Assembly: GCA_030581615.1 (NCBI GenBank)
Contig: JAKTTT010000072.1
Location: forward strand, 1 to 64,000
Source of the DNA: Alloascoidea africana
Taxonomy: Eukaryota; Ascomycota; Alloascoideomycetes; Alloascoideales; Alloascoideaceae
Reading direction: 5' to 3'
Length of the DNA: 64,000 nt
The notes beneath the pieces were generated by a model, which saw only the letters and a list, made by a program, of their open reading frames with translations, had not been told where the DNA came from and did not search any database. Shown one piece after another: positions 1 to 64,000 of the stretch. The position numbers were made by a program, and so were the translations under genes. Position 1 is the first letter of the stretch; each line of letters starts with the position of its first letter.

Positions 1-568
<568 letters not shown>

Positions 569-762
569 ACTGGATCGACTACAGTGCTTGACATGTGAAA
601 CCTGTGTTCGTTTATACAATTTGTAGCATCCTCACCCTCATCATCTCATTATCATTGTCATCTCTAAAGATAGTAAAAATATATATTACGATTTGAATAG
701 AGTAAGGTCGTAGAATGCAAATATTTTTGTAAATTTCTATGCTTCTTAAGGTTCTTAAATGT

Positions 763-2184
763 TCAGTCTACTCGATTCAGATTCAGAGCTTTGCTGACGA
801 ATAGTGCTTCCCGTCTCCCACTTTCCCAAGCTCCGTGTACACAACCGTTCCCATCCCACTCGGTATGCTCTCCAGCAAATCTCACTCTTCCAGAGCTGTG
901 TCCCTCTCGCAAACGATTGATGCAGACGATAGGGTCATCGCCTACTTTGCAAACCGTGTACGATCCTCTAATGAAGGGATTCTGCGTCCATGTGCTCGTA
1001 ACTAATCTTTTCGGTTCTGGGATACATGATTTCGAAATGCCTGATACAACTGAGAGCATGGGAAGAAGGTAGTTCCATGCCTTTGTTAGATCCTTCTCGA
1101 AGATTGGAGTTAGAGGGTCTTGAGTTAATGCCATGATTCGTCTTGAACCATTTATTAAGTGTTCATTCACGAAAACTATTGGATATGACCACTCCTCTAC
1201 CGTTGTGGAATGCTCGCTAAACGGCACACTGTTTCCAAGGCAAGTCCACCTTTCCTTTTCTGGCCAGAAAACAGTGTCAAACTCGAGGATAACTTTCCCC
1301 AGTGATGAAAACGACATCATATGAAATGCGCTCTCCAGGGATTTGGAGACCCGGGGCACCCACTTAATTGCACCAATTTCTGGAGGTTTCAATTGCAATA
1401 TACTCATTGGAACAGCCACAATAACATAATCTGCGAAAATTGTAAGATCAACATTCTCGTTTCCGTCGGTGCTCGCATTTACAACTATTTTACCGGGACA
1501 TTTTGTTTGGATTGATTTAACAACTGTATTTAGCGAAATTCTATTGTCGGGGATTGGTTTCTTGATCATGTTTATTACTGTATCGTATCCAGACTTGTTA
1601 TAAGCGTTTCTGCCAGTGTTTGTGCTAATCACTGCGTACTTTGCATTGAGTTTGTCCCATGACAATCCATGCCATAACTCCAAATATCTCAATGCTTGTG
1701 GAGCAAGTTCCTTCTGACGATCAGTAAGAGTAGCTTTTCTGCACTCGATGTACATGTCAACAATTTCTCTTAGCGGAACTTCGGGTCTTGTTAGATCATC
1801 AAGGTAGTACTTATCGATAAAATGCTCCATCTCCTGCACCACTTTGTGCAGTTGTGTCTGTTCCCGAAGCGGTATCAAACCTTCCTTGGTGTAAAGGTCA
1901 TCACAAGCATCATCATAGTATAATTGAGTGTTTTCCTTGAGCATAGGAAGGTCGAACAGTTTATTACAGAGAGTATCGTGGAACCAACTCGCACCAAGAT
2001 CGATGGGTTGGTTGGGATTGGTGCGGTCAGTTTGTATTCTCCCGCCGATGCTGCTTTGGGCCTCCAGCAAGACGGCGTCTACGCCTTGTAGAAGAAGTTC
2101 AGCAGTGGCCGTAACACCAGCCATTCCGGCTCCAACCACAACGACTTGGTGTTTTCTCATGTTCTCTGTTGGTGCTTGACCCAT
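763..2184 (-). CDS. FMS1: FMS1-type polyamine oxidase (flavin amine oxidase)
   Basis: Predicted FAD-dependent amine oxidase of 473 residues that would oxidise spermine and related amines; in S. cerevisiae this step feeds beta-alanine and pantothenate synthesis. The N terminus has the dinucleotide-binding motif VVVVGAGMAG (about residues 14-23), followed by LLEAQSSIGGRIQT, typical of the family. GASWFHDTLCNKL matches the substrate-side region of polyamine oxidases. The C terminus has RVRFAGEHTEWDGNGCVHGA, the second FAD-binding block. The length is close to that of S. cerevisiae Fms1 (508). The ATG at 2184 opens the frame just before the FAD motif. No signal peptide or C-terminal SKL is seen, so it is probably cytosolic. 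The gene converges with ATP2. Confidence 0.9.
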   Translation of the reverse strand: MGQAPTENMRKHQVVVVGAGMAGVTATAELLLQGVDAVLLEAQSSIGGRIQTDRTNPNQPIDLGASWFHDTLCNKLFDLPMLKENTQLYYDDACDDLYTKEGLIPLREQTQLHKVVQEMEHFIDKYYLDDLTRPEVPLREIVDMYIECRKATLTDRQKELAPQALRYLELWHGLSWDKLNAKYAVISTNTGRNAYNKSGYDTVINMIKKPIPDNRISLNTVVKSIQTKCPGKIVVNASTDGNENVDLTIFADYVIVAVPMSILQLKPPEIGAIKWVPRVSKSLESAFHMMSFSSLGKVILEFDTVFWPEKERWTCLGNSVPFSEHSTTVEEWSYPIVFVNEHLINGSRRIMALTQDPLTPIFEKDLTKAWNYLLPMLSVVSGISKSCIPEPKRLVTSTWTQNPFIRGSYTVCKVGDDPIVCINRLREGHSSGRVRFAGEHTEWDGNGCVHGAWESGRREALFVSKALNLNRVD

Positions 2185-5100
2185 TGGTTTTTCGAAAGTT
2201 CTATTAAGCGCTTGAGATCCAAACTTTCTGGTGAGAGGTTACCCCGACTTTTGAATCCGAACTCTAAAACGTGGGAGTTTTCATTTTTGGAACAAATAAT
2301 ACCGATGGTCACCGCATGAGCAGTTTATATTTTATTGATTTCGGCAACTCTGATAGCCTTCAGAAGTTGTATTCGCAAATGAGTAAAACGGCTAGCATAA
2401 ATTGGCCTCCCTCCAGTTTCATTTACTGATCTTCAAGAGTGCACTTTCCCCCGACCAGGTGAATTCATTATCCAGATTTACCTTTTTGCTCAACATATAA
2501 CTGTTATATCACTGCATTATAAAAAGATAGATGGTGCATTTGGGGCAATAGAAAACCGGTGTTTGAGATCTAATACACAAAGTTTTGAAATGCACTTACC
2601 TTATTATGTCCTGGAACTGAATGTCAAGTTACAGAAGGAGTTGAGTACTCAGTTACATTTCAGAGATTTCTTGGGGCTATTGAAATTATCGGGGATTTCC
2701 AATCTATTAGAGACCGAATTGGTAACATCAACGTAAATGACAATTGTGAGGAGTTGAAAAGCCCGTTCTGTTAACTCATTCGTGAATCATGATTTAACAC
2801 TTGTGATCTCCTGTTTAGTTCATTTTCTAGTAAGGAATTACTTGGTTTCGGTGCTCTTGAATTCATTCCGTTGTTAATTACAATGGCTGTTACAACTCAA
2901 TTTCCTGTGGGTTGAAAGCGTGATGATTTGATTAACTACCCTTTTCATGTCCTCTTACACCAACCAAGCATTACTATGTGCTTTGTGCTTGACGACAATT
3001 CTTTTTGTCGATTGTTTCAGCCCTCGGTATCTTTATCATGTTTTTTTTTTGGAAAATCCATTCCGTATGCAAACTCTGGTTCAATCCTTTTGAACTCTAG
3101 ACTACATCGTGATGCCTTTGAAGCGTTTGAACGAGGGCAATTTACCCTTAATGAACGGAGAAGGGTAATCTCAATTTTCAAATTTTTGATTCTTCTCCCG
3201 GATTAAGATTCATAGCCCTTGAGCCAAGCGTTCTTGTAATTTCAGGAACGCTTGTTCATAGTCTTTTGCTTCATATACGTATGAAAAAAAAACAATCTCT
3301 TTACGGAGTAAAGCATTGTTAGCAATAAAATACACAAGGTGAATCTAGATGTAGCACATGCAATAGCTGAATTTCTGACTTTTAAAAAAACTATTGTCTC
3401 TGAGTTCCTCTGATCCAATATTATCCCTCAGAGCAGAAATAGATACTTTCCTCAACACGTATACCTATTAATGGATGATGTTATCGCACGAGCTGGCAAG
3501 GAAGGAGCGTGAGATGTGACAATAACAATCAGTTGAAGAGGAATATGTAGCAGGACACTAAGTATGAACGTAAATCTTCGCTTGATCTTTCTTTACCCCT
3601 GAGAATACAATTTATATCTCTCTAAGCCGCTTAGGCTTCTCAGTAGTTATCTTAAATGTCAATAACTAAAGTTAGCGCCTTTTGTTGAAACAGATTTGTT
3701 AAACAAACGCGATGTCCAAAAACTGCCTAAGACATTTTCTGAAAGCGAGCTTAATTGTTTGTTGAAGGTTTCAATTGGTTGATCCAACGTGAATAGAGCC
3801 AAATTACTTGATATAACCAGGTACCATTGCGAACTACACAGAAAAGCTATTCCCCAAAAAAGAATATTAGAGGAGGAAGACTTGGCCAATGAACCTCCCA
3901 TTGTCGGCCATGAACTTGAGACACAAAGATCACAATTGGGATCATGTCAACTTGTCTACAAAATTAAACGCTGAAAAGAAAAACGGTTAAATTAAACGCC
4001 CTCCACAAAACCAAGAACATGTCCACATTAGTTTACAAGCTAGCCTCGGATCCAGAATGTTGTCTACGCTTCGCGATTAGTTATCCTGGGAAAACATGTT
4101 CAGTAGTCGCTGTAGGTCTTTACTTTGGCTCAAAAAATCTTAACCATATGCAAAGCCTATATATAATTTTAACTTTCCTGGTTCGGTAACTAACAAGAAA
4201 AGTAGAATGAAAGCGCCAACATGTGGCTAATTGGATTACCAAGACCCTTCAAATGCTATAACATTAGGCAAGTGTTCCGTTTCAAAAACATAAATGATAT
4301 CCAAAGAATGAGATTTAGATAAAAATAGAAAGCTACCGGAATCAAAAACAAGTACTTCATTAGTTTTAATAGGGGGTGTAGCGATTTTGTTGGGTAAGAA
4401 TAGGTCCACGGTTTGCTATAGAGAAGAGCATTGCCCTTTGCCAATTATTAATCGAGTAAAAGTTTGAAAAGCTGAAGATGTATAAGGCTATATTCAGAAA
4501 AGCAAGCATTTCAGTACTTTTGCACTTACATGATCTAGCTTAACCAGTGTGCTAACGTCTGATGTTCATTGAAAGTATGGAATATTCTGCTACTGGGCAC
4601 AATGGCTGTTCTACAACTCAGGTAAGATGGTGGATATACCTTTTCCTCAGTAGTGAAAAGAAGAGTTCAACAAAATTGAGTACAGTTCCCTTTTCGCCTT
4701 ACGCTCCTAAAACACGCTATCACTAGTTTTTGCTGGTTAAGCTTGGAACGTAGTTGGTCACGGTTTGTAAGTGCCAATTGTAGTAATAGTGGCAATAGGC
4801 ATAATGACAAAGCTTTTCAGTAACTTGTCTCTCTTGCTCCCCCCTTCAAAGATTGCTAAAAAGACCGAATTAATCCCTATCAGACAAGAAAATCGATGAC
4901 TCTCACGTCTATATGTTTTACCAACTCTGAGAACAACAGCTTATTTGGGTTAGCATTTTTCTACTCTGTTTCCGCCACTATATCAGCATCAACCAATGCT
5001 AACCCTTCTTCGGCATGTTCTTGTTGCACCAGGTGAGAAATATAGTTAACGTTGCATTTCTCCGAAGTTTGTAAACTTTAATATTCCATGTTGGGCACAG

Positions 5101-5227
5101 GCATCTCCTGCTCTCGAACCACTATTTATATTCCTTGAACTTTCGCTTTCTTTTTTCTTCTCCTTTTCCCTTTTACTCCAGTCAAGTCTGTCTCTGCCAG
5201 AATCACTAGCCGCCTTATTCGTTCACT
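2185..5227. other. 3.0-kb intergenic region upstream of FMS1 and the TIR-like gene
   Basis: No reading frame here has family resemblance; the longest open frames are under 95 codons with composition typical of random AT-rich DNA. The region holds the FMS1 promoter at its left end and the promoter of the cell-wall gene at its right end. A TATTTATA element lies at about 5123-5130, some 100 bp before the cell-wall ATG. A short degenerate direct repeat (ACAATGGCTGTT followed by ACAACTCA, with a 2-nt insertion in one copy) occurs near 2879 and 4599. No RNA gene was recognised. Confidence 0.6.
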
Positions 5228-5857
5228 ATGAAGTTCTCCACAGTTGCCCTCTTGTCAATGCTTGCAAGCATTGCTACAGCTGCCAACCAAGCAGATGACG
5301 AATACGTTGTCTCTGCCTTTGATTTCATCAAGAGCAACTTCAACAACATTATTCCTTACGTTGGAGATGTTCCCCCAGAATTGTTGTCTATCTATAGACA
5401 GGTTGCTACCTACACTGACGGTTCATTCACAACTGACGAGGCTCTCGTTGACTCCTTCCCTACTACCCAGTACGTGAGCTTCCTGGACATCCTTTCCTCC
5501 CACGGAATTGATGCTGGAATCGGTGGTGGTGATGCTTCCTCCAGCGCTGAACCTTCTGAGACTGCTGAAAGCTCTTCGGCCGCTGTTACTGAATCAGCAG
5601 AAGCCTCTGAGAGTTCCGCCGTTGCTACCTCTTCATCAGCTGAGGTTTCATCCACCATTAATGAGAGCTCTGGCTCCGCTGATGCTGCCTCTTCTGAGTC
5701 TACTGTTCAATCCAGAGCTTCTTCCTCTGCTTCCGCTGCTAGCAATTCTTCTTCTTCGGACAGTGGTTCCTCTGGTGCTGGTGCCCTCAGTGTTGAGAGA
5801 ATGTTTTTGGTTCCCGCTGCTGTTGTAGCAGGATCCATCCTTGTTGGACTTTTGTAA
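5228..5857 (+). CDS. SRP1/TIP1 (TIR/PAU)-family GPI cell-wall mannoprotein
   Basis: Predicted secreted GPI-anchored wall protein of 209 residues. Residues 1-19 form a signal peptide (MKFSTVALLSMLASIATA). Residues 20-100 match the SRP1/TIP1 domain of cold- and anaerobiosis-induced mannoproteins, including FIKSNFNNIIPYVGDVPPEL and YVSFLDILSSHGID. About 85 residues rich in Ser, Ala and Glu follow and would be heavily O-mannosylated. The tail is a hydrophobic GPI signal (FLVPAAVVAGSILVGLL). Which family member it corresponds to cannot be decided from sequence alone. It stands alone, with 3.0 kb empty before it and 2.4 kb after it. That isolation is compatible with a large regulatory region, but no operator was identified. 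Confidence 0.87.
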   Translation: MKFSTVALLSMLASIATAANQADDEYVVSAFDFIKSNFNNIIPYVGDVPPELLSIYRQVATYTDGSFTTDEALVDSFPTTQYVSFLDILSSHGIDAGIGGGDASSSAEPSETAESSSAAVTESAEASESSAVATSSSAEVSSTINESSGSADAASSESTVQSRASSSASAASNSSSSDSGSSGAGALSVERMFLVPAAVVAGSILVGLL

Positions 5858-8281
5858 AGTCGCTTAGCTTCAAATCCCTACTTTTTTCCCTTTAATATTG
5901 TACTACTCAATAATCTGTATAATTTTGCGGCTATAATAATACATTGTTCTTGTTTATCAGCAGAACAATAGAATTTAATATTACATGCTCGTAAATGTAG
6001 GGCAGAAAACTATTAACGTGGCACTTTATCAGAACTTTCTCTCCAAGTCAGAGAATCAAACAATCTTTTCATGATATCAAAAGAGATTATCTTCCATTCG
6101 GCCATTGGCGTGAAAAATTTCGATCTTGCATCAACCAATCCAAAAAATAGAACAAGAACATGTCCTTATCCCCGCTTTTCCTTTTACGAGCATGGATATC
6201 TCTAGTTAGCGCTGCTTCCTTAAACCGCAAACCTTAAAAAATCGGCGAACATATGTTCACCGCTCTTGTTTGGTTCAGAGAATAAAACAAGGCAGAGTGT
6301 CTGGCGCTCGGAAAAAGGCAATATTTGTTTCAATTGCGTAGCATCCAAAATGAGATAGCAATTGGCTTTTGAGTAAGAAATATCATGATGTGTTCACCAT
6401 TGCTATAGCCATGCAACACAATGCCTGGGATAAGATAGATTTGCTTGGCTTGATTAAGGATTTTGTAAAATGGTGGGAAAAACTGAATAGTCCTTTTCCT
6501 TAACTACAATCTGAAAGATGGTTGTGATAAGTTATCGCCACGAGTTGTTGGAATAGAATCTCTGTCAAATTTGTTTACATTCATCATCATTTTTTGTAGA
6601 TTAGTTCACGCTTGAGATGTTCATAAAAAGCAATCTAAAAGGTGTATTATTCCTTTTCCCATTTAGCTGAAATTTGGAAGTGGCACAATCATAAGATTTC
6701 CTTCTATCTTCAGATGTAGTCATTTTGTTCTAAGGTTTTTGCTTTGGGGTTTGGTATTCTGGTACTCAAAACAGTTTAAACAAAGCTTTAGCGAAAGCGC
6801 TTCTGGCAAAACGTGTGCTAAGCTTATTAGGCTGATACACAGCCTGTTTCCTCTCTTACGCTCTTTAAAAGAATTATTCTTCCCTATGAAAAGAACGTCC
6901 AAAGAATCCTTTAAAGCTTACTCAGAAAAGCTAGTGCTAGTGGTTTTCTGTAACTTGCCTTTGTTTTCGTACAAAAATATTAATATTCAAGCTTGTATGT
7001 AGCAGGCAAGTGGGTTCCTGGCCTATTCTAGATCAGGCATCAGGCGGCCAATGCTTTTCACGTTGTTTTGTTGTTATTTGAAAGGCCTCAAAAAAAGGAG
7101 TCGTCAAACAAACCTGATGTTTCTGTAAATGTCATACGTCAGATCATATGAAATAATAAATCCTTTGCTACCAGCTTTGTACTCCTTTAATTATGTGCCG
7201 ATGGCATATGTTGGCCGGTCACACCAGCCGCACTGTGCAGGATCGGAATAACTAATCAGGCTCGGCCTTTCTGTCACAGTTTATGTCTTTGTAAGTTCGG
7301 ATAAAGGTCTCTAGTTTTACCACTAGCTTGCTTTTCTGAATAAAAAAGATGATTATCGATAAGAATAGCGTATAATCTTAAATGCAGAAAGAAATTCATG
7401 TCAGATGTTTGCATTCATAACATGTTAAAGACAAGCCAACCCTGTCATTCAGTTATTAGCAGTTATTAAACAATTAAAACATTAATTTTCAAGGAAATGT
7501 CGATCAATTGTTAGATGCAATTTCAGTTGCTGGACACTAAACTTTCAAGAGCAGACTTTTCAAATACTAAATCTGGATGGAAATACATTAGATGTAATCA
7601 ATCAGTAGTTTCTCCGGTTTCTAATTGTTCTTATGCTAATTAAAAAGGGCAACTGGTTTTAAAAGACTGATTGGCTTATTTCCTTCAGGGTTATCCTCTC
7701 CTTAAAAGCACATACAAAGGGCCATTTGAGGCTTCCGTGCCTCGTTCTAGCTCGTCTCAATACAAAATAGCAGAGCTGACAGAACAATAAACAATGTTCA
7801 ATCAGTCTTTAACTAATCAATATGGAAGCTGAAAAGCACTTCATCATTTATCTAACTTTTTGCAATGTCTTAAAAAACAACATCTACGAATCATAAACTC
7901 CGGCTTCGCTTGTATTCATTTTGCGTTCTTTATTTATGTTTCAAATGCACTTTTTAACCGGGTTCTTTGTATCCTGCTGTGCGATGTTGATATGCTGGCA
8001 TAGACCACCAGGTTTATGCAGAAAATTCGAGACTTGGGTAGCCAGATCCGGGATCAATATATTAAGAGTTGGATTCCGTCAAAACATTGTGTTTCTTCTC
8101 TGTGTATCACTTTTCTTTCTTCTATTTCTTTCCAAAAGTCCTTCATTTTTTGAATTTATTTAGGTAGCTTGATCGTTCTCCCGCTCCTTTCCTCTTAGAT
8201 CCAAAGCTGTTCCAATTCTTTACACTTTTTTCCCCAATTACCATTTTAGGTACAATATTTCACCTTATTCCTTGAAACGCC
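5858..8281. other. 2.4-kb intergenic region after the TIR-like gene
   Basis: The first 100 bp contain AT-rich sequence suited to transcript termination of the cell-wall gene. The rest carries only small open frames without family resemblance and no recognisable RNA gene. A 17-bp stretch at 7326-7342 is the exact reverse complement of 4491-4507, across the cell-wall gene, but the match does not extend. The last few hundred bases would be the promoter of the glutaredoxin-like gene. Confidence 0.55.
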
Positions 8282-9248
8282 ATGTACATACCGGTTATAA
8301 CGCCAATTTCCCAGTTTTTGGGATTCTCAACAATAGAAAAGAAGCCAAAAGTAGTCCCAAAAGAACTGAGGAAGAAAGTGTATGCAATGATAGATGAGCA
8401 TCCTGTTTTCATCGCAAGCAAAAGGTGAGAAAGAAGAAAACTCTAATTTTCTCAATTCTGCAACTAACAGAATATCTCTCAAGCTATTCACTGTAAGCTG
8501 ATTTAGTTTTATGACCGCCGAGAAATGAATTTAAACAGAAATTTAAGATCCTGAAAGATGTTAACAGCTTGTGTTAGACCATGTATAAAGGCCAAAAATA
8601 CGCTTGCAAAAGCGAATGCCAATGCGTTCGTTTTAAATATAGATGAAGAAGGCAAGTCATTTTCTCAGTCTCGGCTATCGTATTGATAGATCCATCAATA
8701 AGCTTTAAGGAATATCAAGGCCAGATTCTAACCTTCCAATTACAGAGCATGGTGATTTAATATTACAAGTTCTGCAAGAACTTACTCTTCAAACTTCTCT
8801 TCCAAACATTTTCATCGGAAGAAACCACATTGGGGGAAACTCCAAATTACAGAAACTGAAAAAGAGTGGTGAATTGGAGTACGTGATTGTTAGAGTAACA
8901 AATGCAGCAGAGGCTGAAAAAGAGTTGATACGATCTCTAAAGTTATCCAGATCCAAGCGCTCGATGAGAAAGCCTTCATCAAAGCCAGTGGCTTCTACGC
9001 CTAAACAACAAAATTCACCTGAAGAACCAGAAAACTCAACAGAGGAATGTACCATCCCAGAAACAAAAGACACAAAAGAGTCAGAAAACTTAAATGCCCC
9101 AATAGTCTGTAGATCAGGATCAACGGCAAGCTCTCAAGAGTCTAATGTTTCAGAATGGACAAGTGGAGAAGGTGATCAATGCTCCCAGTTCACCGAGCCC
9201 TCCGATGTAGAAGAAGCTGTTGATGTCAAGCCAATGAAGGTTAATTGA
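8282..9248 (+). CDS. glutaredoxin-fold protein with Ser/Glu-rich tail, four exons including a 9-nt exon
   Basis: Model: exons 8282-8424, 8484-8492, 8578-8651 and 8746-9248, giving 242 residues. Exon 1 ends in VFIASK. The 9-nt exon adds residues that restore a canonical SKSY before the active site. Exon 3 reads PCIKAKNTLAKANANAFVLNIDEE. Exon 4 supplies SLPNIFIGRNHIGGNSKLQKLKKSGEL, the cis-Pro and GG glutathione-binding blocks of dithiol glutaredoxins. Introns 1 and 2 are GT-AG; intron 3 is GC-AG with donor GGCAAGT and branch TCTAAC. All phases agree. With this splicing the active site reads SKSYSLPC, so the first, nucleophilic cysteine of CPYC is serine. Residues after about 150 form a hydrophilic Ser/Glu/Lys tail. 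Splicing is inferred only from sequence, and skipping the 9-nt exon also keeps the frame. The fold is well supported; activity is doubtful. Confidence 0.75.
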
Positions 9249-9753
9249 GACTAGCATGTGTTGCCTTGTCAACCCCAAACGCAACGACTTTTCTTCTAAA
9301 AGTAATGTATCTGGGGTTTTCATTTTTGTATCTAAACAGTCTCCTAACTCTGATGGTATAATCTCTGGAGAAATCCACGAGTGGATCTGGGTCTTTTTTT
9401 GTATTGTCAACTTGTGTGTAAATTTTAGTAGTATCAGGAAGTTTTATTGATAATAAAGGATTGCAATTAACATAAAAACAGTAATTTCAAGCTTGTCTGT
9501 GATCCCCATTTGCAGGTGTATTAGACCGAAAACATATGCAATCATAAAAGTATTGACAACCTTTTTTGAAATGTGTAAAGTTCTAACGGTGCACTTAACT
9601 TATAAACAGAGAGTAAATGTATGGATTGACTACATTTCAGGGCTACTCACACATATAAAATGTCAATTAGTATTAACTAAAAGTTGAAAAATTACATAGG
9701 GCTTGACTTACAATTCCCATGATATTCTCAAGTATCGGTAAGTTTCGTTCTAT
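9249..9753. other. intergenic region between convergent genes
   Basis: This 0.5-kb stretch separates the 3' ends of the glutaredoxin-like gene and VRP1. It is AT-rich and holds only short chance frames. It would contain the two transcript ends. Confidence 0.6.
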
Positions 9754-11433
9754 CTATGCGAACGCAGCTAGGTTAAGGGGTACTGAACTTCCACGACCAG
9801 AAGGATACAGCTTCTGCTTTCCTTCGAACCTTCTGGGCTTGGGAATTTCCTTTTGGTTCTTGAAGACGAATCTCGAGTCTTCAATTGTAATTCTCTTTGC
9901 TGGTTCAGCAGGGTTTGATGCCGAAGATGTTCTATTATGACCTCCGGCAATTGTGTATAACGAAGGATCAATCTTACGTAAATTGGCCCCAGAAGCCTGT
10001 TGGCTGTTTATATGGGAATCTGGCTCTGAGCCGTCTGCATGAGAAGAGCCAAACCTTCTTGGAAATCGAGAGTGTCCTCCATTTGTTGTATGGTGGTGAT
10101 TATGCGCATGAGACGGGGATCCTGGCGCCGGAACTGATGGGGGCGGCGGTGGAACAGCTGAGGGAGCTTGTGATGGAGGTGGAGGTGGTGGTGGGGGAAG
10201 AGATGAAGATGCTACTGGAGCACGGCTAGTTGGTGCTGATCCAGGAGGAGGAGGTGGAGGTGGAGGAGGCGTACTTGACACCGAAGGGGGATGGATAGAT
10301 GGTGCCGGAGGTGTTAGAGAGCTTCTCGATGGAGGAAAGCTTTGAGTTGCTGGAAAGACTGGAACACCAGGTCCAGATGAAAAAGAGGGAGGTGCCTGTG
10401 GGGGAATCGGGGGAGGTGAAGGAGTAGACGCGCTTGAGCCAACTGAGGAAACAGAAGATGATCTATGACTTCGATTTCCAACCGCAAGAAGAGAAGATTT
10501 CTTTGGAGGCGGTGGTGCTGGGGACTTTCTTCCTACGATGGAAGCAATTGATGGTTTTGAGGCAGGTACAGGAGGTGTTCTTCCACCACGCCGTGAAGGG
10601 GGGTGGCTAGAAGGTGGCACTGGCGGTGCTGCTGAAGGAGGTGGCACGTCAGAATGTGCCCTGTTTCTGTTCATACCGGGAACTGGGGGAGGAGGTGCAC
10701 CTGGGACTGCTGGAGGAGTTCTCGAGGGGCTAGTTGATGCTGGCCCGAATCCAGGGTTTGATACATGACGAAGTGAAGGAAAGGTAGGAGCGTTTGAAGA
10801 TGGCGCGATAATAGTTGGGATCTTTGGAGCAGATGCACTGGGGGGTGGAGGTGGAGGAGGAGAGGATGAGTGAATACCTCCAGGTGGAATTGGCGGTGCT
10901 GGTGCTGATGGAGCTGCTGATGTTGGCCTTGGAGCTGACGAAATTCTTCCTTTTGAAGACATGGGTCGTGATTTTGGAACCAAGGATGGCGGAGTAGGAG
11001 CTGAAGGAGGTCTTGGACCGTCATTGACTTTCGATCCGACATGTCTCAATTTGGGCATTCCGCCAGCGAAGAGTCCCGCAAGCTGTGGTGGGCCAGCAGA
11101 AACTGCAGACTGATCATTACCTCTTCCATTAGCATTAGGCGATGAAGGCACCTTTGGAGCACGGCCTCCTGGAATTGGAGGTGCTGGAGCACCCATACCC
11201 ATACCCATACCCATGCCCATGCCCATGCCCATAGGTGGGCCAGAGCTTCCACCAGACTGACCTCCAACTACCGGTTTGCTTCGATCGTTTGTTTGGACAG
11301 TCTTCAGTTTCTTTCCTTTTCGTATATCTCCAAGAAGTGCGTCTACACTGACCGGAGGAGCTGAAGGTCTGGGACCTGCTGGAGCGCCTCCAGGAGGAGG
11401 CGGTGGCGGTGGTGGTGGCGGCGGTGCACCCAT
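9754..11433 (-). CDS. VRP1: verprolin/WIP, actin- and Las17-binding protein
   Basis: Proline-rich cortical actin protein of 559 residues that links actin to the WASP homologue Las17 and type I myosin at endocytic patches. After an N-terminal polyproline run come a WH2 motif (VDALLGDIRKGKKLK, about residues 30-44) and a second, weaker one (LAGLFAGGMPKLRHVG, about 118-133). A long proline-rich region with many PPPPP tracts follows. The C terminus has the WASP-binding signature RFVFKNQKEIPKPRRF and KLYPSGRGSSVPLNL. A (Met-Gly)n run lies near residue 70. S. cerevisiae Vrp1 is longer (817), mostly through more proline repeats. The start is ATG at 11433. The window also holds a type I myosin, its known partner. 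Confidence 0.93.
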   Translation of the reverse strand: MGAPPPPPPPPPPPGGAPAGPRPSAPPVSVDALLGDIRKGKKLKTVQTNDRSKPVVGGQSGGSSGPPMGMGMGMGMGMGMGAPAPPIPGGRAPKVPSSPNANGRGNDQSAVSAGPPQLAGLFAGGMPKLRHVGSKVNDGPRPPSAPTPPSLVPKSRPMSSKGRISSAPRPTSAAPSAPAPPIPPGGIHSSSPPPPPPPSASAPKIPTIIAPSSNAPTFPSLRHVSNPGFGPASTSPSRTPPAVPGAPPPPVPGMNRNRAHSDVPPPSAAPPVPPSSHPPSRRGGRTPPVPASKPSIASIVGRKSPAPPPPKKSSLLAVGNRSHRSSSVSSVGSSASTPSPPPIPPQAPPSFSSGPGVPVFPATQSFPPSRSSLTPPAPSIHPPSVSSTPPPPPPPPPGSAPTSRAPVASSSLPPPPPPPPSQAPSAVPPPPPSVPAPGSPSHAHNHHHTTNGGHSRFPRRFGSSHADGSEPDSHINSQQASGANLRKIDPSLYTIAGGHNRTSSASNPAEPAKRITIEDSRFVFKNQKEIPKPRRFEGKQKLYPSGRGSSVPLNLAAFA

Positions 11434-12737
11434 TTCAGCTGGTTGTTGGTGATCTGAGAGAGAGAGAAACGGAGGTTTGGTGGCAAGAAATCTCCCGTTG
11501 AGATGTGGGTGTACGGGTGTACCGAAATATCACATGGTGCTGATTATGCCGGCTGACGGATTCGTTCGCGTGCATATACAGGGAGGCGAGATATTATCTG
11601 TTTTAGTCACTAAAGAGGCAGATTGATGCCGGTCCTGCATATGGGATTTGCCAGGTGGGATGACTTGCTTATACGAGCAGCCAGCCTTTACTGCTTTCAA
11701 GAAAACAGAGGCGATGATGGTCCACTCCCTGGTTGTCTTAATGTCTTGAGCAAGCAAAGGCCTCTTTGGGACTGGTCACAGAAGCAATTACTTGGAATAC
11801 TTTGTCCCCCTTTAGAAGAGTATTCTGCCTGTATCAGATCAAAGTGAAATCCATTAAGGAACCAAAATTTCTAATCTGGCACTTGAAGAGATCTTTGATT
11901 GCTGCCATAGGAACTCGTTCTTTTTTTAATCTCTATTCAAGATCGGCAGTTTTGTCTTCTATTGATTAGATGCTTACACTCGAACTAACCGCCGCTGAGA
12001 GATTTGACTAGTTGATTGAGCATGATATTCCCCTACATCAGGAACGACCCTGTTAGGTACAGTTTGGAGTGGATGTTTCTAGAACCTAAAGAAAAGAGGA
12101 GGAAGACACTTAGTTGGTTGCCTTTGTGTTCTGCTGGTCTACGCCGTATATGGTTTTGGTAACTGGGGTCTTTCTTTCAACGTATAAAATCATTTAGTAG
12201 TATGTAGCACATGATTCTATATAGATCCGGACTCTACATTTTAACGGCGTTTAAAGTCGCAAAAGGTTATTGTGGTCCTATCACAGATTGCGGCGCTTTA
12301 GATTTGACCAATAATGCTCTCACCCGCAATGAAGATGAGAACAAAATCTAAATCTATTGAATCTGAATGCTTTATACCCTGGTTCTCTTTCATAGAAATC
12401 TAAGGTAAGCGGCTAGAATGATTGGAGAATTAGTTATGCTTTAAAAGCTCTTCCATATTGTCCTTTGCTATACGGGCACTGTCAGCAAGCTTCCACTTTC
12501 CTCAAATCCATAAATATTAGGAGGCAGCTTCCTACACTGTTTCTTTTTTTTTCCCCTTGGTAGTAAATATTTATCATTTTAAGGATAAAAAGCAGATTTC
12601 CTTTTTTTCCCTTGACTTTGAGGGTTTTGTCGAGAGTACATTACCGTTGATCCGGATCGCCACTTATCATATAGTAAACCGGTCGCACAGCTGTTTAATC
12701 CTCTTTTTGATTTTTATGCTTGTTTGGAGAAACCATA
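11434..12737. other. shared upstream region of VRP1 and the GATA factor gene
   Basis: This 1.3-kb stretch lies between two divergent genes and serves both promoters. Open frames are short and have no family resemblance. A GA-rich run lies just upstream of the VRP1 start (about 11455-11470). Nothing else was recognised. Confidence 0.6.
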
Positions 12738-14180
12738 ATGGTAATGGATTCTAATATGTCTGATAATACGATGTTGAGTTTACCTTCAGAAAAAGTTGTC
12801 TTGCCAAGTTTGAGCTCTCTTTTGTCAACCATACAAGACAACGAACAAAACCGGGAAGTAGTCATTAGAAATAATCAAGAACACAACAGAGACAGTTATT
12901 ATTATGTAGACAAAGAGAAAAGAATTCAATCATTTACTGATAACCGCAACCAGAGCCCTGTTAGTTGGGGGAGTTCACCGCCTCTCTCTCATCCATCTCA
13001 AACTCCTGATAAGGGCAACTACAATACTCCACGAAGTAGACCCATGGCCCAAATAGATAACAACGCAGAAACATTTAATGCTCCAATATTATTCAGAAGC
13101 CCTTTATCCAACGGCAATAATCATTCCCCTTATATTGCAAGTACACGAAAATCCAACTCGGACGGCGGCGTACCGAGTACACGACTGGATCAATCACCTG
13201 TCAACCCTGTGTTTCAAGGAGATGCTAACAGATCGGCACTAAAGGTCTCTGAATGCATAGACGTTGAAGTACAAGAATTACAAAGGACTTGTTCTTTTTT
13301 GATGGAGTTTTCCCGAGACGTGCTTAAGAGTGTTTCTAAAGGTGATTCAACCAGCATAGCTTCTATAGTTATTCAAAACTATTTATCGCATGCACGAAGA
13401 GCAAAGGTATTAATAGAGGATATCGAAAACTTTGTGTCACATAGTGCCAGCCAGTTCGATCGTTCGCAAGGAAGTCCAAATGAAATACCTTCTCATTTAT
13501 ACCGAAGAAGTTTCCCAAACCATCAGAACAGAATGAATGGTCGGACCGAAACTTCAATTGTTAGCAGTACGCCCGATGCTATGCATCATTCAAGAGGTTC
13601 TAGCACAGACACACAAAGAATAGCAAGCACAGGCTACTTCACCACTGCTGCACACACTCCAAGTTCCAGTATCGACTCTCAAGTTCCTGAATGCTCACCG
13701 CCCAGTACCCGTACTTACGAAAGTTTCGAAAATGGACCGGCACAGAAGGCGAGCTTTCCACTTTGCCAACTACGTTCGGAATCCTTCCTGCCTCCTGATT
13801 CAACGAAATCACCACTACGGAATGGTAGACAGAAGCAATCTAGCCATGAGCTCAAATCAAAAAAGCGAAAATCTATTGTACCCCCTATGTCCCCCAACGA
13901 TGATAAACCAGACCAAGAACAGGAAGCGCTTACGTGTTGCCATTGCGGGTGTACTGATACACCAGAATGGAGACATGGTCCCAAAGCTCTCAAACTGCTC
14001 TGCAACGCTTGTGGACTATTCTATGGCAAATTGAAAAGGTTCAAGGGTGTAGAGCAGGCCGATAAAGATCTGCTCGTGCTACACAATGGAGGACAGTATA
14101 GACGTCGGCGCATTGAGCATCATGAGCGAGCGCTTGAAAAAGCATTGCTAATGATAAAACTGAATAATGAAAAAAGCTAG
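12738..14180 (+). CDS. GATA-type zinc-finger transcription factor
   Basis: Nuclear DNA-binding protein of 480 residues. The only recognised domain is a single class IV zinc finger near residues 400-440: C-x2-C-x18-C-x2-C with TDTPEWRHGP and LLCNACGLFYGKLKRF. The TPEWR-x-GP and CNACGLFYxKL form resembles the Gat2/Srd1/WC-2 group rather than the Gln3/Gat1 nitrogen regulators, which have TPLWRR. A basic tail with YRRRRIEHHERALEKALL follows. The N-terminal 390 residues are low-complexity, Asn- and Ser-rich, with a predicted helical stretch near VQELQRTCSFLMEFSRDVL. The first ATG in frame is at 12738. The target genes are not known. Confidence 0.9.
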   Translation: MVMDSNMSDNTMLSLPSEKVVLPSLSSLLSTIQDNEQNREVVIRNNQEHNRDSYYYVDKEKRIQSFTDNRNQSPVSWGSSPPLSHPSQTPDKGNYNTPRSRPMAQIDNNAETFNAPILFRSPLSNGNNHSPYIASTRKSNSDGGVPSTRLDQSPVNPVFQGDANRSALKVSECIDVEVQELQRTCSFLMEFSRDVLKSVSKGDSTSIASIVIQNYLSHARRAKVLIEDIENFVSHSASQFDRSQGSPNEIPSHLYRRSFPNHQNRMNGRTETSIVSSTPDAMHHSRGSSTDTQRIASTGYFTTAAHTPSSSIDSQVPECSPPSTRTYESFENGPAQKASFPLCQLRSESFLPPDSTKSPLRNGRQKQSSHELKSKKRKSIVPPMSPNDDKPDQEQEALTCCHCGCTDTPEWRHGPKALKLLCNACGLFYGKLKRFKGVEQADKDLLVLHNGGQYRRRRIEHHERALEKALLMIKLNNEKS

Positions 14181-14603
14181 GCTGGTATAAGCAGTCTTGG
14201 AAAGTAAAGCAACGAACGGTTTGAACAATTCTCTCAAATTTTTCCTTAATTCATGCTGTACATTAGGTAGCCTGTGGACTTCAGGTATAATGATAATGAC
14301 TTTGGTATTGATCTTTTAAACCTCGAAATCCTATTGTAACATCTAATGTTTAGCTCTTGGTGCAAACCGTACATTACACATTTGCTAATGTTTGATTGGA
14401 TTCAAAGCACAACTTTGGCAATTCAAGGAACCAAGTGATGCTTAGCTTTTGCAATGATTTCGATCAAAGGATTCTTCGCCACTGTCAGTGATGACTTTTT
14501 TGTCTTATGAATGATTAAACCCTTTATTAATGTGTAGACGCTAGAAATGCTAAGTAATTTAATGATAATAAAGCCTTGTTCAAAAAATCAAAACTCGGAG
14601 AAA
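14181..14603. other. intergenic region between convergent genes
   Basis: This 0.4-kb AT-rich stretch lies between the ends of the GATA factor gene and the helical protein gene. It is expected to hold both polyadenylation regions. No other feature was seen. Confidence 0.55.
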
Positions 14604-16440
14604 TCAACAACTAACACCAATTTCCTCCAAATTCCTTTTTGATACAGCGTACAAGTAATGCCTCTCAACTTTCAGTTGTACAGTCTCCCTCAATAGATAC
14701 CTTGCAGCTACCCCCGATTTTGCCAAGTTCAAAGAATTTTTGTTGAAAACAGTATAATTCTTTTGAAGAATATTTTGTGCCTTGCCCTCACTTGCAAGTT
14801 TTGCCCGTGCATTGTCAACATCACCACGATGAAGAAAAGTCTTACATTTTTTTAAAATTAATAAAGTGTCTGCCCCCGTATTGGAAGTGGCTTTTTCAAG
14901 AGCTGCTGATGCCAGTGAAGAAAAGGAAGCGGCCATGCTGTAAAGCTCCCATTTCTTTTCATTGTTTAGTCGACCATCATAAAGGTCAATAGCGCTGAGA
15001 ATTGATTCTGATGCTGCAATATTCAACTCGAAACAATTCTTATCAACTGGAAAGAATTGACCTGCAGGGGTTGTGAGGTTCTTCCAAAGGATTCCAAAAT
15101 CAGAAGGGAGAATGGTTCTCAGGCTATAATATCTTAAAACCTCAACACAAGAGGTGGTAACGTTATTTGGTGACAAAGGCGGAATAGTAAGGTTCGTAAT
15201 AAAAGTTTCTGGTTCATTCTTGGTGTTATGATCATCTTCAACTTCTGTACTGACAGGATACTGTTTTAGGTATTGATTAATCAGTTCAATCACTTTCTTT
15301 GCACTAGATTGTGTTGCATTAGCAATGACTTCAGCTTCCAGCGAGTCAACCGAAGAATCTATCCAACTAGTTATACAGCCTAGTAAGACGTTCAGCGTTT
15401 CAAGTACAGTTGATGGAATAACTGTCTCTGTTTGACTTGCAAGCTCTTCTGAACCAGATGTCCTTTCTTCTGTGTTTGGTTCTGTGGCTTGATTCTCGAT
15501 TTCATTGACAAACTTTTCAAGCTCTTTAATCTGCAGTTCCACAACAGATTCTAGAGCGTCTTTTACTTTTTCAAAGCATTCATTCTTGTTAAGATTTTCC
15601 AGCTCTTGATCCATTGAATTGTCTCTTTGATTTCTGTCTACTGAATTCTCTGACACAGATTCACCAAATTCTAAAAACACCAAACCGTAATTGTGTAAAA
15701 AATCCCACCCGCCCACACATAATACGGCAAAAATTTCTTTAACACGATCATAAATGAGGGCAATATCTTGGATCGATTTCAATACCACATCTCTCTTTTG
15801 AACAATGTTGTCATATCCAGTTTGCACAACGATCTGATGCAGCTTGGGGTTACAACTTTCCAGTTCTGCAACGTTGAACTTTAGATTTTGAACCAAGTTT
15901 TGGGCCACAAGATCTGTATGATTGTTTTGCAAATCAATAAGATTGCTCCTGAATAAATACTCAAAGTTTATAAGCTCAAGTGAGAATTGGAACCTTTCAT
16001 ATGTCTGTTGTAGTAGTCGCGTCAAGTTGTAACACAGATCGGTAAACGTCCTCAGATCTTCAGAAGTATTGAATTTTCGCCTAAACTCTTGTTCGTTGAT
16101 GACAGCAGTTGTGTGTAAACTGGGCAAAGGGATCACCAATGCGAAAACATCCTGACCGTACTTTTCGATTCCTGACTTGTAATGGTCGTAACTGCTCTGA
16201 TAGAACCGGATTGCTTTATTAATATCCGATCCAAACCATCTATCTGCACTTTCTTCTTCAGATACAGCATGCTCCAAAAAATCTTGTGGCTCTGACAATT
16301 CTACCGCTTTTCTTTTCTTTTGAGCATCGGATAGCTTGGGTAATTTTAAATTCTTGGTTTCTAGTATTAACAAGCTAGAGTCAGTTGCATACTCTCAATG
16401 CATGTTGCACTTTTCAAAATCAAATTACTTTTTGATCTCA
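14604..16440 (-). CDS. conserved-looking helical protein, possibly TPR-containing, function unknown
   Basis: The open frame on the minus strand runs from 16391 down to the stop at 14604, about 590 residues. I do not recognise the family. The N-terminal part has a TPR-like helix pair (RWFGSDINKAIRFYQSSYDHY, about residues 45-65) and the whole protein looks alpha-helical and acidic. The frame has no ATG for over 200 codons, so the start must lie in an upstream exon. A phase-compatible candidate begins with ATG at about 16440 (MRSKSNLILK) and joins at the acceptor ACTAG before 16365. The donor could be GTGCAA (50-nt intron) or GTATGC (32 nt, probably too short). The start is uncertain. The gene diverges from the cyclin gene. 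Confidence 0.75.
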
Positions 16441-16460
16441 TATTCTCAGGTCATCTACTA

Positions 16461-16676
16461 ATGGACCAGAACGCTATTCCTTTTGATGATACCATCGAAT
16501 TTAGAAATATTTCACAAATATTGATGGAGGCATGGAAGCATGACGTTACCCTCCCTCTCCGCTACTGTGCACATTTACCCGGCCTTTTCGCAGAAGCTTG
16601 GCTCGCTTGGTCTCACTCTTTCCCACCATCTTCAACATTGCTGGTCGTGTTGCCATTACTGCTTAATAACTTGTAG
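16461..16676 (+). CDS. small open reading frame upstream of the cyclin gene, uncertain
   Basis: An ATG at 16461 (or 16398 in the same frame) opens a frame of 71 (or 92) residues ending in TAG at 16674-16676, only 39 bp before the cyclin ATG. The translation is rich in Trp and His in the middle (ILMEAWKHDVTLPLRYCAHL) and ends in a hydrophobic stretch. No family is recognised. It could be a small gene, an upstream open frame in the cyclin mRNA, or chance. A TTCTCAG just upstream looks like a splice acceptor. Confidence 0.25.
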   Translation: MDQNAIPFDDTIEFRNISQILMEAWKHDVTLPLRYCAHLPGLFAEAWLAWSHSFPPSSTLLVVLPLLLNNL

Positions 16677-16715
16677 CGGTTGGTCCTCATAACATCTGTG
16701 ACGAATCGAGAGAGT

Positions 16716-19466
16716 ATGAGCAGTGTGAAGAAGCGAAGGCTTTTTTCAAAAGCGGGTTCAAACTCCTCTTCTGGTTCGCCCAAAGACGAAAAGCCTATTA
16801 ACGGGAAAGCCAACTCTTTGTTCACAAGGATTCACGGTCCTATAGGCAAGGGAGGCAACGGAAAGAGTAATAATGTGAACAAGAGGAATCAGCGGTCTCC
16901 AGTAGAGAGAAGAAAATCGTTTACTGAGCAGAGACGGAAAACTCAATGTGATGCTGCTACTGTACAATCTGTACCCACGGTTGCGAACCCCAACCATATC
17001 AAAATATCCTCGTCTCCTAAATCTGCTTCAAGGAAAGAATCAAGAACAGTTGCTCAGCTAATTAATAATCACATGGATAAGCCTTATAGGGTTCCAAGCA
17101 AAGGTGACAAGCCTTCGTCAAGTGACAATCAATCTAACAGTTCGGCGTCTCAAGAGGATGCCATTTTCAGTCCACTACCAGATGAAACAAGTTCGACTGG
17201 CTCTCAGAACGCAAAAGTAAATGACGCTAGAGGTTCGCCAAATGGTAGATCTGCGGCGACCCGGCAAAAAGTGATGCCATTGATAAATCCTAAAAGGGCT
17301 GGATTGCAAGAATCTGTTGGTGAGACGAAGAGCATCAGGCAGAAAGAGCAGAAAGGCAATGACAAACAGATTAGTACTGGCGTCTCCGAACCAAAACCAA
17401 CAACAGCCCCAGTTAATACTGTGGGTAGAAGCTCAGGATCTCCTTCATCTCAGAAGGCTAACAAGGATGGCGCAACTACTCCAAATCAAAAGCTTGACCA
17501 AGTTTCTGGCCAACACCATACCAATCAAGAGAAAAAAATAAGAAAGTCGTTATCCCCTAGTATAGGAGTTTCGAATTCTCAGATACCACCCCATGCATCA
17601 TCGAACACTATAATTGGATTAACCGCCGAGCAGGAAAAGCATCACTCCTCGCACACAAACTTGAAGAAACCAATGGAAATGGGTACAAATAGCGGAAAAT
17701 TTGAATCCGAGCCAATGCCTTCTATACCTACCATTACCATAGAGTGCAATTATATGTGCTTACAGAGCAATCCCATTGGAACTCTAAGCGTCCACAAGCC
17801 AGCAGACGGCTTCCGGACATCTACGGAACTGGTGAACAATAGCGTGGGTCTCAAAAAGGAAGGAGAAAAGCTGTCCACAAAGTTAGAAACAACTAATGAA
17901 TCCATTAAAGCAGATGAACTTCTCAGCTCTTTAACAATCGGAGATGATGAAGACTCGCGAGGTTTAAATGAAAGCTCGACAAGACGAGTGAAGAGCGTCG
18001 AGAAATCCAAATCATTCAGTAACTGGGATCGGTCTTCTGTTCCCACACCATCTCATAATGGGGGCAGTTTGACTACTCCCCATTCTCTAGATTTTCAGGA
18101 AACCAATACTGGAACCGTGCCGTTGAGATCTAAAAGTTCCAACAATGTCACTCGAAAGTGCAACATCTTCAAAACGGATAAACAGTCTTTATCTACGCCT
18201 ACCCCTGAGAGTAAAGCATGTAAGAGAGATGCTGACTCTAGCAGGCAAAATCGATCTGAAAAAGGCACTGCAAGAACCAACATGACTAATGAAGGCATGA
18301 AAGATGCACATTTAAACAGTCAAAGCTTAAAAGTCGGTAAAAGTGAAGTCTCTGAGGTAGAAAAAGATGGTTCTCAGTTTGTTAAAAGACGAAAATTGGG
18401 TGGCAACTCCAGGAGTAGCTCAAACGAGAAGGGGAAAGATTTCAGTCCCAATCGACCACGTAAAGGAAATGAAGGGATTCGTGATTCAAGCACATCAAAT
18501 AATGAAATAAGGCGACACCACAGAAAACAAATACTAACAAGCTCTAGAGAAGATACCCCTCAGTGTCTGCCAGTTCCTTTGCCAGTTCCACTGACTCCCA
18601 AAACTCCAGTAAGCCCATCTAGTAAACTAGGAGAAACAAATCCGGGAAAGGTCAGAACAAATGCCTGGCCATCGATGCTTATGATTCCACAGAATAGTTG
18701 GAAATTTATGCCACATGATACTTTGAACAATACACCCTCAACAAATGGCGGAATGAACAGAGTGGAAGAAAAATTACACCGATTGAAAGGTGTCAACTTT
18801 ATAATCAGTTGTTGCAAGACTCTTCAGCTTCCTAGAATGACCATCTATGCCGCTGCAATATTCTTTCACAGATATTACATTCGACACCGTTTTCAAGATG
18901 TGCACAGATATGAAATTGCCAGTGGAGCCATTTATTTGGCTACCAAGGTCGAAGAAACATGGGTGCGCCAGCCCGACCTAATAGGCGCTTGTTCAAAGAT
19001 AGCTTCCAAGAATCCCAAGCTAGTGCTGGCAGCCGATTCAAAGGAATTTGAAAAATGGCAATCACTGATTTTGAGCGTGGAGATAAAATTGATGGAGACG
19101 CTCTGTTTTGATCTTCAATTGGATAGCCCATATCAATATCTAAACACGATATGCAGCGACTTGGAGCTTGTGGATAAAAATTTGAAAGCCTGCAAAAGAT
19201 CATGGCAGTTTCTCGATGATAGTGTCCGCACGACTGTTGGGCTTTGCTTTGACGCAAAAACAATCGCTGTATGTGCGGTCTATGCCTGTGTTACGTATCC
19301 TAAGCAAAAACAGACAGAGTCAGGACCTTTAAATCTCCCCGAATTGTGGTGGCAGAAGAAATATGATGTGAAGTTGGAGGATATGGAAGAAATTCTGAAA
19401 CTCATGTCTGAGGTTTATAATGACCAACCTGGATTTTCGAATCTGTATAGATTCTCTGATCCCTAA
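16716..19466 (+). CDS. cyclin K/T-like (Bur2/Ctk2 type) cyclin with very long N-terminal extension
   Basis: Protein of 916 residues whose C-terminal 240 residues are a cyclin box. Diagnostic blocks are MTIYAAAIFFHRYYIRHRF, YEIASGAIYLATKVEETWVR, ILSVEIKLMETLCFDLQLDSPYQYL and AKTIAVCAVYACV. These resemble transcription cyclins of the K/T/Bur2/Ctk2 group, which activate Cdk9- or Cdk12-like kinases on RNA polymerase II. The first 670 residues are disordered, rich in Ser, Lys and Asn, with several SP and TP sites and basic patches, and share no family. S. cerevisiae Bur2 and Ctk2 are 395 and 323 residues, so the extension is unusual. The ATG at 16716 is the first in frame. Which kinase it serves cannot be told here. 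Confidence 0.87.
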   Translation: MSSVKKRRLFSKAGSNSSSGSPKDEKPINGKANSLFTRIHGPIGKGGNGKSNNVNKRNQRSPVERRKSFTEQRRKTQCDAATVQSVPTVANPNHIKISSSPKSASRKESRTVAQLINNHMDKPYRVPSKGDKPSSSDNQSNSSASQEDAIFSPLPDETSSTGSQNAKVNDARGSPNGRSAATRQKVMPLINPKRAGLQESVGETKSIRQKEQKGNDKQISTGVSEPKPTTAPVNTVGRSSGSPSSQKANKDGATTPNQKLDQVSGQHHTNQEKKIRKSLSPSIGVSNSQIPPHASSNTIIGLTAEQEKHHSSHTNLKKPMEMGTNSGKFESEPMPSIPTITIECNYMCLQSNPIGTLSVHKPADGFRTSTELVNNSVGLKKEGEKLSTKLETTNESIKADELLSSLTIGDDEDSRGLNESSTRRVKSVEKSKSFSNWDRSSVPTPSHNGGSLTTPHSLDFQETNTGTVPLRSKSSNNVTRKCNIFKTDKQSLSTPTPESKACKRDADSSRQNRSEKGTARTNMTNEGMKDAHLNSQSLKVGKSEVSEVEKDGSQFVKRRKLGGNSRSSSNEKGKDFSPNRPRKGNEGIRDSSTSNNEIRRHHRKQILTSSREDTPQCLPVPLPVPLTPKTPVSPSSKLGETNPGKVRTNAWPSMLMIPQNSWKFMPHDTLNNTPSTNGGMNRVEEKLHRLKGVNFIISCCKTLQLPRMTIYAAAIFFHRYYIRHRFQDVHRYEIASGAIYLATKVEETWVRQPDLIGACSKIASKNPKLVLAADSKEFEKWQSLILSVEIKLMETLCFDLQLDSPYQYLNTICSDLELVDKNLKACKRSWQFLDDSVRTTVGLCFDAKTIAVCAVYACVTYPKQKQTESGPLNLPELWWQKKYDVKLEDMEEILKLMSEVYNDQPGFSNLYRFSDP

Positions 19467-19808
19467 CACAGAACTTATAGTTCTAGATGTATTTCAAAAA
19501 TGAGACAATGATTTTGCTCTTCTGAGCTCTTATGCTCTTTGCTGTTTTGTATTGTATTATTTTTTTATTATTGTTTTTTTTTTTTTTTCAAGTTATTTTG
19601 GGATTCATGTATTTCACGATTGCACTTTTCAGGTTTGCATTTAACGATTATCAATTCATAGTTTTATACTAATAGTTTTAGTTTCAATATAAACTCGCTC
19701 ATACGAATACGACAAGTGGTGTCTGAAACCGTCTCCACATCTCGTATATGCCACCCTTACATTCGGGAACAGTCATGAGAAGACGATGACGGTGTCATTC
19801 TTACGAAA
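19467..19808. other. intergenic region with long poly(T) tract
   Basis: This 0.34-kb stretch lies between the convergent ends of the cyclin and YJU3 genes. It contains a T-rich run at about 19558-19590, with at least 15 T in a row, and AT-rich sequence suited to transcript ends. No gene is seen. Confidence 0.6.
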
Positions 19809-20874
19809 CTAAAGCTTTGAGTCTGAGCTCTGGTTTTTTGCTTGTGTTCTATCACTGATGGTGGTGTTCACAAACTGCTCAAAATCCCGGAGAACTTGGT
19901 CTTTGTACTCGGGAACTTCTAGATACAACGAGTGATATCCTCCCTTGTACTCTTTCAACTCCACTTTGGCGTCCGAGGGAACGTTTTGTACAAACTTTCT
20001 AGAGCCGCTTATACTGTTAATCTCATCTGCGTCGCCGTGTTGCACCAATATGGGCACCTGTTGGCTGATATCGGTCAAAAACTCGGGTTTCATCAACCTG
20101 AGTCCACGCTCAATCATATCGTTCATCTGTCGGATTGTGCAGATCATTGGCGAAAGCTCATCGTTTTCAATCTCCTTCTGGGTCTCCACATCATGGGTGA
20201 TTTTGTCTACCTTGAGGTCAGTCGCTACGTGATATCTAGGAAGGAAACGGGCTGCTGTCGACATGATGCTCTTCAGAACAAAGTTCGGAGCAGTGGTCGG
20301 ATGAAGAAGGACCATTGGTGCACAGGCAATGATTCCCGCAACGTTCTTCCCAAGTCCACCCAGGTTGATATCACGTCTGCTCTGTTGTGCTTCAGAGCCA
20401 CTGCCCAGCCCCAGCACGCTGTAGTTCAGTACGATGCCGCCGCCCATGGAGTGGCCCAAAAGGAACAGATGCCCGGTAAAATCGGAGGAGTTCAAGATTC
20501 GCTTGACGAAGAAATCGAGATCTTTGAACGTGTGCTGCTCGTCCGTCACACCTATTTCGGAGCCTAACGAGGTCTCGCCTGCTCCGCGCTGGTCAAAAAT
20601 GAACACACGGAGTCCCAGCTTTTCGGAAATGTAGGCATTGAACTTGTCATACACGGAGACGTGTTCGGAAAACCCGTGGACCCAGAGTAAGTCTGCTTTT
20701 GCAGTCGTGGAGTTCTTAAGGGAAGCGCATCACAATACAAAAATGCGGGGATTGTAAGTGTTAGAAAGGTCTAGGAAATAGAAAAAAGCCATTGGAAATG
20801 CTTACCGGTTTCCAGGAGCGAGTATGGAAGTTTGCACCGTCAAAAGAGACTATTTCATCGGTGAAAGTCGCCAT
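19809..20874 (-). CDS. YJU3: monoacylglycerol lipase
   Basis: Alpha/beta hydrolase that cleaves monoacylglycerols, in S. cerevisiae at lipid droplets and membranes. Two exons: 20806-20874 (23 codons, MATFTDEIVSFDGANF start) and 19809-20714, giving 324 residues. The 91-nt intron has donor GTAAGC, branch TTCTAAC and acceptor TTAAG. Exon 2 restores the oxyanion-hole block LLWVHGFSEH. The nucleophile elbow is GHSMGGG (the Ser lies in LFLLGHSMGGG), the acid is in QHGDADEIN, and the catalytic His is in GGYHSLYLE. FDQRGAGETS matches the family. Its start codon lies 203 bp from that of the divergent IWR1 gene, so they share a short promoter. Confidence 0.93.
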
Positions 20875-21077
20875 TGTATTTAACAGAATTCGCGAAAATG
20901 AGCTAACTGTCAAGGGAAAGAAGAGCATGATCGTGGAAGTTTCGGTAGCCATCTTGGCGGTGGTCACTAATTGTACCATATCTGTCACGGCTAGATCGCA
21001 TACACCCATGCACCCATCAACATTAAGGTGCAGCGTCGCTCTTCTCTTTCACTTTCACCAGTAGACAAGCACTAATC

Positions 21078-22737
21078 ATGGGCCGAGAGACCACGCAAAG
21101 CCGCAAAAATGGCGAATCAAGGGTCGTGCCCCCTCAGATTGTTCGTGTGAAGCGAAAGAGAAATCAGGACCCCCTTCAGGCGCTGAGTAAGTGTTTTATT
21201 GGCACTGTTTGGCTAAGGTATACCAAACCATGTTTGCTAACCATTCTATTGCATTTACTTGAAACAGTTTTTGAACAGTCGAAAAGACATAAGAGTAGTG
21301 AGATAACAGGTGATTCCTATGGTATGTGCTATTTCCAAGTTTTTTTTGTTTCCCCCCCTTGGGATTAGATGATTAAACCGGGATAGCTTTGGAAGTACTA
21401 ACCTGATTTTTGGTATAGTGTTCACACTAGCAAAGACGATAAATGCTGTGCTTCGAGGTGATTCTCCTGAAAGCGAGTCATCCACGTTACTCCATCAACC
21501 ATCTTCTAAACAGGGGTCGGCATCTGAGCCTCTTGATCAGAATGATAGAGGTTCGGTAGCAAATGAACAAGAGAGTTGGGGGCCAAATCATCCCAACCAA
21601 TCACGTTCCCTGGAGGAAAGAAAAAAGATATTTTACCTCCCAAGGAGTGCAAAAGCAAAGGATTCATCCAAATCAAAGATAAATAAAGCGAAAAAGACAA
21701 AATCACAAGGTACAGGCATAACTCACAACAATGTACGTAAAGAAGAGACCAAAGTGATAGTACCAGATATGTTTGCAGAGATGGTTCAGGATTACATTTC
21801 TCAAAAGGACACTACGATGGTTTCACACCGAGAAAGTGAGAAATCATTACAAGGCAAAGAAAGTTTGCAGAAGCGACCAAGTGCTAGAAGATTAAGATCA
21901 AGAGAAGGTCAGGGCTTTGAGCAAAGGCGGCAACAAAAACAACGAGTTCATATTATCGAACCTTCAGAAGCTGGCATGAATGACACAATCAATACAAATT
22001 CCACAAGCACCATACCTGAAGTTGTTGATATGCATACTGATGACGATGAGTATGTCTATGATGTGTACTATCGAGACAGGAGCAATGAGATAAACGATTG
22101 GAAATCTGCAAACATTGGTTTTATCAAGTTGGACGATTCATATGAAGGTGAGAAGGAAGAATTGATGAACAGTTTGAGTGAAGCGGGCAGTAATATAGCC
22201 ACAGACGATGAAGATTCGAATGCGGAAGATTTTTATCAGAATGATTATCCCGATGAAGAGAACGGTACAGAAGACTTTCTCACGGGCATGAACGATGATG
22301 ACAATGAAAGGTTTTTACAAGGTAATGAGCTAGAAGGTGGGGAGGATGGAGATGATGCTATGCATCTATTAGACGATAAACTACACCATCTGCAACTTGT
22401 AGATGAGTATGACGAATTCGACGACGATGGCAATGAAAGGAGGACTGGAACGATTAACTATGACGAAGACTCATATGGCGGATGGGGAAGAGGTATGGGT
22501 ACGGAAATGTATGAGAGCGCGATTCCAGACGCTGATTATTCAAACAGATACAATGATTTTTTCAACGATGACGACGAGGATGATGACGGACTAAATGAAG
22601 TTGACAGACAACGATATGTTTTTGGGAATGAAAGTAGTGAAGATGAGATTGTCAAGTACAGAAGCCGAATCATGGGAAAATTGGAAAGAATGATTATTGA
22701 AAAGAAATCAAGCCAATTTCAAACTCAGCTCAACTGA
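21078..22737 (+). CDS. IWR1: RNA polymerase II nuclear import adaptor
   Basis: Iwr1 binds assembled RNA polymerase II in the cytoplasm and carries its nuclear localisation signal. Three exons: 21078-21186, 21268-21321 and 21419-22737, giving 493 residues. Donors are GTAAGT and GTATGT; intron 2 has a canonical TACTAAC branch. Spliced, the protein has the family's N-terminal block (IVRVKRKRNQDPLQAL) continuing into FTLAKT, and near residue 270 the signatures DVYYRDRSNEINDWKSANIG and DSNAEDFYQNDYPDEE. Much of the rest is acidic and disordered. S. cerevisiae Iwr1 is 353 residues, so this one is longer through acidic linkers. The 54-nt middle exon is small but supported by phase and by homology on both sides. 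Confidence 0.9.
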
Positions 22738-23184
22738 GCTCTTATTTTTTTTGTAATTTTTTTTGGGCCCCCGTGCATGTCATTTTCTTTCCTTTTTGCA
22801 AACATTTACTAATCTCTGGCATTCTGACATTCATGACAACTACAACTACACTTTTTTTTTTGGCATATATAGGAATAAATGTGTATGCTTTAATAATTAT
22901 TGGTATTAAAAATGAAAATCTACCGTTGTGTATTTCTATAATTCTAACAAGCAAGCCTTCTCTTAAGATAAGAGATAGCGAATAAATAAGTAGCCAAATA
23001 AATAATAGTTTGGTAACAATAGCTTTTGTGTGTGCTTCGGCCGAGAAAATAGGGTGTACTTTCAGCTCAACTATAATCACCAAAGTAATAAATAAATAAA
23101 TATACTGGGACAAGGACCGTTGTGATCCTTCCCTGAAATCTGCATCAAGACAAGCAATTCACAAAGAGAGGACCGACTACCCGT
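22738..23184. other. intergenic region between convergent genes
   Basis: This 0.45-kb AT-rich stretch, with several T and AT runs, lies between the ends of IWR1 and the small serine-rich gene. It probably contains both polyadenylation sites. No gene was recognised. Confidence 0.55.
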
Positions 23185-23615
23185 CTAGTCTTTGTAATGA
23201 GACTTGGAGCTTGGGCCTCTCAACATGACCGTTGAGGGGGCATAGGGAATGTTGGCATCGACATGGGAAGCTTGGCCTACAAGGAGAAATATCAAAAAAC
23301 GGTTAACTTCAAAATCCGAAAACAAGTTGGCGCTTCAATGCAACCCAAATACAACACAATGGCTTTCGCCACAATTAGGTTGCAAAAACGAGTAGAACCC
23401 CCAAATCGAAGGGCATTCCGGAGACAAGAAAAAAAAATTTAAGAGAGAAAATGCTCACCTGGTGCAGGCAATCTAAATCCAACGGGGGTCCCTGGCCTTG
23501 TAGAGGAAAGGCTGCTGAGTGAGCTGTTGCTGACGGTGCTGGCAGCGCTAGAGGATCTGCTCATATCGACAGAATCAAGGATGCTGTTTTTTTCGGTGTT
23601 CTGTTCAAAAGACAT
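23185..23615 (-). CDS. small serine-rich protein, 82 residues, two exons, function unknown
   Basis: Exons 23459-23615 and 23185-23276 join across a 182-nt intron (donor GTGAGC, TTAAC branch, acceptor GTAG) to give 82 residues. Exon 1 starts MSFEQNTEKNSILDSVDMS and is followed by a serine-rich segment and GTPVGFRLPAPG. Exon 2 adds QASHVDANIPYAPSTVMLRG and a basic end. It has no signal peptide, membrane segment or known domain. The evenly hydrophilic composition and the splice signals support a real gene, but I do not recognise it. Its promoter runs into the GC-rich island upstream. Confidence 0.65.
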
Positions 23616-23699
23616 TGTAGCGGACTGGATACGATCGAAGATGGGTGTTGGTGAAGACAAGAAGAAAGAAAGACGGGAAGGGCACAATATTTATGTTTC

Positions 23700-23995
23700 G
23701 CATGCTCGGCCTTGTGCGAAGTTCTTCCCACGTGCCAAGCCGGGCCCAGGAAGGGGTGCATGGGTGTACGCGGCGCGGCAGATTTGCGCGAGTCTCGGGC
23801 CCGGCCTTCACCGTTTGGTCACCGTTTGGTCACCGTTTGGTCCCCGTTTGGCCGGCCTGGGGGCTTCTCCACGGGGCCGTGGTTCCCGTGTTCATGTTGG
23901 TGTTGGTGTTCGCGGGTTCGCGGGTTCGCTGAGTGTTCTCCGGTGTGGATGGCAGGTGTCGGCTGGGGGTGCTGCCCAGCCCCCGTGTAGAGCCA
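23700..23995. other. GC-rich island
   Basis: About 300 bp are near 60-65% GC by eye, against about 40% around it, with frequent CGCG and GGGCCC words. Open frames cross it on both strands, but their translations look like products of base composition (rich in Gly, Arg, Pro), with no family resemblance. It lies in the upstream region of the small serine-rich gene. Regulatory function is possible but not shown. Confidence 0.65.
23809..23852 (+). repeat. 11-bp tandem repeat, four units
   Basis: Three exact units of CACCGTTTGGT and a fourth with one or two changes (CCCCGTTTGGC) lie head to tail inside the GC-rich island. The unit resembles a transcription-factor site array, but no factor is assigned. 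Confidence 0.9.
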
Positions 23996-25285
23996 GATCA
24001 ACTTGAAACTGAACTTGACAAGAGATAAACGTAAACGCCTAAAGAGTGTGGAAAACGTGCTCAACGTTTTTCCCTTAAATGTCTCACTACAAATGCAAAT
24101 TGATTTGTTTTCCAACTTCCTGTTGTGTTTTGTCAGCGCTATCTAGCGATTCAACTAGCTGAGGTCGTTAACCGTTGGACTAATTAACCAAAACCAACCT
24201 GCTCAAATTGTTTCCAACTCTAAACAGCAATTAGAACGAAAAACCTTTAGTTTTGTTTTCCTTTCCAACTCTCGCAACAGTCCAGTGGAATGGCACATGG
24301 CCAGTTTCCATGCATCAACGCCCTTTATATATGATTGCTGCCGTATGGAAGGCAAAAACGTGCCACCTGAGAAAGTATTTTGCTGACTTCTTCTTCTCGT
24401 CAGACACTTTACGCATTTCTTCAAAGTCCAGTTGAAATACGTTTCACTCGGGGAAGAACGATGGACAAAATATAGACATCCTTCACTTGATCAAACATCC
24501 CAGACATGTTGTGCTGCAGAGGTGCATGCTTCTAATCCTGCAGTCGAGATACGCGGTCTCCCATTAACAGAAAGTAGCATTTCCATCCAACAAATAACAA
24601 ATACATGGCCGGGCCAGAAACATTCTCCACTTTTCTTGTTCATTTGTGTTGAGTCGTTCCTAATCGGAGGCGGCTAAATATAAAAAGGGGAGGATCACAA
24701 TGGAACGGCGGGAGTTTTGTCCCCTTTAGGGTAAACGGAGCTTTATCGGGCCAGTCCTATCCTCTCCACACATAGATATCCCAAAAGAATAATCTTTCAA
24801 AGATTTTTTGCATGAACGCTTTCAACTTGCTTGGCACCTTTTTCCGATCTTTCAGATTGCTTCGATTGTAACGTCCACCATCTGTGTATTTTGATTTTTG
24901 AGCATTCCCAGATATCCGTTATCAAGATGAAACATGGACAGGAGAATTCAATTTGTTCCATCGTTTCTAAAAAAACTACAGATTTCTTAGTTGCAATTAA
25001 TTAGATGGCAATTGACACGCAATGTATCCCCCACTCTGTAAGTAAAATTCATTCTCATCACTGTCATAATATCATCCGCGTAGTTAATTCCTATCTATTA
25101 TATCAGAACCCAATAGACGTATGCTTTAATAACACAATTTTTCCTGCGGTTTGAAACAGAAAATGCTTTTTTTTTGTATTTTTTTTTTCCCTCAATGATT
25201 TTCTTTTTAAATGTAGAAGTAAATTGATAAAAGATACATGCAGGAGCATCTCCATCTCTTCGGCGCTTGGCCACGTCTATTTTAT

Positions 25286-27358
25286 CTAAACTTCTTTATC
25301 AAGTATAACAAAAGTAGCAGGAAGCTTCCCCATCCTACCATCTTTTGTCTCCCCCACCCACCATTGATCATCCTCGGTATGTTTGCTGACAATTCGAATC
25401 TTGTCCCCAACTCGAAACGAAACATCTCCCGGTAATTCTCCATGGAAGGTATGAATCGCAGTAGCATACTGTTTTCCTTTATTGATCCCGGTACTCGTAA
25501 CAGTCGTTGCACTGTTTAAGCTGCTGGATGATTTAATTGTCGATTCATCGCTAGTGACTATTTCAAGACTATCGGCAATAGGCGCTTCATCCAGTTGTTT
25601 ATCATCCTTGCCAATTTGAAAGAGATCTGTGTCGATTCGATCGGCCATAGAAACCAGCACTTCAAAACTTGGCTTTCTACCATCAGCTCCTCCACAAGCA
25701 AATTCGGTGAGTGTACTGATTAAAAATGATAAAGTGCCTCCTGTTGCAGAACTCAATGCTCTCGCAAGAGTCATGGTGTGATGATCGTGCTTTTTGAAGG
25801 TGGTGATAATAGGGCAATCTGTGATGATTCCAACTGGCTTTCGACTCAGAGTTTCGACAATACTTTCCATTGTACGTGGCGGTGGAGACGGTGATGAGCC
25901 AATCTGCGGAACTGAATTGCGAGAAGGGAGAGGAGGGGGTACCGTTAACGGATTCTGAAGTGAAGAAGAGCGAGTGGCACGGAAGCCCAAACTGGGGCTT
26001 GTTGGGAAAAAAGAACTTGATTTAACTGATTGTGGAGATGTTGGTGGACTCTTTGATGATTTCCTAAAGAAGCTCCATCCTGCACTATGTGCACTACCAA
26101 CGCTGGACATTGATGGAGTCTTTTTCCTTTGTGTACTTGGAGGAGCAGAGGCCAATGTTGAAGTAGAGGAGTGCAAGTGATGTGCATCAGTAGAAACTGA
26201 AGAACCTTGGTTATGATGGAAAGATGGTGTTCTTCTAAAGAACTCTAACGATAAAGGCTCTTTTAGAGGGTCTAGGACATTCTCAAACATACCGTTTGTT
26301 TTATCAGCAGGTTTAACGGGGTGGGTCAATGACATTGTTTTGAAGTTGAGATTAGCTGCGCTAGGCTTAATTGCCTTTCTAAATACACTGGTTGTAGCAT
26401 TGAATGTTGTATCAACCGCTGTGTTAACCTTGCTTTTCACTTTTTCGCTTCTGGTTTCCTTCCACATTGGCGTTTTTATCGCTTCCCCATCAGCAATGTG
26501 AGGAATTTTTTCAACTTTTTCGTGAATCCCTTCAAACTCTTGTTCCCATTCCGCACAAATGTCATCAAAATCAAATGCGTCATTCATCCGTAGTCCATAA
26601 CGAACGGTGAAAATTTCTAGGTTATCTTTTCCAATTCTAAATATCTCCAAATTTGTTTGATAGAGAATATTTGTGAGCAAGTTCAAAAACTCTGACATTT
26701 GTCCTAACACTTTGGGCATGGATTTTTTAATCTTCTCATCGTACTTTAAAAATAGCCTTGTTGCCTCTTCGAGATCGTACTCCAGCTTGCGAAGCTGCTC
26801 TTTCTCCTTATCCGTGGCCGGCTGCTCCTGCTTTTCCAGCTTCTTCCTTGATTTTTCCATACTTTCTGTGAACCTATCATAATCGAGTTTTTTATGGCTT
26901 CGCTTCTTTAACGCCTTCTCTACCTCTTCCAGATATATCTTCATCTCTTTGCATTTGTAAATAACTTGCACCTCCAATTTCTCTAATCGCGGAACAATTG
27001 CCTTTTGTAAGCTTTCTTCCACAATCTTAAACTCTTTTATCTGTGCCATGTTCAACACAGGTGTCACCTGGTTCTCTCTAACTGCCTGGTTGATGCTCAG
27101 GTCATCCTCTTTTAGATCAGAAGGAATATCGTTATATAGATCGATCATTATCTGGTTTGTCTCAATACCATGTTTCAACAGAGTTTTCCATGATTTTACA
27201 TAAATATCAGCTTGACTTTCAATGTAGGCGACGCCACCAATACATGATTTTATGTCTTGTTCCCAGTCCAGTACCAATTGCTCAGTATCCTTTCTTGCAA
27301 AATGGGTGAATTGATGAGGAGTGCGCAAGAGCGCCTTTTTCGCGCCTTTAAACGACAT
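25286..27358 (-). CDS. N-BAR and SH3 domain protein, Rvs167-related
   Basis: Membrane-curving adaptor of 690 residues. The N terminus (MSFKGAKKALLRTPHQF) is the amphipathic start of Rvs167/amphiphysin BAR proteins, followed by a helical BAR domain to about residue 280 with charged coiled coil (KKLDYDRFTESMEKSRKKLE). The middle is serine- and proline-rich with LPSRN-type polyproline. The last 60 residues are an SH3 domain (AIHTFHGELPGDVSFRVGD, then DDQWWVGETKDGRMGKLPATFV). The BAR part is divergent from Rvs167 itself, so this may be a paralogue of the Hob1 or RVS162 kind rather than RVS167. The likely site is endocytic patches with Vrp1 and myosin I. The ATG is at 27358. Confidence 0.9.
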   Translation of the reverse strand: MSFKGAKKALLRTPHQFTHFARKDTEQLVLDWEQDIKSCIGGVAYIESQADIYVKSWKTLLKHGIETNQIMIDLYNDIPSDLKEDDLSINQAVRENQVTPVLNMAQIKEFKIVEESLQKAIVPRLEKLEVQVIYKCKEMKIYLEEVEKALKKRSHKKLDYDRFTESMEKSRKKLEKQEQPATDKEKEQLRKLEYDLEEATRLFLKYDEKIKKSMPKVLGQMSEFLNLLTNILYQTNLEIFRIGKDNLEIFTVRYGLRMNDAFDFDDICAEWEQEFEGIHEKVEKIPHIADGEAIKTPMWKETRSEKVKSKVNTAVDTTFNATTSVFRKAIKPSAANLNFKTMSLTHPVKPADKTNGMFENVLDPLKEPLSLEFFRRTPSFHHNQGSSVSTDAHHLHSSTSTLASAPPSTQRKKTPSMSSVGSAHSAGWSFFRKSSKSPPTSPQSVKSSSFFPTSPSLGFRATRSSSLQNPLTVPPPLPSRNSVPQIGSSPSPPPRTMESIVETLSRKPVGIITDCPIITTFKKHDHHTMTLARALSSATGGTLSFLISTLTEFACGGADGRKPSFEVLVSMADRIDTDLFQIGKDDKQLDEAPIADSLEIVTSDESTIKSSSSLNSATTVTSTGINKGKQYATAIHTFHGELPGDVSFRVGDKIRIVSKHTEDDQWWVGETKDGRMGKLPATFVILDKEV

Positions 27359-28104
27359 TCTGTCTATCGCTGATTAGCCTTGCAATGTACAGCGTGAATC
27401 TAAAAACGTTGGACCTGCTGGGGTGTGTGGCCTTTTCCGTTGATACCGAAGGCTGAGCGACTGTTGGTGATTCACTAAACATCCAAAAGCCTCATTTCTC
27501 GGTGCAACAATCAAGATCAACCCTTCTCAAATCGTGTTGAGCCGTGGCTAATTGATTTGGGCCTTGCAACTTTAGAGATTCTTGTTTTCGTGCAAATTCC
27601 TTTAGTTAGGCTCTTGAGTTGTATGTATAATCGCACTGTATGAACTGGCTCGCCTACGTTCATATTAAGCTCTAAGTATTAATCTCTTTACAAGGAAAAT
27701 CAAAATAGCCATATGTTTATACCTGTATAAAAAAAAAAGAATATATTGACAAATGAACTTCAATTACAAAACATTTTCTGCCTCTCTTTTGTTTGAATAC
27801 AAACCAAATAAATACTTTTAACTGTTTAAAAACACAAGACAATATACAGATGCACAAAATGAGCATAAAATGCGATAAAATATAGACGACGCCAACAGAT
27901 GAAATTATAGCCTTTTCAGAAAAATTAAAAAAAAGCCAGAAATGCCGATCAAAGAATGATGCTATTATTTTTTTCATCTCGAGCTGTTGTAAAAAGGACT
28001 ATTCTTATGGTAAACGGAAAATGCTGAAAGTGTAGAGTACAATATTGGCTTTATCGGATACAACAACCACCAGATGACATAAAAAGGGAACACTGGAAGT
28101 TTGC
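27359..28104. other. intergenic region between BAR-SH3 and STP-like genes
   Basis: This 0.75-kb stretch holds the BAR-SH3 promoter at its left and the 3' region of the zinc-finger gene at its right, with AT-rich runs around 27730-27960. No further gene is seen. Confidence 0.55.
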
Positions 28105-29433
28105 CTATAACAAGGCTTTGCATTTTCTGTTCTCATCAGTGGCGAGAATGTGATTTTCCAACCAATCTTCTCCAGTGCTTCTCCTTCCACAATGGGCACA
28201 AACTCCCTCATGGCAAAGCTTGGAGTTCAAGTTCTTAAACCTGTTCACAACCTTATCATAATCAAAACGGAAATGAGTGTGTAGCAGGTGCTTCTTAAAG
28301 TCGTATTTTCTGTTAAATTGGCCTCGCTTATGACGGCACATGTGTCGTGGGAATGGGCATCTAAATCTTCCAACCGATTCATGTGTTCTCATGTGTCGAG
28401 GAAGATCACGGACAAGATACTCATGGCAAATCGAGCATATGTGGTTGTCGAGTTTATCGGTTTGATTGGCCTTCTTCTTACCTCCTTTTGCAGGTTTTGT
28501 AATCTTGCTTGTGCCCTTTGCCTGAGTATCATGGACGCGAGACCTGGTGATTATTGGCTTTTCCGTAAAGGATGTAGAAATTTTTCTTGTGCTGTGGAGA
28601 TTATCAGGAAATGTTTCTGGCGAAGATGCTGGCGTATCATTGTTGGTATGGGTCAAATCTTCCGTAAATGAATCTTCTTTTGGTGAAAATGCACCAGTTG
28701 AAAGATCTGATGGAGTAGGATAGGAGGAAAGACTTGTGCCTTTCGATATATTGGAGAAAACAGAGCCGTTAGAAACGGTTGAACATGTAGAAGAGGATCG
28801 GACAGGAACGCTGTTGATGAGATATGATTCTGGAGGAGGATGGAAAAGATGGCTATCCATAACTTTCTCAACAGCGTCTGCTACTGGATCGTTCATGCAA
28901 ATGAAACGGGGAGATGTGACCACACTCTTGTTCATTTCTTCGTTCAAAATCAGAGATTCATCGTTAGTAGAAAAAATAGATGTGTTTAAAGGGATAACAC
29001 CACCGCAGGACTGCTCATTGAAAGCATCCAAGTTTCCAGGAACAGAATAGTCGAAAGTTCCAACACTTGGTGGGTATGAAACAGCTGGTTGGCACCCATT
29101 GGCAAATAGATTGCAAGCATCTCTTTGTACTTGTTCAGAATTCATCATAGAGTCGGCTTCTATAAGATTATGGGCATTTCTTAGGGTGGTGGGTTCCTGG
29201 TCATACAAATCAACTTGTTCATTTTCAAGCCGAGACCCCAGCCGTTTCGAAATATCATTAAAGGATGAAAATTCGGAGCCTTGCAATGGATAGTTTGCGA
29301 ATTGTTGTTCTTCAATTTGGCCCATTATACCGACGGGATAACTGTTGGAGTTATTTACGTAGTACCCATTCGAGCCGTCGTTATTGTTGTTATTGGCGTT
29401 GTTGAGATACAATTGTTGACAGTAGTTGGACAT
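28105..29433 (-). CDS. STP-type C2H2 zinc-finger transcription factor
   Basis: Predicted nuclear factor of 442 residues. The C-terminal 120 residues carry three zinc-finger-like units in the arrangement of the yeast Stp1-Stp4 family: CSICHEYLVRDLPRHMRTH, then FRCPFPRHMCRHKRGQFNRK with YDFKKHLLHTH, then CAHCGRRSTGEDWLENHI ending in a final Cys. The N-terminal 300 residues are Asn- and Ser-rich with no domain; a basic stretch (KITKPAKGGKKKANQ) before the fingers could be a nuclear signal. The first ATG in frame is at 29433. Stp1 and Stp2 control amino-acid permease genes; whether this one does is not shown. Its upstream region is unusually long. Confidence 0.88.
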   Translation of the reverse strand: MSNYCQQLYLNNANNNNNDGSNGYYVNNSNSYPVGIMGQIEEQQFANYPLQGSEFSSFNDISKRLGSRLENEQVDLYDQEPTTLRNAHNLIEADSMMNSEQVQRDACNLFANGCQPAVSYPPSVGTFDYSVPGNLDAFNEQSCGGVIPLNTSIFSTNDESLILNEEMNKSVVTSPRFICMNDPVADAVEKVMDSHLFHPPPESYLINSVPVRSSSTCSTVSNGSVFSNISKGTSLSSYPTPSDLSTGAFSPKEDSFTEDLTHTNNDTPASSPETFPDNLHSTRKISTSFTEKPIITRSRVHDTQAKGTSKITKPAKGGKKKANQTDKLDNHICSICHEYLVRDLPRHMRTHESVGRFRCPFPRHMCRHKRGQFNRKYDFKKHLLHTHFRFDYDKVVNRFKNLNSKLCHEGVCAHCGRRSTGEDWLENHILATDENRKCKALL

Positions 29434-32400
29434 TTTGACGTGTATAAGGTCTATGCAGTTTAGAAAAATTTGTACCTCAAGTAGAACGGTTAACTCCTCG
29501 TTTATCACCAAATCTTCAAAGAATTAGTTGCACGACAAATGAAATTCCTATGAGTGTTTACTAGGAAGAATGCGAAACGGGAAGCCAAATGAAAACAGAG
29601 ATCTTGTGCAAAGCGACTGAAATGTAAAACAAATGAAATATGTAGACAAGGAAATCAAGAAAGAATCGGGGCCCAGTGAGAACTGAGATTCCTTGTAGTT
29701 ATATAAAAAAAAGGGAGCATGTGGGAAAAATTGAAGATTGAGAGAACGGGAAAAGAGAATTAAAATTGGGAGGTGCAAACTCCAGTCTTGAGCCCATTGA
29801 TCCATTTTATCTAAGCTTGCCAAATCGGTCTACATACTTGCAAAATTATATAAACGTATAGGGTGGGGGAGAAGTTGATTAATTGATTTAAATCATCTGC
29901 TGTACAAGTACATTTTACTAGGATATGAAAAATGCATGGTGCATCTCAGGGTTTTGAATATGCGCTCTCATATTCTCATCCTTTTCTTTGATCGGAGTAT
30001 AGTAGAAATGAAAATGGACTCTACTGGAAACAGGGCAAAAAAAATTAAAGTCCGTAGCATCTTCGGAGACCCTCGAGATATACGACAGTGGTGGTGTCAC
30101 GATGACGATAAGCAAAGCATGACCATGAAGGAGAGTTATAACCTTACATTCTTTATCTCCAGTTTAGGTAAACACAAAAAGAGTGAATAACTCCTAGATC
30201 CAAATCACTTGTAGGATTTTTTTCAAAGATTTCGGAGAACAGTTTACGTTATTAAGAGTGGCGCAAAGGTTGATTCAAATGAGAAAAAAGGCACAAATGC
30301 ATCTGGATCAGAGCAGAGCAATGTGGAAAACTCAGCACCAAGTACAAAGTGCATCCATTTATATGATAATCAGATTCACGCATGGGATCCTTTTAGGGGC
30401 TTTTGTGCTGCCGCGTCCTGTAAGCTCAAATTTTTCCAATTTTTCAGTTCGGTAAAGCGAGCACAAGTATAGTTGGCTCCTTCACATCAAAGTGTCGGGC
30501 CGGATTCATATTAGAATGGATATCGAACACTTTTGCTTCAGAGCTATGAAACAGCATCTCTTGGCCCTGAACATACAGAGAAAGCAAATACTGACGGGCA
30601 TTTTATTAAAGGCTATTATATGTAGAACACCATTTGCCTATTCCATCACTAACATCGTGATTTGTCCATAAGTTACTACTGGCTGTGTTGCCACCACTCT
30701 GTGATTTTGATACTTTTCATTGCATTCCTAATGTATATAGGCAGGGGAGGAATAGTGTCTGCCGGCGAATCACTTCAAGAATTTTGGACTGAGTGAAGAA
30801 TAGGGATATCGGAGATAGTTTTAAATAGAAGTGGCAAATATAGCTTGAAAGAAAACCGATTTTACGACTTGAATTTTCTTTAATGTTCCCCAGTTTTCTT
30901 TCTGTGTGATAATTTTGAAAATTCCACTCTTGAATGTTATCCTGGCTTAGTTGGCTACTTTGTGTTTGTATGACTCAAGATGAAACTGATCCTAAAAAGG
31001 CTAAATAGAAACAAAGGGGTAGATAATCTTCAAGTGGATTCTGACCATTAGATGTGACAGGTCTCCATAAAAATACCCCATGTAATTCCAAATTCTTCAA
31101 ATGTGTTTCACTCAATGCTTTGGCATGCTGTTTGTGATAAGAGATTTTTATGTCAAACAAGTTTAAACTCTTTAAATTGGTTACTATTATTTCCGTGTTC
31201 TGTAAAGCAGTAAGAGGTATGGGATTGGTGCTCTTCAGATCATAGACTTTTCATCAAGTGTTGCATATTCTACGTTGTTACTTATTCCATGGTTATCTTA
31301 ACCAAATGTGTCGCTTTCTTCGAAATCACACATTCGGTAACAGCGCTTATGCGATAGGCGAAGTGAGATGATGTACAGCCACCTAAGGTTTGATAATGTA
31401 CTCCCTGGCCGCTCGGAAATCTCTCCTTGCATTGGATATGCCCAAAATATTAAACGATCTGAAAAACTTTCCCTTGACGGTGTAAACTTTTCAAATCAAC
31501 ATAATAGTAAAGGTCATTTAGTTCAAGCTAAACAAGTCTTGTTTCATTTGTTTGTAAACCCAATTAACCTTTTAGATGATATGCCAGCATATGTTTTGTA
31601 TTGTAGCTTGTGATTTTCTCCGATAATTTTCTCAGTAATGTGAGAGCATGCAACACTGGTACTAAAATGTACGGCTTTGGATCTGGCATCCAAGGACAGA
31701 AAGTCTTTAATAGCTGATGAATCATGTCTCAGTCTCGAATCGAAGAACTAAGATTCGAGAACATAAAATCAGCTGCTTAAGATTGGCCTATTTGAGCGAG
31801 CTTGAAGATTGATGTGGAGAACCTATAGTGAGCTTACACTCCCAAGATTTGACCTTTAAAGGAGGGAGCGTGTTTATCATTTTATTATTTACTTGGCAGA
31901 TACAAGATAGACCAAAAAAGACTTTTGCCGCCACCTTATCGAAACCTGATGGTTATCATATAGGAGGAATGTTTTTGACTGCTTGGGCAAGCTCATTCGC
32001 TGATATATAGTGATGTTTTAAGCAATTTGTTGTGTTCCTGTTTGGTATGATAAATTTTGGATCGTTTAATTCCCGTTAGGGAAGTCTGAGACTATTGCTG
32101 TGACATTTTTGGTTGGCTGAATCCAAGCTTGGTTTTGATCATGTGCTAACTGGATATGGCTAGTGTTGTTACAGGTTTTAAGAAGCTGTTTTCAGCATTT
32201 TAAAAAGTAAGGGAAATGGATTGGTGTTAAGAAAATAGAGAAAAGCTTCAAATGTGTCAATAATCTTCAGTTCGAGCCAGATGCTTTTGCCAAATTTAAA
32301 ACAACCTCTTTATTTAGAACATGTCAGATTCGATCTAGAGGTTTATGGTCACAAACGCACCTTTGCTCATAAGCCTCTGAAATCCCAAGCCAACGATATA

Positions 32401-35400
32401 ACCATCTTGTGAGAATGCAATTTCCAATCATGACATTTGGACATCTTGCTACTATTCCTCTGAAATTCTTTCAAAACTACTTAGGATATATTGGTTCAAA
32501 AGGTGTTTCAAAAGTTTTGGACAAATGAAAGCTCCTCGACGACACAAATCAAACGTTGAATCAGAAAACAGATTAAAAGATATTTGTAATAGAAAGATTT
32601 TTTACAAATATCCTTGAGAGAATATGGTTTGTTTTTATTGGCAAAGTTTTACCTACTATGTCATTTTTTCAACTAGGACCTTAAATCGCTGCCTGTGTAT
32701 TGTGTTTTACAGAGCTATCGTCCTACGTCTTTCAATGCCCATATTCTTACACAAGTATCGAAATTTCGGATTTAGCTGGCTATAATCAACTATTCAATTT
32801 AGGAATCAAGTTATTCATTTACACCTCAATGTAAGGTGCCGAAAGAATTGTATACCTGTATCCCAAAGCCAAACCAAGTAGGCTCCTTCTCCTTCTGAAT
32901 GAAGCGATACAAACACAATCATATTTTTTAGACTAAAGCAAGAAAAAAAAAGCATTTCTCCTAAAACTGAATATATGGTTGCCATACCCGAATAGTTTCA
33001 ATGTCAACGGCTATACCTTTACGCATTCCGATGATTGTTTATCCACACGTGGCTTGAACTAAGACGCCAATCGTCTCTACGTGATCTGTAAATATAGAGG
33101 GAGGGCAAATGGTCGAGCATTTGTTAGAATGGATACTTGAAAGGTCCGGACCCTCTGTGCATAGCTTCCATCGGATAATCATTTCCTCAGTCAAGTTGCC
33201 AAAGGTTCTGGTGATTAGATCTTTTCTCTTGCATTATTTAAATCGCATGCCTGTTTTTCATCCAGCTAAATGCAGTGGAAAGATGGATGTACATATGTAT
33301 GAATTCTTTTTCAATGCGTTTTCAAGCAATCAATGGCACCATGAGGAAGCTTTCACCTCTACTTGTTTGTCGAACAGAAAAACGTGCTCTGCTCTACAAA
33401 ATACATCAAATGGTGTGCTTCATCTTATGGAGCATGACAGCACACCATAAGGAACACTTCATCAACATTATTGGCTACAAGAACATAACAGAATATCCAA
33501 CTAAAATGCATCCCAGTGTCACACAGGCAAGGCACTTGGCCAGGTAATGTGCACACTTTCCAAAAAGCTTTAACATATCTAGATTGGGTAAGTAAATGTT
33601 TGGAAATGCCAGCTTGAGATTTGGTTGATTTAAATAACAGCTGTGTATCGGTTAACGCAAAGTAAACTCCGGAGTTGGTGTTAAAACAGTTATCTGAGTG
33701 CCAACACCTAAATGGCACACCCTATTTGTACTTTATATACCATAATTACTGCAGAAGTAAACACTGAGCCCAGCTCACAAAGTATTTTTAATTCAACTTT
33801 TGCTCCATTTAAATAGCAAAAGCTCACATAGCGACCAATTTCCCGATCTAAATTAATTCCTACTACTGATGGAGTACTTCCATTCTTCAGTTTTTGTTTT
33901 TATTTCCTTTAATTATGGAGCCCTTTTTTGTGCTATGTCAAAGCGACCTTTCCGTTGAAAGCACCTTGTGCGGGCTATGTTCTCCCAGATGAGTCCATAT
34001 GCATTGATGCCTCAGCTGCTTTTAACATATCCAGAAGGATCAACAGCTGGGGGCATGTGTCCAGGCCGAATACATTTATTGGCGAAAGGGAGAAGCCCTT
34101 TCAAATTCCAAGAAATGTCTTGTCGCAAAGGACCTAAATTTTTCAATGTCTGAGACATGATAAAAGGGTAGCTGTTGTCGCATGACTTGAAAAGACAAGA
34201 CAATGGAGAGCCAACTATATTGCCTTGTGCAAAACTATGGTTCATTATTTGCAATAATCAAAGACCCTTGGGCTTGCAGGGTCCGAAGAATATAAAAATT
34301 GCTGTTTTCTAAGCCCACATAGGCCAGGATTGGCCATTTTCCATAAGCATCCATTTGCAGAAATCGTAACTAAGAAAGATGTTTTATGTTATCTAACTAA
34401 AACTCCTCCGAATCTTAGTTTATTCTCTTTCTTCATTTACTTGGCTTCAAGAACCCATTTAGTAACTCAAATATTCTTGGACTATATTGCCATGTCTTTC
34501 CATTCCACAATGATACTCTTCTCCAAGTTTCCTATAATAGTTAACAATACGTTCACTAAAACGAATTTACTGTCAAAATTGGGCATTTAAAAACAAGTTT
34601 TGTCAAGGTTAATTCATATTTTATAAAGATAAAGGCTATCATGATGCTGTTAATACTGGGCAAATCTTTAGACAATGAGAGCATCTATCTTCTTAAAGAA
34701 CAAAATGCTTTCGTCTTTTTACACTTGACATATCAGTAGTGAAATCCAAAGGTCAGTTTCTTGAACGCAACCAAGTTTAGAAAAGCTTACAAGTCCCAGC
34801 TCTTTGAAATGGCGAATTTTTTGCCTTATGTTATGAAAGAGTGGGAAAAATGTTGTTGCATAATGCTATTAATGTTGCAACAATGCTTAACATCAAATTT
34901 AATGACTCAATATCTGCGTGTCAGCTCACCCGAAAGGAATGTCAGTTCCCACAAAATCAAAGCGTTCAGCAAGCAGGATTTAAGAGAAGTTTTGATTGCT
35001 AAAGAAGATGAATTTAATGTTGGGTTGTTTCTCATCTGAATACATTAATCCTGCCCTAACAGCTATCAATCAAACCCGGAACTAAAGAAGGAAAAAAGTT
35101 GCCCATCTCGCGAATTGCATTACACGCAAGATACGGGCGACTAGGATTTTGGTTTGTGCACAAATTGGTACGTATGTACTGATTGAAACTATCACACCTA
35201 TCATGTTGTATCGTGATGGCGACTCAGGAATTTATTTGCCTATTTAAGGGATTATTAGATCGATTATTTTGATTATAGGGTGAAATCTTTTTGCACTGAG
35301 TTATTGGTGAAGACGGAGCAATTAAATGAACCAAACTTTATTCGGAACCGAAGAGTCGTCTGCTGCTACCCAGAAACATAGAGCCGCATGCCAAACTCCT

Positions 35401-37815
35401 GATCTTAGGCAATTTCTCAAATCTCATTTCAATTTTAAAATTTTTAACTTGAATTGAAATGCTTAGCACATCCAACCAAGCTGCTGTAGAATCCAATGCC
35501 GTCACAAAGTCTCATAAATTGAAATCACATACACCTGCATTGGCGGAAGTAAAGTAGAGCCAAACATCTCGTGCTTAATTACTGATTCGATTCAATAAAA
35601 TCCGGAACTTGAAGTTTTCACACCATTAGGAAATGTATGTCCCCTCCCCTGGTCAAGTACAGAAAACTGGCGCGTTAAAAGTTAAATAATAGCCACTATG
35701 ATCAGTTCCTATAGCCTATAAGTTTGATTAAAGGAACATCAAGCTGGTTATACTATGAGAGATCTATTTTCAATTTTTATTGTATTGCTTGGTTAATATC
35801 ATTCTTCCATGTGTAGAGTCGGATAAGATTATCGTGATAATCTTACATACAGATACACAACGTACAAATTAAATACCTATTCCAGATCGCTCGGGCTACA
35901 ATGTTCCTAGGATATGTTGTTTTCTGACTGAACTGTCAATTACTCTTGATGTTTACAACTTTCCGAATTCTCGGATACGGGATTTGTCAAAAAAGAAGAA
36001 TTCAAACTATTTCTGAGGGCTATGCTTAATACATCCCATAATAGGAGAAGGAGCAAATTATTGCCTTAGGGTAATAGAAAATCAGCTTTTTTTTGAAGCG
36101 CAGTAATCTCATTTTCTATATTGTTTTCTGACGCTTTCATCTTCATCTATTGTAGCTCAGAATTCTCACGCTACTTTAACCTTAGTCCAAGAAAACAAAA
36201 GGTTCACTCTCAAAGCCACCTGTGGGCCTGCATTGTCCCTCCATCCATTCCGCTCAGTCAGAACCTTTGTGGTACCACGGCTGCCCACAGCATGGCGGCC
36301 GAGTTAATGGAGTTACAGTTGCTAAACAGCCATTGCTTTGATATGTCAGATCCAAGCTTCATTGTATTGTATAACAACCCGTGCCGACCTGAAACGGATG
36401 GTTTTAGAAGTACTGGCGTTTTACTTGTCGGAACTGTTTCTGGAAGCTTTCCGTGAAAAGTGCTCATCTGTTTGTAAGTGTCTAGTGTCAGCATTTGACT
36501 TACTGTATCATCAATTATTAAAAAGCATTGTAGATGTCATTAATCAATTAGTGTCGACACTGAGAAACCAATGATGAGAGTGTTGTGGCGCTTCCTATGA
36601 TTTAAAAGCTGAAGCATAGGAACCAACAAAAAGCCCAAATTATTTTCAAATTTTTTATTATTATTCTCTAATCCAAGCCTAAAAGATTTACTTGTTAATG
36701 CAACGAAGAGGAGCCGAACTTCGCTACATAGTAACTAAGAATGAACTTACAATGTGTCCATTCGTGGAAATATTTGTCATCTGAGCTGCTGTCTAAAAAT
36801 GTCTTCCAATCCTATTTATATCCTAAAAAACTGGACTTTAAAACTTGTTTGCACCGGTACGAGATTGACATAAATTCAGATACCCTGACAAGAGAGAACG
36901 ATGTGAGAATAGCAAGTCGTAAGAGATGCACACTTTGCTTGGGAAAGCGTTGCATTTCCAATTCAAAGCTTATTACCTAATTAGAGTCCGGAAAATCGCC
37001 CTTCATTCTCCAAGTTTAACGTCTCTTGATCAATAACGATGTACATGATGCTAACTAAACAAATCCAAGTTTTTTAAACTGGAAGCGTTTGGTTGATAAA
37101 GAAAGCGCCGTCTATTTTGTTTTGTTGCTTGAACAAAGAGCTCATGGACCCTTTCTACGTGATTCTGCATAAGGGTCACTGGAGATTTTGGTGATTACCA
37201 CTTCCCTTGAAGATTTCAAGTTGGTCAATTTAGCGTGACAAATACATATTCCAGAAAGAGAATTCTGAGACACTCTCTCTAGGCTCTCGGTTATTATCAG
37301 ATCTTATCAAAAAAGAAGGATAGGGAGCCCCGTCTCTGGCGGCGTCATGCTTTTTCCTCATACTCCCTTTTGTTGACACCCCCTAGTAAAATCAAATACT
37401 GTCATCACTGATCTATCGAACCCCTTAAAATATGTGCCATGTGCTATTTGTCTTTATCTTTTCAAAGTTCGAATCCTAGATCTAGGAAAATGCTTTAATG
37501 CATGACCCTAACAAAGCATCTTCCTAGTTACTACATTGACAAGCTTAATTGTTTCTCTTTATAAAGCATTGAAAGAGCTTTATATCGAGGATGTCGGTAA
37601 AGGCATCTCTTATTTAAATCGATCCATTGTCGACTCTGTGGTGCACTCTTTGATAGTTCTGCACTTCTTTATTCCCAATGATTTTGCTGCACATTGCGAT
37701 TTTCAAATTTATAATGCCTATATCACTTTTACCATCTCCAAATTTCTAAACTTTACTTAATCTCTAATCTTTTTTGTTCTTCTGCTGGGAAGAAGCCAAT
37801 AGCTAAGGTTTAGAA
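29434..37815. other. 8.4-kb gene-poor region between STP-like and SUR7-family genes
   Basis: I find no supportable gene here on either strand; the longest open frames are 110-115 codons (33109-33450 and 36121-36456) and look like chance. Base composition is fairly even and AT-rich. No tRNA, no long inverted repeat and no obvious transposon were seen. Both flanking genes are transcribed outward, so this is a shared upstream region. It may hold a long regulatory region, long untranslated leaders, noncoding transcripts or a replication or segregation element, but none is identified. Confidence 0.55.
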
Positions 37816-39065
37816 ATGCTCCCGCGATTTGGTCGAGCGCTGCTCCCACTCCTTTTTCTAGCGGGGTATGAAAACTCAAGAATCGCTTCAATTGAGTAAA
37901 AACTAATTTGAACCATTTTTTCAACATCAAGTTCTCTTGTGTTACTGTTTTTTATTGCGTTGAACGGTGGAGTAAACCGCTATCCCTTGAACCGTTGGTA
38001 CTGGCTGGAGGCAGATACCTCAGGAATTCCAAACGCTCCTGCAACCTCCCGATGGACATTTTATCAAAACTGTGGAGTAGAAAACGGAGTCAATGCCAAC
38101 TGCGGAAGCAAACAGGCCGCTTTCCCGTTTTCGCCTGTCGATAATTTTAAGACAGAACAAAACGTTCCAAACGATCTTTCGAAGCACAGAAATGTAAGTT
38201 GGCATTTTAAACTTTTACGCCTACATTACAGTGACTAAATCTGAAAAACATGGCATTCTAGTACTACTACTATTTAACACGGTGCGGATGGGCATTCTTT
38301 CTGATAAGCTTGTTTTTCACGGCGCTTGCCTTTTTCCTGTGCTTTGGAGCACTCTGCTCGCACTGTGGGACGTTACTTGCCGCCCTCCTAGCGTTGTTCG
38401 CTTGGATTTTTGCCCTTGCAGCAGCGGTTCTCTACACCGTTGCCTATGTTAAAGGTAGAAACAAGTTCCGAGATTCTGGACGAAAGAGTAATCTTGGCCT
38501 CAAACTATTTGCTTTCGCATGGGCTACTGTGCTTTTATTACTCTTGTCCGCAATTGGCCTTTTCCTATCATTGTGTATGGGGATTAAGAAGAGAAAAAGA
38601 AAGCAAGACGCGTATAACTATAACGACAGCTACTATGACAATTACAGTACACCAAACCCCTATATTATGGGGGGAAGCAATCGTGATGGTTACCTTAGAA
38701 ATCAAGAATCAGAAAAGTATGGAAAAGGTCTACCAAACATCCAGGGGCAGACTGCTTGGAGTGCAGACAACAATCAACAAACGCCCGAGATGTCGCCCGT
38801 CCAACACCAACAAGGACAGCCTGTGTGGAATGGAAGCAACAGTTACACAACTTCAGATAAGCATGATTCGTATGTTCAGCATGATCGCGAGTTGCGTTCT
38901 TCAGGAGGTAGTGGCTACTATTCAGCATCCGACAAGCCAAGGTCCTCTTTACAAGATGGACGCCAGAACTCAACCGGAAGCAAAAGCGTGTCATTTTATC
39001 GTGTCCGTAAAGTTGACGAAGATGGACAAGTTCTGGATGAGCCCCAAACTGTTGCGGTTCGTTAG
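37816..39065 (+). CDS. SUR7/eisosome-family four-transmembrane protein
   Basis: Claudin-like plasma-membrane protein of eisosomes (MCC domains), 371 residues from exons 37816-37865, 37932-38193 and 38262-39065. Intron 1 (66 nt, GTATGA) interrupts the first membrane segment: MLPRFGRALLPLLFLAG joins SLVLLFFIALNGGVN. The extracellular loop has the family block NRWYWLEADTSGIP and RWTFYQNCG with NCGS. Intron 2 (68 nt, GTAAGT) precedes YYYYLTRCGWAFFLISLFFT, the second membrane segment; two more follow. The cytoplasmic tail of about 160 residues is Gln-, Ser- and Asn-rich and longer than in S. cerevisiae Sur7 or Fmp45. Sur7, Fmp45 and Pun1 types cannot be separated here. Confidence 0.93.
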
Positions 39066-41368
39066 GAGTACCATGTTTTAGAGTGATTTTTGACAAATGC
39101 CGAGTTATTGCAATAGTCCATCGCAGCTGTTCCTTTTTTCTATGAACCCTTTTTAACGTGTTACGATTTCCATGCTACACATGCGTAAGATCAGTAATGT
39201 AGCTTTCCAAACCCCACGTACTACACAAATTATACTGTAGAAGTAATTTGTTGATGATACTAACCTGTAAAACTGAAAACCTCTACAAGACTGCTACATG
39301 AATTCCTCAGTCTAAGAAGAAAAACAAGTTCTGGTTTGTTCAATCACGTCAACATGCAACAATTTTAATTGCGAACTAGACACAAGACACATGGGCATCA
39401 AAAGGTTTGCTCAACCCTACACATCACACTTGCCATTAAATTCAGGTTCATATCATCAAGGCTTAAAACTAACAGATTGTGATTAAAAGTTGAAAACAAT
39501 TGTTTACAAAACTTTGACAAAGAAACAAAAAATAAGAGTCCCAAATACATCTTTGCTACACCGATATTAATTGTAACTAGAAGGACCTTACGGTGATCGG
39601 ATACTTGGACCCGACGTGAACACTTGTTTTACGATAAGGGTCTCATAGCCGCATTCCCCTAGTAGACGAACAAATGAACGTAAAGATCGGGATGGGTTGG
39701 TACAATGAGACCCCATAAACCAACACTTTTGGATGATCTTAAAGGGCTTCTTTGTTTTTTTATGGATACTTTTATATGATTATTAAATGTCCATGATTAG
39801 AAATTTGGTGACAATCTCCTAGATTTTATGGCAACCAGTAGAAGAGCTGTTTTGTACCTTATTCACCCCGAAAAGGAATACTTGCTAGGGTCTTGTCAAC
39901 TTGACACCCCATCTTGTTCATGGAGATTGACTTGGTCAATATAGGCATTGCTTGAGGTAAGGAAAGCTGTGAAAGGGGCAATCAGTTATTCTTTAATAAC
40001 CGCAAAATAATATGAGTACCAAAATGAACGATAACACTAGAAAAAAGAGACCTATACGTTTTTCTGGGTAATAGTCTTCAGCGTTCTTCGTGAAGCAGTC
40101 TACATATGCAGCTTCGCATTAATGATTTCATAGGCAACTGACTTTTTTGATTCAGATTCTTTCTACATCTATGCCAAACTTGGTTAAACACAGCTTCACT
40201 TGTGAGTTAATTTTCTCCTTGTTTGCAAAGTAGCATGGGTGTGGCTCATCTTCCTTTATGTAATTAGTGGTATGGAAGTGATGTATGAATTGACTTGGGC
40301 ACTTGTATTCAAGTTTCTGGAATTTGAAAACTCATATCAAAAATTAGGCCAGCTTGCAATTGGGGAACAATCTTTATAGGTTTTAAAGAAAACAAATCTA
40401 CAGACGTATAGATTTACTTCAAACTTTTGATTTACCTAAAAGACTCCGAATTACGCTGTTGTTAATGAATCGAGCATTTCTCAACTCGAGAAGTTATACC
40501 TAATTTCTAGGTTAAGGATAGCTTACGCCTGAGGTAATGTCATTACTCCCCAGAGTTTGATTCATTAGTTAGCTAATCTGTTCACTAGGCGGATCAAGGC
40601 AGAAATGATTGTCATTCCCAAACTCAAACCCTATTGTTGTCTGTAGATTCAAGTAGTACGAGATTCATAGAAAGAAATACAGATAGAATTAAAAAGGTAA
40701 ACACGTTCTAATCGTTTTTGTGCCTATGTATAACCCGACCAATTAGTATGATGATAGAATTTGGGTTAGGACCAAACAGCAGATCAAATAAAAACCAACA
40801 AACCGATACAAAGCACATGGTTCGGCAATCTAGCAGAGACAACGCAAAATCATGTTGGCAAATGCAAACTCTACTGCTACCGGGAGAGGCAACTCTAACA
40901 CCAGATTGAAACACGCAGGTGCTAGGCACCCAACACGAGTAAAATCGGCTAGATGAAATGATTAAAACATTTTCTAATACACTCTATACATATATACAAA
41001 GTTGTAAGCCGTAGACACTAATCAAACAGGCTAGTCTGTGGGAAATTGGAGTGGAGAACGTGCAATGGGTTTTGTTCTTGCTGTTATTCTTACCCGATTG
41101 GGAAGCCCATGCTGTCTGCTGCTCAGCCAATCACAACGCCGCATCGCAATGTCCGGGTAACACAGAACAATAGTCCATAAACGCAGATGTCCTTGCACAC
41201 CTTCCTTCCTTCTCACTGATACCTTACGACGTTACAGATAAGCCTGAGAGAATCACGTTTGAACCGATATATTACAGCTTTTATTTGCAAAACATCTATT
41301 CCATACTCATCTATTTGACAACGCTTGTGTTACAACTGAAAGAACGGCGCGACAACAATTAAGCAGCA
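39066..41368. other. 2.3-kb intergenic region between SUR7-family gene and MAF1
   Basis: It holds the 3' region of the SUR7-family gene and the MAF1 promoter. Open frames are below 75 codons and unremarkable. One hairpin-forming segment (39638-39713) is noted separately. No tRNA or other known RNA gene was recognised. Confidence 0.55.
39638..39713. other. hairpin-forming segment
   Basis: GGGTCTCAT at 39638-39646 and ATGAGACCC at 39705-39713 are perfect reverse complements with a 58-nt loop that contains a further partial match (CATTCCC against GGGATG). It could be a structured RNA or a chance palindrome; no RNA family is recognised. Confidence 0.35.
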
Positions 41369-42384
41369 ATGAAGGTAAGCATGCACATTTAGAATACCGT
41401 ATACGGGATGAAGTGAACTTGCAAGTGCTGTGGTGATCATCGCTAGCATTACACCTTGTATTCCCTATGGTTCACACTTTTAACCGTTTATTTTTTACTA
41501 ACGTTTTTGTTTCGATTTAGTTCGTGGACGAAATAGCCCTGGAGGGCATAAATCAACAGCTAAAGTTCGACACCGCGGACTGCCATATCGACGGAGGATG
41601 CGATTTATTTACGACAAAACCTGCGGGATCAGACAAGAAGCTCTTCAAGACAATAGACAAGCACATAGAGACCATGCTACAAGACATAAATACACCAGCC
41701 CCAGACATTGCAATGCCTTCTTCGCTTAGTCCTCCATCTACATCGTGGGGAGGTGTGCGGAGAGTTAGCCAGGGCCGGAGGAGCTCCAGTTTTGGCAGTA
41801 ACCGAAATGAATCTGATTCAATACCTTGGCTTGGTTCAAGCTTATATGACGATGATGAGAGAGTTGGAAATCTTCTCTCTTCATCCCCATTTGGACCCCT
41901 GAATCAAGCAGCAAGCAGGAAGACGTTTGCCTATTTAATAGGAATACTAAATGCCACATACCCTGACCATGATTTCTCTTTTCTTCAGCCAATTAATTTC
42001 CACAAAGAACTTAGTCCTACCAAAATGATAAACAAGTTTAACAACACTCTGATGGGGTTGGGAAGACCAGTATCACCCTGGATATGGGAAGCGATTGATT
42101 TTCAAATCGAGTTAAAGGAATGTGTTGTTTACACTTATTCGCCATCTTCAGTTTTCTTGGATGACGAGCCTAGAATGCTGTGGTCTTTAATGTGGTTTAT
42201 ATTTAACAAGAAGAGAAAGCGTGTATGCTTCTTATACATCAATGCAATGAGACATATTTCTTCCCCTCTATTGACCCATTTGTCCCCAAAGCATAACGAC
42301 GATACTGTGCGGGATGAGAGCGAAGAAGAATACGATCTGAGATACAGCGACGAAGATATTGTTGGCGATTTCGAAATGGAATGA
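41369..42384 (+). CDS. MAF1: negative regulator of RNA polymerase III
   Basis: Maf1 represses RNA polymerase III when nutrients or stress signals change; it is phosphorylated by Sch9/TORC1 and PKA in S. cerevisiae. Two exons: 41369-41374, which encodes only Met-Lys, and 41521-42384, giving 289 residues. The 146-nt intron has donor GTAAGC, branch TACTAAC and acceptor TTTAG. The protein continues FVDEIALEGINQQLKF and CDLFTTKPAGSDKKLFKTID (the A box). A Ser-rich linker with RRSSS-type basophilic kinase sites follows, then the B and C boxes (RKTFAYLIGILNATYPDHDFS, MLWSLMWFIFNKKRKRVCFL). The acidic C-terminal tail is typical. S. cerevisiae MAF1 also has an intron at its extreme 5' end. Confidence 0.96.
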
Positions 42385-42807
42385 ACGAACTGAAATGAAT
42401 GTAGGAATTTTGATGTCCCCTTTTTATTTTTTGTTTTTTTAGTACTCGCAGGTGGAGTTGCCTCTCGCTATCGATACATTCGCGTGATAAAGACCGACTC
42501 CTATCGATCCCTGTGATTTTAGTTCGATTTTGAGACTATGAAGTTGAAGTTGGTGGTGTATGCTCTAAGGATTTCTAAGATGTAATACTATTTGATGGTT
42601 TTTGTATTTTTCTTCATTTAAGGGATATAAGTTTGATACTTGAGGTTTTTTTGTTCAAGCAAATGTCGTATTTTTTTTTAATTTTCGTTTCATTTCTTTC
42701 ATTTTATAAATTGTATTGGTTATATAATCTTTAATCTTGGAGTTTGAATTTAAGATACTACTGTCATGATATATATCTAAAGTAATCATTTTCATTAAAG
42801 CTTCATC
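42385..42807. other. intergenic region between convergent genes
   Basis: This 0.42-kb T-rich stretch lies between the ends of MAF1 and the FAM32A-like gene and probably carries both polyadenylation regions. No other feature was seen. Confidence 0.55.
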
Positions 42808-43280
42808 TTAGCCCGGCCCGATCTTGGGCATCTCGTTATGTTCAGATAACGATGCCAAGTATTGGTTGTATTCCGTTACTCTTTGCTCGTGTGTTTTTGA
42901 AGCTTTACCCCGGAGAATTTTCTCCAACTAGTTCAATGTTAGTGAGTGCTCACAAAACATAATTGCAAATAGCATACTCTTTTGCGTCTTGCTTCTTCAA
43001 ATTTCCTTTCAGACTCAGTCTTCGGAACCTCTTTATTGAATGTTTCTAACTCCTTTTCTATGAGGCAATCCACGGATCCATCCAGCTCACGGTTTTGCTC
43101 TTCCTTGTTCTTGTTCTTTCTGTCCTCACTTTTGGTATCGCTTCCACCAACAACGGCGCCATGGGTCGATGATTTCTTGCTCTTATGCCCGCTCTTGTTT
43201 TTTTTCTTTGAAATCTTGTTTGAATCGCCCTTAAACTTGAGACGGAGCTTCTTCTTCTCCTTCGTCGCGTCCTCTCCCAT
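42808..43280 (-). CDS. FAM32A-family protein (spliceosome-associated)
   Basis: Protein of 140 residues from exons 42978-43280 and 42808-42927. The 50-nt intron has donor GTATGC, branch CACTAAC and acceptor CTAG. Exon 1 encodes a lysine-rich N terminus (LRLKFKGDSNK, then basic repeats) and an acidic helix ending ERKFEEARRKR. Exon 2 encodes the conserved C-terminal block: GKASKTHEQRVTEYNQYL, then SEHNEMPKIGPG at the very end. This matches the end of human FAM32A, a factor that reaches into the spliceosome active site for exon ligation. The intron falls exactly at a codon boundary before the conserved block. The ATG at 43280 is preferred because upstream frame has no further ATG and no homology. 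The gene diverges from the pyrophosphatase homologue with 168 bp between. Confidence 0.9.
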
Positions 43281-43448
43281 GTCTCTCCTCCTACACCTTG
43301 TTTTTGGGATGTGGGCAGAGTGCGTTTCCGTAATACACCACCTTTCAAAGTCACGTGGTGTCACAACCGTGATGTTGTGTGCGAGAAGAGCTCATCGCCA
43401 TCGCTATCACAATCCTGAACCTTCTCTTTACTCGAAGAAACACCGGAA

Positions 43449-44321
43449 ATGGAGTTTTCTACACGTTCAATTGGGGCTCCCAACACTCCAGAGCATTTGG
43501 TGTATATTGAGAAGGATAATAGTCCTATTTCGACTTTTCATGATGTTCCTCTTTTCGCAGACAGCGTCAATGGGGTTTATAACATGGTTGTAGAGGTTCC
43601 AAGATGGACCAATGCAAGGATGGAAATCTCCAAGAAGAAGCAATTGAATCCTATCAGACAATGTAGTAAGGGAAAAGCCCTCAAGTATGTCAGAAACTGC
43701 TTTCCTCACCATGGGTATATCCATAACCACGGCGCTCTGCCACAGACCTGGGAGGATCCTAGTTTGGTGCATCCCGAGACGAAAGCTTTAGGCGATGATG
43801 GGCCCTTAGATGTGTGTGAAATCGGTAGTCGTATAGGCTACGTCGGTCAGATAAAGCAGGTTAAAATCCTAGGGATCATGGCCTTGCTACACAAAAATAC
43901 CACGGACTGGAAGGTAGTTGCAATCGATGTGGAAGATCCAATTGCTGAAAAATTGAATGATATTGAAGACGTTGAGCAGGAGTGTCCTGGAATTCTAAGA
44001 GCCTTGAATGAGTGGTTTCGAATTTATCACGTCCCTGAAGGCAAGCGCGAGGACTTTTTTGCATTCTCTGGAGAAGTCAAGAATAGAAAGTACGCCGATT
44101 ATGTCATTAAACAAGCAAACAAAGCATGGGAGAGGTTGATCAATGGCAACGTTTCTGAATCAACAAAGGTGGATATCACAAATGCAACTTTGACTGAAAC
44201 CCCGGGCTTTTGTGATGTCAGTGTTTTGAATCTTCCAGAGAACCAGAACTTGCCCCCTGCTCCTATTGACAAATCTGTTGAAGAATGGTATTTCATTCGT
44301 TGTGCTCCTCCTTCTCCCTAA
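43449..44321 (+). CDS. inorganic pyrophosphatase homologue, probably catalytically impaired
   Basis: A 290-residue protein that aligns along its whole length with S. cerevisiae Ipp1, with more than half the residues alike and no mitochondrial presequence. Family blocks are clear: [31 protein letters not shown] and [12 protein letters not shown]. Several catalytic or metal-binding positions differ from Ipp1 (numbered without Met): Lys56 to Arg, Arg78 to Lys, Tyr93 to His, Asp117 to Gly (GDDGPLD for GDNDPID), Asp147 to His, Glu148 to Lys and Lys193 to His. Glu48, Glu58, Tyr89, Asp115, Asp120, Asp152, Lys154 and Tyr192 remain. Loss of Asp117 and Asp147 should cripple hydrolysis. The frame is intact, so it may be a pseudoenzyme; a true pyrophosphatase gene is expected elsewhere. 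Confidence 0.92.
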
Positions 44322-44461
44322 TTTTTGCATCTTGCTATTCTTACCGTGTTACATTGGGATGTGTTGTCATGAAAAATAATGTTTGATTTACTATTGCTGT
44401 ATCATACTATTAAGTGATCTTGGGATTTATATTAATCATTAGTATAGCATAAAAACTTGCT

Positions 44462-47400
44462 CTATTTTCCAAATAGCATCTTGGCAACAAGGGTGACATT
44501 TCGTTCTTCCTTGTCGTCGCCAGGACCAGAATCAGCGTCAGCACTTCCACCAACGCTCTGGTCAAGCGCCAACTTGTTATTTGCAAGTGACAAAATATTC
44601 TCCTCTATAGAGTTTTTTGTAACTAAACGTACCACACGAACCTCCCTTGTCTGGCCCACACGATGCGCTCTGTCTTCCGCCTGTTTATCATCATGGGGGT
44701 TGAAACTCTGGTCAAAGATTATGACCACGTTCGCACAGGCTAGATTAATTCCAAAACCACCAGCTTTGGTTGATAGCAGAAAAACCGAAATGGATTCATC
44801 CTCATAAAATTGGTCAATCATGTCTTGCCGTGATTGCACATCTGTTTGGCCATCCAGTCGCAAAAACGACATATTCATGGTGGATAAAACTGGCTCCAAC
44901 AGATCCAAAACCTGTGTAAATTGAGAAAAAATCAGGATTCGGTCTTTGTTGCGAACCATTCCAGGAAGCATCTCCTTCAGTTTGGCCACTTTCCCAGATT
45001 CCATCCACTCTTCATTCTGAAGAGCATACTTTTCAATGCTCTTGAATTTGAGACACAGAAGATGTAGTTCATAATCCGACATCACTTCCATATCCTCAAA
45101 AATGTATTGCCTGTTTGCATCCATATATGCATCCTCTCTCATTATATCCTTTGCCATCTTGTGCAGCAAGTCGGTTCCATAGTGCTTTCTAAATAACAGT
45201 GGATGAATTGCAGCTTTCCTGAGTTGCATCATAACGTTGTTAGACGTTTTATCTCCCTTTTTAAAAGAAATGCCATCTTTCCGCTTTTGTATTGATTCGC
45301 GCCCAGCTTTCAATTCTGCTTCGTACAGAACTTTCTGGGATGGTAGTAAATCACAATACTCTATTGTTCTTGTTTTTGGAGGCAAGTGCTGGAGGACTTG
45401 ATCTTTTCTCCGCCTCAATATGAACGGAGCCATCATTGTCTTTGCACTTGTGATTCGTTGCTGCGATAAAAGTGGGTTATAATTGCTATTATCATCTGTT
45501 GTCTTTGCCTTTTGTTTGAAAATCCCTTGTAAATCTTCCTTCTTTTCTTTAAAAATCGCAGGAAGTATAAATGCCAACAAAGAAATCAATTCTTTCAGAT
45601 TGTTTTGTAACGGAGTACCCGTTAGCAAAAGTCTAAACTGTGCTTTCAGCTTCATTAGCTTTGTATATCGCTCAGATTCGCTATTCTTCAGCATATGTCC
45701 TTCGTCATAGACACAACAGTTGAATTTGATACTCTTTAAAAACCCCATATCATACTTGCCTCCAGTTGCAAGATTGTAGGTCGTGACAAGAACATTGAAA
45801 TGGGCATCGCTGAGAGCGATCCGCAAGTCTGATCTTTCTGTTTGGTTTCCGTAATAAGGTTCAACAATCAGAGAAGGGCAGAACTTTTTAAACTCGCGAA
45901 GCCAATTTTCTAAAGTGGAGGATGGGACGACAATGAGATGGGGGCCTTCAATACCCACCTCTCTTAAATGTGCAAGGAAAGCAATTACCTGGCATGTTTT
46001 CCCGAGCCCCATTTCATCTGCTAAAATGCACGAAAGACCTTTCTTGTACAGGAGATTTAGCCAATTGATGCCAACCTGTTGATAGTTGTTCAAGGTTAAG
46101 TCGTCGGCCAACATTGATGGCTTTTCTGCAAAATATCCTCCAGGAAACTTTCTCTTTACAGAAGTGGCAATGAGGCCTTCTTCTTCGTCGTCTTCACCAC
46201 TTTTATCTGATGGCGGCACTGAATCGTGGAAATCAACATCTACAGCTTCGATTTCCCCTTGTAATCCCCGAACGTTAATTCCCCATTTCTTTATAGCAGA
46301 GCTGACCTCTGTTCCCAATTCATTGCATTTCTTAATAAGAGAGTCGATTGCTTCGTACCCCAGCAAAGTAGAAGAACACGCATCAACCACTTTTGCACCA
46401 GCCAACTTTCGATTTCTACCCTTTTTCTTGGCATCCTCAGGCATCCCAACATTGCGAGCACTGTTGAGGGATTTAAAAGGTCGTTTACTGACGATCTGGT
46501 CCGCAACTTCATTTGTACAGGACGCTATATCCGCAATGTCTCGCTTAGAGGCCGTATTCAGAAACTCCAATACTCGGAGGTCAAATGCATACTCCTCCGA
46601 ATTATCGTAACTCTGATCATCGTCTGATTCGTCTGTTTCCTGGTCAATAGCTTCAGGTTCCTCATCACTCAAAGCAATCACTTTGTGTCCTAGGTCTGGC
46701 AAAGTTGTAGTGCTCCGATTTCCCTTGACGAGGCGCCGTCTTGGTTTAGCCTCCGCTGTTGGTTCGCTAGTCCTCACTGTTTTAGTACCAAACTTTTGAG
46801 CGATTGATAACTTTGGTTTAGCAATGTTTACTTTTGAAGTCGAAACCAGGTTTTGAGCTGTGGGCGGGGTGGTGATTCTGGAGTTTGCAGACCCAAAGCT
46901 AGTAGATGAGGATGTCGATGACAAAAGGGATGACGACGAGGGAAGGGAGATGAGGTTTCTCTTAAATCTCGAACGGAGATACGCAGCAGCATCATCAAAG
47001 TTGACTTTTATTCGAAGAGCAGACACGACAAGGTTCTCCGAGACTCCAGGAAACATTTCTTTCAGCCTTTGGGCGTTGGCTGAAAGATGATTACGGTGTG
47101 TGCCTATAGTACCACCCGAACCATGGCCAGAGTCAAGACCAGAGCCAGTCGATGGTCCCCGGATAGGTCCAGAAGGTCCTCTCTGAATCTTTGGATTTGG
47201 CCCCGAGTAGCCAAACTTGGCCATCAAATCGGAGGACAAATTTTCAAACCCGCGTTTGTTGTCGTGGCTGGTCATACTGCCGTTTGTTGTAATGCTGGAT
47301 GGTGTAGTGCTATTGGTGTGGTCATCGGAGCTGGTGTCCATTGCTGATAAGCCTAGGAAATTTCCTGTTACCGGAGAAGACAGAAGAGCGCCAGGAGAAG

Positions 47401-47467
47401 AGTCGGGGACTTGAATATATGGCTCTGGTTTTCTCGGTGTGGTTACACTATCCTCAGTAGTGGGCAT
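44462..47467 (-). CDS. FUN30: SNF2-family chromatin remodeller Fun30
   Basis: ATP-dependent nucleosome remodeller of 1001 residues, the Fun30/Etl1/SMARCAD1 type, acting in heterochromatin silencing and DNA-end resection. The N-terminal 130 residues are disordered, followed by a CUE-like ubiquitin-binding motif (RLKEMFPGVSENLVVSALR, about residues 134-152). The SNF2 core begins with the ATP-binding block ILADEMGLGKTCQVIAFL, then YDEGHMLKN (DEAH-box equivalent) and LLTGTPLQNNLKEL. The helicase C lobe has RILIFSQFTQVLDLL, FLLSTKAGGFGINL and EDRAHRVGQTREV. Length and order match S. cerevisiae Fun30 (1131), with a somewhat shorter N terminus. The ATG at 47467 is the only good start. It converges with the pyrophosphatase homologue and diverges from ESF2. 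Confidence 0.95.
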   Translation of the reverse strand: MPTTEDSVTTPRKPEPYIQVPDSSPGALLSSPVTGNFLGLSAMDTSSDDHTNSTTPSSITTNGSMTSHDNKRGFENLSSDLMAKFGYSGPNPKIQRGPSGPIRGPSTGSGLDSGHGSGGTIGTHRNHLSANAQRLKEMFPGVSENLVVSALRIKVNFDDAAAYLRSRFKRNLISLPSSSSLLSSTSSSTSFGSANSRITTPPTAQNLVSTSKVNIAKPKLSIAQKFGTKTVRTSEPTAEAKPRRRLVKGNRSTTTLPDLGHKVIALSDEEPEAIDQETDESDDDQSYDNSEEYAFDLRVLEFLNTASKRDIADIASCTNEVADQIVSKRPFKSLNSARNVGMPEDAKKKGRNRKLAGAKVVDACSSTLLGYEAIDSLIKKCNELGTEVSSAIKKWGINVRGLQGEIEAVDVDFHDSVPPSDKSGEDDEEEGLIATSVKRKFPGGYFAEKPSMLADDLTLNNYQQVGINWLNLLYKKGLSCILADEMGLGKTCQVIAFLAHLREVGIEGPHLIVVPSSTLENWLREFKKFCPSLIVEPYYGNQTERSDLRIALSDAHFNVLVTTYNLATGGKYDMGFLKSIKFNCCVYDEGHMLKNSESERYTKLMKLKAQFRLLLTGTPLQNNLKELISLLAFILPAIFKEKKEDLQGIFKQKAKTTDDNSNYNPLLSQQRITSAKTMMAPFILRRRKDQVLQHLPPKTRTIEYCDLLPSQKVLYEAELKAGRESIQKRKDGISFKKGDKTSNNVMMQLRKAAIHPLLFRKHYGTDLLHKMAKDIMREDAYMDANRQYIFEDMEVMSDYELHLLCLKFKSIEKYALQNEEWMESGKVAKLKEMLPGMVRNKDRILIFSQFTQVLDLLEPVLSTMNMSFLRLDGQTDVQSRQDMIDQFYEDESISVFLLSTKAGGFGINLACANVVIIFDQSFNPHDDKQAEDRAHRVGQTREVRVVRLVTKNSIEENILSLANNKLALDQSVGGSADADSGPGDDKEERNVTLVAKMLFGK

Positions 47468-47948
47468 ATACTTTGTGTTTAGTTTTGAATTAAATCTACT
47501 CTGCTAAGTTTATCCAATGATTGGGCTTTCGAAAAGGTTTGATGATTTGGTTGTTTTTTTCCTTTCCTTCCTCAGAGAATGGATAAACGGAGAGCCAATT
47601 CGCGGGAATCAGAGATGGGAAAGAAAGAAGAAAAGCGTGAGAGTGAAGGTGAAAAATAAAAGTTTTGGCGTTTTTTTTTCAGCAAGAGCTTTGTTACGCG
47701 TCCTTTTCTTTTTTAACTTTATAGGGAAAGAACAACGACAAAGACAGCAGCATATTAAAGAAAAGTATATTTATCTGGAAACTTCTATACAACTATAATT
47801 GGTTTATTAATTGCAAACTAATAAGCTGCTTGACAGGTTTTTCTCTTTCCCGCGTTCCTGTTCAACGATGAGATTGAAGGCAGGGTAATCAGGGTCTTCA
47901 AATTAGAACCCGAACAGAAAAAAAGATTGAAAAAGATTGAAAACCACA
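47468..47948. other. shared promoter of FUN30 and ESF2
   Basis: This 0.48-kb stretch separates two divergent genes. It includes a purine-rich strand around 47620-47760 and no gene-like frame. No defined factor site is claimed. Confidence 0.55.
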
Positions 47949-48995
47949 ATGAAAAGGCAACGAGAAGCTCGGTTTTTTCCCGAAGAAAGCTCAGGTTCGG
48001 GTTCGGAGGAAGAGGTTGCTGATGATGGCGGTGATTCAGAGCAAGAGTCAAAGACGACCATGAAACGGGCGTCGCTTAAACGTTCTGATCCTTTTGGTCT
48101 GCGAAGCGATGATGATGACGACTTTGCTTCAGACGACGATGACGATTACGAAGATGCAATAGAAGAAACGGGGAAGACATCTATTAAACGACAAAGGCTT
48201 GACTCTATCTCTGTCTCATCAGAAGATGAGCAGGAAGAGCTGGAGGACGACTCCCAGCCCACAGAGAAAAAAAATTCTAAAGTAAAAGCTTCCAAGAAAA
48301 AGCTGAAACCTCTAACTCTAAAAGATCTTGAAAAGGCTCAAAAACGGATAAAAAAATCCGGTGTTGTTTATATCTCACGGGTTCCACCTTATATGAAGCC
48401 ACAGGCAATGAGGAAAATCCTATCACAATTTGGAGAGGTGAACAGAATATTCTTGGCCCCAGAGGATTCAAAGACATACAACAGGAGGATCAAGTCTGGC
48501 GGAAACAGAAAAAAAAGTTTCACTGAGGGCTGGGCAGAGTTCAAAAACAAAAAGTATGCAAAAATCGCAGCTGAAACGCTGAATGGGAACATAATTGGGG
48601 GGAAAAAAAGTTCCTTCTACCACGATGACATTATGAATATCAAGTACCTACCAAAATTCAAGTGGGATAACCTGACTGAACAAATTGCTATTGAGAATCA
48701 GGCAAGACAATCTAAAATGAGAGCAGAAATAGCTCAGGCTACAAGAGAAAACAAGGCTTTCATCGAAAATGTGGAAAAGTCAAAGGCCATACACGCCATA
48801 CGGGAAAAGAGAAAGAAGAAAGCGGAGAAGCTGGATAAAGAATCGAAGCAAAACGAGCAGAAGAGTGAAGAAGCTGTTGAAGTTCGGAGAACTTTCCAAC
48901 AGCGTAAAGTTGCATCTACAAGAGCATCGGCACCAGAAACTGAAAAGAAGGCAATAGACTCCAAACTGGAAGGTATTCTTGATCAAATATTTTAA
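47949..48995 (+). CDS. ESF2: ribosome biogenesis factor Esf2 (ABT1 family)
   Basis: Nucleolar protein of 348 residues needed for early pre-18S rRNA cleavage as part of the SSU processome; it stimulates the helicase Dbp8 in S. cerevisiae. The N-terminal 120 residues are acidic with DDDDD runs and basic KRP-type stretches. The RRM-like domain spans about residues 135-260: GVVYISRVPPYMKPQAMRKI, SQFGEVNRIFL, then FTEGWAEFKNKKYAKIAA. The ABT1 signature FYHDDIMNIKYLPKFKWDNL follows. The C terminus is a long charged coiled coil (EKRKKKAEKLDKESKQNEQ). The ATG at 47949 is the first in frame. Its stop lies 53 bp from that of the convergent DSS1 gene. Confidence 0.94.
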   Translation: MKRQREARFFPEESSGSGSEEEVADDGGDSEQESKTTMKRASLKRSDPFGLRSDDDDDFASDDDDDYEDAIEETGKTSIKRQRLDSISVSSEDEQEELEDDSQPTEKKNSKVKASKKKLKPLTLKDLEKAQKRIKKSGVVYISRVPPYMKPQAMRKILSQFGEVNRIFLAPEDSKTYNRRIKSGGNRKKSFTEGWAEFKNKKYAKIAAETLNGNIIGGKKSSFYHDDIMNIKYLPKFKWDNLTEQIAIENQARQSKMRAEIAQATRENKAFIENVEKSKAIHAIREKRKKKAEKLDKESKQNEQKSEEAVEVRRTFQQRKVASTRASAPETEKKAIDSKLEGILDQIF

Positions 48996-49048
48996 GATCT
49001 TAGTAATTTGTATGTACAATTTCCTTTGGAGAAATGCTTCCCCAGTAA

Positions 49049-51999
49049 TTAAACAGCTATATACAATTTGCAATCTGTGAAATCAATAGAAACCACTTTA
49101 GAAGCCTCTACAAATTCTCCCACTTTGAAAGAAACGCCCAAGTCATTCTGTAGCCAAGCAACAGTCCCCCAATCGACCAGTTCAACCCTTTGGTATCCAT
49201 TCAAAAGAGTAGAATCCGAAACCAAACACCTTAATTTTATCTCATTGTCATTTTTGTCGATAGTTCGCTTCAGCTCTTTGAGCACCCAGAAGGAGTTTGA
49301 GGCTCTTTCAATCCTCTTTATATTGCCCATTCGCGACGTCAAGTGGCTCAGAACAACCAAGAGTTGCTGCTTCGTAAACGTAGGACTCTTGTTGAGAAGA
49401 ACAGATTGGTACTGCCAATGGCTAACAACATCTACAAACCGTCGCAATGGGGATGTACAGGTCATGTAGGAAGGAACCCCTAGAAGAGCGTGTGGATCAG
49501 GCTTTAGGGAATAATAGGCTGAGGATATCAAGTTAAACATTGCGCTTGAACCTTCATCTAACTTGCCATTTGCATCTCTTTTGGTCAGAATCATATCAAA
49601 AGCATTTAGGCCGTTCTTACCCAAAGTAGCCAATGGAATAGGTTGCAGACTTCGATATATTCCGGGGATCCCTCGGGTAGTGAAAACATTTGAGTTGACA
49701 ACGTTTGCAAGAATCATTAGCTCAGACACCAAATCTTGAGACTTGCCCTGTCGCTGCCTTTTTAAAATAACAGATCCCCGCTCAACAGGAGCGCTATCTT
49801 TTCGATCAAATATTCTCTCGTAGTCTAGTTTATGCTCAAACCCAATGCGCGGAGTGTTGTTAGAGATCATAACGGCACCGTTTTTAATTCTAAAGCGTTT
49901 AAACGCCATTGAAACCCTGTACAAATCCTCTAAATCTTTCTTCAAAGGCTCTCCATTGTCTTTTTCTAAGACGGAGTCGACATGGTCATATGTAATTTTG
50001 TGAAAGTTTTTCACAAGTCCAGCTGATATTTTGGCATTACTTAAATCAAATGCTCTTTCAATATTGGCTTCCATTGGATTAAAGGGAATAGAATATGACA
50101 TACATCTGGTTTCTTGTCCGTTAATCCCCAGGCCCGCCATAGACACCAAAGCCTTGGGGAACATTGGTAGAGATGTATCTGGTAGATATATTGTGGATGC
50201 CCGGCCAAAAGCAATCCTCGAAACCATCATGTCAGGAGTGATAAATGAGGCAGGATCTGCAATGTGTATGTGAACTATCCACTTTGTTTCGGATATTCTT
50301 TCTATAGATACACCATCATCAATTTCCTCTGCTGTTTTATCATCAATACAAAAGACATCAAGGTCTCCAAAATTCACTCTGACATTCTGTAAAGAATCGC
50401 TCGGCTCAAAAGGTTCCATAGCGCCATAGTAGCTTTGCTCGAGGTCTGCCCTTTGTGACATGCCAGTATTTGGCATCCCTAGTTGTCTTTCATAAAACCG
50501 AATGCATAGATCATCGGGAAGATACCCAATATCAACCAGCAATTGTCTTGCCGAGTCCCTTGTTATGTCTTTTGTAGCAAATCCAGGTAGCTGCCTCAAC
50601 AACTTTACTACTAGAGACACTGCCATTTCAGAATTATCCAAATTTCCTGCTGCATAATCCTGAATTAGACGTAGAAAGTTGTGGTAGTAAGGCTTGATGG
50701 GTACCGGCTTGCTATCAGAATTGTTTGTCCTGCTACGTAAAACCTTGGAGATATGGGATACGAATGAAGCCACCTCTCCGGAATTATCCTTTCGGGTCAA
50801 CTTTAACAGCAAGGTGGTGGATCTCGCCTGTGGCAATTCCAGAGCTGTAACAGTTAGCGGGTTTCTTGGTCTAGCATCTAGAGCCCATAGTAGAGGTGTC
50901 TTTTTCAATGCTAGATACAGGCCAAAAAAGAGACTACCAGAGATTCGACTTTTTGCCCTGATTTCGCCAAACTCCTTCCCTAGAGCCGTAAAATCAGATC
51001 CACAAACTTCAGTTATAATATCCGTCACTTTGGCCAAAGCATCTGGTGCCTCTGAACGTTGGCTGTCCCAGAGCAACTCTTCAAGACTAAGTTTGTTGAT
51101 AACTTCCACAAGCTCGAAAATAGAAAGGCTCACGGGCCCGTTCCAGGAGTTGATGCATCGGTGGATTATCTCCAGTTTTCTTGTCAGCGTGGGAACTTCA
51201 CTCCATGCCTCGAGAAGCAGATCGCGAACAGGGTTGCAGAGGCTCGATCTTACGCTATCAGAGACCACATAATGGGTGTCATCGCTTTCTTCTGTTGACT
51301 TTGCATCCATTCCCCTGATATCAGTTCCGATACTCCTCCTAGACACCCCTATGGGCTCTTCTCCAGGCAGAACCATCTCTTTCCTTATGACCCCTTTAAC
51401 AATCTCAGGCTCAAAAAACCTCGGTATCTTTATCCTTATCCGTGCCTTTGGAACAAATGCAACTTGCCCGGAAACAGTCACCAATGTAAACCGGTGGTCA
51501 TTGCTGTCCCGTGCACCCTCCACCACAATCGCCAGTTCCATCTGTGACATTTTTGAGTGATAGTCAACCAGATCTCCGATTTGCAGCTCGCGTAGGTAGT
51601 CATCTATAGCGAAATTTGGGCTTGAATTCGCATATGAAATGGTTGGTCTGCGAGCTTGACGTTTCGATCTTGATCTATCTATTTGACCTTCTATCATATC
51701 ATTTTTCTTTTTCATTTCTCGTCTTTCGTTCATCGAAGCAATAATCTCATCCAGACTTTTCACTTCTGAAGGTTTCAATTCACTAGATCATCAAGTCTTA
51801 GCAACTTAGTTCTTTCCATATTTCGCAAACAATAATCCTACCCTAGATTAAGCTTTTCTTCACTTTCAATGGGCTTCTTCACACCTGAAAGCGAGCTTTG
51901 AAAGCGCCGAAGCACCCAAAGCCGCCACTTTGAAACTGAGACTGCATCAATGGCTCCTCTCTTTGCTATCGTAAAGCCATGTTGTTTCCAAATGAGCAT
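49049..51999 (-). CDS. DSS1: mitochondrial 3'-5' exoribonuclease Dss1 (RNB family)
   Basis: Exonuclease subunit of the mitochondrial degradosome, with the helicase Suv3. Exons 51842-51999 and 49049-51782 give 963 residues, matching S. cerevisiae Dss1 (969). The 59-nt intron has donor GTAGGA and acceptor TCTAG. Exon 1 encodes a basic, hydroxylated, Trp-containing N terminus (MLIWKQHGFTIAKRGAIDAV, then WRLWVLRRFQSSLSG), a credible matrix-targeting peptide that exon 2 alone lacks. The RNB domain begins near residue 530 with FCIDDKTAEEIDDGVSI, the metal-binding aspartates, then VHIHIADPASFITPDMM and SIPFNPMEANIERAFDLSNA. TCTSPLRRFVDVVSHWQ supplies the late RNB motif. The ATG at 51999 lies only about 60 bp from the tail of a LINE fragment, so the promoter has been altered or replaced there. 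Confidence 0.93.
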
Positions 52000-52060
52000 T
52001 CTTGAAAACAAAAGAAAAAGGGAAGATGACGGTAACAACTGCACTTTTCCAGTCAAAACA

Positions 52061-52750
52061 TTTTTTTTTTCTTATTATCGTTTGTATTACAACACTAGGC
52101 TATTTAGACTTAACAACCGTACTCCTTTTGCTCGTCCGAAAGGGGGGCTCTGAAACTTTAGGGAGCCTGAACTTTGTTCGCTTTATATCTGCTTTCCTGC
52201 CTTCGTCTGGGGGAAGAAAAATGAAGTAACCTACAAGATGGCCCGCGCCTGACTCTTGCGTCGCAACTAATCCGCTAATGATTCAGCTCACATTAGCTGA
52301 TTAAGTGTTTGGGTTGCCCGCTCCATACCCTCTCCTGTAGAAGTCTACAAGCGTGGGTAGGTTCTCCTTGTTGAGCATTTCTATTATGGACTGGATAAGA
52401 TCCAACCCGCTTTCTTTCCTCTCTTCTGCCCATAATGGGCATTCCATGACCTCGTGGTCATAGCTGGGAGCTTGGTGCCCACATGAGCACTCTACGTCCT
52501 CTGGAGAGAGGAATTTCTTAAGTTTGTAGTCGATTATGCCCATGATTCTTTGGCGTATCTTTGGCATACTTTTTTCCACATGTGTGGCGAACTCTTGATC
52601 CGTGTATCCCAGTTTGTACACGTCCCCTATTTGCCCGCCCCTCCAAACCTCCTTTCCAAACCTCCAACTTCTGAGTGATAGCTTCACGACTCCTGCGACA
52701 CCCCTGTTCGTCGATGCAGTCGCGCAGATTGTGCAGTGTAGACTCCACAA
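52061..52750 (-). mobile_element. LINE (non-LTR retrotransposon) 3' fragment with poly(A) tail
   Basis: Read on the minus strand, this is the 3' end of a LINE. The frame 52750-52301 encodes the end of ORF2, including the C-terminal zinc-knuckle-like motif CSCGHQAPSYDHEVMECPLW, typical of L1-related LINEs. An overlapping frame (TLHNLRDCIDEQGCRRSREA) covers the segment just upstream, so at least one frameshift separates the two parts. The 3' untranslated region (52300-52071) follows and ends in a run of ten A on the minus strand (T at 52061-52070). The 5' end is not defined; no target-site duplication was found. The element is dead and 5'-truncated. Its tail touches the DSS1 upstream region. 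Confidence 0.8.
52073..52200 (-). repeat. 128-bp repeat, LINE 3' end, copy 1
   Basis: The last 128 bp of the LINE 3' untranslated region. It is repeated in opposite orientation at 54599-54726 with four mismatches over the whole length (about 97% identity). The pair forms a large inverted repeat around the PRP45-like locus. Confidence 0.92.
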
Positions 52751-52966
52751 TACACTTAGATGTCAGCTATTAGTATCACAGGATATGCATTTTTATACAC
52801 TCCTTATAACTCTCTTTTCATCCTAATCTACCCAAAAGTGCACGCGCTACGGCAGTTTGAAACCCGAATTTCCCCAATTTTTGACGATGTTCGCCCAAAC
52901 CCCGTGAAAGTAACGTGACGTTTGTCCAAATAAGGGAATTTACTTCAAAAAAACGCTAACATTTGA

Positions 52967-53018
52967 TACGTTGGCGCTGGTTCACGCCAGTTCATGCGGA
53001 ATCTTTTTGTATATTTGA
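52967..53018 (+). repeat. degenerate direct repeat, copy 1
   Basis: The segment around GTTCATGCGGAA and TTTTTGTATATTTGA recurs 294 bp downstream at 53261-53314, about 80-85% alike with a 2-nt gap. The origin is unknown; it could mark an old duplication or insertion. Confidence 0.7.
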
Positions 53019-53260
53019 CTAGAATTTGGCCTTCTTGTTGGGCGCCCAGGGGCGCGGACTCTTGATCCGTGGATTTGGAGAGTTGTGGTGGTTGTGGAGC
53101 TTTTTGTGATTCTTTTGCTGAGTTTTTGGTGGTGTAGGAAGTGGTGAAGATTGTGCGTGGAGGTGCGTTTGAGTGGCCGAAAAGGGAATGTTTTGGAAGT
53201 AGAAGTTCAACTATTCAAAGTTTATCAAATCCCAAAGCAGTATATTTTTACAATAGTCCG

Positions 53261-53314
53261 TACATTGACGCTGGTTGGCGCTAGTTCATGCGGAAACGAT
53301 TTTTGTATTTTTGA
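53261..53314 (+). repeat. degenerate direct repeat, copy 2
   Basis: Second copy of the repeat at 52967-53018, sharing GTTCATGCGGAA and TTTTTGTAT-TTTGA. It borders the AT-rich patch. Confidence 0.7.
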
Positions 53315-53461
53315 AGAAAAGAGTAATAAAGATGATTAATATGATAACTTAGTATAATTAAAAATGAAAGATAAGAATAATAGTGCTGATATTCAACCTA
53401 ATAGTAAATATAATGAGTAAATAGAGTAGTTATATAGCTATAGACCGATATCGCCCGAGTC

Positions 53462-54249
53462 CTAACATTGGTTATCATAATAACCGCGTTCTAACCTAAC
53501 TTTTTGAGAGAGCAGCTTGAGTCGCTCTTCTTTTTCTTGAGCTGCTCTCTCAAAAAGTTTTTGGGTCAAAACTGCCCGCTCTCTTACTTCTTCCTGAGAT
53601 GCGCGCTCAGCAAGGTATAAAGCTTCCGAAACTTGAGAATGTTTGTTGCTCAAGGTACTCTCTTTTAGTGCCCCACCATTCGCAGCAAGCCTCTTGTCCA
53701 AGGCTATAGTATATCCCTTTGGATTCTTCCAGTTTGACACCACAGGAGGAATATACCAGCTCTTTTGATCCCCAGCTGTGAGCTTCCTAGGTGGTGACCT
53801 TAGCACTGGGGCAGGAGGAGATGGAGGACCCCCAGGAACTTTTGTATGTCGAAATCGTGGTGGTTCCATTGGGTCCTCCTCAACGTCAACAATCTTTAAA
53901 ATCTTTTGTCTTTTCCCATCTCCCATTCCCATGCTCCTTGCTGAGTATCGTACATATGTTGCTTCATTGGGATTCTTTTTGGGAATGGTGGTTGGCTTAT
54001 TAGCATTAATTTTCTGCTGAACTATAAGTGCTAATGCCTCTTCGGTTTTCTGCTTTGTCTCAGCAACAAGGTCTGCAGATGGTCTTTCCAGTGCTAAGTC
54101 TGCGCTGCTTACTCGCTGCCGCAAAGGTACCAAGTCTCTGAAGGATGACTATATGATTCTTGACTGTGAGTGTCCTTGTCGAGCAATCGCATCGTATCGC
54201 AACTTACCCTCTGAATCTTGTTGAAGTCTACTAATCGTATCGCTCATTT
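53462..54249 (-). pseudogene. SNW/SKIP-domain (PRP45-like) gene with in-frame stop and short C terminus
   Basis: The SNW domain of the splicing factor Prp45/SKIP is plain: RYDAIARQGHSQSR, DLVPLRQRV, EDPMEPPRFRHTKVPGGPPSPPAP and the signature SNWKNPKGYTIALDKRLA. The frame begins with ATG at 54249 (MSDTISRLQQDSEGKL), then meets TAG at 54153-54151, between SRII and SSFRDL, where related proteins continue. Nothing but this one stop breaks the frame over 260 codons. No splice choice I tried removes it and keeps the SNW frame. The C terminus stops at LSQKVRLERGYYDNQC, over 100 residues short of S. cerevisiae Prp45 (379). The copy lies between two LINE remnants. It may be a decaying duplicate, or the only copy with read-through or a sequence error. 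Confidence 0.72.
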
Positions 54250-54898
54250 TTGTAGAAGAGTGACGTAATGTTCCAACCAGAAGGGGGAATATTAGCAAGT
54301 GGGTATATGGGTGTATGAATCAAGAAGGGAAAGAAATAGGCACGTGCCATACACGTGAGCGAGCAATAGACTAACAATTTTAATATCTTATTACTTCATC
54401 TAACTTTATCTAAATTTTTCAGAGTCAAGTGCTGCTTTCTTTTGTTTCTCGCTCACGTCCATCACACCCTCGCAAATGGAACTGTGAAACCCCGAGATGA
54501 TTCTGCCAAGAGGGCACCAACAAATTGGCTGTGCCAGTCTCCCGGCCTCGACCAACTTAAGGGCAATGTTTCCAGCAGGATGAATTACATGTGCAATTGC
54601 AGGAAAGCAGATATAAAGCGAAGAAAGTTTAGGCTCCCTAAAGTTTCAGAGCGCCCCTTTCGGACGAGTAAAAGGAGTACGGTTGTTAAGTCTAAATAGC
54701 CTAGTGTTGTAATACAAACGATAATACAAGAAAGTGGAACACTGCAGATTACTACTTTTACTTGTTCAGTCCAGTGAAAACAAACCATAATTACCCGTAG
54801 ACATTATTACACCTATATAACGTGTATTTTAACCATCTAAGAATCTTAACGAAAGCAATATTTCAGTGCTCGATCCTGGCGAGAACTAGCGATCATGA
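54250..54898. other. intergenic region with second LINE copy and possible splice signals
   Basis: It contains an E-box-like pair of CACGTG near 54341 and ACACGTGA near 54351. There is also a plausible GTGAGC donor (54355) with GACTAAC and TTTTTCAG acceptor ending at 54420. A plus-strand frame from about 54442 runs into the LINE copy at 54599. None of the possible products resembles a known protein. The right end is the 3' region of the GPI protein gene. Confidence 0.45.
54599..54726 (+). mobile_element. very short 5'-truncated LINE copy (3' end only)
   Basis: 128 bp match the 3' terminus of the LINE fragment at 52073-52200, with four mismatches, in the opposite orientation. The match ends at the same 3' point (CGATAATA) where the other copy's poly(A) begins; here an A-rich remnant (CAAGAAAG) follows. 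This is what a heavily 5'-truncated LINE insertion looks like. No clear target duplication was found. Confidence 0.8.
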
Positions 54899-55351
54899 TT
54901 ACAACAAGTAGGCAGCGAGAACAACGGCACCGGCAACAAATCCTGATACCGTTGAGCCTCTGGAACCAGCATTGGCACTGCTAATGGTGTCGTTGGTAGC
55001 GTTCTTGGCAGGTCCGGACTCCTTGGGGGTTGAGGATTCAGCAGGCTCGGACTCAGACTCAGCTGGTGTGTCCTTGGTAGGAGCTGGGGGAACACCGGTC
55101 GTGGTGATGACTGTTGGGACAGTGCAAGGACAGTCTGTGATGGTCAATGTGGTAGCATCAGTGACAGTGATGGTCTTGTTGTTAATAACAAGCTCAGTTG
55201 GTCCTGGGCAGTAAGTTGTGTACTCGGTAACAACGGTATCGACAGTGGTTGTGTAGGTCTTTGTGACATCTTCGTCAGTGTCATTGGCGTTTGAGACCTT
55301 GTAAGCCAAAGCAGAGCCAGAGAGTAGGGCAACAGCAGCAGTGTACTTCAT
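54899..55351 (-). CDS. small GPI-anchored cell-wall protein, Sed1/Spi1-like
   Basis: Secreted wall protein of 150 residues. Residues 1-16 are a signal peptide ([16 protein letters not shown]). The centre has the Sed1/Spi1-type block [20 protein letters not shown] followed by [18 protein letters not shown], with paired cysteines. A Ser/Pro/Glu-rich spacer follows ([16 protein letters not shown]). The end is a GPI signal ([19 protein letters not shown]) preceded by small residues suited to the omega site. N-glycosylation sequons are present (NDT, NKT, NAT, NDT). Codon use is biased as in abundant proteins. The LINE copy lies 170 bp beyond its stop. Confidence 0.87.
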
Positions 55352-57178
55352 TTTTGATAATTGGTCGAGTTTTAAGTTTTGCTAAGTTCAACAACTATGG
55401 AAAGACAACAAGATGAGGAAAAGGGAAAAGAAAATAAGGGAAGGCTTGGTTTTAAATATGGTGAAAAACCGAAAAAAATAAATAATGAGAAACGGAAAGC
55501 CAGCCCAAAAGTAAGGAGATGGTAAAAATAGGGCGAGCCTGGGAACGAATATTCTTTTTCATCTGGGCCTGGAATTGCGAGCGAGAACAGGAAAGCCTGT
55601 CTCGATGCAGCTGTGCGTTGGTGTCTCGAGGCGTGTGGGAAGAGTAGATCGGTTTCGGGCTGGATGGCCAAGGCCAGCAAAGCGGTCTTCGGCTCATCTA
55701 CGCGCTCCGGTATATCGTGGACTCGTGGCTGTGTTTATTTGTTTGTTCGTCTGGAAGAAAACGCTCCTTGAGCTTCTTTTCGCAGGGATTTGATTCAGGG
55801 GGCTAGGAGAATAAAATTTAGCATCTGTCCCTTCTCAACATGTTTGAGTGATCAATGCTGCTCCTAAGAGGTGGTCACATCTCTCAATTGAATAAGTCCT
55901 TCTATATCTCTGCACCGAGGGACACGTTTCTCTTACATGCACCCCCACCGGAAGAGGGACCAAACAAATAGTTTGTGTCTTGTTGTTTCTCTTGGAACGC
56001 GAGGAACAAATATCAGAAGCAATCCTTGTTTGTTTAGATGAACCCGATCGAATTGTAGACTCAAATCTGCATTGCTTAGCTGCTAGAATGGTATCTAGAG
56101 ATACCATAAGCTCATCTACTGAGCAGGAGATAATAAGACCTTCCCCCTTATTTCCTACTTGCTAAATCTCGATTTGTTGACCTGTTCTCATTTATTTCCA
56201 CCAATTCGACCTTATATTTTTCCGATCTCCAATGTGTTTGTGGCTTCAATATCACCAAGTCCTTGAAATTTTTTTATGATTTTGTTGGGTTTTCTACTTT
56301 TGGTTTCACAGTTTCAGGAGAATACAATCAGGCATGCCTATTGCACCTTCTCATCTAGTAATTATTTGTTCTACTTGTAAAACCGCACATCACATAATGA
56401 TCAAGGAAGGGTCTAAAGTAGGTCACAGCGCTATTGCATTATACAGAAAACACATGAAGAAGAGGTTGGTTTTGTATATCGAGCTCTATTTTTACAACCT
56501 CTCTTTCTCCATGTGTTTACTGAAGTGAAAAAAAGTTTCTCTCATTTCTTTTTTGGCTTTTCGGCCACCGAAGGCTCGATGACGAGGCTTGAAACAACAC
56601 TACTAGCCTTCCCCCAAAGCCTTGTGCCTGTAGGCCAGAACCTAGTTCCCAATCGCACAGGCTGCAATCTTGGGGTTTCGAGTCTCGACCGCCCTCTCAA
56701 AGCTTGACGCAGAATTGCCCAAGCCAAATATAGCAATTGGTGCCTATTGGGCGAATACATGACAAACTTGAGGCTTTTGTTCAGGAAGCCCTGAGGGGGG
56801 ACATGAAAGAGAACGGAATGTGCGGTCTTCAGTTGTATGTGAAGAGATGAACAACCATCGCCTTGTTCTTGTTACTAGTAGGGGTCAAGAAGCACACCAA
56901 AATGTGCATTAGTTTTTTTGTATGCTCAAAAGATCTTTGGCAAAAGGGGCTAGACAGGCAAGTACAGTAAATGCTAGGATAACATGCCGTGTCTACGCTT
57001 TAACACTAAGGTGAAATGGATGAGATCGATGCCACTAGATTAGCTTTAATTGAACCAAAATGAAAAAGATATGCTCTATTTGAGTGCAATCTATAAACCC
57101 CAAGACTGCTATGCTATACTGACTAGAATTTCCCAGCAGCTGTATAAAAAAAATGGAAAACCTGGTACTCTTCTGGAT
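55352..57178. other. 1.8-kb intergenic region upstream of the GPI protein gene
   Basis: The left part is the GPI protein promoter with AT-rich and GA-rich stretches (55385-55500). The right part is the 3' region of ZRG17. Open frames are under 105 codons and carry no family signal. No RNA gene was recognised, though box-C-like and box-D-like words occur by chance near 56575. Confidence 0.5.
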
Positions 57179-59626
57179 CTAAACTCGAGTAATATCAATT
57201 GTCGTTTCAACTTTGACAAAATCGTTACTTGGAGCACCTGTGGTGCCAATGTTCAATATGCCATGAAGCCCATTCAGTTTCTCCGCGTTGTTGTCTTTCA
57301 AGTCTCCTAATGCGTTAAAATCTTTGAACCCCTTTTTCTGAGAATTCGCGCTCTTCGTGTTATGAAATCTCTGCTCGTTGACCATCACTTCAATAAGAGC
57401 TTCTCGAGCGTGGGCCTTAACTCTGTCTTCATCCTCTTTATTACCAGATATTGTGATTTTAATACACCCAATGTAAAGGCCATAGTGCATTTGAGAAAAC
57501 TTTATATCAGCAATGAATTGAACACATGGATCAGTTTCAATCTTTCTTGAAACGGCTTCCAACCGGTCATCACCAGTAAAGGAAAGAAGTAGCATTTGGG
57601 CCAGTATCTTTGCCATGGTATAGCCGAAATAACACATTGATGCCCCAATCAAGGGAGTCACAAACTTGTCAATATTCTCTCTCAAACCAAAGTTTACGAA
57701 TGGGTATACCAGCAAAAAGCACGAAAATACAAGCGTGATGACATGTGAAGGGTTGTAAGGGACGATGAAAGGGAAAAGATTCCAAACCTTTTTCATTTTG
57801 GGACTAGATTTGAGTAATGATTCGCCAATTTTCTCAAATCGTGATATACCTTTTGCCGAGACAAGTGTTATCAATAATCCGGTGACGACAAGAATTTCCG
57901 GGTATACCCAATACATACCATACTTGCCTGCAGTATGGGAATGGTCATTTTCTGGATTTGTGAGACTATGGGTATGTGTAACGCCATGATGATGGGCACC
58001 GTTGACCTCAGCATTAAGGCCATCATAGAACAGAAATTCAAACAACTCTTCCACCGTATGGGACATTATATCGCCTCCCATGAAAAGTAGCGAAATGCTT
58101 AGGGCAAAATCAGCCAGCACTTCAATTCTCTCTAGGCCAAATGGATGTCGAAGGCTGCTCTGCCCCCATACCTCAAAGTTCCCTACAACGTCAACAGCAA
58201 CCAAGATAGTCGCGCTTATCGCGTCGTAAAAAATCAAATGTGCCAGGCTGGTAATTGCAGATGAGCCTGTATTCGAGGTAAATAGTAACAAAGCCACGAG
58301 ACAGTGGGCAATGCAAAGTCCAAATCTCACTTTCTGTTGGAAAGACATGCTCTTTATGCAATCGTTAAAGTTGGGAACGGGGAGAGATGTAGGAATAGGC
58401 AACGGCGCTCTGATTTTGGGTTCCTCGAAAAAATTCATTGAAACAGAAGAATGTTTGTACTTGTGACCTTTTCTTTGACTTGTCTTTGGAATCCCAGATA
58501 GCGGCGTCGCCGCCATCGCTTGGTCTGCTCGGATGGTCAATGGTGTAAAATTGAAAGGCGATTCCGGGCCCGGCCCATTGTTGTTGACGTTTACACTTAG
58601 AAAGTCGTTAGAAGGAGATTCAGAGACATCAGGGAGTCGAGGCGCGGGCGATCTGGATCTACTCCTGCTGCCTTTTGGAGCGCCAGGGGCCAGCAGATTC
58701 CTTTGGGAATACGAAAATGTGCTATTTGCGGAAGGGCTTGGCAGTGGATATAGCCCTGGGGAATCTGGAGGTTGCTGGATATTCAGTCCTCCGTACCAGG
58801 AAGACCTTTTCCCTCGCTTATCGCTGGTATCACTGGTAGAGTTATTCGTGATGGTAATAGTGGTCGGCTGCAGTATTTGTTCCTGGCTGCCTGAGCCTTG
58901 GCCTTCGGATTCTGCCACGACCTCTGTTTCCGATTGCCCATCTCCTTGTCCATCTATGCTAGACTGCTCGTTGATGTTTATTATAGATCGTGGTCGTTGT
59001 CGCGTGCTATACGGATAGTAGCTTCCCCCTGTCCCTGCCTTGGGGATATGATTTGTACTGCCGCTGCCTGGAGGCGCACCATTAGCCACGCTGTGTGTGG
59101 AAAACAGAGTTGCAGTAGCAGACGAAGGTCTGGGTATCGGAGAGCTCCTGCCATTGTTCATGAGCGATGGATTGGCGGTATTCTTGAAAAAGTCGTGGGC
59201 TCTCGAGTACCTTGCTGGAAGATTTGAATACGGAGAGCTTACCTCTTGGTTTCCATTTCTGGCCCTGGAAGAGCTGTCTGCAGGAGGACTATTCAAAGAC
59301 GAACTGAAAGTTCCATTCAGTCTGGCTGATCGCGGCTGCCATTTTCGGGAGTCGCTGCTGCTGCTGCTGTTGGTAGTTTTCAGCAGGGAAAGATTTGAGT
59401 TACGGTTATGGTCAACAAGAGCCTGAAGTCTGCGTTCTCGTATAGACTTTTTGGTTGTGTTCATGTTATCTTGTTTTGGAGCTGTGCGTTCCCGTTCGGG
59501 GTCCATTTCCACTTTGTGTGCGGCCTGCTCTTGTGCTACCAGGGTCTGAGACGAGTAGGACCCAGAGGAGGCAGAGAGTGTAGCCAGGCTAGGCTCAGAC
59601 CCGAGGTCCGAGGGTGTGGACGACAT
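57179..59626 (-). CDS. ZRG17: ER zinc transporter subunit, cation diffusion facilitator
   Basis: Cation diffusion facilitator of 815 residues that resembles Zrg17, which pairs with Msc2 to move zinc into the endoplasmic reticulum. The first 420 residues are disordered and Ser-rich. The membrane part begins near 435 (VRFGLCIAHCLVALLLF), with further segments at AHLIFYDAISATILVAVDVV, ADFALSISLLFMGGDIMSHT, YPEILVVTGLLITLVSA, VITLVFSCFLLVYPFV and LIGASMCYFGYTMAKI. HPFGLERIEVL is the typical loop block. A His-rich loop (HHHGVTHTHSL, DHSHT) lies between segments 4 and 5. The C-terminal domain (VQFIADIKFSQMHYGLYIG) matches the CDF cytosolic fold. Zrg17 is distinguished from Msc2 by context of the blocks, with moderate certainty. 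The ATG is at 59626. Confidence 0.87.
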   Translation of the reverse strand: MSSTPSDLGSEPSLATLSASSGSYSSQTLVAQEQAAHKVEMDPERERTAPKQDNMNTTKKSIRERRLQALVDHNRNSNLSLLKTTNSSSSSDSRKWQPRSARLNGTFSSSLNSPPADSSSRARNGNQEVSSPYSNLPARYSRAHDFFKNTANPSLMNNGRSSPIPRPSSATATLFSTHSVANGAPPGSGSTNHIPKAGTGGSYYPYSTRQRPRSIININEQSSIDGQGDGQSETEVVAESEGQGSGSQEQILQPTTITITNNSTSDTSDKRGKRSSWYGGLNIQQPPDSPGLYPLPSPSANSTFSYSQRNLLAPGAPKGSRSRSRSPAPRLPDVSESPSNDFLSVNVNNNGPGPESPFNFTPLTIRADQAMAATPLSGIPKTSQRKGHKYKHSSVSMNFFEEPKIRAPLPIPTSLPVPNFNDCIKSMSFQQKVRFGLCIAHCLVALLLFTSNTGSSAITSLAHLIFYDAISATILVAVDVVGNFEVWGQSSLRHPFGLERIEVLADFALSISLLFMGGDIMSHTVEELFEFLFYDGLNAEVNGAHHHGVTHTHSLTNPENDHSHTAGKYGMYWVYPEILVVTGLLITLVSAKGISRFEKIGESLLKSSPKMKKVWNLFPFIVPYNPSHVITLVFSCFLLVYPFVNFGLRENIDKFVTPLIGASMCYFGYTMAKILAQMLLLSFTGDDRLEAVSRKIETDPCVQFIADIKFSQMHYGLYIGCIKITISGNKEDEDRVKAHAREALIEVMVNEQRFHNTKSANSQKKGFKDFNALGDLKDNNAEKLNGLHGILNIGTTGAPSNDFVKVETTIDITRV

Positions 59627-60469
59627 TGTGGGTCTGTCTCGTAGGCGTCCTGTATTAGGTCTTGGGGGAAGGAGAGAGGGAAGGATGAAGGTTTCTGGTT
59701 CCTAGACTAGACACGAGCACAGAGCCCAAAACCTCGATCCGCGCCGACGCTCTTCTGTCAGAGCTCTATCCGTGTGCCAGAAACACAGCATCACAATGCG
59801 ACAACTCCGTTTGCGAATCGCCAGTAAGTGTAGTAGATAAGTACCGGCTGGGGGGGAAACTGGAGGTTTGCCAGTTATCGAGAGAGCTCTTGGCACGTAC
59901 ACACGCCTACGGCTGGCCTTTCACAAGCACAGAACAGCACCGGACAAAAAGAAGCAAACCCCAGCAATTAGCCGTTATAGATCCTTCTCATCGAAACGTC
60001 AGACGCCGTATTTCTCCACAATTCGCCGAAGCTATCTCCATTAGCGGACCAGCCGCGGGACCCGACGATGCCTTACCCTGCCAGCCCGTATCAGGAGATT
60101 GAACGAAGATTGATACTAATGCAAAGGCGGAAATGGCACCATTTGCTACGCACGGAAGGGGCGTATTGGGAAAGGCACTATTGGCCGTTTACCTCTCCGG
60201 TGAGCCTCGATTGTCCGATGATCAGCTAGACCGGCGGGAGTAGCGTTGGCTGGACACGATCCCTGGATTAGGTTTGGCCCTAGGGAGATATACCAGGCAA
60301 GACCCATATTGGTCCACAGGCTCTTACTTGTTCCTGTCATTTTAAAAGCAGCTGATCGCCTGATCCTCGGTGAGCAGTCATAAAGCTAGATGTTTTTCCG
60401 GGTCTTCTCTCCTCTCTCTTTTCCCTTTCTCATCCCGTAGTTTCGTTCGCCTTGTTTCTCGTACAGAAG
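59627..60469. other. 0.84-kb intergenic region with small open frames, relatively GC-rich
   Basis: The region between divergent genes is richer in GC (near 50%) than usual. It has a plus-strand 53-residue frame from ATG 60069 (MPYPASPYQEIERRLILMQR, rich in Arg, Trp and His) and a minus-strand 64-residue frame from ATG 60340 (MTGTSKSLWTNMGLAWYISL). Both have GT-rich splice-donor-like words. I recognise neither. A small gene or structured RNA is possible. Confidence 0.4.
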
Positions 60470-62248
60470 ATGCCGGAGGCTGGTGTTGGCTGTGATCTCG
60501 AACTAAACCAGAGCAGAATCGTTGCTTTAGAAAACGAAAACAGTAAAGAAATGCTCGACCATCCAGATACAAACTACGCTGAAAGCGGAGTAGCTCACTC
60601 AATAGAGGAGCACCAGAAGGGCCCGGAGTCAACCGATAGGTAAGTACTCTTTTGTCTCTAATAGAATATAAAACAAAAAGGAACACCACTAACAGGTTTT
60701 GTCGCTGGCAAAAGCCCCGGATCCGATGTTGAGGGGGAAAAGGAACTATACATCAGAGATTCTTCTGTTTCTCTGCCCACCACTTACGTTTCAGGATTTT
60801 TGAACAGGGCCAAGACGTTTTGGATTGGGAAAAATCAAGACGAGAGCTTGCACACATCTGTAGATGTTGTTGCCGAGTCAAATATTTCAAAGAACCCTCA
60901 TTTAAATCAGGTAGAAACTTCTGGTTGGAGGGAAAGGTTTTCGAATTTTGTTCGCGAGCACTTGGCCTCGGAGTTCTCAGACGAAGATACCGATTCTGAT
61001 AGCATATCTTTGGTAGATAGCTTGGAGGACATCTCGACCAGCATTGACACCGAATGGTCTGAAGTACAAAAACGAGTGGAAGAAATACAGCAGAAACTCA
61101 AAGACAATACGCGAATATTTTGCAATGATGAACCAGAAATAGAGCTTGAAAAAGATAGGAATGACGGAGCAGAATATGGTGAAGCTCAACTGAATGATCC
61201 TGCTTTAGGCTGGGCATACAAAGCTGCTGCAACTGTAGGATGGGGGCCTTGTCATGATGAGTTCAAATCAGAAAATATTATCCAGCCGCAAGAAGAAACA
61301 ATAAAAGTGGAAACTGAACCAGTGGTTGAGGAGTTCTCTACTAAAATCTCCAGTGATCCAGATCAATCAGAACCAGTACCAGCACCAGTTACCGAAACAG
61401 TTACCGAAACAGCGCCAATCGAGGTGGAAACTCGCACAGCTATTGAAAATTCCTCTACTGCAGTTTCTGGAGATTCAGATCAACCAGTATTGGTGACAGA
61501 AACAGAGCCAACGGAGATGGAAGTTGTTTCCACACCACTTTGTGATGAAAAACCAGCTGAAGAGCCATCTCCAGACAGTAGCGCCGAGGAATATGGACCA
61601 GGTGAAACCCTCGGATTGAATACGACAGAGTCCCCGTTATCAAAGTTCCCAGAAATCGAGTCGCCCGTCACTGAACACTCTTTAAGCAATATATCTATAG
61701 GAGAGAACCCACTAATATCAAGTGAAACCACAGGGCGAACTTCAACTAGGAGCACTGGAAGCAAGGTATCTATCCAAAACAGCGAGGCAAACTCTGCACC
61801 CTCTATGAAAGTAACAGACAGTCCCTCTTCTCTTTCCAAAGATCCCGAGCTTAGATCTGTGGAGGAACTCCAAGATCAGCCCTGTGAAAGCCCCAACCAT
61901 GGACTAGGAACCGTGTCTTTAGCAAAAGCTGCGATTGAAAACGACTATGTCAAACCTGTTCTCGTATCAGGGATTGCCAGGCGAACTCCAGAACCAAAGA
62001 CAGAGCATGAGCGTGAAGAATTAGCCCCGGCGCCTAGTTCACACACACACTCCCTATCCCGAACACTCAGTACCAAAAAAAGTTCCCATTCGCCTTTTTT
62101 CAAACGAAGAAGTAGCAAGCTTGATTTAGAAGTAGTAGATGAGAAGAAAACAAGCCCCAAGATACGTCGAGTACTGTCCATCCTTAAAAAAAAAAGCCAT
62201 CACGGTGAACACGAGAGCTTACACAAGCCTGGCAAGCTCTTTGCCTAA
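60470..62248 (+). CDS. acidic, Ser/Glu-rich protein of unknown function, two exons
   Basis: Exons 60470-60639 and 60715-62248 give 567 residues. The donor is GTAAGT and the branch CACTAAC. The AG two bases after the branch would put exon 2 out of frame, whereas the next one (CAAAAG, ending 60714) keeps the frame and reads DSPGSDVEGEKELYIRDSS. The protein is acidic, with a possible amphipathic stretch FLNRAKTFWIGK and a segment GWRERFSNFVREHLASEF. A coiled coil (EVQKRVEEIQQKLKDN) and PALGWAYKAAATVGWG follow. The long Glu/Thr/Pro/Ser-rich middle has TETEP-like repeats. The end is basic (FFKRRSSKLDLEVV, RRVLSILKKK). No domain is recognised; it precedes the myosin gene on the same strand. Confidence 0.75.
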
Positions 62249-62552
62249 GTTGATTTCTGTCGCTGCTTACAATGAAATGGAGCCATTTTACGATAGAATT
62301 CAAATTGTATAGTAGCATAGGTATAGTTTATATGGTATAGGGTAATTGAACGGCATTGCGAGCGATCCGAGCACTTTTTCTTCTCTCTGGTGCTGGTCAT
62401 CCAAGCTGCCCCTGGAGTTTTCAGCACTTTTGGCCTTGGCGGCTGCAACAAGCCGGAGGTGGGGGCGGGTAACCGCACCCGGGGCTAAGGCCACGCCCTC
62501 ATGCTCTCAGTACTGCCCATCCCAATCCACTCTCCCCGTTCACAGGACACAA
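62249..62552. other. myosin gene upstream region
   Basis: This 0.3-kb stretch lies between the stop of the acidic protein gene and the myosin ATG. It is GC-rich at about 62440-62520. A TTCACAG just before the ATG could be a splice acceptor of an untranslated exon. No open frame of note. Confidence 0.45.
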
Positions 62553-64000
62553 ATGGTGATAACAAAGCGTGCGGGCCGCAAGGGCCAGGAGAAAAAGCAA
62601 CAGCCTGCAAAGAGACACCAGGTCAAGAAGGCAGCCTTTGACACTTCGAAGAAAAAAGAAGTAGGGGTAACAGATCTAACCCTTCTCAGTAAAGTTTCGG
62701 ATGAAGCGATCAATGATAACCTGAAAAAGAGATTTGATAACCGCACCATCTACGTATGTTCTAGAGTTGGCAATGCCATAGGCTTGATTTCATGGGTTAT
62801 TGTTTTTGATTCCATTCTAACCGAGAGTTGCTAGACCTATATTGGCCATGTGGTATGTGTTGGATGATAATGGGGCTAAATGTCAATTTGACTCCCTCCC
62901 CCCTCTCTTTCTCGTCTAACCTCAGGAATCCAGCTCATTTCAGTGAATCCGTTTAGAGATCTAGGAATTTACACGGATGAAGTACTTCAGACATACAAGG
63001 GGAAAAATCGACTGGAAGTAGGTAACCGTTTATCCGCTATTTGGCATTTCAGTGAACTGACCCTCAATTTCACTAAAGGTACCGCCACATGTATTTGCCA
63101 TCGCAGAGTCAATGTATTACAACATGAAGGCATATAACGAGAGCCAATGCGTTATTATTAGGTGAGCCTTTTTTTTGTGAATTCCAAAATGGTCTCAAAT
63201 ATGCTTTGTTGCTGACGTTCACTTTTACATTTACACTAGTGGAGAATCAGGTGCGGGCAAGACTGAGGCCGCAAAGAGAATAATGCAGTATATTGCCTCT
63301 GTGTCTGGCGAGAGCTCCTCGGATATCCAAAAAATCAAAGATATGGTCTTGGCCACTAATCCCTTGCTTGAATCTTTTGGTTGTTCTAAGACCCTTAGAA
63401 ATGACAATTCTTCCAGACACGGAAAGTATTTGGAAATTCAATTTAACCAACAGTTTGAACCTGTCGGTGCCACAATCACAAACTATCTTCTTGAAAAAGC
63501 CAGAGTTGTGGGCCAGATTACAAACGAGAGAAATTTCCACATTTTTTACCAGTTTACCAAGGGTGCTTCTGCACAATATAAAGAGCAGTTTGGCGTCCAA
63601 GGACCAGAGTCTTATGTTTACACGTCTGGTAGTAAATGTACATCTGTTGGCAGCATTGACGATGTAGCCGATTATCAAGCGACTTTGAAGGCTATGCAAG
63701 TCATTGGTCTTACTCAGCTTGAGCAGGATCAAATTTTTAGATTGTTGACTGCAATTCTCTGGATTGGCAATATATCGTTTGTCGAGAATGACGAGGGAAA
63801 TGCTCAAATTGCCGATCAGTCCGTTCCACAATTTGTGGCATATTTATTGGAAGTGGATCCTCTAATGGTGGAAAAAGCCATCACGGAACGAATCATGGAG
63901 ACGTCTCGAGGCGGAAGACGAGGATCTGTTTATCACGTTCCTTTGAATATTACGCAGGCCTCGTCCGTCAGAGATGCTCTTGCAAAGGGAATATACAACA
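62553..64000 (+). CDS. MYO5: type I myosin, N-terminal motor part (partial at window edge)
   Basis: Class I myosin of the Myo3/Myo5 type, the motor of endocytic actin patches that works with Vrp1 and Las17. Exons are 62553-62753, 62835-62852 (only 18 nt, TYIGHV), 62934-63017, 63079-63161 and 63240 to beyond the window. All phases agree and the introns are 61-81 nt. Spliced, the protein reads ...[29 protein letters not shown]... and reaches the P-loop [13 protein letters not shown] at the start of exon 5. Switch-region blocks [20 protein letters not shown] and [10 protein letters not shown] follow. The TEDS-site serine is in [13 protein letters not shown], the site phosphorylated by PAK kinases in S. 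cerevisiae. Tail domains lie outside the window. The choice between MYO3 and MYO5 is nominal. Confidence 0.96.

What the first reader, a model, noticed from the sequence alone, without database searches (positions are those of the whole stretch)
43449..44321. Pyrophosphatase homologue with seven altered active-site residues: a likely pseudoenzyme
The protein aligns end to end with S. cerevisiae Ipp1 yet differs at positions central to catalysis. Asp117 is Gly, Asp147 is His, Glu148 is Lys, Arg78 is Lys, Lys193 is His, Tyr93 is His and Lys56 is Arg. Asp117 is the residue that activates the attacking water and Asp147 is a metal ligand. The reading frame is fully intact and the rest is well conserved, which points to selection for another role (regulatory partner, binding protein or heterodimer subunit) rather than decay.
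Basis: partly seen in the sequence, partly recalled or inferred. Interest (0 to 1): 0.78.

Follow-up and report, generated by a model that had tools for sequence, protein, structure and literature searches.

The report
Catalytically dead yeast pyrophosphatase look-alike
A yeast-like fungus keeps, next to a normal copy, a second pyrophosphatase gene whose catalytic centre has been rebuilt so that it very probably no longer cuts pyrophosphate, which suggests it now binds or regulates instead.

Summary
The gene at 43449-44321 encodes a full-length family I pyrophosphatase (PF00719), aligned without gaps to S. cerevisiae Ipp1 over 284 residues. All seven named changes are real; D71C, G149N and E150T also differ. 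The same genome holds a canonical IPP1 (contig 10, 63% identical) and two PPA2-like genes, each with an intact catalytic set. Of 17 positions invariant in 28 other sequences, this protein changes six: K56R, D71C, Y93H, D117G, D147H, K193H. It keeps the direct M1/M2 metal ligands D115, D120, D152, plus E48, E58 and K154.

It is not decaying: pN 0.23 against near-saturated pS 0.74, no stop, no internal indel relative to IPP1, codon bias above neighbouring genes. Three of four gained histidines lie in the catalytic site.

Best reading: a maintained, catalytically dead paralogue that probably still binds Mg2+ and phosphate, most likely a non-catalytic partner of IPP1. Loss of catalysis is strongly inferred; the partner role is a hypothesis. 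Orthologues, expression and activity could not be tested. The paper listings seen named no natural dead family I pyrophosphatase.

The parts
43449..44321 (+). Pyrophosphatase paralogue (290 aa, called X72 here), one uninterrupted ORF, stop codon included
43617..43619 (+). codon of K56R (substrate-binding Lys in Ipp1, recalled)
   Evidence: K in 24 of 24 bacterial sequences
   Evidence: D in 24 of 24 bacterial sequences
43683..43685 (+). codon of R78K (conservative; column varies in bacteria)
43728..43730 (+). codon of Y93H
   Evidence: Y in 24 of 24 bacterial sequences
43794..43811 (+). metal-binding motif D115-N116-D117-P-I-D120 of Ipp1, here D-D-G-P-L-D: D117 (activates the attacking water) is Gly at 43800-43802; metal ligands D115 and D120 kept
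   Evidence: role of Asp117 from PMC11210485 (passages)
43890..43901 (+). loop D147-E148-G149-E150 of Ipp1, here H-K-N-T (D147H at 43890-43892); D152 and K154 after it are kept
44028..44030 (+). codon of K193H
   Evidence: K in 24 of 24 bacterial sequences
43281..43448 (.). 168-base spacer between the start codon of this gene and that of a gene on the - strand (MGEDATKEKKKLRLKFKGDS..., recalled resemblance to FAM32A), so the two are probably transcribed divergently
   Evidence: start codons chosen by eye, promoter role inferred only

Best explanation
A duplicate of cytosolic IPP1 that kept the fold, the dimer surface and the two-metal (M1/M2) site but lost the means to hydrolyse pyrophosphate. 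SHOWN from sequence: D117, which activates the attacking water, is Gly; D147, a ligand of the substrate-borne metal M3 (recalled), is His; the substrate-binding residues K56, R78, Y93 and K193 are replaced by R, K, H and H; a canonical IPP1 and two PPA2-like genes are present in the genome; and the altered copy is under purifying selection. INFERRED: the protein folds, dimerises and probably still binds Mg2+ and a phosphate or pyrophosphate-like anion without cutting it. HYPOTHESIS for the role: since yeast pyrophosphatase works as a dimer, the dead copy pairs with IPP1 (or with itself) and changes IPP1's activity, stability or Mg2+/PPi response, as dead paralogues do in other enzyme families. 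Probabilities: catalytically dead or under about 1% of Ipp1 activity, 0.85; kept by selection, 0.93; acts mainly through IPP1 as partner, 0.4; acts alone as a binding or structural protein, 0.3.
For: Six of 17 positions invariant in 28 sequences (Ipp1, three paralogues, 24 bacterial) are changed; K56, Y93, D117, D147 and K193 among them are catalytic-site residues by recalled literature numbering. Mouse PPA1 D117A made in bacteria had no detectable activity while wild type did (PMC3633968, passages). Asp117 and two metals lower the pKa of the attacking water in yeast (PMC11210485, passages). In a human PPA2 model the direct metal ligands are Asp164, Asp169 and Asp201, which map to D115, D120 and D152, and Asp196 (D147) is tied to M3 (PMC11766831, passages; the numbering offset of 49 is mine, not aligned). 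One canonical IPP1 exists. Constraint: pN 0.233, pS 0.738; in random-mutation simulations 0 of 200 runs at a mean identity of 64% stayed free of stops. Codon bias z = 3.20, 2 of 2000 simulations as high, against -1.35 to 2.11 for nine window genes and 9.06 for IPP1. Residues R51, W52, H87 and W279 (dimer contacts, recalled) are kept, W52 as in IPP1 and not F as in the two PPA2-like proteins. The yeast enzyme is mainly a dimer, with minor tetramer and hexamer (PMC10311840, passages). Dead paralogues that regulate an active partner are known: AdoMetDC prozyme PMC5201418 and deoxyhypusine synthase PMC3663545 (abstract starts), GMPPA PMC11228364 (abstract start).
Against: No activity, expression, partner or orthologue data. 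Some pseudoenzymes by sequence may have migrated catalytic residues (PMC10211241, abstract start), and D116 next to G117 or the new histidines could in principle substitute. The stricter test of active-site enrichment is only p = 0.079, and site changes are not more severe by BLOSUM62 than the other changes at invariant columns (p = 0.22). The protein evolves about seven-fold faster than IPP1 (branch 0.60 vs 0.086), so relaxed constraint is part of the picture. That it is the sister of IPP1 is not firm: FastTree joins them (0.905), but 7 columns favour this pair, 7 favour Ipp1 with IPP1 and 1 favours this protein with Ipp1; IQ-TREE's unsearched starting tree had Ipp1 with IPP1, and the alternatives are not rejected. 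Elevated codon bias could partly be inherited, though synonymous sites are near saturation. Nothing here shows that it meets IPP1.
Confidence: 0.62

Rival explanations
1. Remodelled pocket with a new ligand or chemistry: Y93, D147 and K193 all became His, which with the kept D115, D120, D152, E48 and E58 makes a His/Asp pocket that could hold a transition metal (Zn, Mn, Co) or a different phosphate compound. The protein would be a sensor, a metal-holding protein or an enzyme on another substrate.
For: Three of four residues changed to His relative to IPP1 lie at catalytic-site positions: 3 of 9 changed site residues against 1 of 97 other changes, Fisher p = 0.0017, a post hoc test. In a molecular-dynamics model of human PPA2 without M3, Asp196 interacts with Lys242 (PMC11766831, passages); by my offset of 49 these are D147 and K193, so H147 and H193 should be neighbours. 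Strong constraint on the rest.
Against: No structure: the single-sequence AlphaFold2 model failed (mean pLDDT 29.5), and no geometry was measured. The His test was chosen after seeing the data.
Confidence: 0.2
2. A slow but still working pyrophosphatase, or one that works with another metal or at another pH, its role being low-level or conditional PPi removal.
For: The direct metal ligands and K154, Y192, Y89 are kept; K56R and R78K are conservative; R78K and D117E variants of the yeast enzyme were studied as proteins (only a title in a reference list seen). A His could in theory act as base.
Against: D117 is Gly, not Glu; D117A in mouse PPA1 had no detectable activity (PMC3633968, passages); D147 and K193 are lost as well; a canonical enzyme is present.
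Confidence: 0.1
3. Gene in early decay or an ordinary relaxed duplicate without function.
For: Branch about seven times longer than that of IPP1; invariant catalytic residues lost.
Against: pN far below pS with synonymous sites near saturation, frame open and no internal indel relative to IPP1, codon bias kept; random mutation to a similar identity left no stop-free run in 200.
Confidence: 0.05
4. Sequencing or assembly error in an ordinary IPP1.
For: None found.
Against: 106 amino-acid differences from the genome's IPP1, on a different contig with different neighbours; the altered codons lie in an open frame.
Confidence: 0.01

Closest known systems
S. cerevisiae Ipp1, cytosolic family I inorganic pyrophosphatase
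   Same: Fold family, length, 59.5% identity over 284 gap-free residues, direct M1/M2 ligands, dimer-contact residues (recalled)
   Different: D117, D147, K193, Y93, K56, D71, R78 and E148-G149-E150 replaced; predicted inactive
The genome's own IPP1 (G000 contig 10, codons 148046-148909, L002)
   Same: 63% identity; nearest relative in the FastTree tree (support 0.905; the other two topologies not rejected)
   Different: Keeps the whole catalytic set, strong codon bias (z 9.06), other neighbours
PPA2-like genes (G000 contigs 109 and 13)
   Same: Same Pfam family, complete catalytic residues in both
   Different: 44% identity to this protein; N-terminal extensions; F52 instead of W52
Dead paralogues that regulate an active partner: AdoMetDC prozyme, trypanosomatid deoxyhypusine synthase, GMPPA
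   Same: Duplicated, inactive copy kept beside an active one of an oligomeric enzyme (abstract starts)
   Different: Other enzyme families; there the interaction was reported, here it is only proposed

Membership tests
Family I inorganic pyrophosphatase (PF00719), by descent | Sequence homology over the whole domain | tested here: met
   139 bits against cut-off 23.5, profile positions 1-153 of 153; Ipp1 chains at E 2.5e-120
Family I inorganic pyrophosphatase (PF00719), by function | Signature D-[SGDN]-D-[PE]-[LIVMF]-D-[LIVMGAC] (recalled PROSITE pattern) | tested here: not met
   D-D-G-P-L-D-V here: third position Gly; Ipp1 and the three paralogues of the genome meet it (read from the alignment)
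Family I inorganic pyrophosphatase (PF00719), by function | Catalytic Asp117, metal ligand Asp147, substrate ligands Lys56, Tyr93, Lys193 (roles partly recalled) | tested here: not met
   All five replaced; each invariant in 24 of 24 bacterial sequences and in the four other eukaryotic ones
Family I inorganic pyrophosphatase (PF00719), by function | Direct M1/M2 ligands D115, D120, D152 | tested here: met
   role from PMC11766831 (passages)
Family I inorganic pyrophosphatase (PF00719), by function | Measurable hydrolysis of PPi | not testable with these tools
   needs a purified protein
Pseudoenzyme | Loss of residues needed for catalysis in a homologue of an enzyme | tested here: met
   D117A inactive in mouse PPA1
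Pseudoenzyme | Kept by purifying selection | tested here: met
   pairwise with the paralogue only, dS near saturation
Regulatory dead paralogue (prozyme type) | Active sister enzyme in the same genome and compartment | tested here: inconclusive
   Canonical IPP1 present; neither protein has an N-terminal extension, but location was not tested
Regulatory dead paralogue (prozyme type) | Physical complex that changes the partner's activity | not testable with these tools
   only dimer-contact residues (recalled) seen to be kept

The most novel reading that the evidence does not exclude
The pyrophosphatase fold has been rebuilt into a new non-hydrolysing binding site: a dimer subunit with a three-histidine, three-aspartate pocket that senses a divalent metal or pyrophosphate and tunes IPP1. 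It would be a regulatory subunit for an enzyme that is usually thought to work as a simple homodimer.
Probability: 0.2. Interest if true: 0.75.

Novelty: new variant of a known kind. Interest (0 to 1): 0.5.

Why it matters
Cytosolic pyrophosphatase drives biosynthesis forward and is generally treated as an unregulated housekeeping homodimer (general knowledge). A maintained dead sister beside it would point to control of pyrophosphate level through a non-catalytic subunit. It would also give a natural set of active-site changes that keep the direct metal ligands but remove the chemistry. It is easy to test in laboratory yeast.

Tried and rejected
Structure: one single-sequence AlphaFold2 job on the window protein failed (mean pLDDT 29.5) and was not used; no fold search was run.

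Relatives elsewhere: none in viral contigs; 3 distant bacterial loci in genome contigs; 2 plasmid records matching at about 30% identity. None of these is a fungal collection, so this says nothing about orthologues.

Bacterial background: 26 loci, L015-L040 (24 of 50 genomes had a match); L012-L014 are the same places as L017, L016, L015 and were left out. The first version picked 19 of 26 with patterns, one of which itself contains Asp117, a biased filter. I discarded it and chose by profile search, which gave 24 of 26 (L020 and L040 not recovered).

Codon bias: the first version used wrong reference frames (antisense and mitochondrial-type ORFs); searches replaced it, with three EF-1A genes as reference.

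BLOSUM62 severity of site changes against other changes at invariant columns: no difference (Mann-Whitney p = 0.22).

Segmental duplication: among ORFs of 60 codons or more, no window ORF other than this gene and frames antisense to it has a match in 17 kb around IPP1, so the copy is dispersed.

Organism: not identified. A complex I 75 kDa subunit is present and matches the NUAM chains of 9iho and 6gcs best; S. cerevisiae lacks complex I (recalled). An early-branching filamentous budding yeast is my guess. The nearest lipases in the PDB gave no species match.

Print: ten paper searches. I saw listings only, all papers for (2; 4; 15; 2; 2), and 20 of 110, 233, 981, 24 and 352. No title or abstract start there was about a natural dead family I pyrophosphatase. 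Only open-licence full text is searched.

Full report
WHAT IS THERE. The ORF at 43449-44321 (+) encodes 290 residues without a stop. It belongs to PF00719 (139 bits, cut-off 23.5), and its best solved relatives are S. cerevisiae Ipp1 chains (E 2.5e-120, residues 1-284 aligned without gaps). It is one of four PF00719 genes found in the window's own 23.18 Mb, 138-contig assembly. The others are a canonical cytosolic-type IPP1 on contig 10 (63% identical to this protein, 79% to Ipp1) and two with N-terminal extensions on contigs 109 and 13 (44% to this protein, 62% to each other). I call those two PPA2-like from the extension and from similarity; location was not tested.

THE CHANGES. In Ipp1 literature numbering (Met not counted), Ipp1, IPP1 of contig 10 and both PPA2-like proteins agree at K56, D71, R78, Y93, D117, D147, E148, G149, E150 and K193; this protein has R, C, K, H, G, H, K, N, T and H. 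N116 is D here, but also D in one PPA2-like protein, so it is not counted. Against 24 bacterial family I sequences (24 of 26 loci), K56, D71, Y93, D117, D147 and K193 are each invariant, 24 of 24, while R78, E148, G149 and E150 vary. Seventeen positions are invariant in all 28 sequences; this protein changes six and keeps E48, P50, E58, Y89, G94, D115, D120, G141, D152, K154 and Y192. So the direct M1/M2 metal ligands (hPPA2 Asp164, Asp169, Asp201; PMC11766831, passages; offset 49 is my mapping, not aligned) are kept. What is lost is the water-activating D117 (PMC11210485, passages), the M3-linked D147 and the substrate-binding side (roles of K56 and K193 recalled).

IS IT MORE THAN CHANCE. 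Among 123 columns invariant in Ipp1 and the three paralogues, 9 of 17 site columns changed against 18 of 106 others, p = 0.0025. With 14 strictly chosen site residues it is 6 of 14 against 21 of 109, p = 0.079. The site lists are recalled from the Ipp1 literature. The site changes are not more severe by BLOSUM62 than the others (p = 0.22). I take this as moderate evidence that the site itself is released or remodelled; the loss of six universal positions is the stronger fact.

IS IT DEAD. Mouse PPA1 D117A had no detectable activity where wild type did (PMC3633968, passages). Here D117 is Gly and further universal site residues (K56, Y93, D147, K193) are replaced. I put inactivity (under about 1% of Ipp1) at 0.85. 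It is not measured.

IS IT KEPT. Against IPP1 of contig 10, pS is 0.738 and pN 0.233, giving dN/dS about 0.09 with dS near saturation. There is no indel except two extra C-terminal residues. In simulations of random mutation, no run of 200 at 0.2 substitutions per site (mean identity 64%) stayed free of stops; at 0.1, 6 of 200 did. Codon adaptation to three EF-1A genes is 0.521 against 0.442 expected from window codon usage (z 3.20; 2 of 2000). IPP1 has z 9.06, the PPA2-like genes 1.89 and 0.55, and nine window genes -1.35 to 2.11. This suggests expression above its neighbours but below IPP1.

ORIGIN. The protein evolves fast: branch 0.60 against 0.086 for IPP1 in the FastTree tree, which joins the two with support 0.905. 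The two other topologies are not rejected (AU 0.136 and 0.175, with too few replicates by the program's own warning); 7 columns favour this protein with IPP1, 7 favour Ipp1 with IPP1 and 1 favours this protein with Ipp1; IQ-TREE's unsearched starting tree had Ipp1 with IPP1. So a duplication inside this lineage is likely but not shown. The duplicate is dispersed; no other window gene is shared with 17 kb around IPP1.

HOW IT MAY WORK. Yeast pyrophosphatase is active as a dimer (PMC10311840, passages), and subunit cooperation has been proposed for family I enzymes (PMC11766831, passages). The residues that I recall as dimer contacts (R51, W52, H87, W279) are kept, W52 as in IPP1 and not F as in the PPA2-like proteins. 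A mixed dimer with IPP1 is therefore possible, with the dead subunit altering its partner. AdoMetDC prozyme, deoxyhypusine synthase (abstract starts) and GMPPA (abstract start) set the precedent. That step is hypothesis (0.4).

A BOLDER READING. Three of the four residues changed to His relative to IPP1 lie at site positions 93, 147 and 193: 3 of 9 changed site residues against 1 of 97 other changes, p = 0.0017, post hoc. In a molecular-dynamics model of hPPA2 lacking M3, the residues that I map to 147 and 193 interact (Asp196 with Lys242). A His/Asp pocket for another metal or phosphate compound is not excluded (0.2). No usable model was available.

LIMITS. No fungal genome collection was available, so orthologues, the key missing test, could not be sought. 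The organism is not identified. The literature statement rests on the listings of ten searches of open-licence text. Two of them asked directly for a dead pyrophosphatase and listed two papers each, none of which looked from title and abstract start to be about such a protein.

VERDICT. Observation confirmed and extended; the pseudoenzyme reading is supported; mechanism open. New variant of a known kind; interest 0.5.

Noticed in passing
L003 (G000 contig 109) and L004 (G000 contig 13): The genome has two PPA2-like pyrophosphatases, 62% identical to each other, both with N-terminal extensions and a full catalytic set: four family I genes in one fungus.
   Followed up: partly
L044, L045, L046 (G000 contigs 19, 20, 1): Three EF-1A genes; the one on contig 19 has clearly weaker codon adaptation (0.604) than the other two (0.844, 0.854).
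   Followed up: no
L047 (G000 contig 5:26-634) and L048 (contig 51:144641-145249): Two GTPase-domain fragments with the same score, frame length and printed ends, one at a contig end: an assembly overlap or a recent duplicate.
   Followed up: no
window 42939-43280 (-): Divergent neighbour starting MGEDATKEKKKLRLKFKGDS, which I recall as FAM32A-like; its frame ends after about 113 codons, perhaps at an intron.
   Followed up: no
window 9754-11433 (-): Very proline-rich ORF (poly-Pro runs, verprolin-like by eye), which probably explains the G+C and skew peak at 10-12 kb.
   Followed up: no
Hits H1 and H2 (Vibrio pelagius plasmids NZ_CP090616.1 and NZ_AP025505.1): A plasmid gene annotated 'ParB-like protein' lies under a match to 60% of the pyrophosphatase at about 30% identity: perhaps a misannotated plasmid pyrophosphatase.
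   Followed up: no
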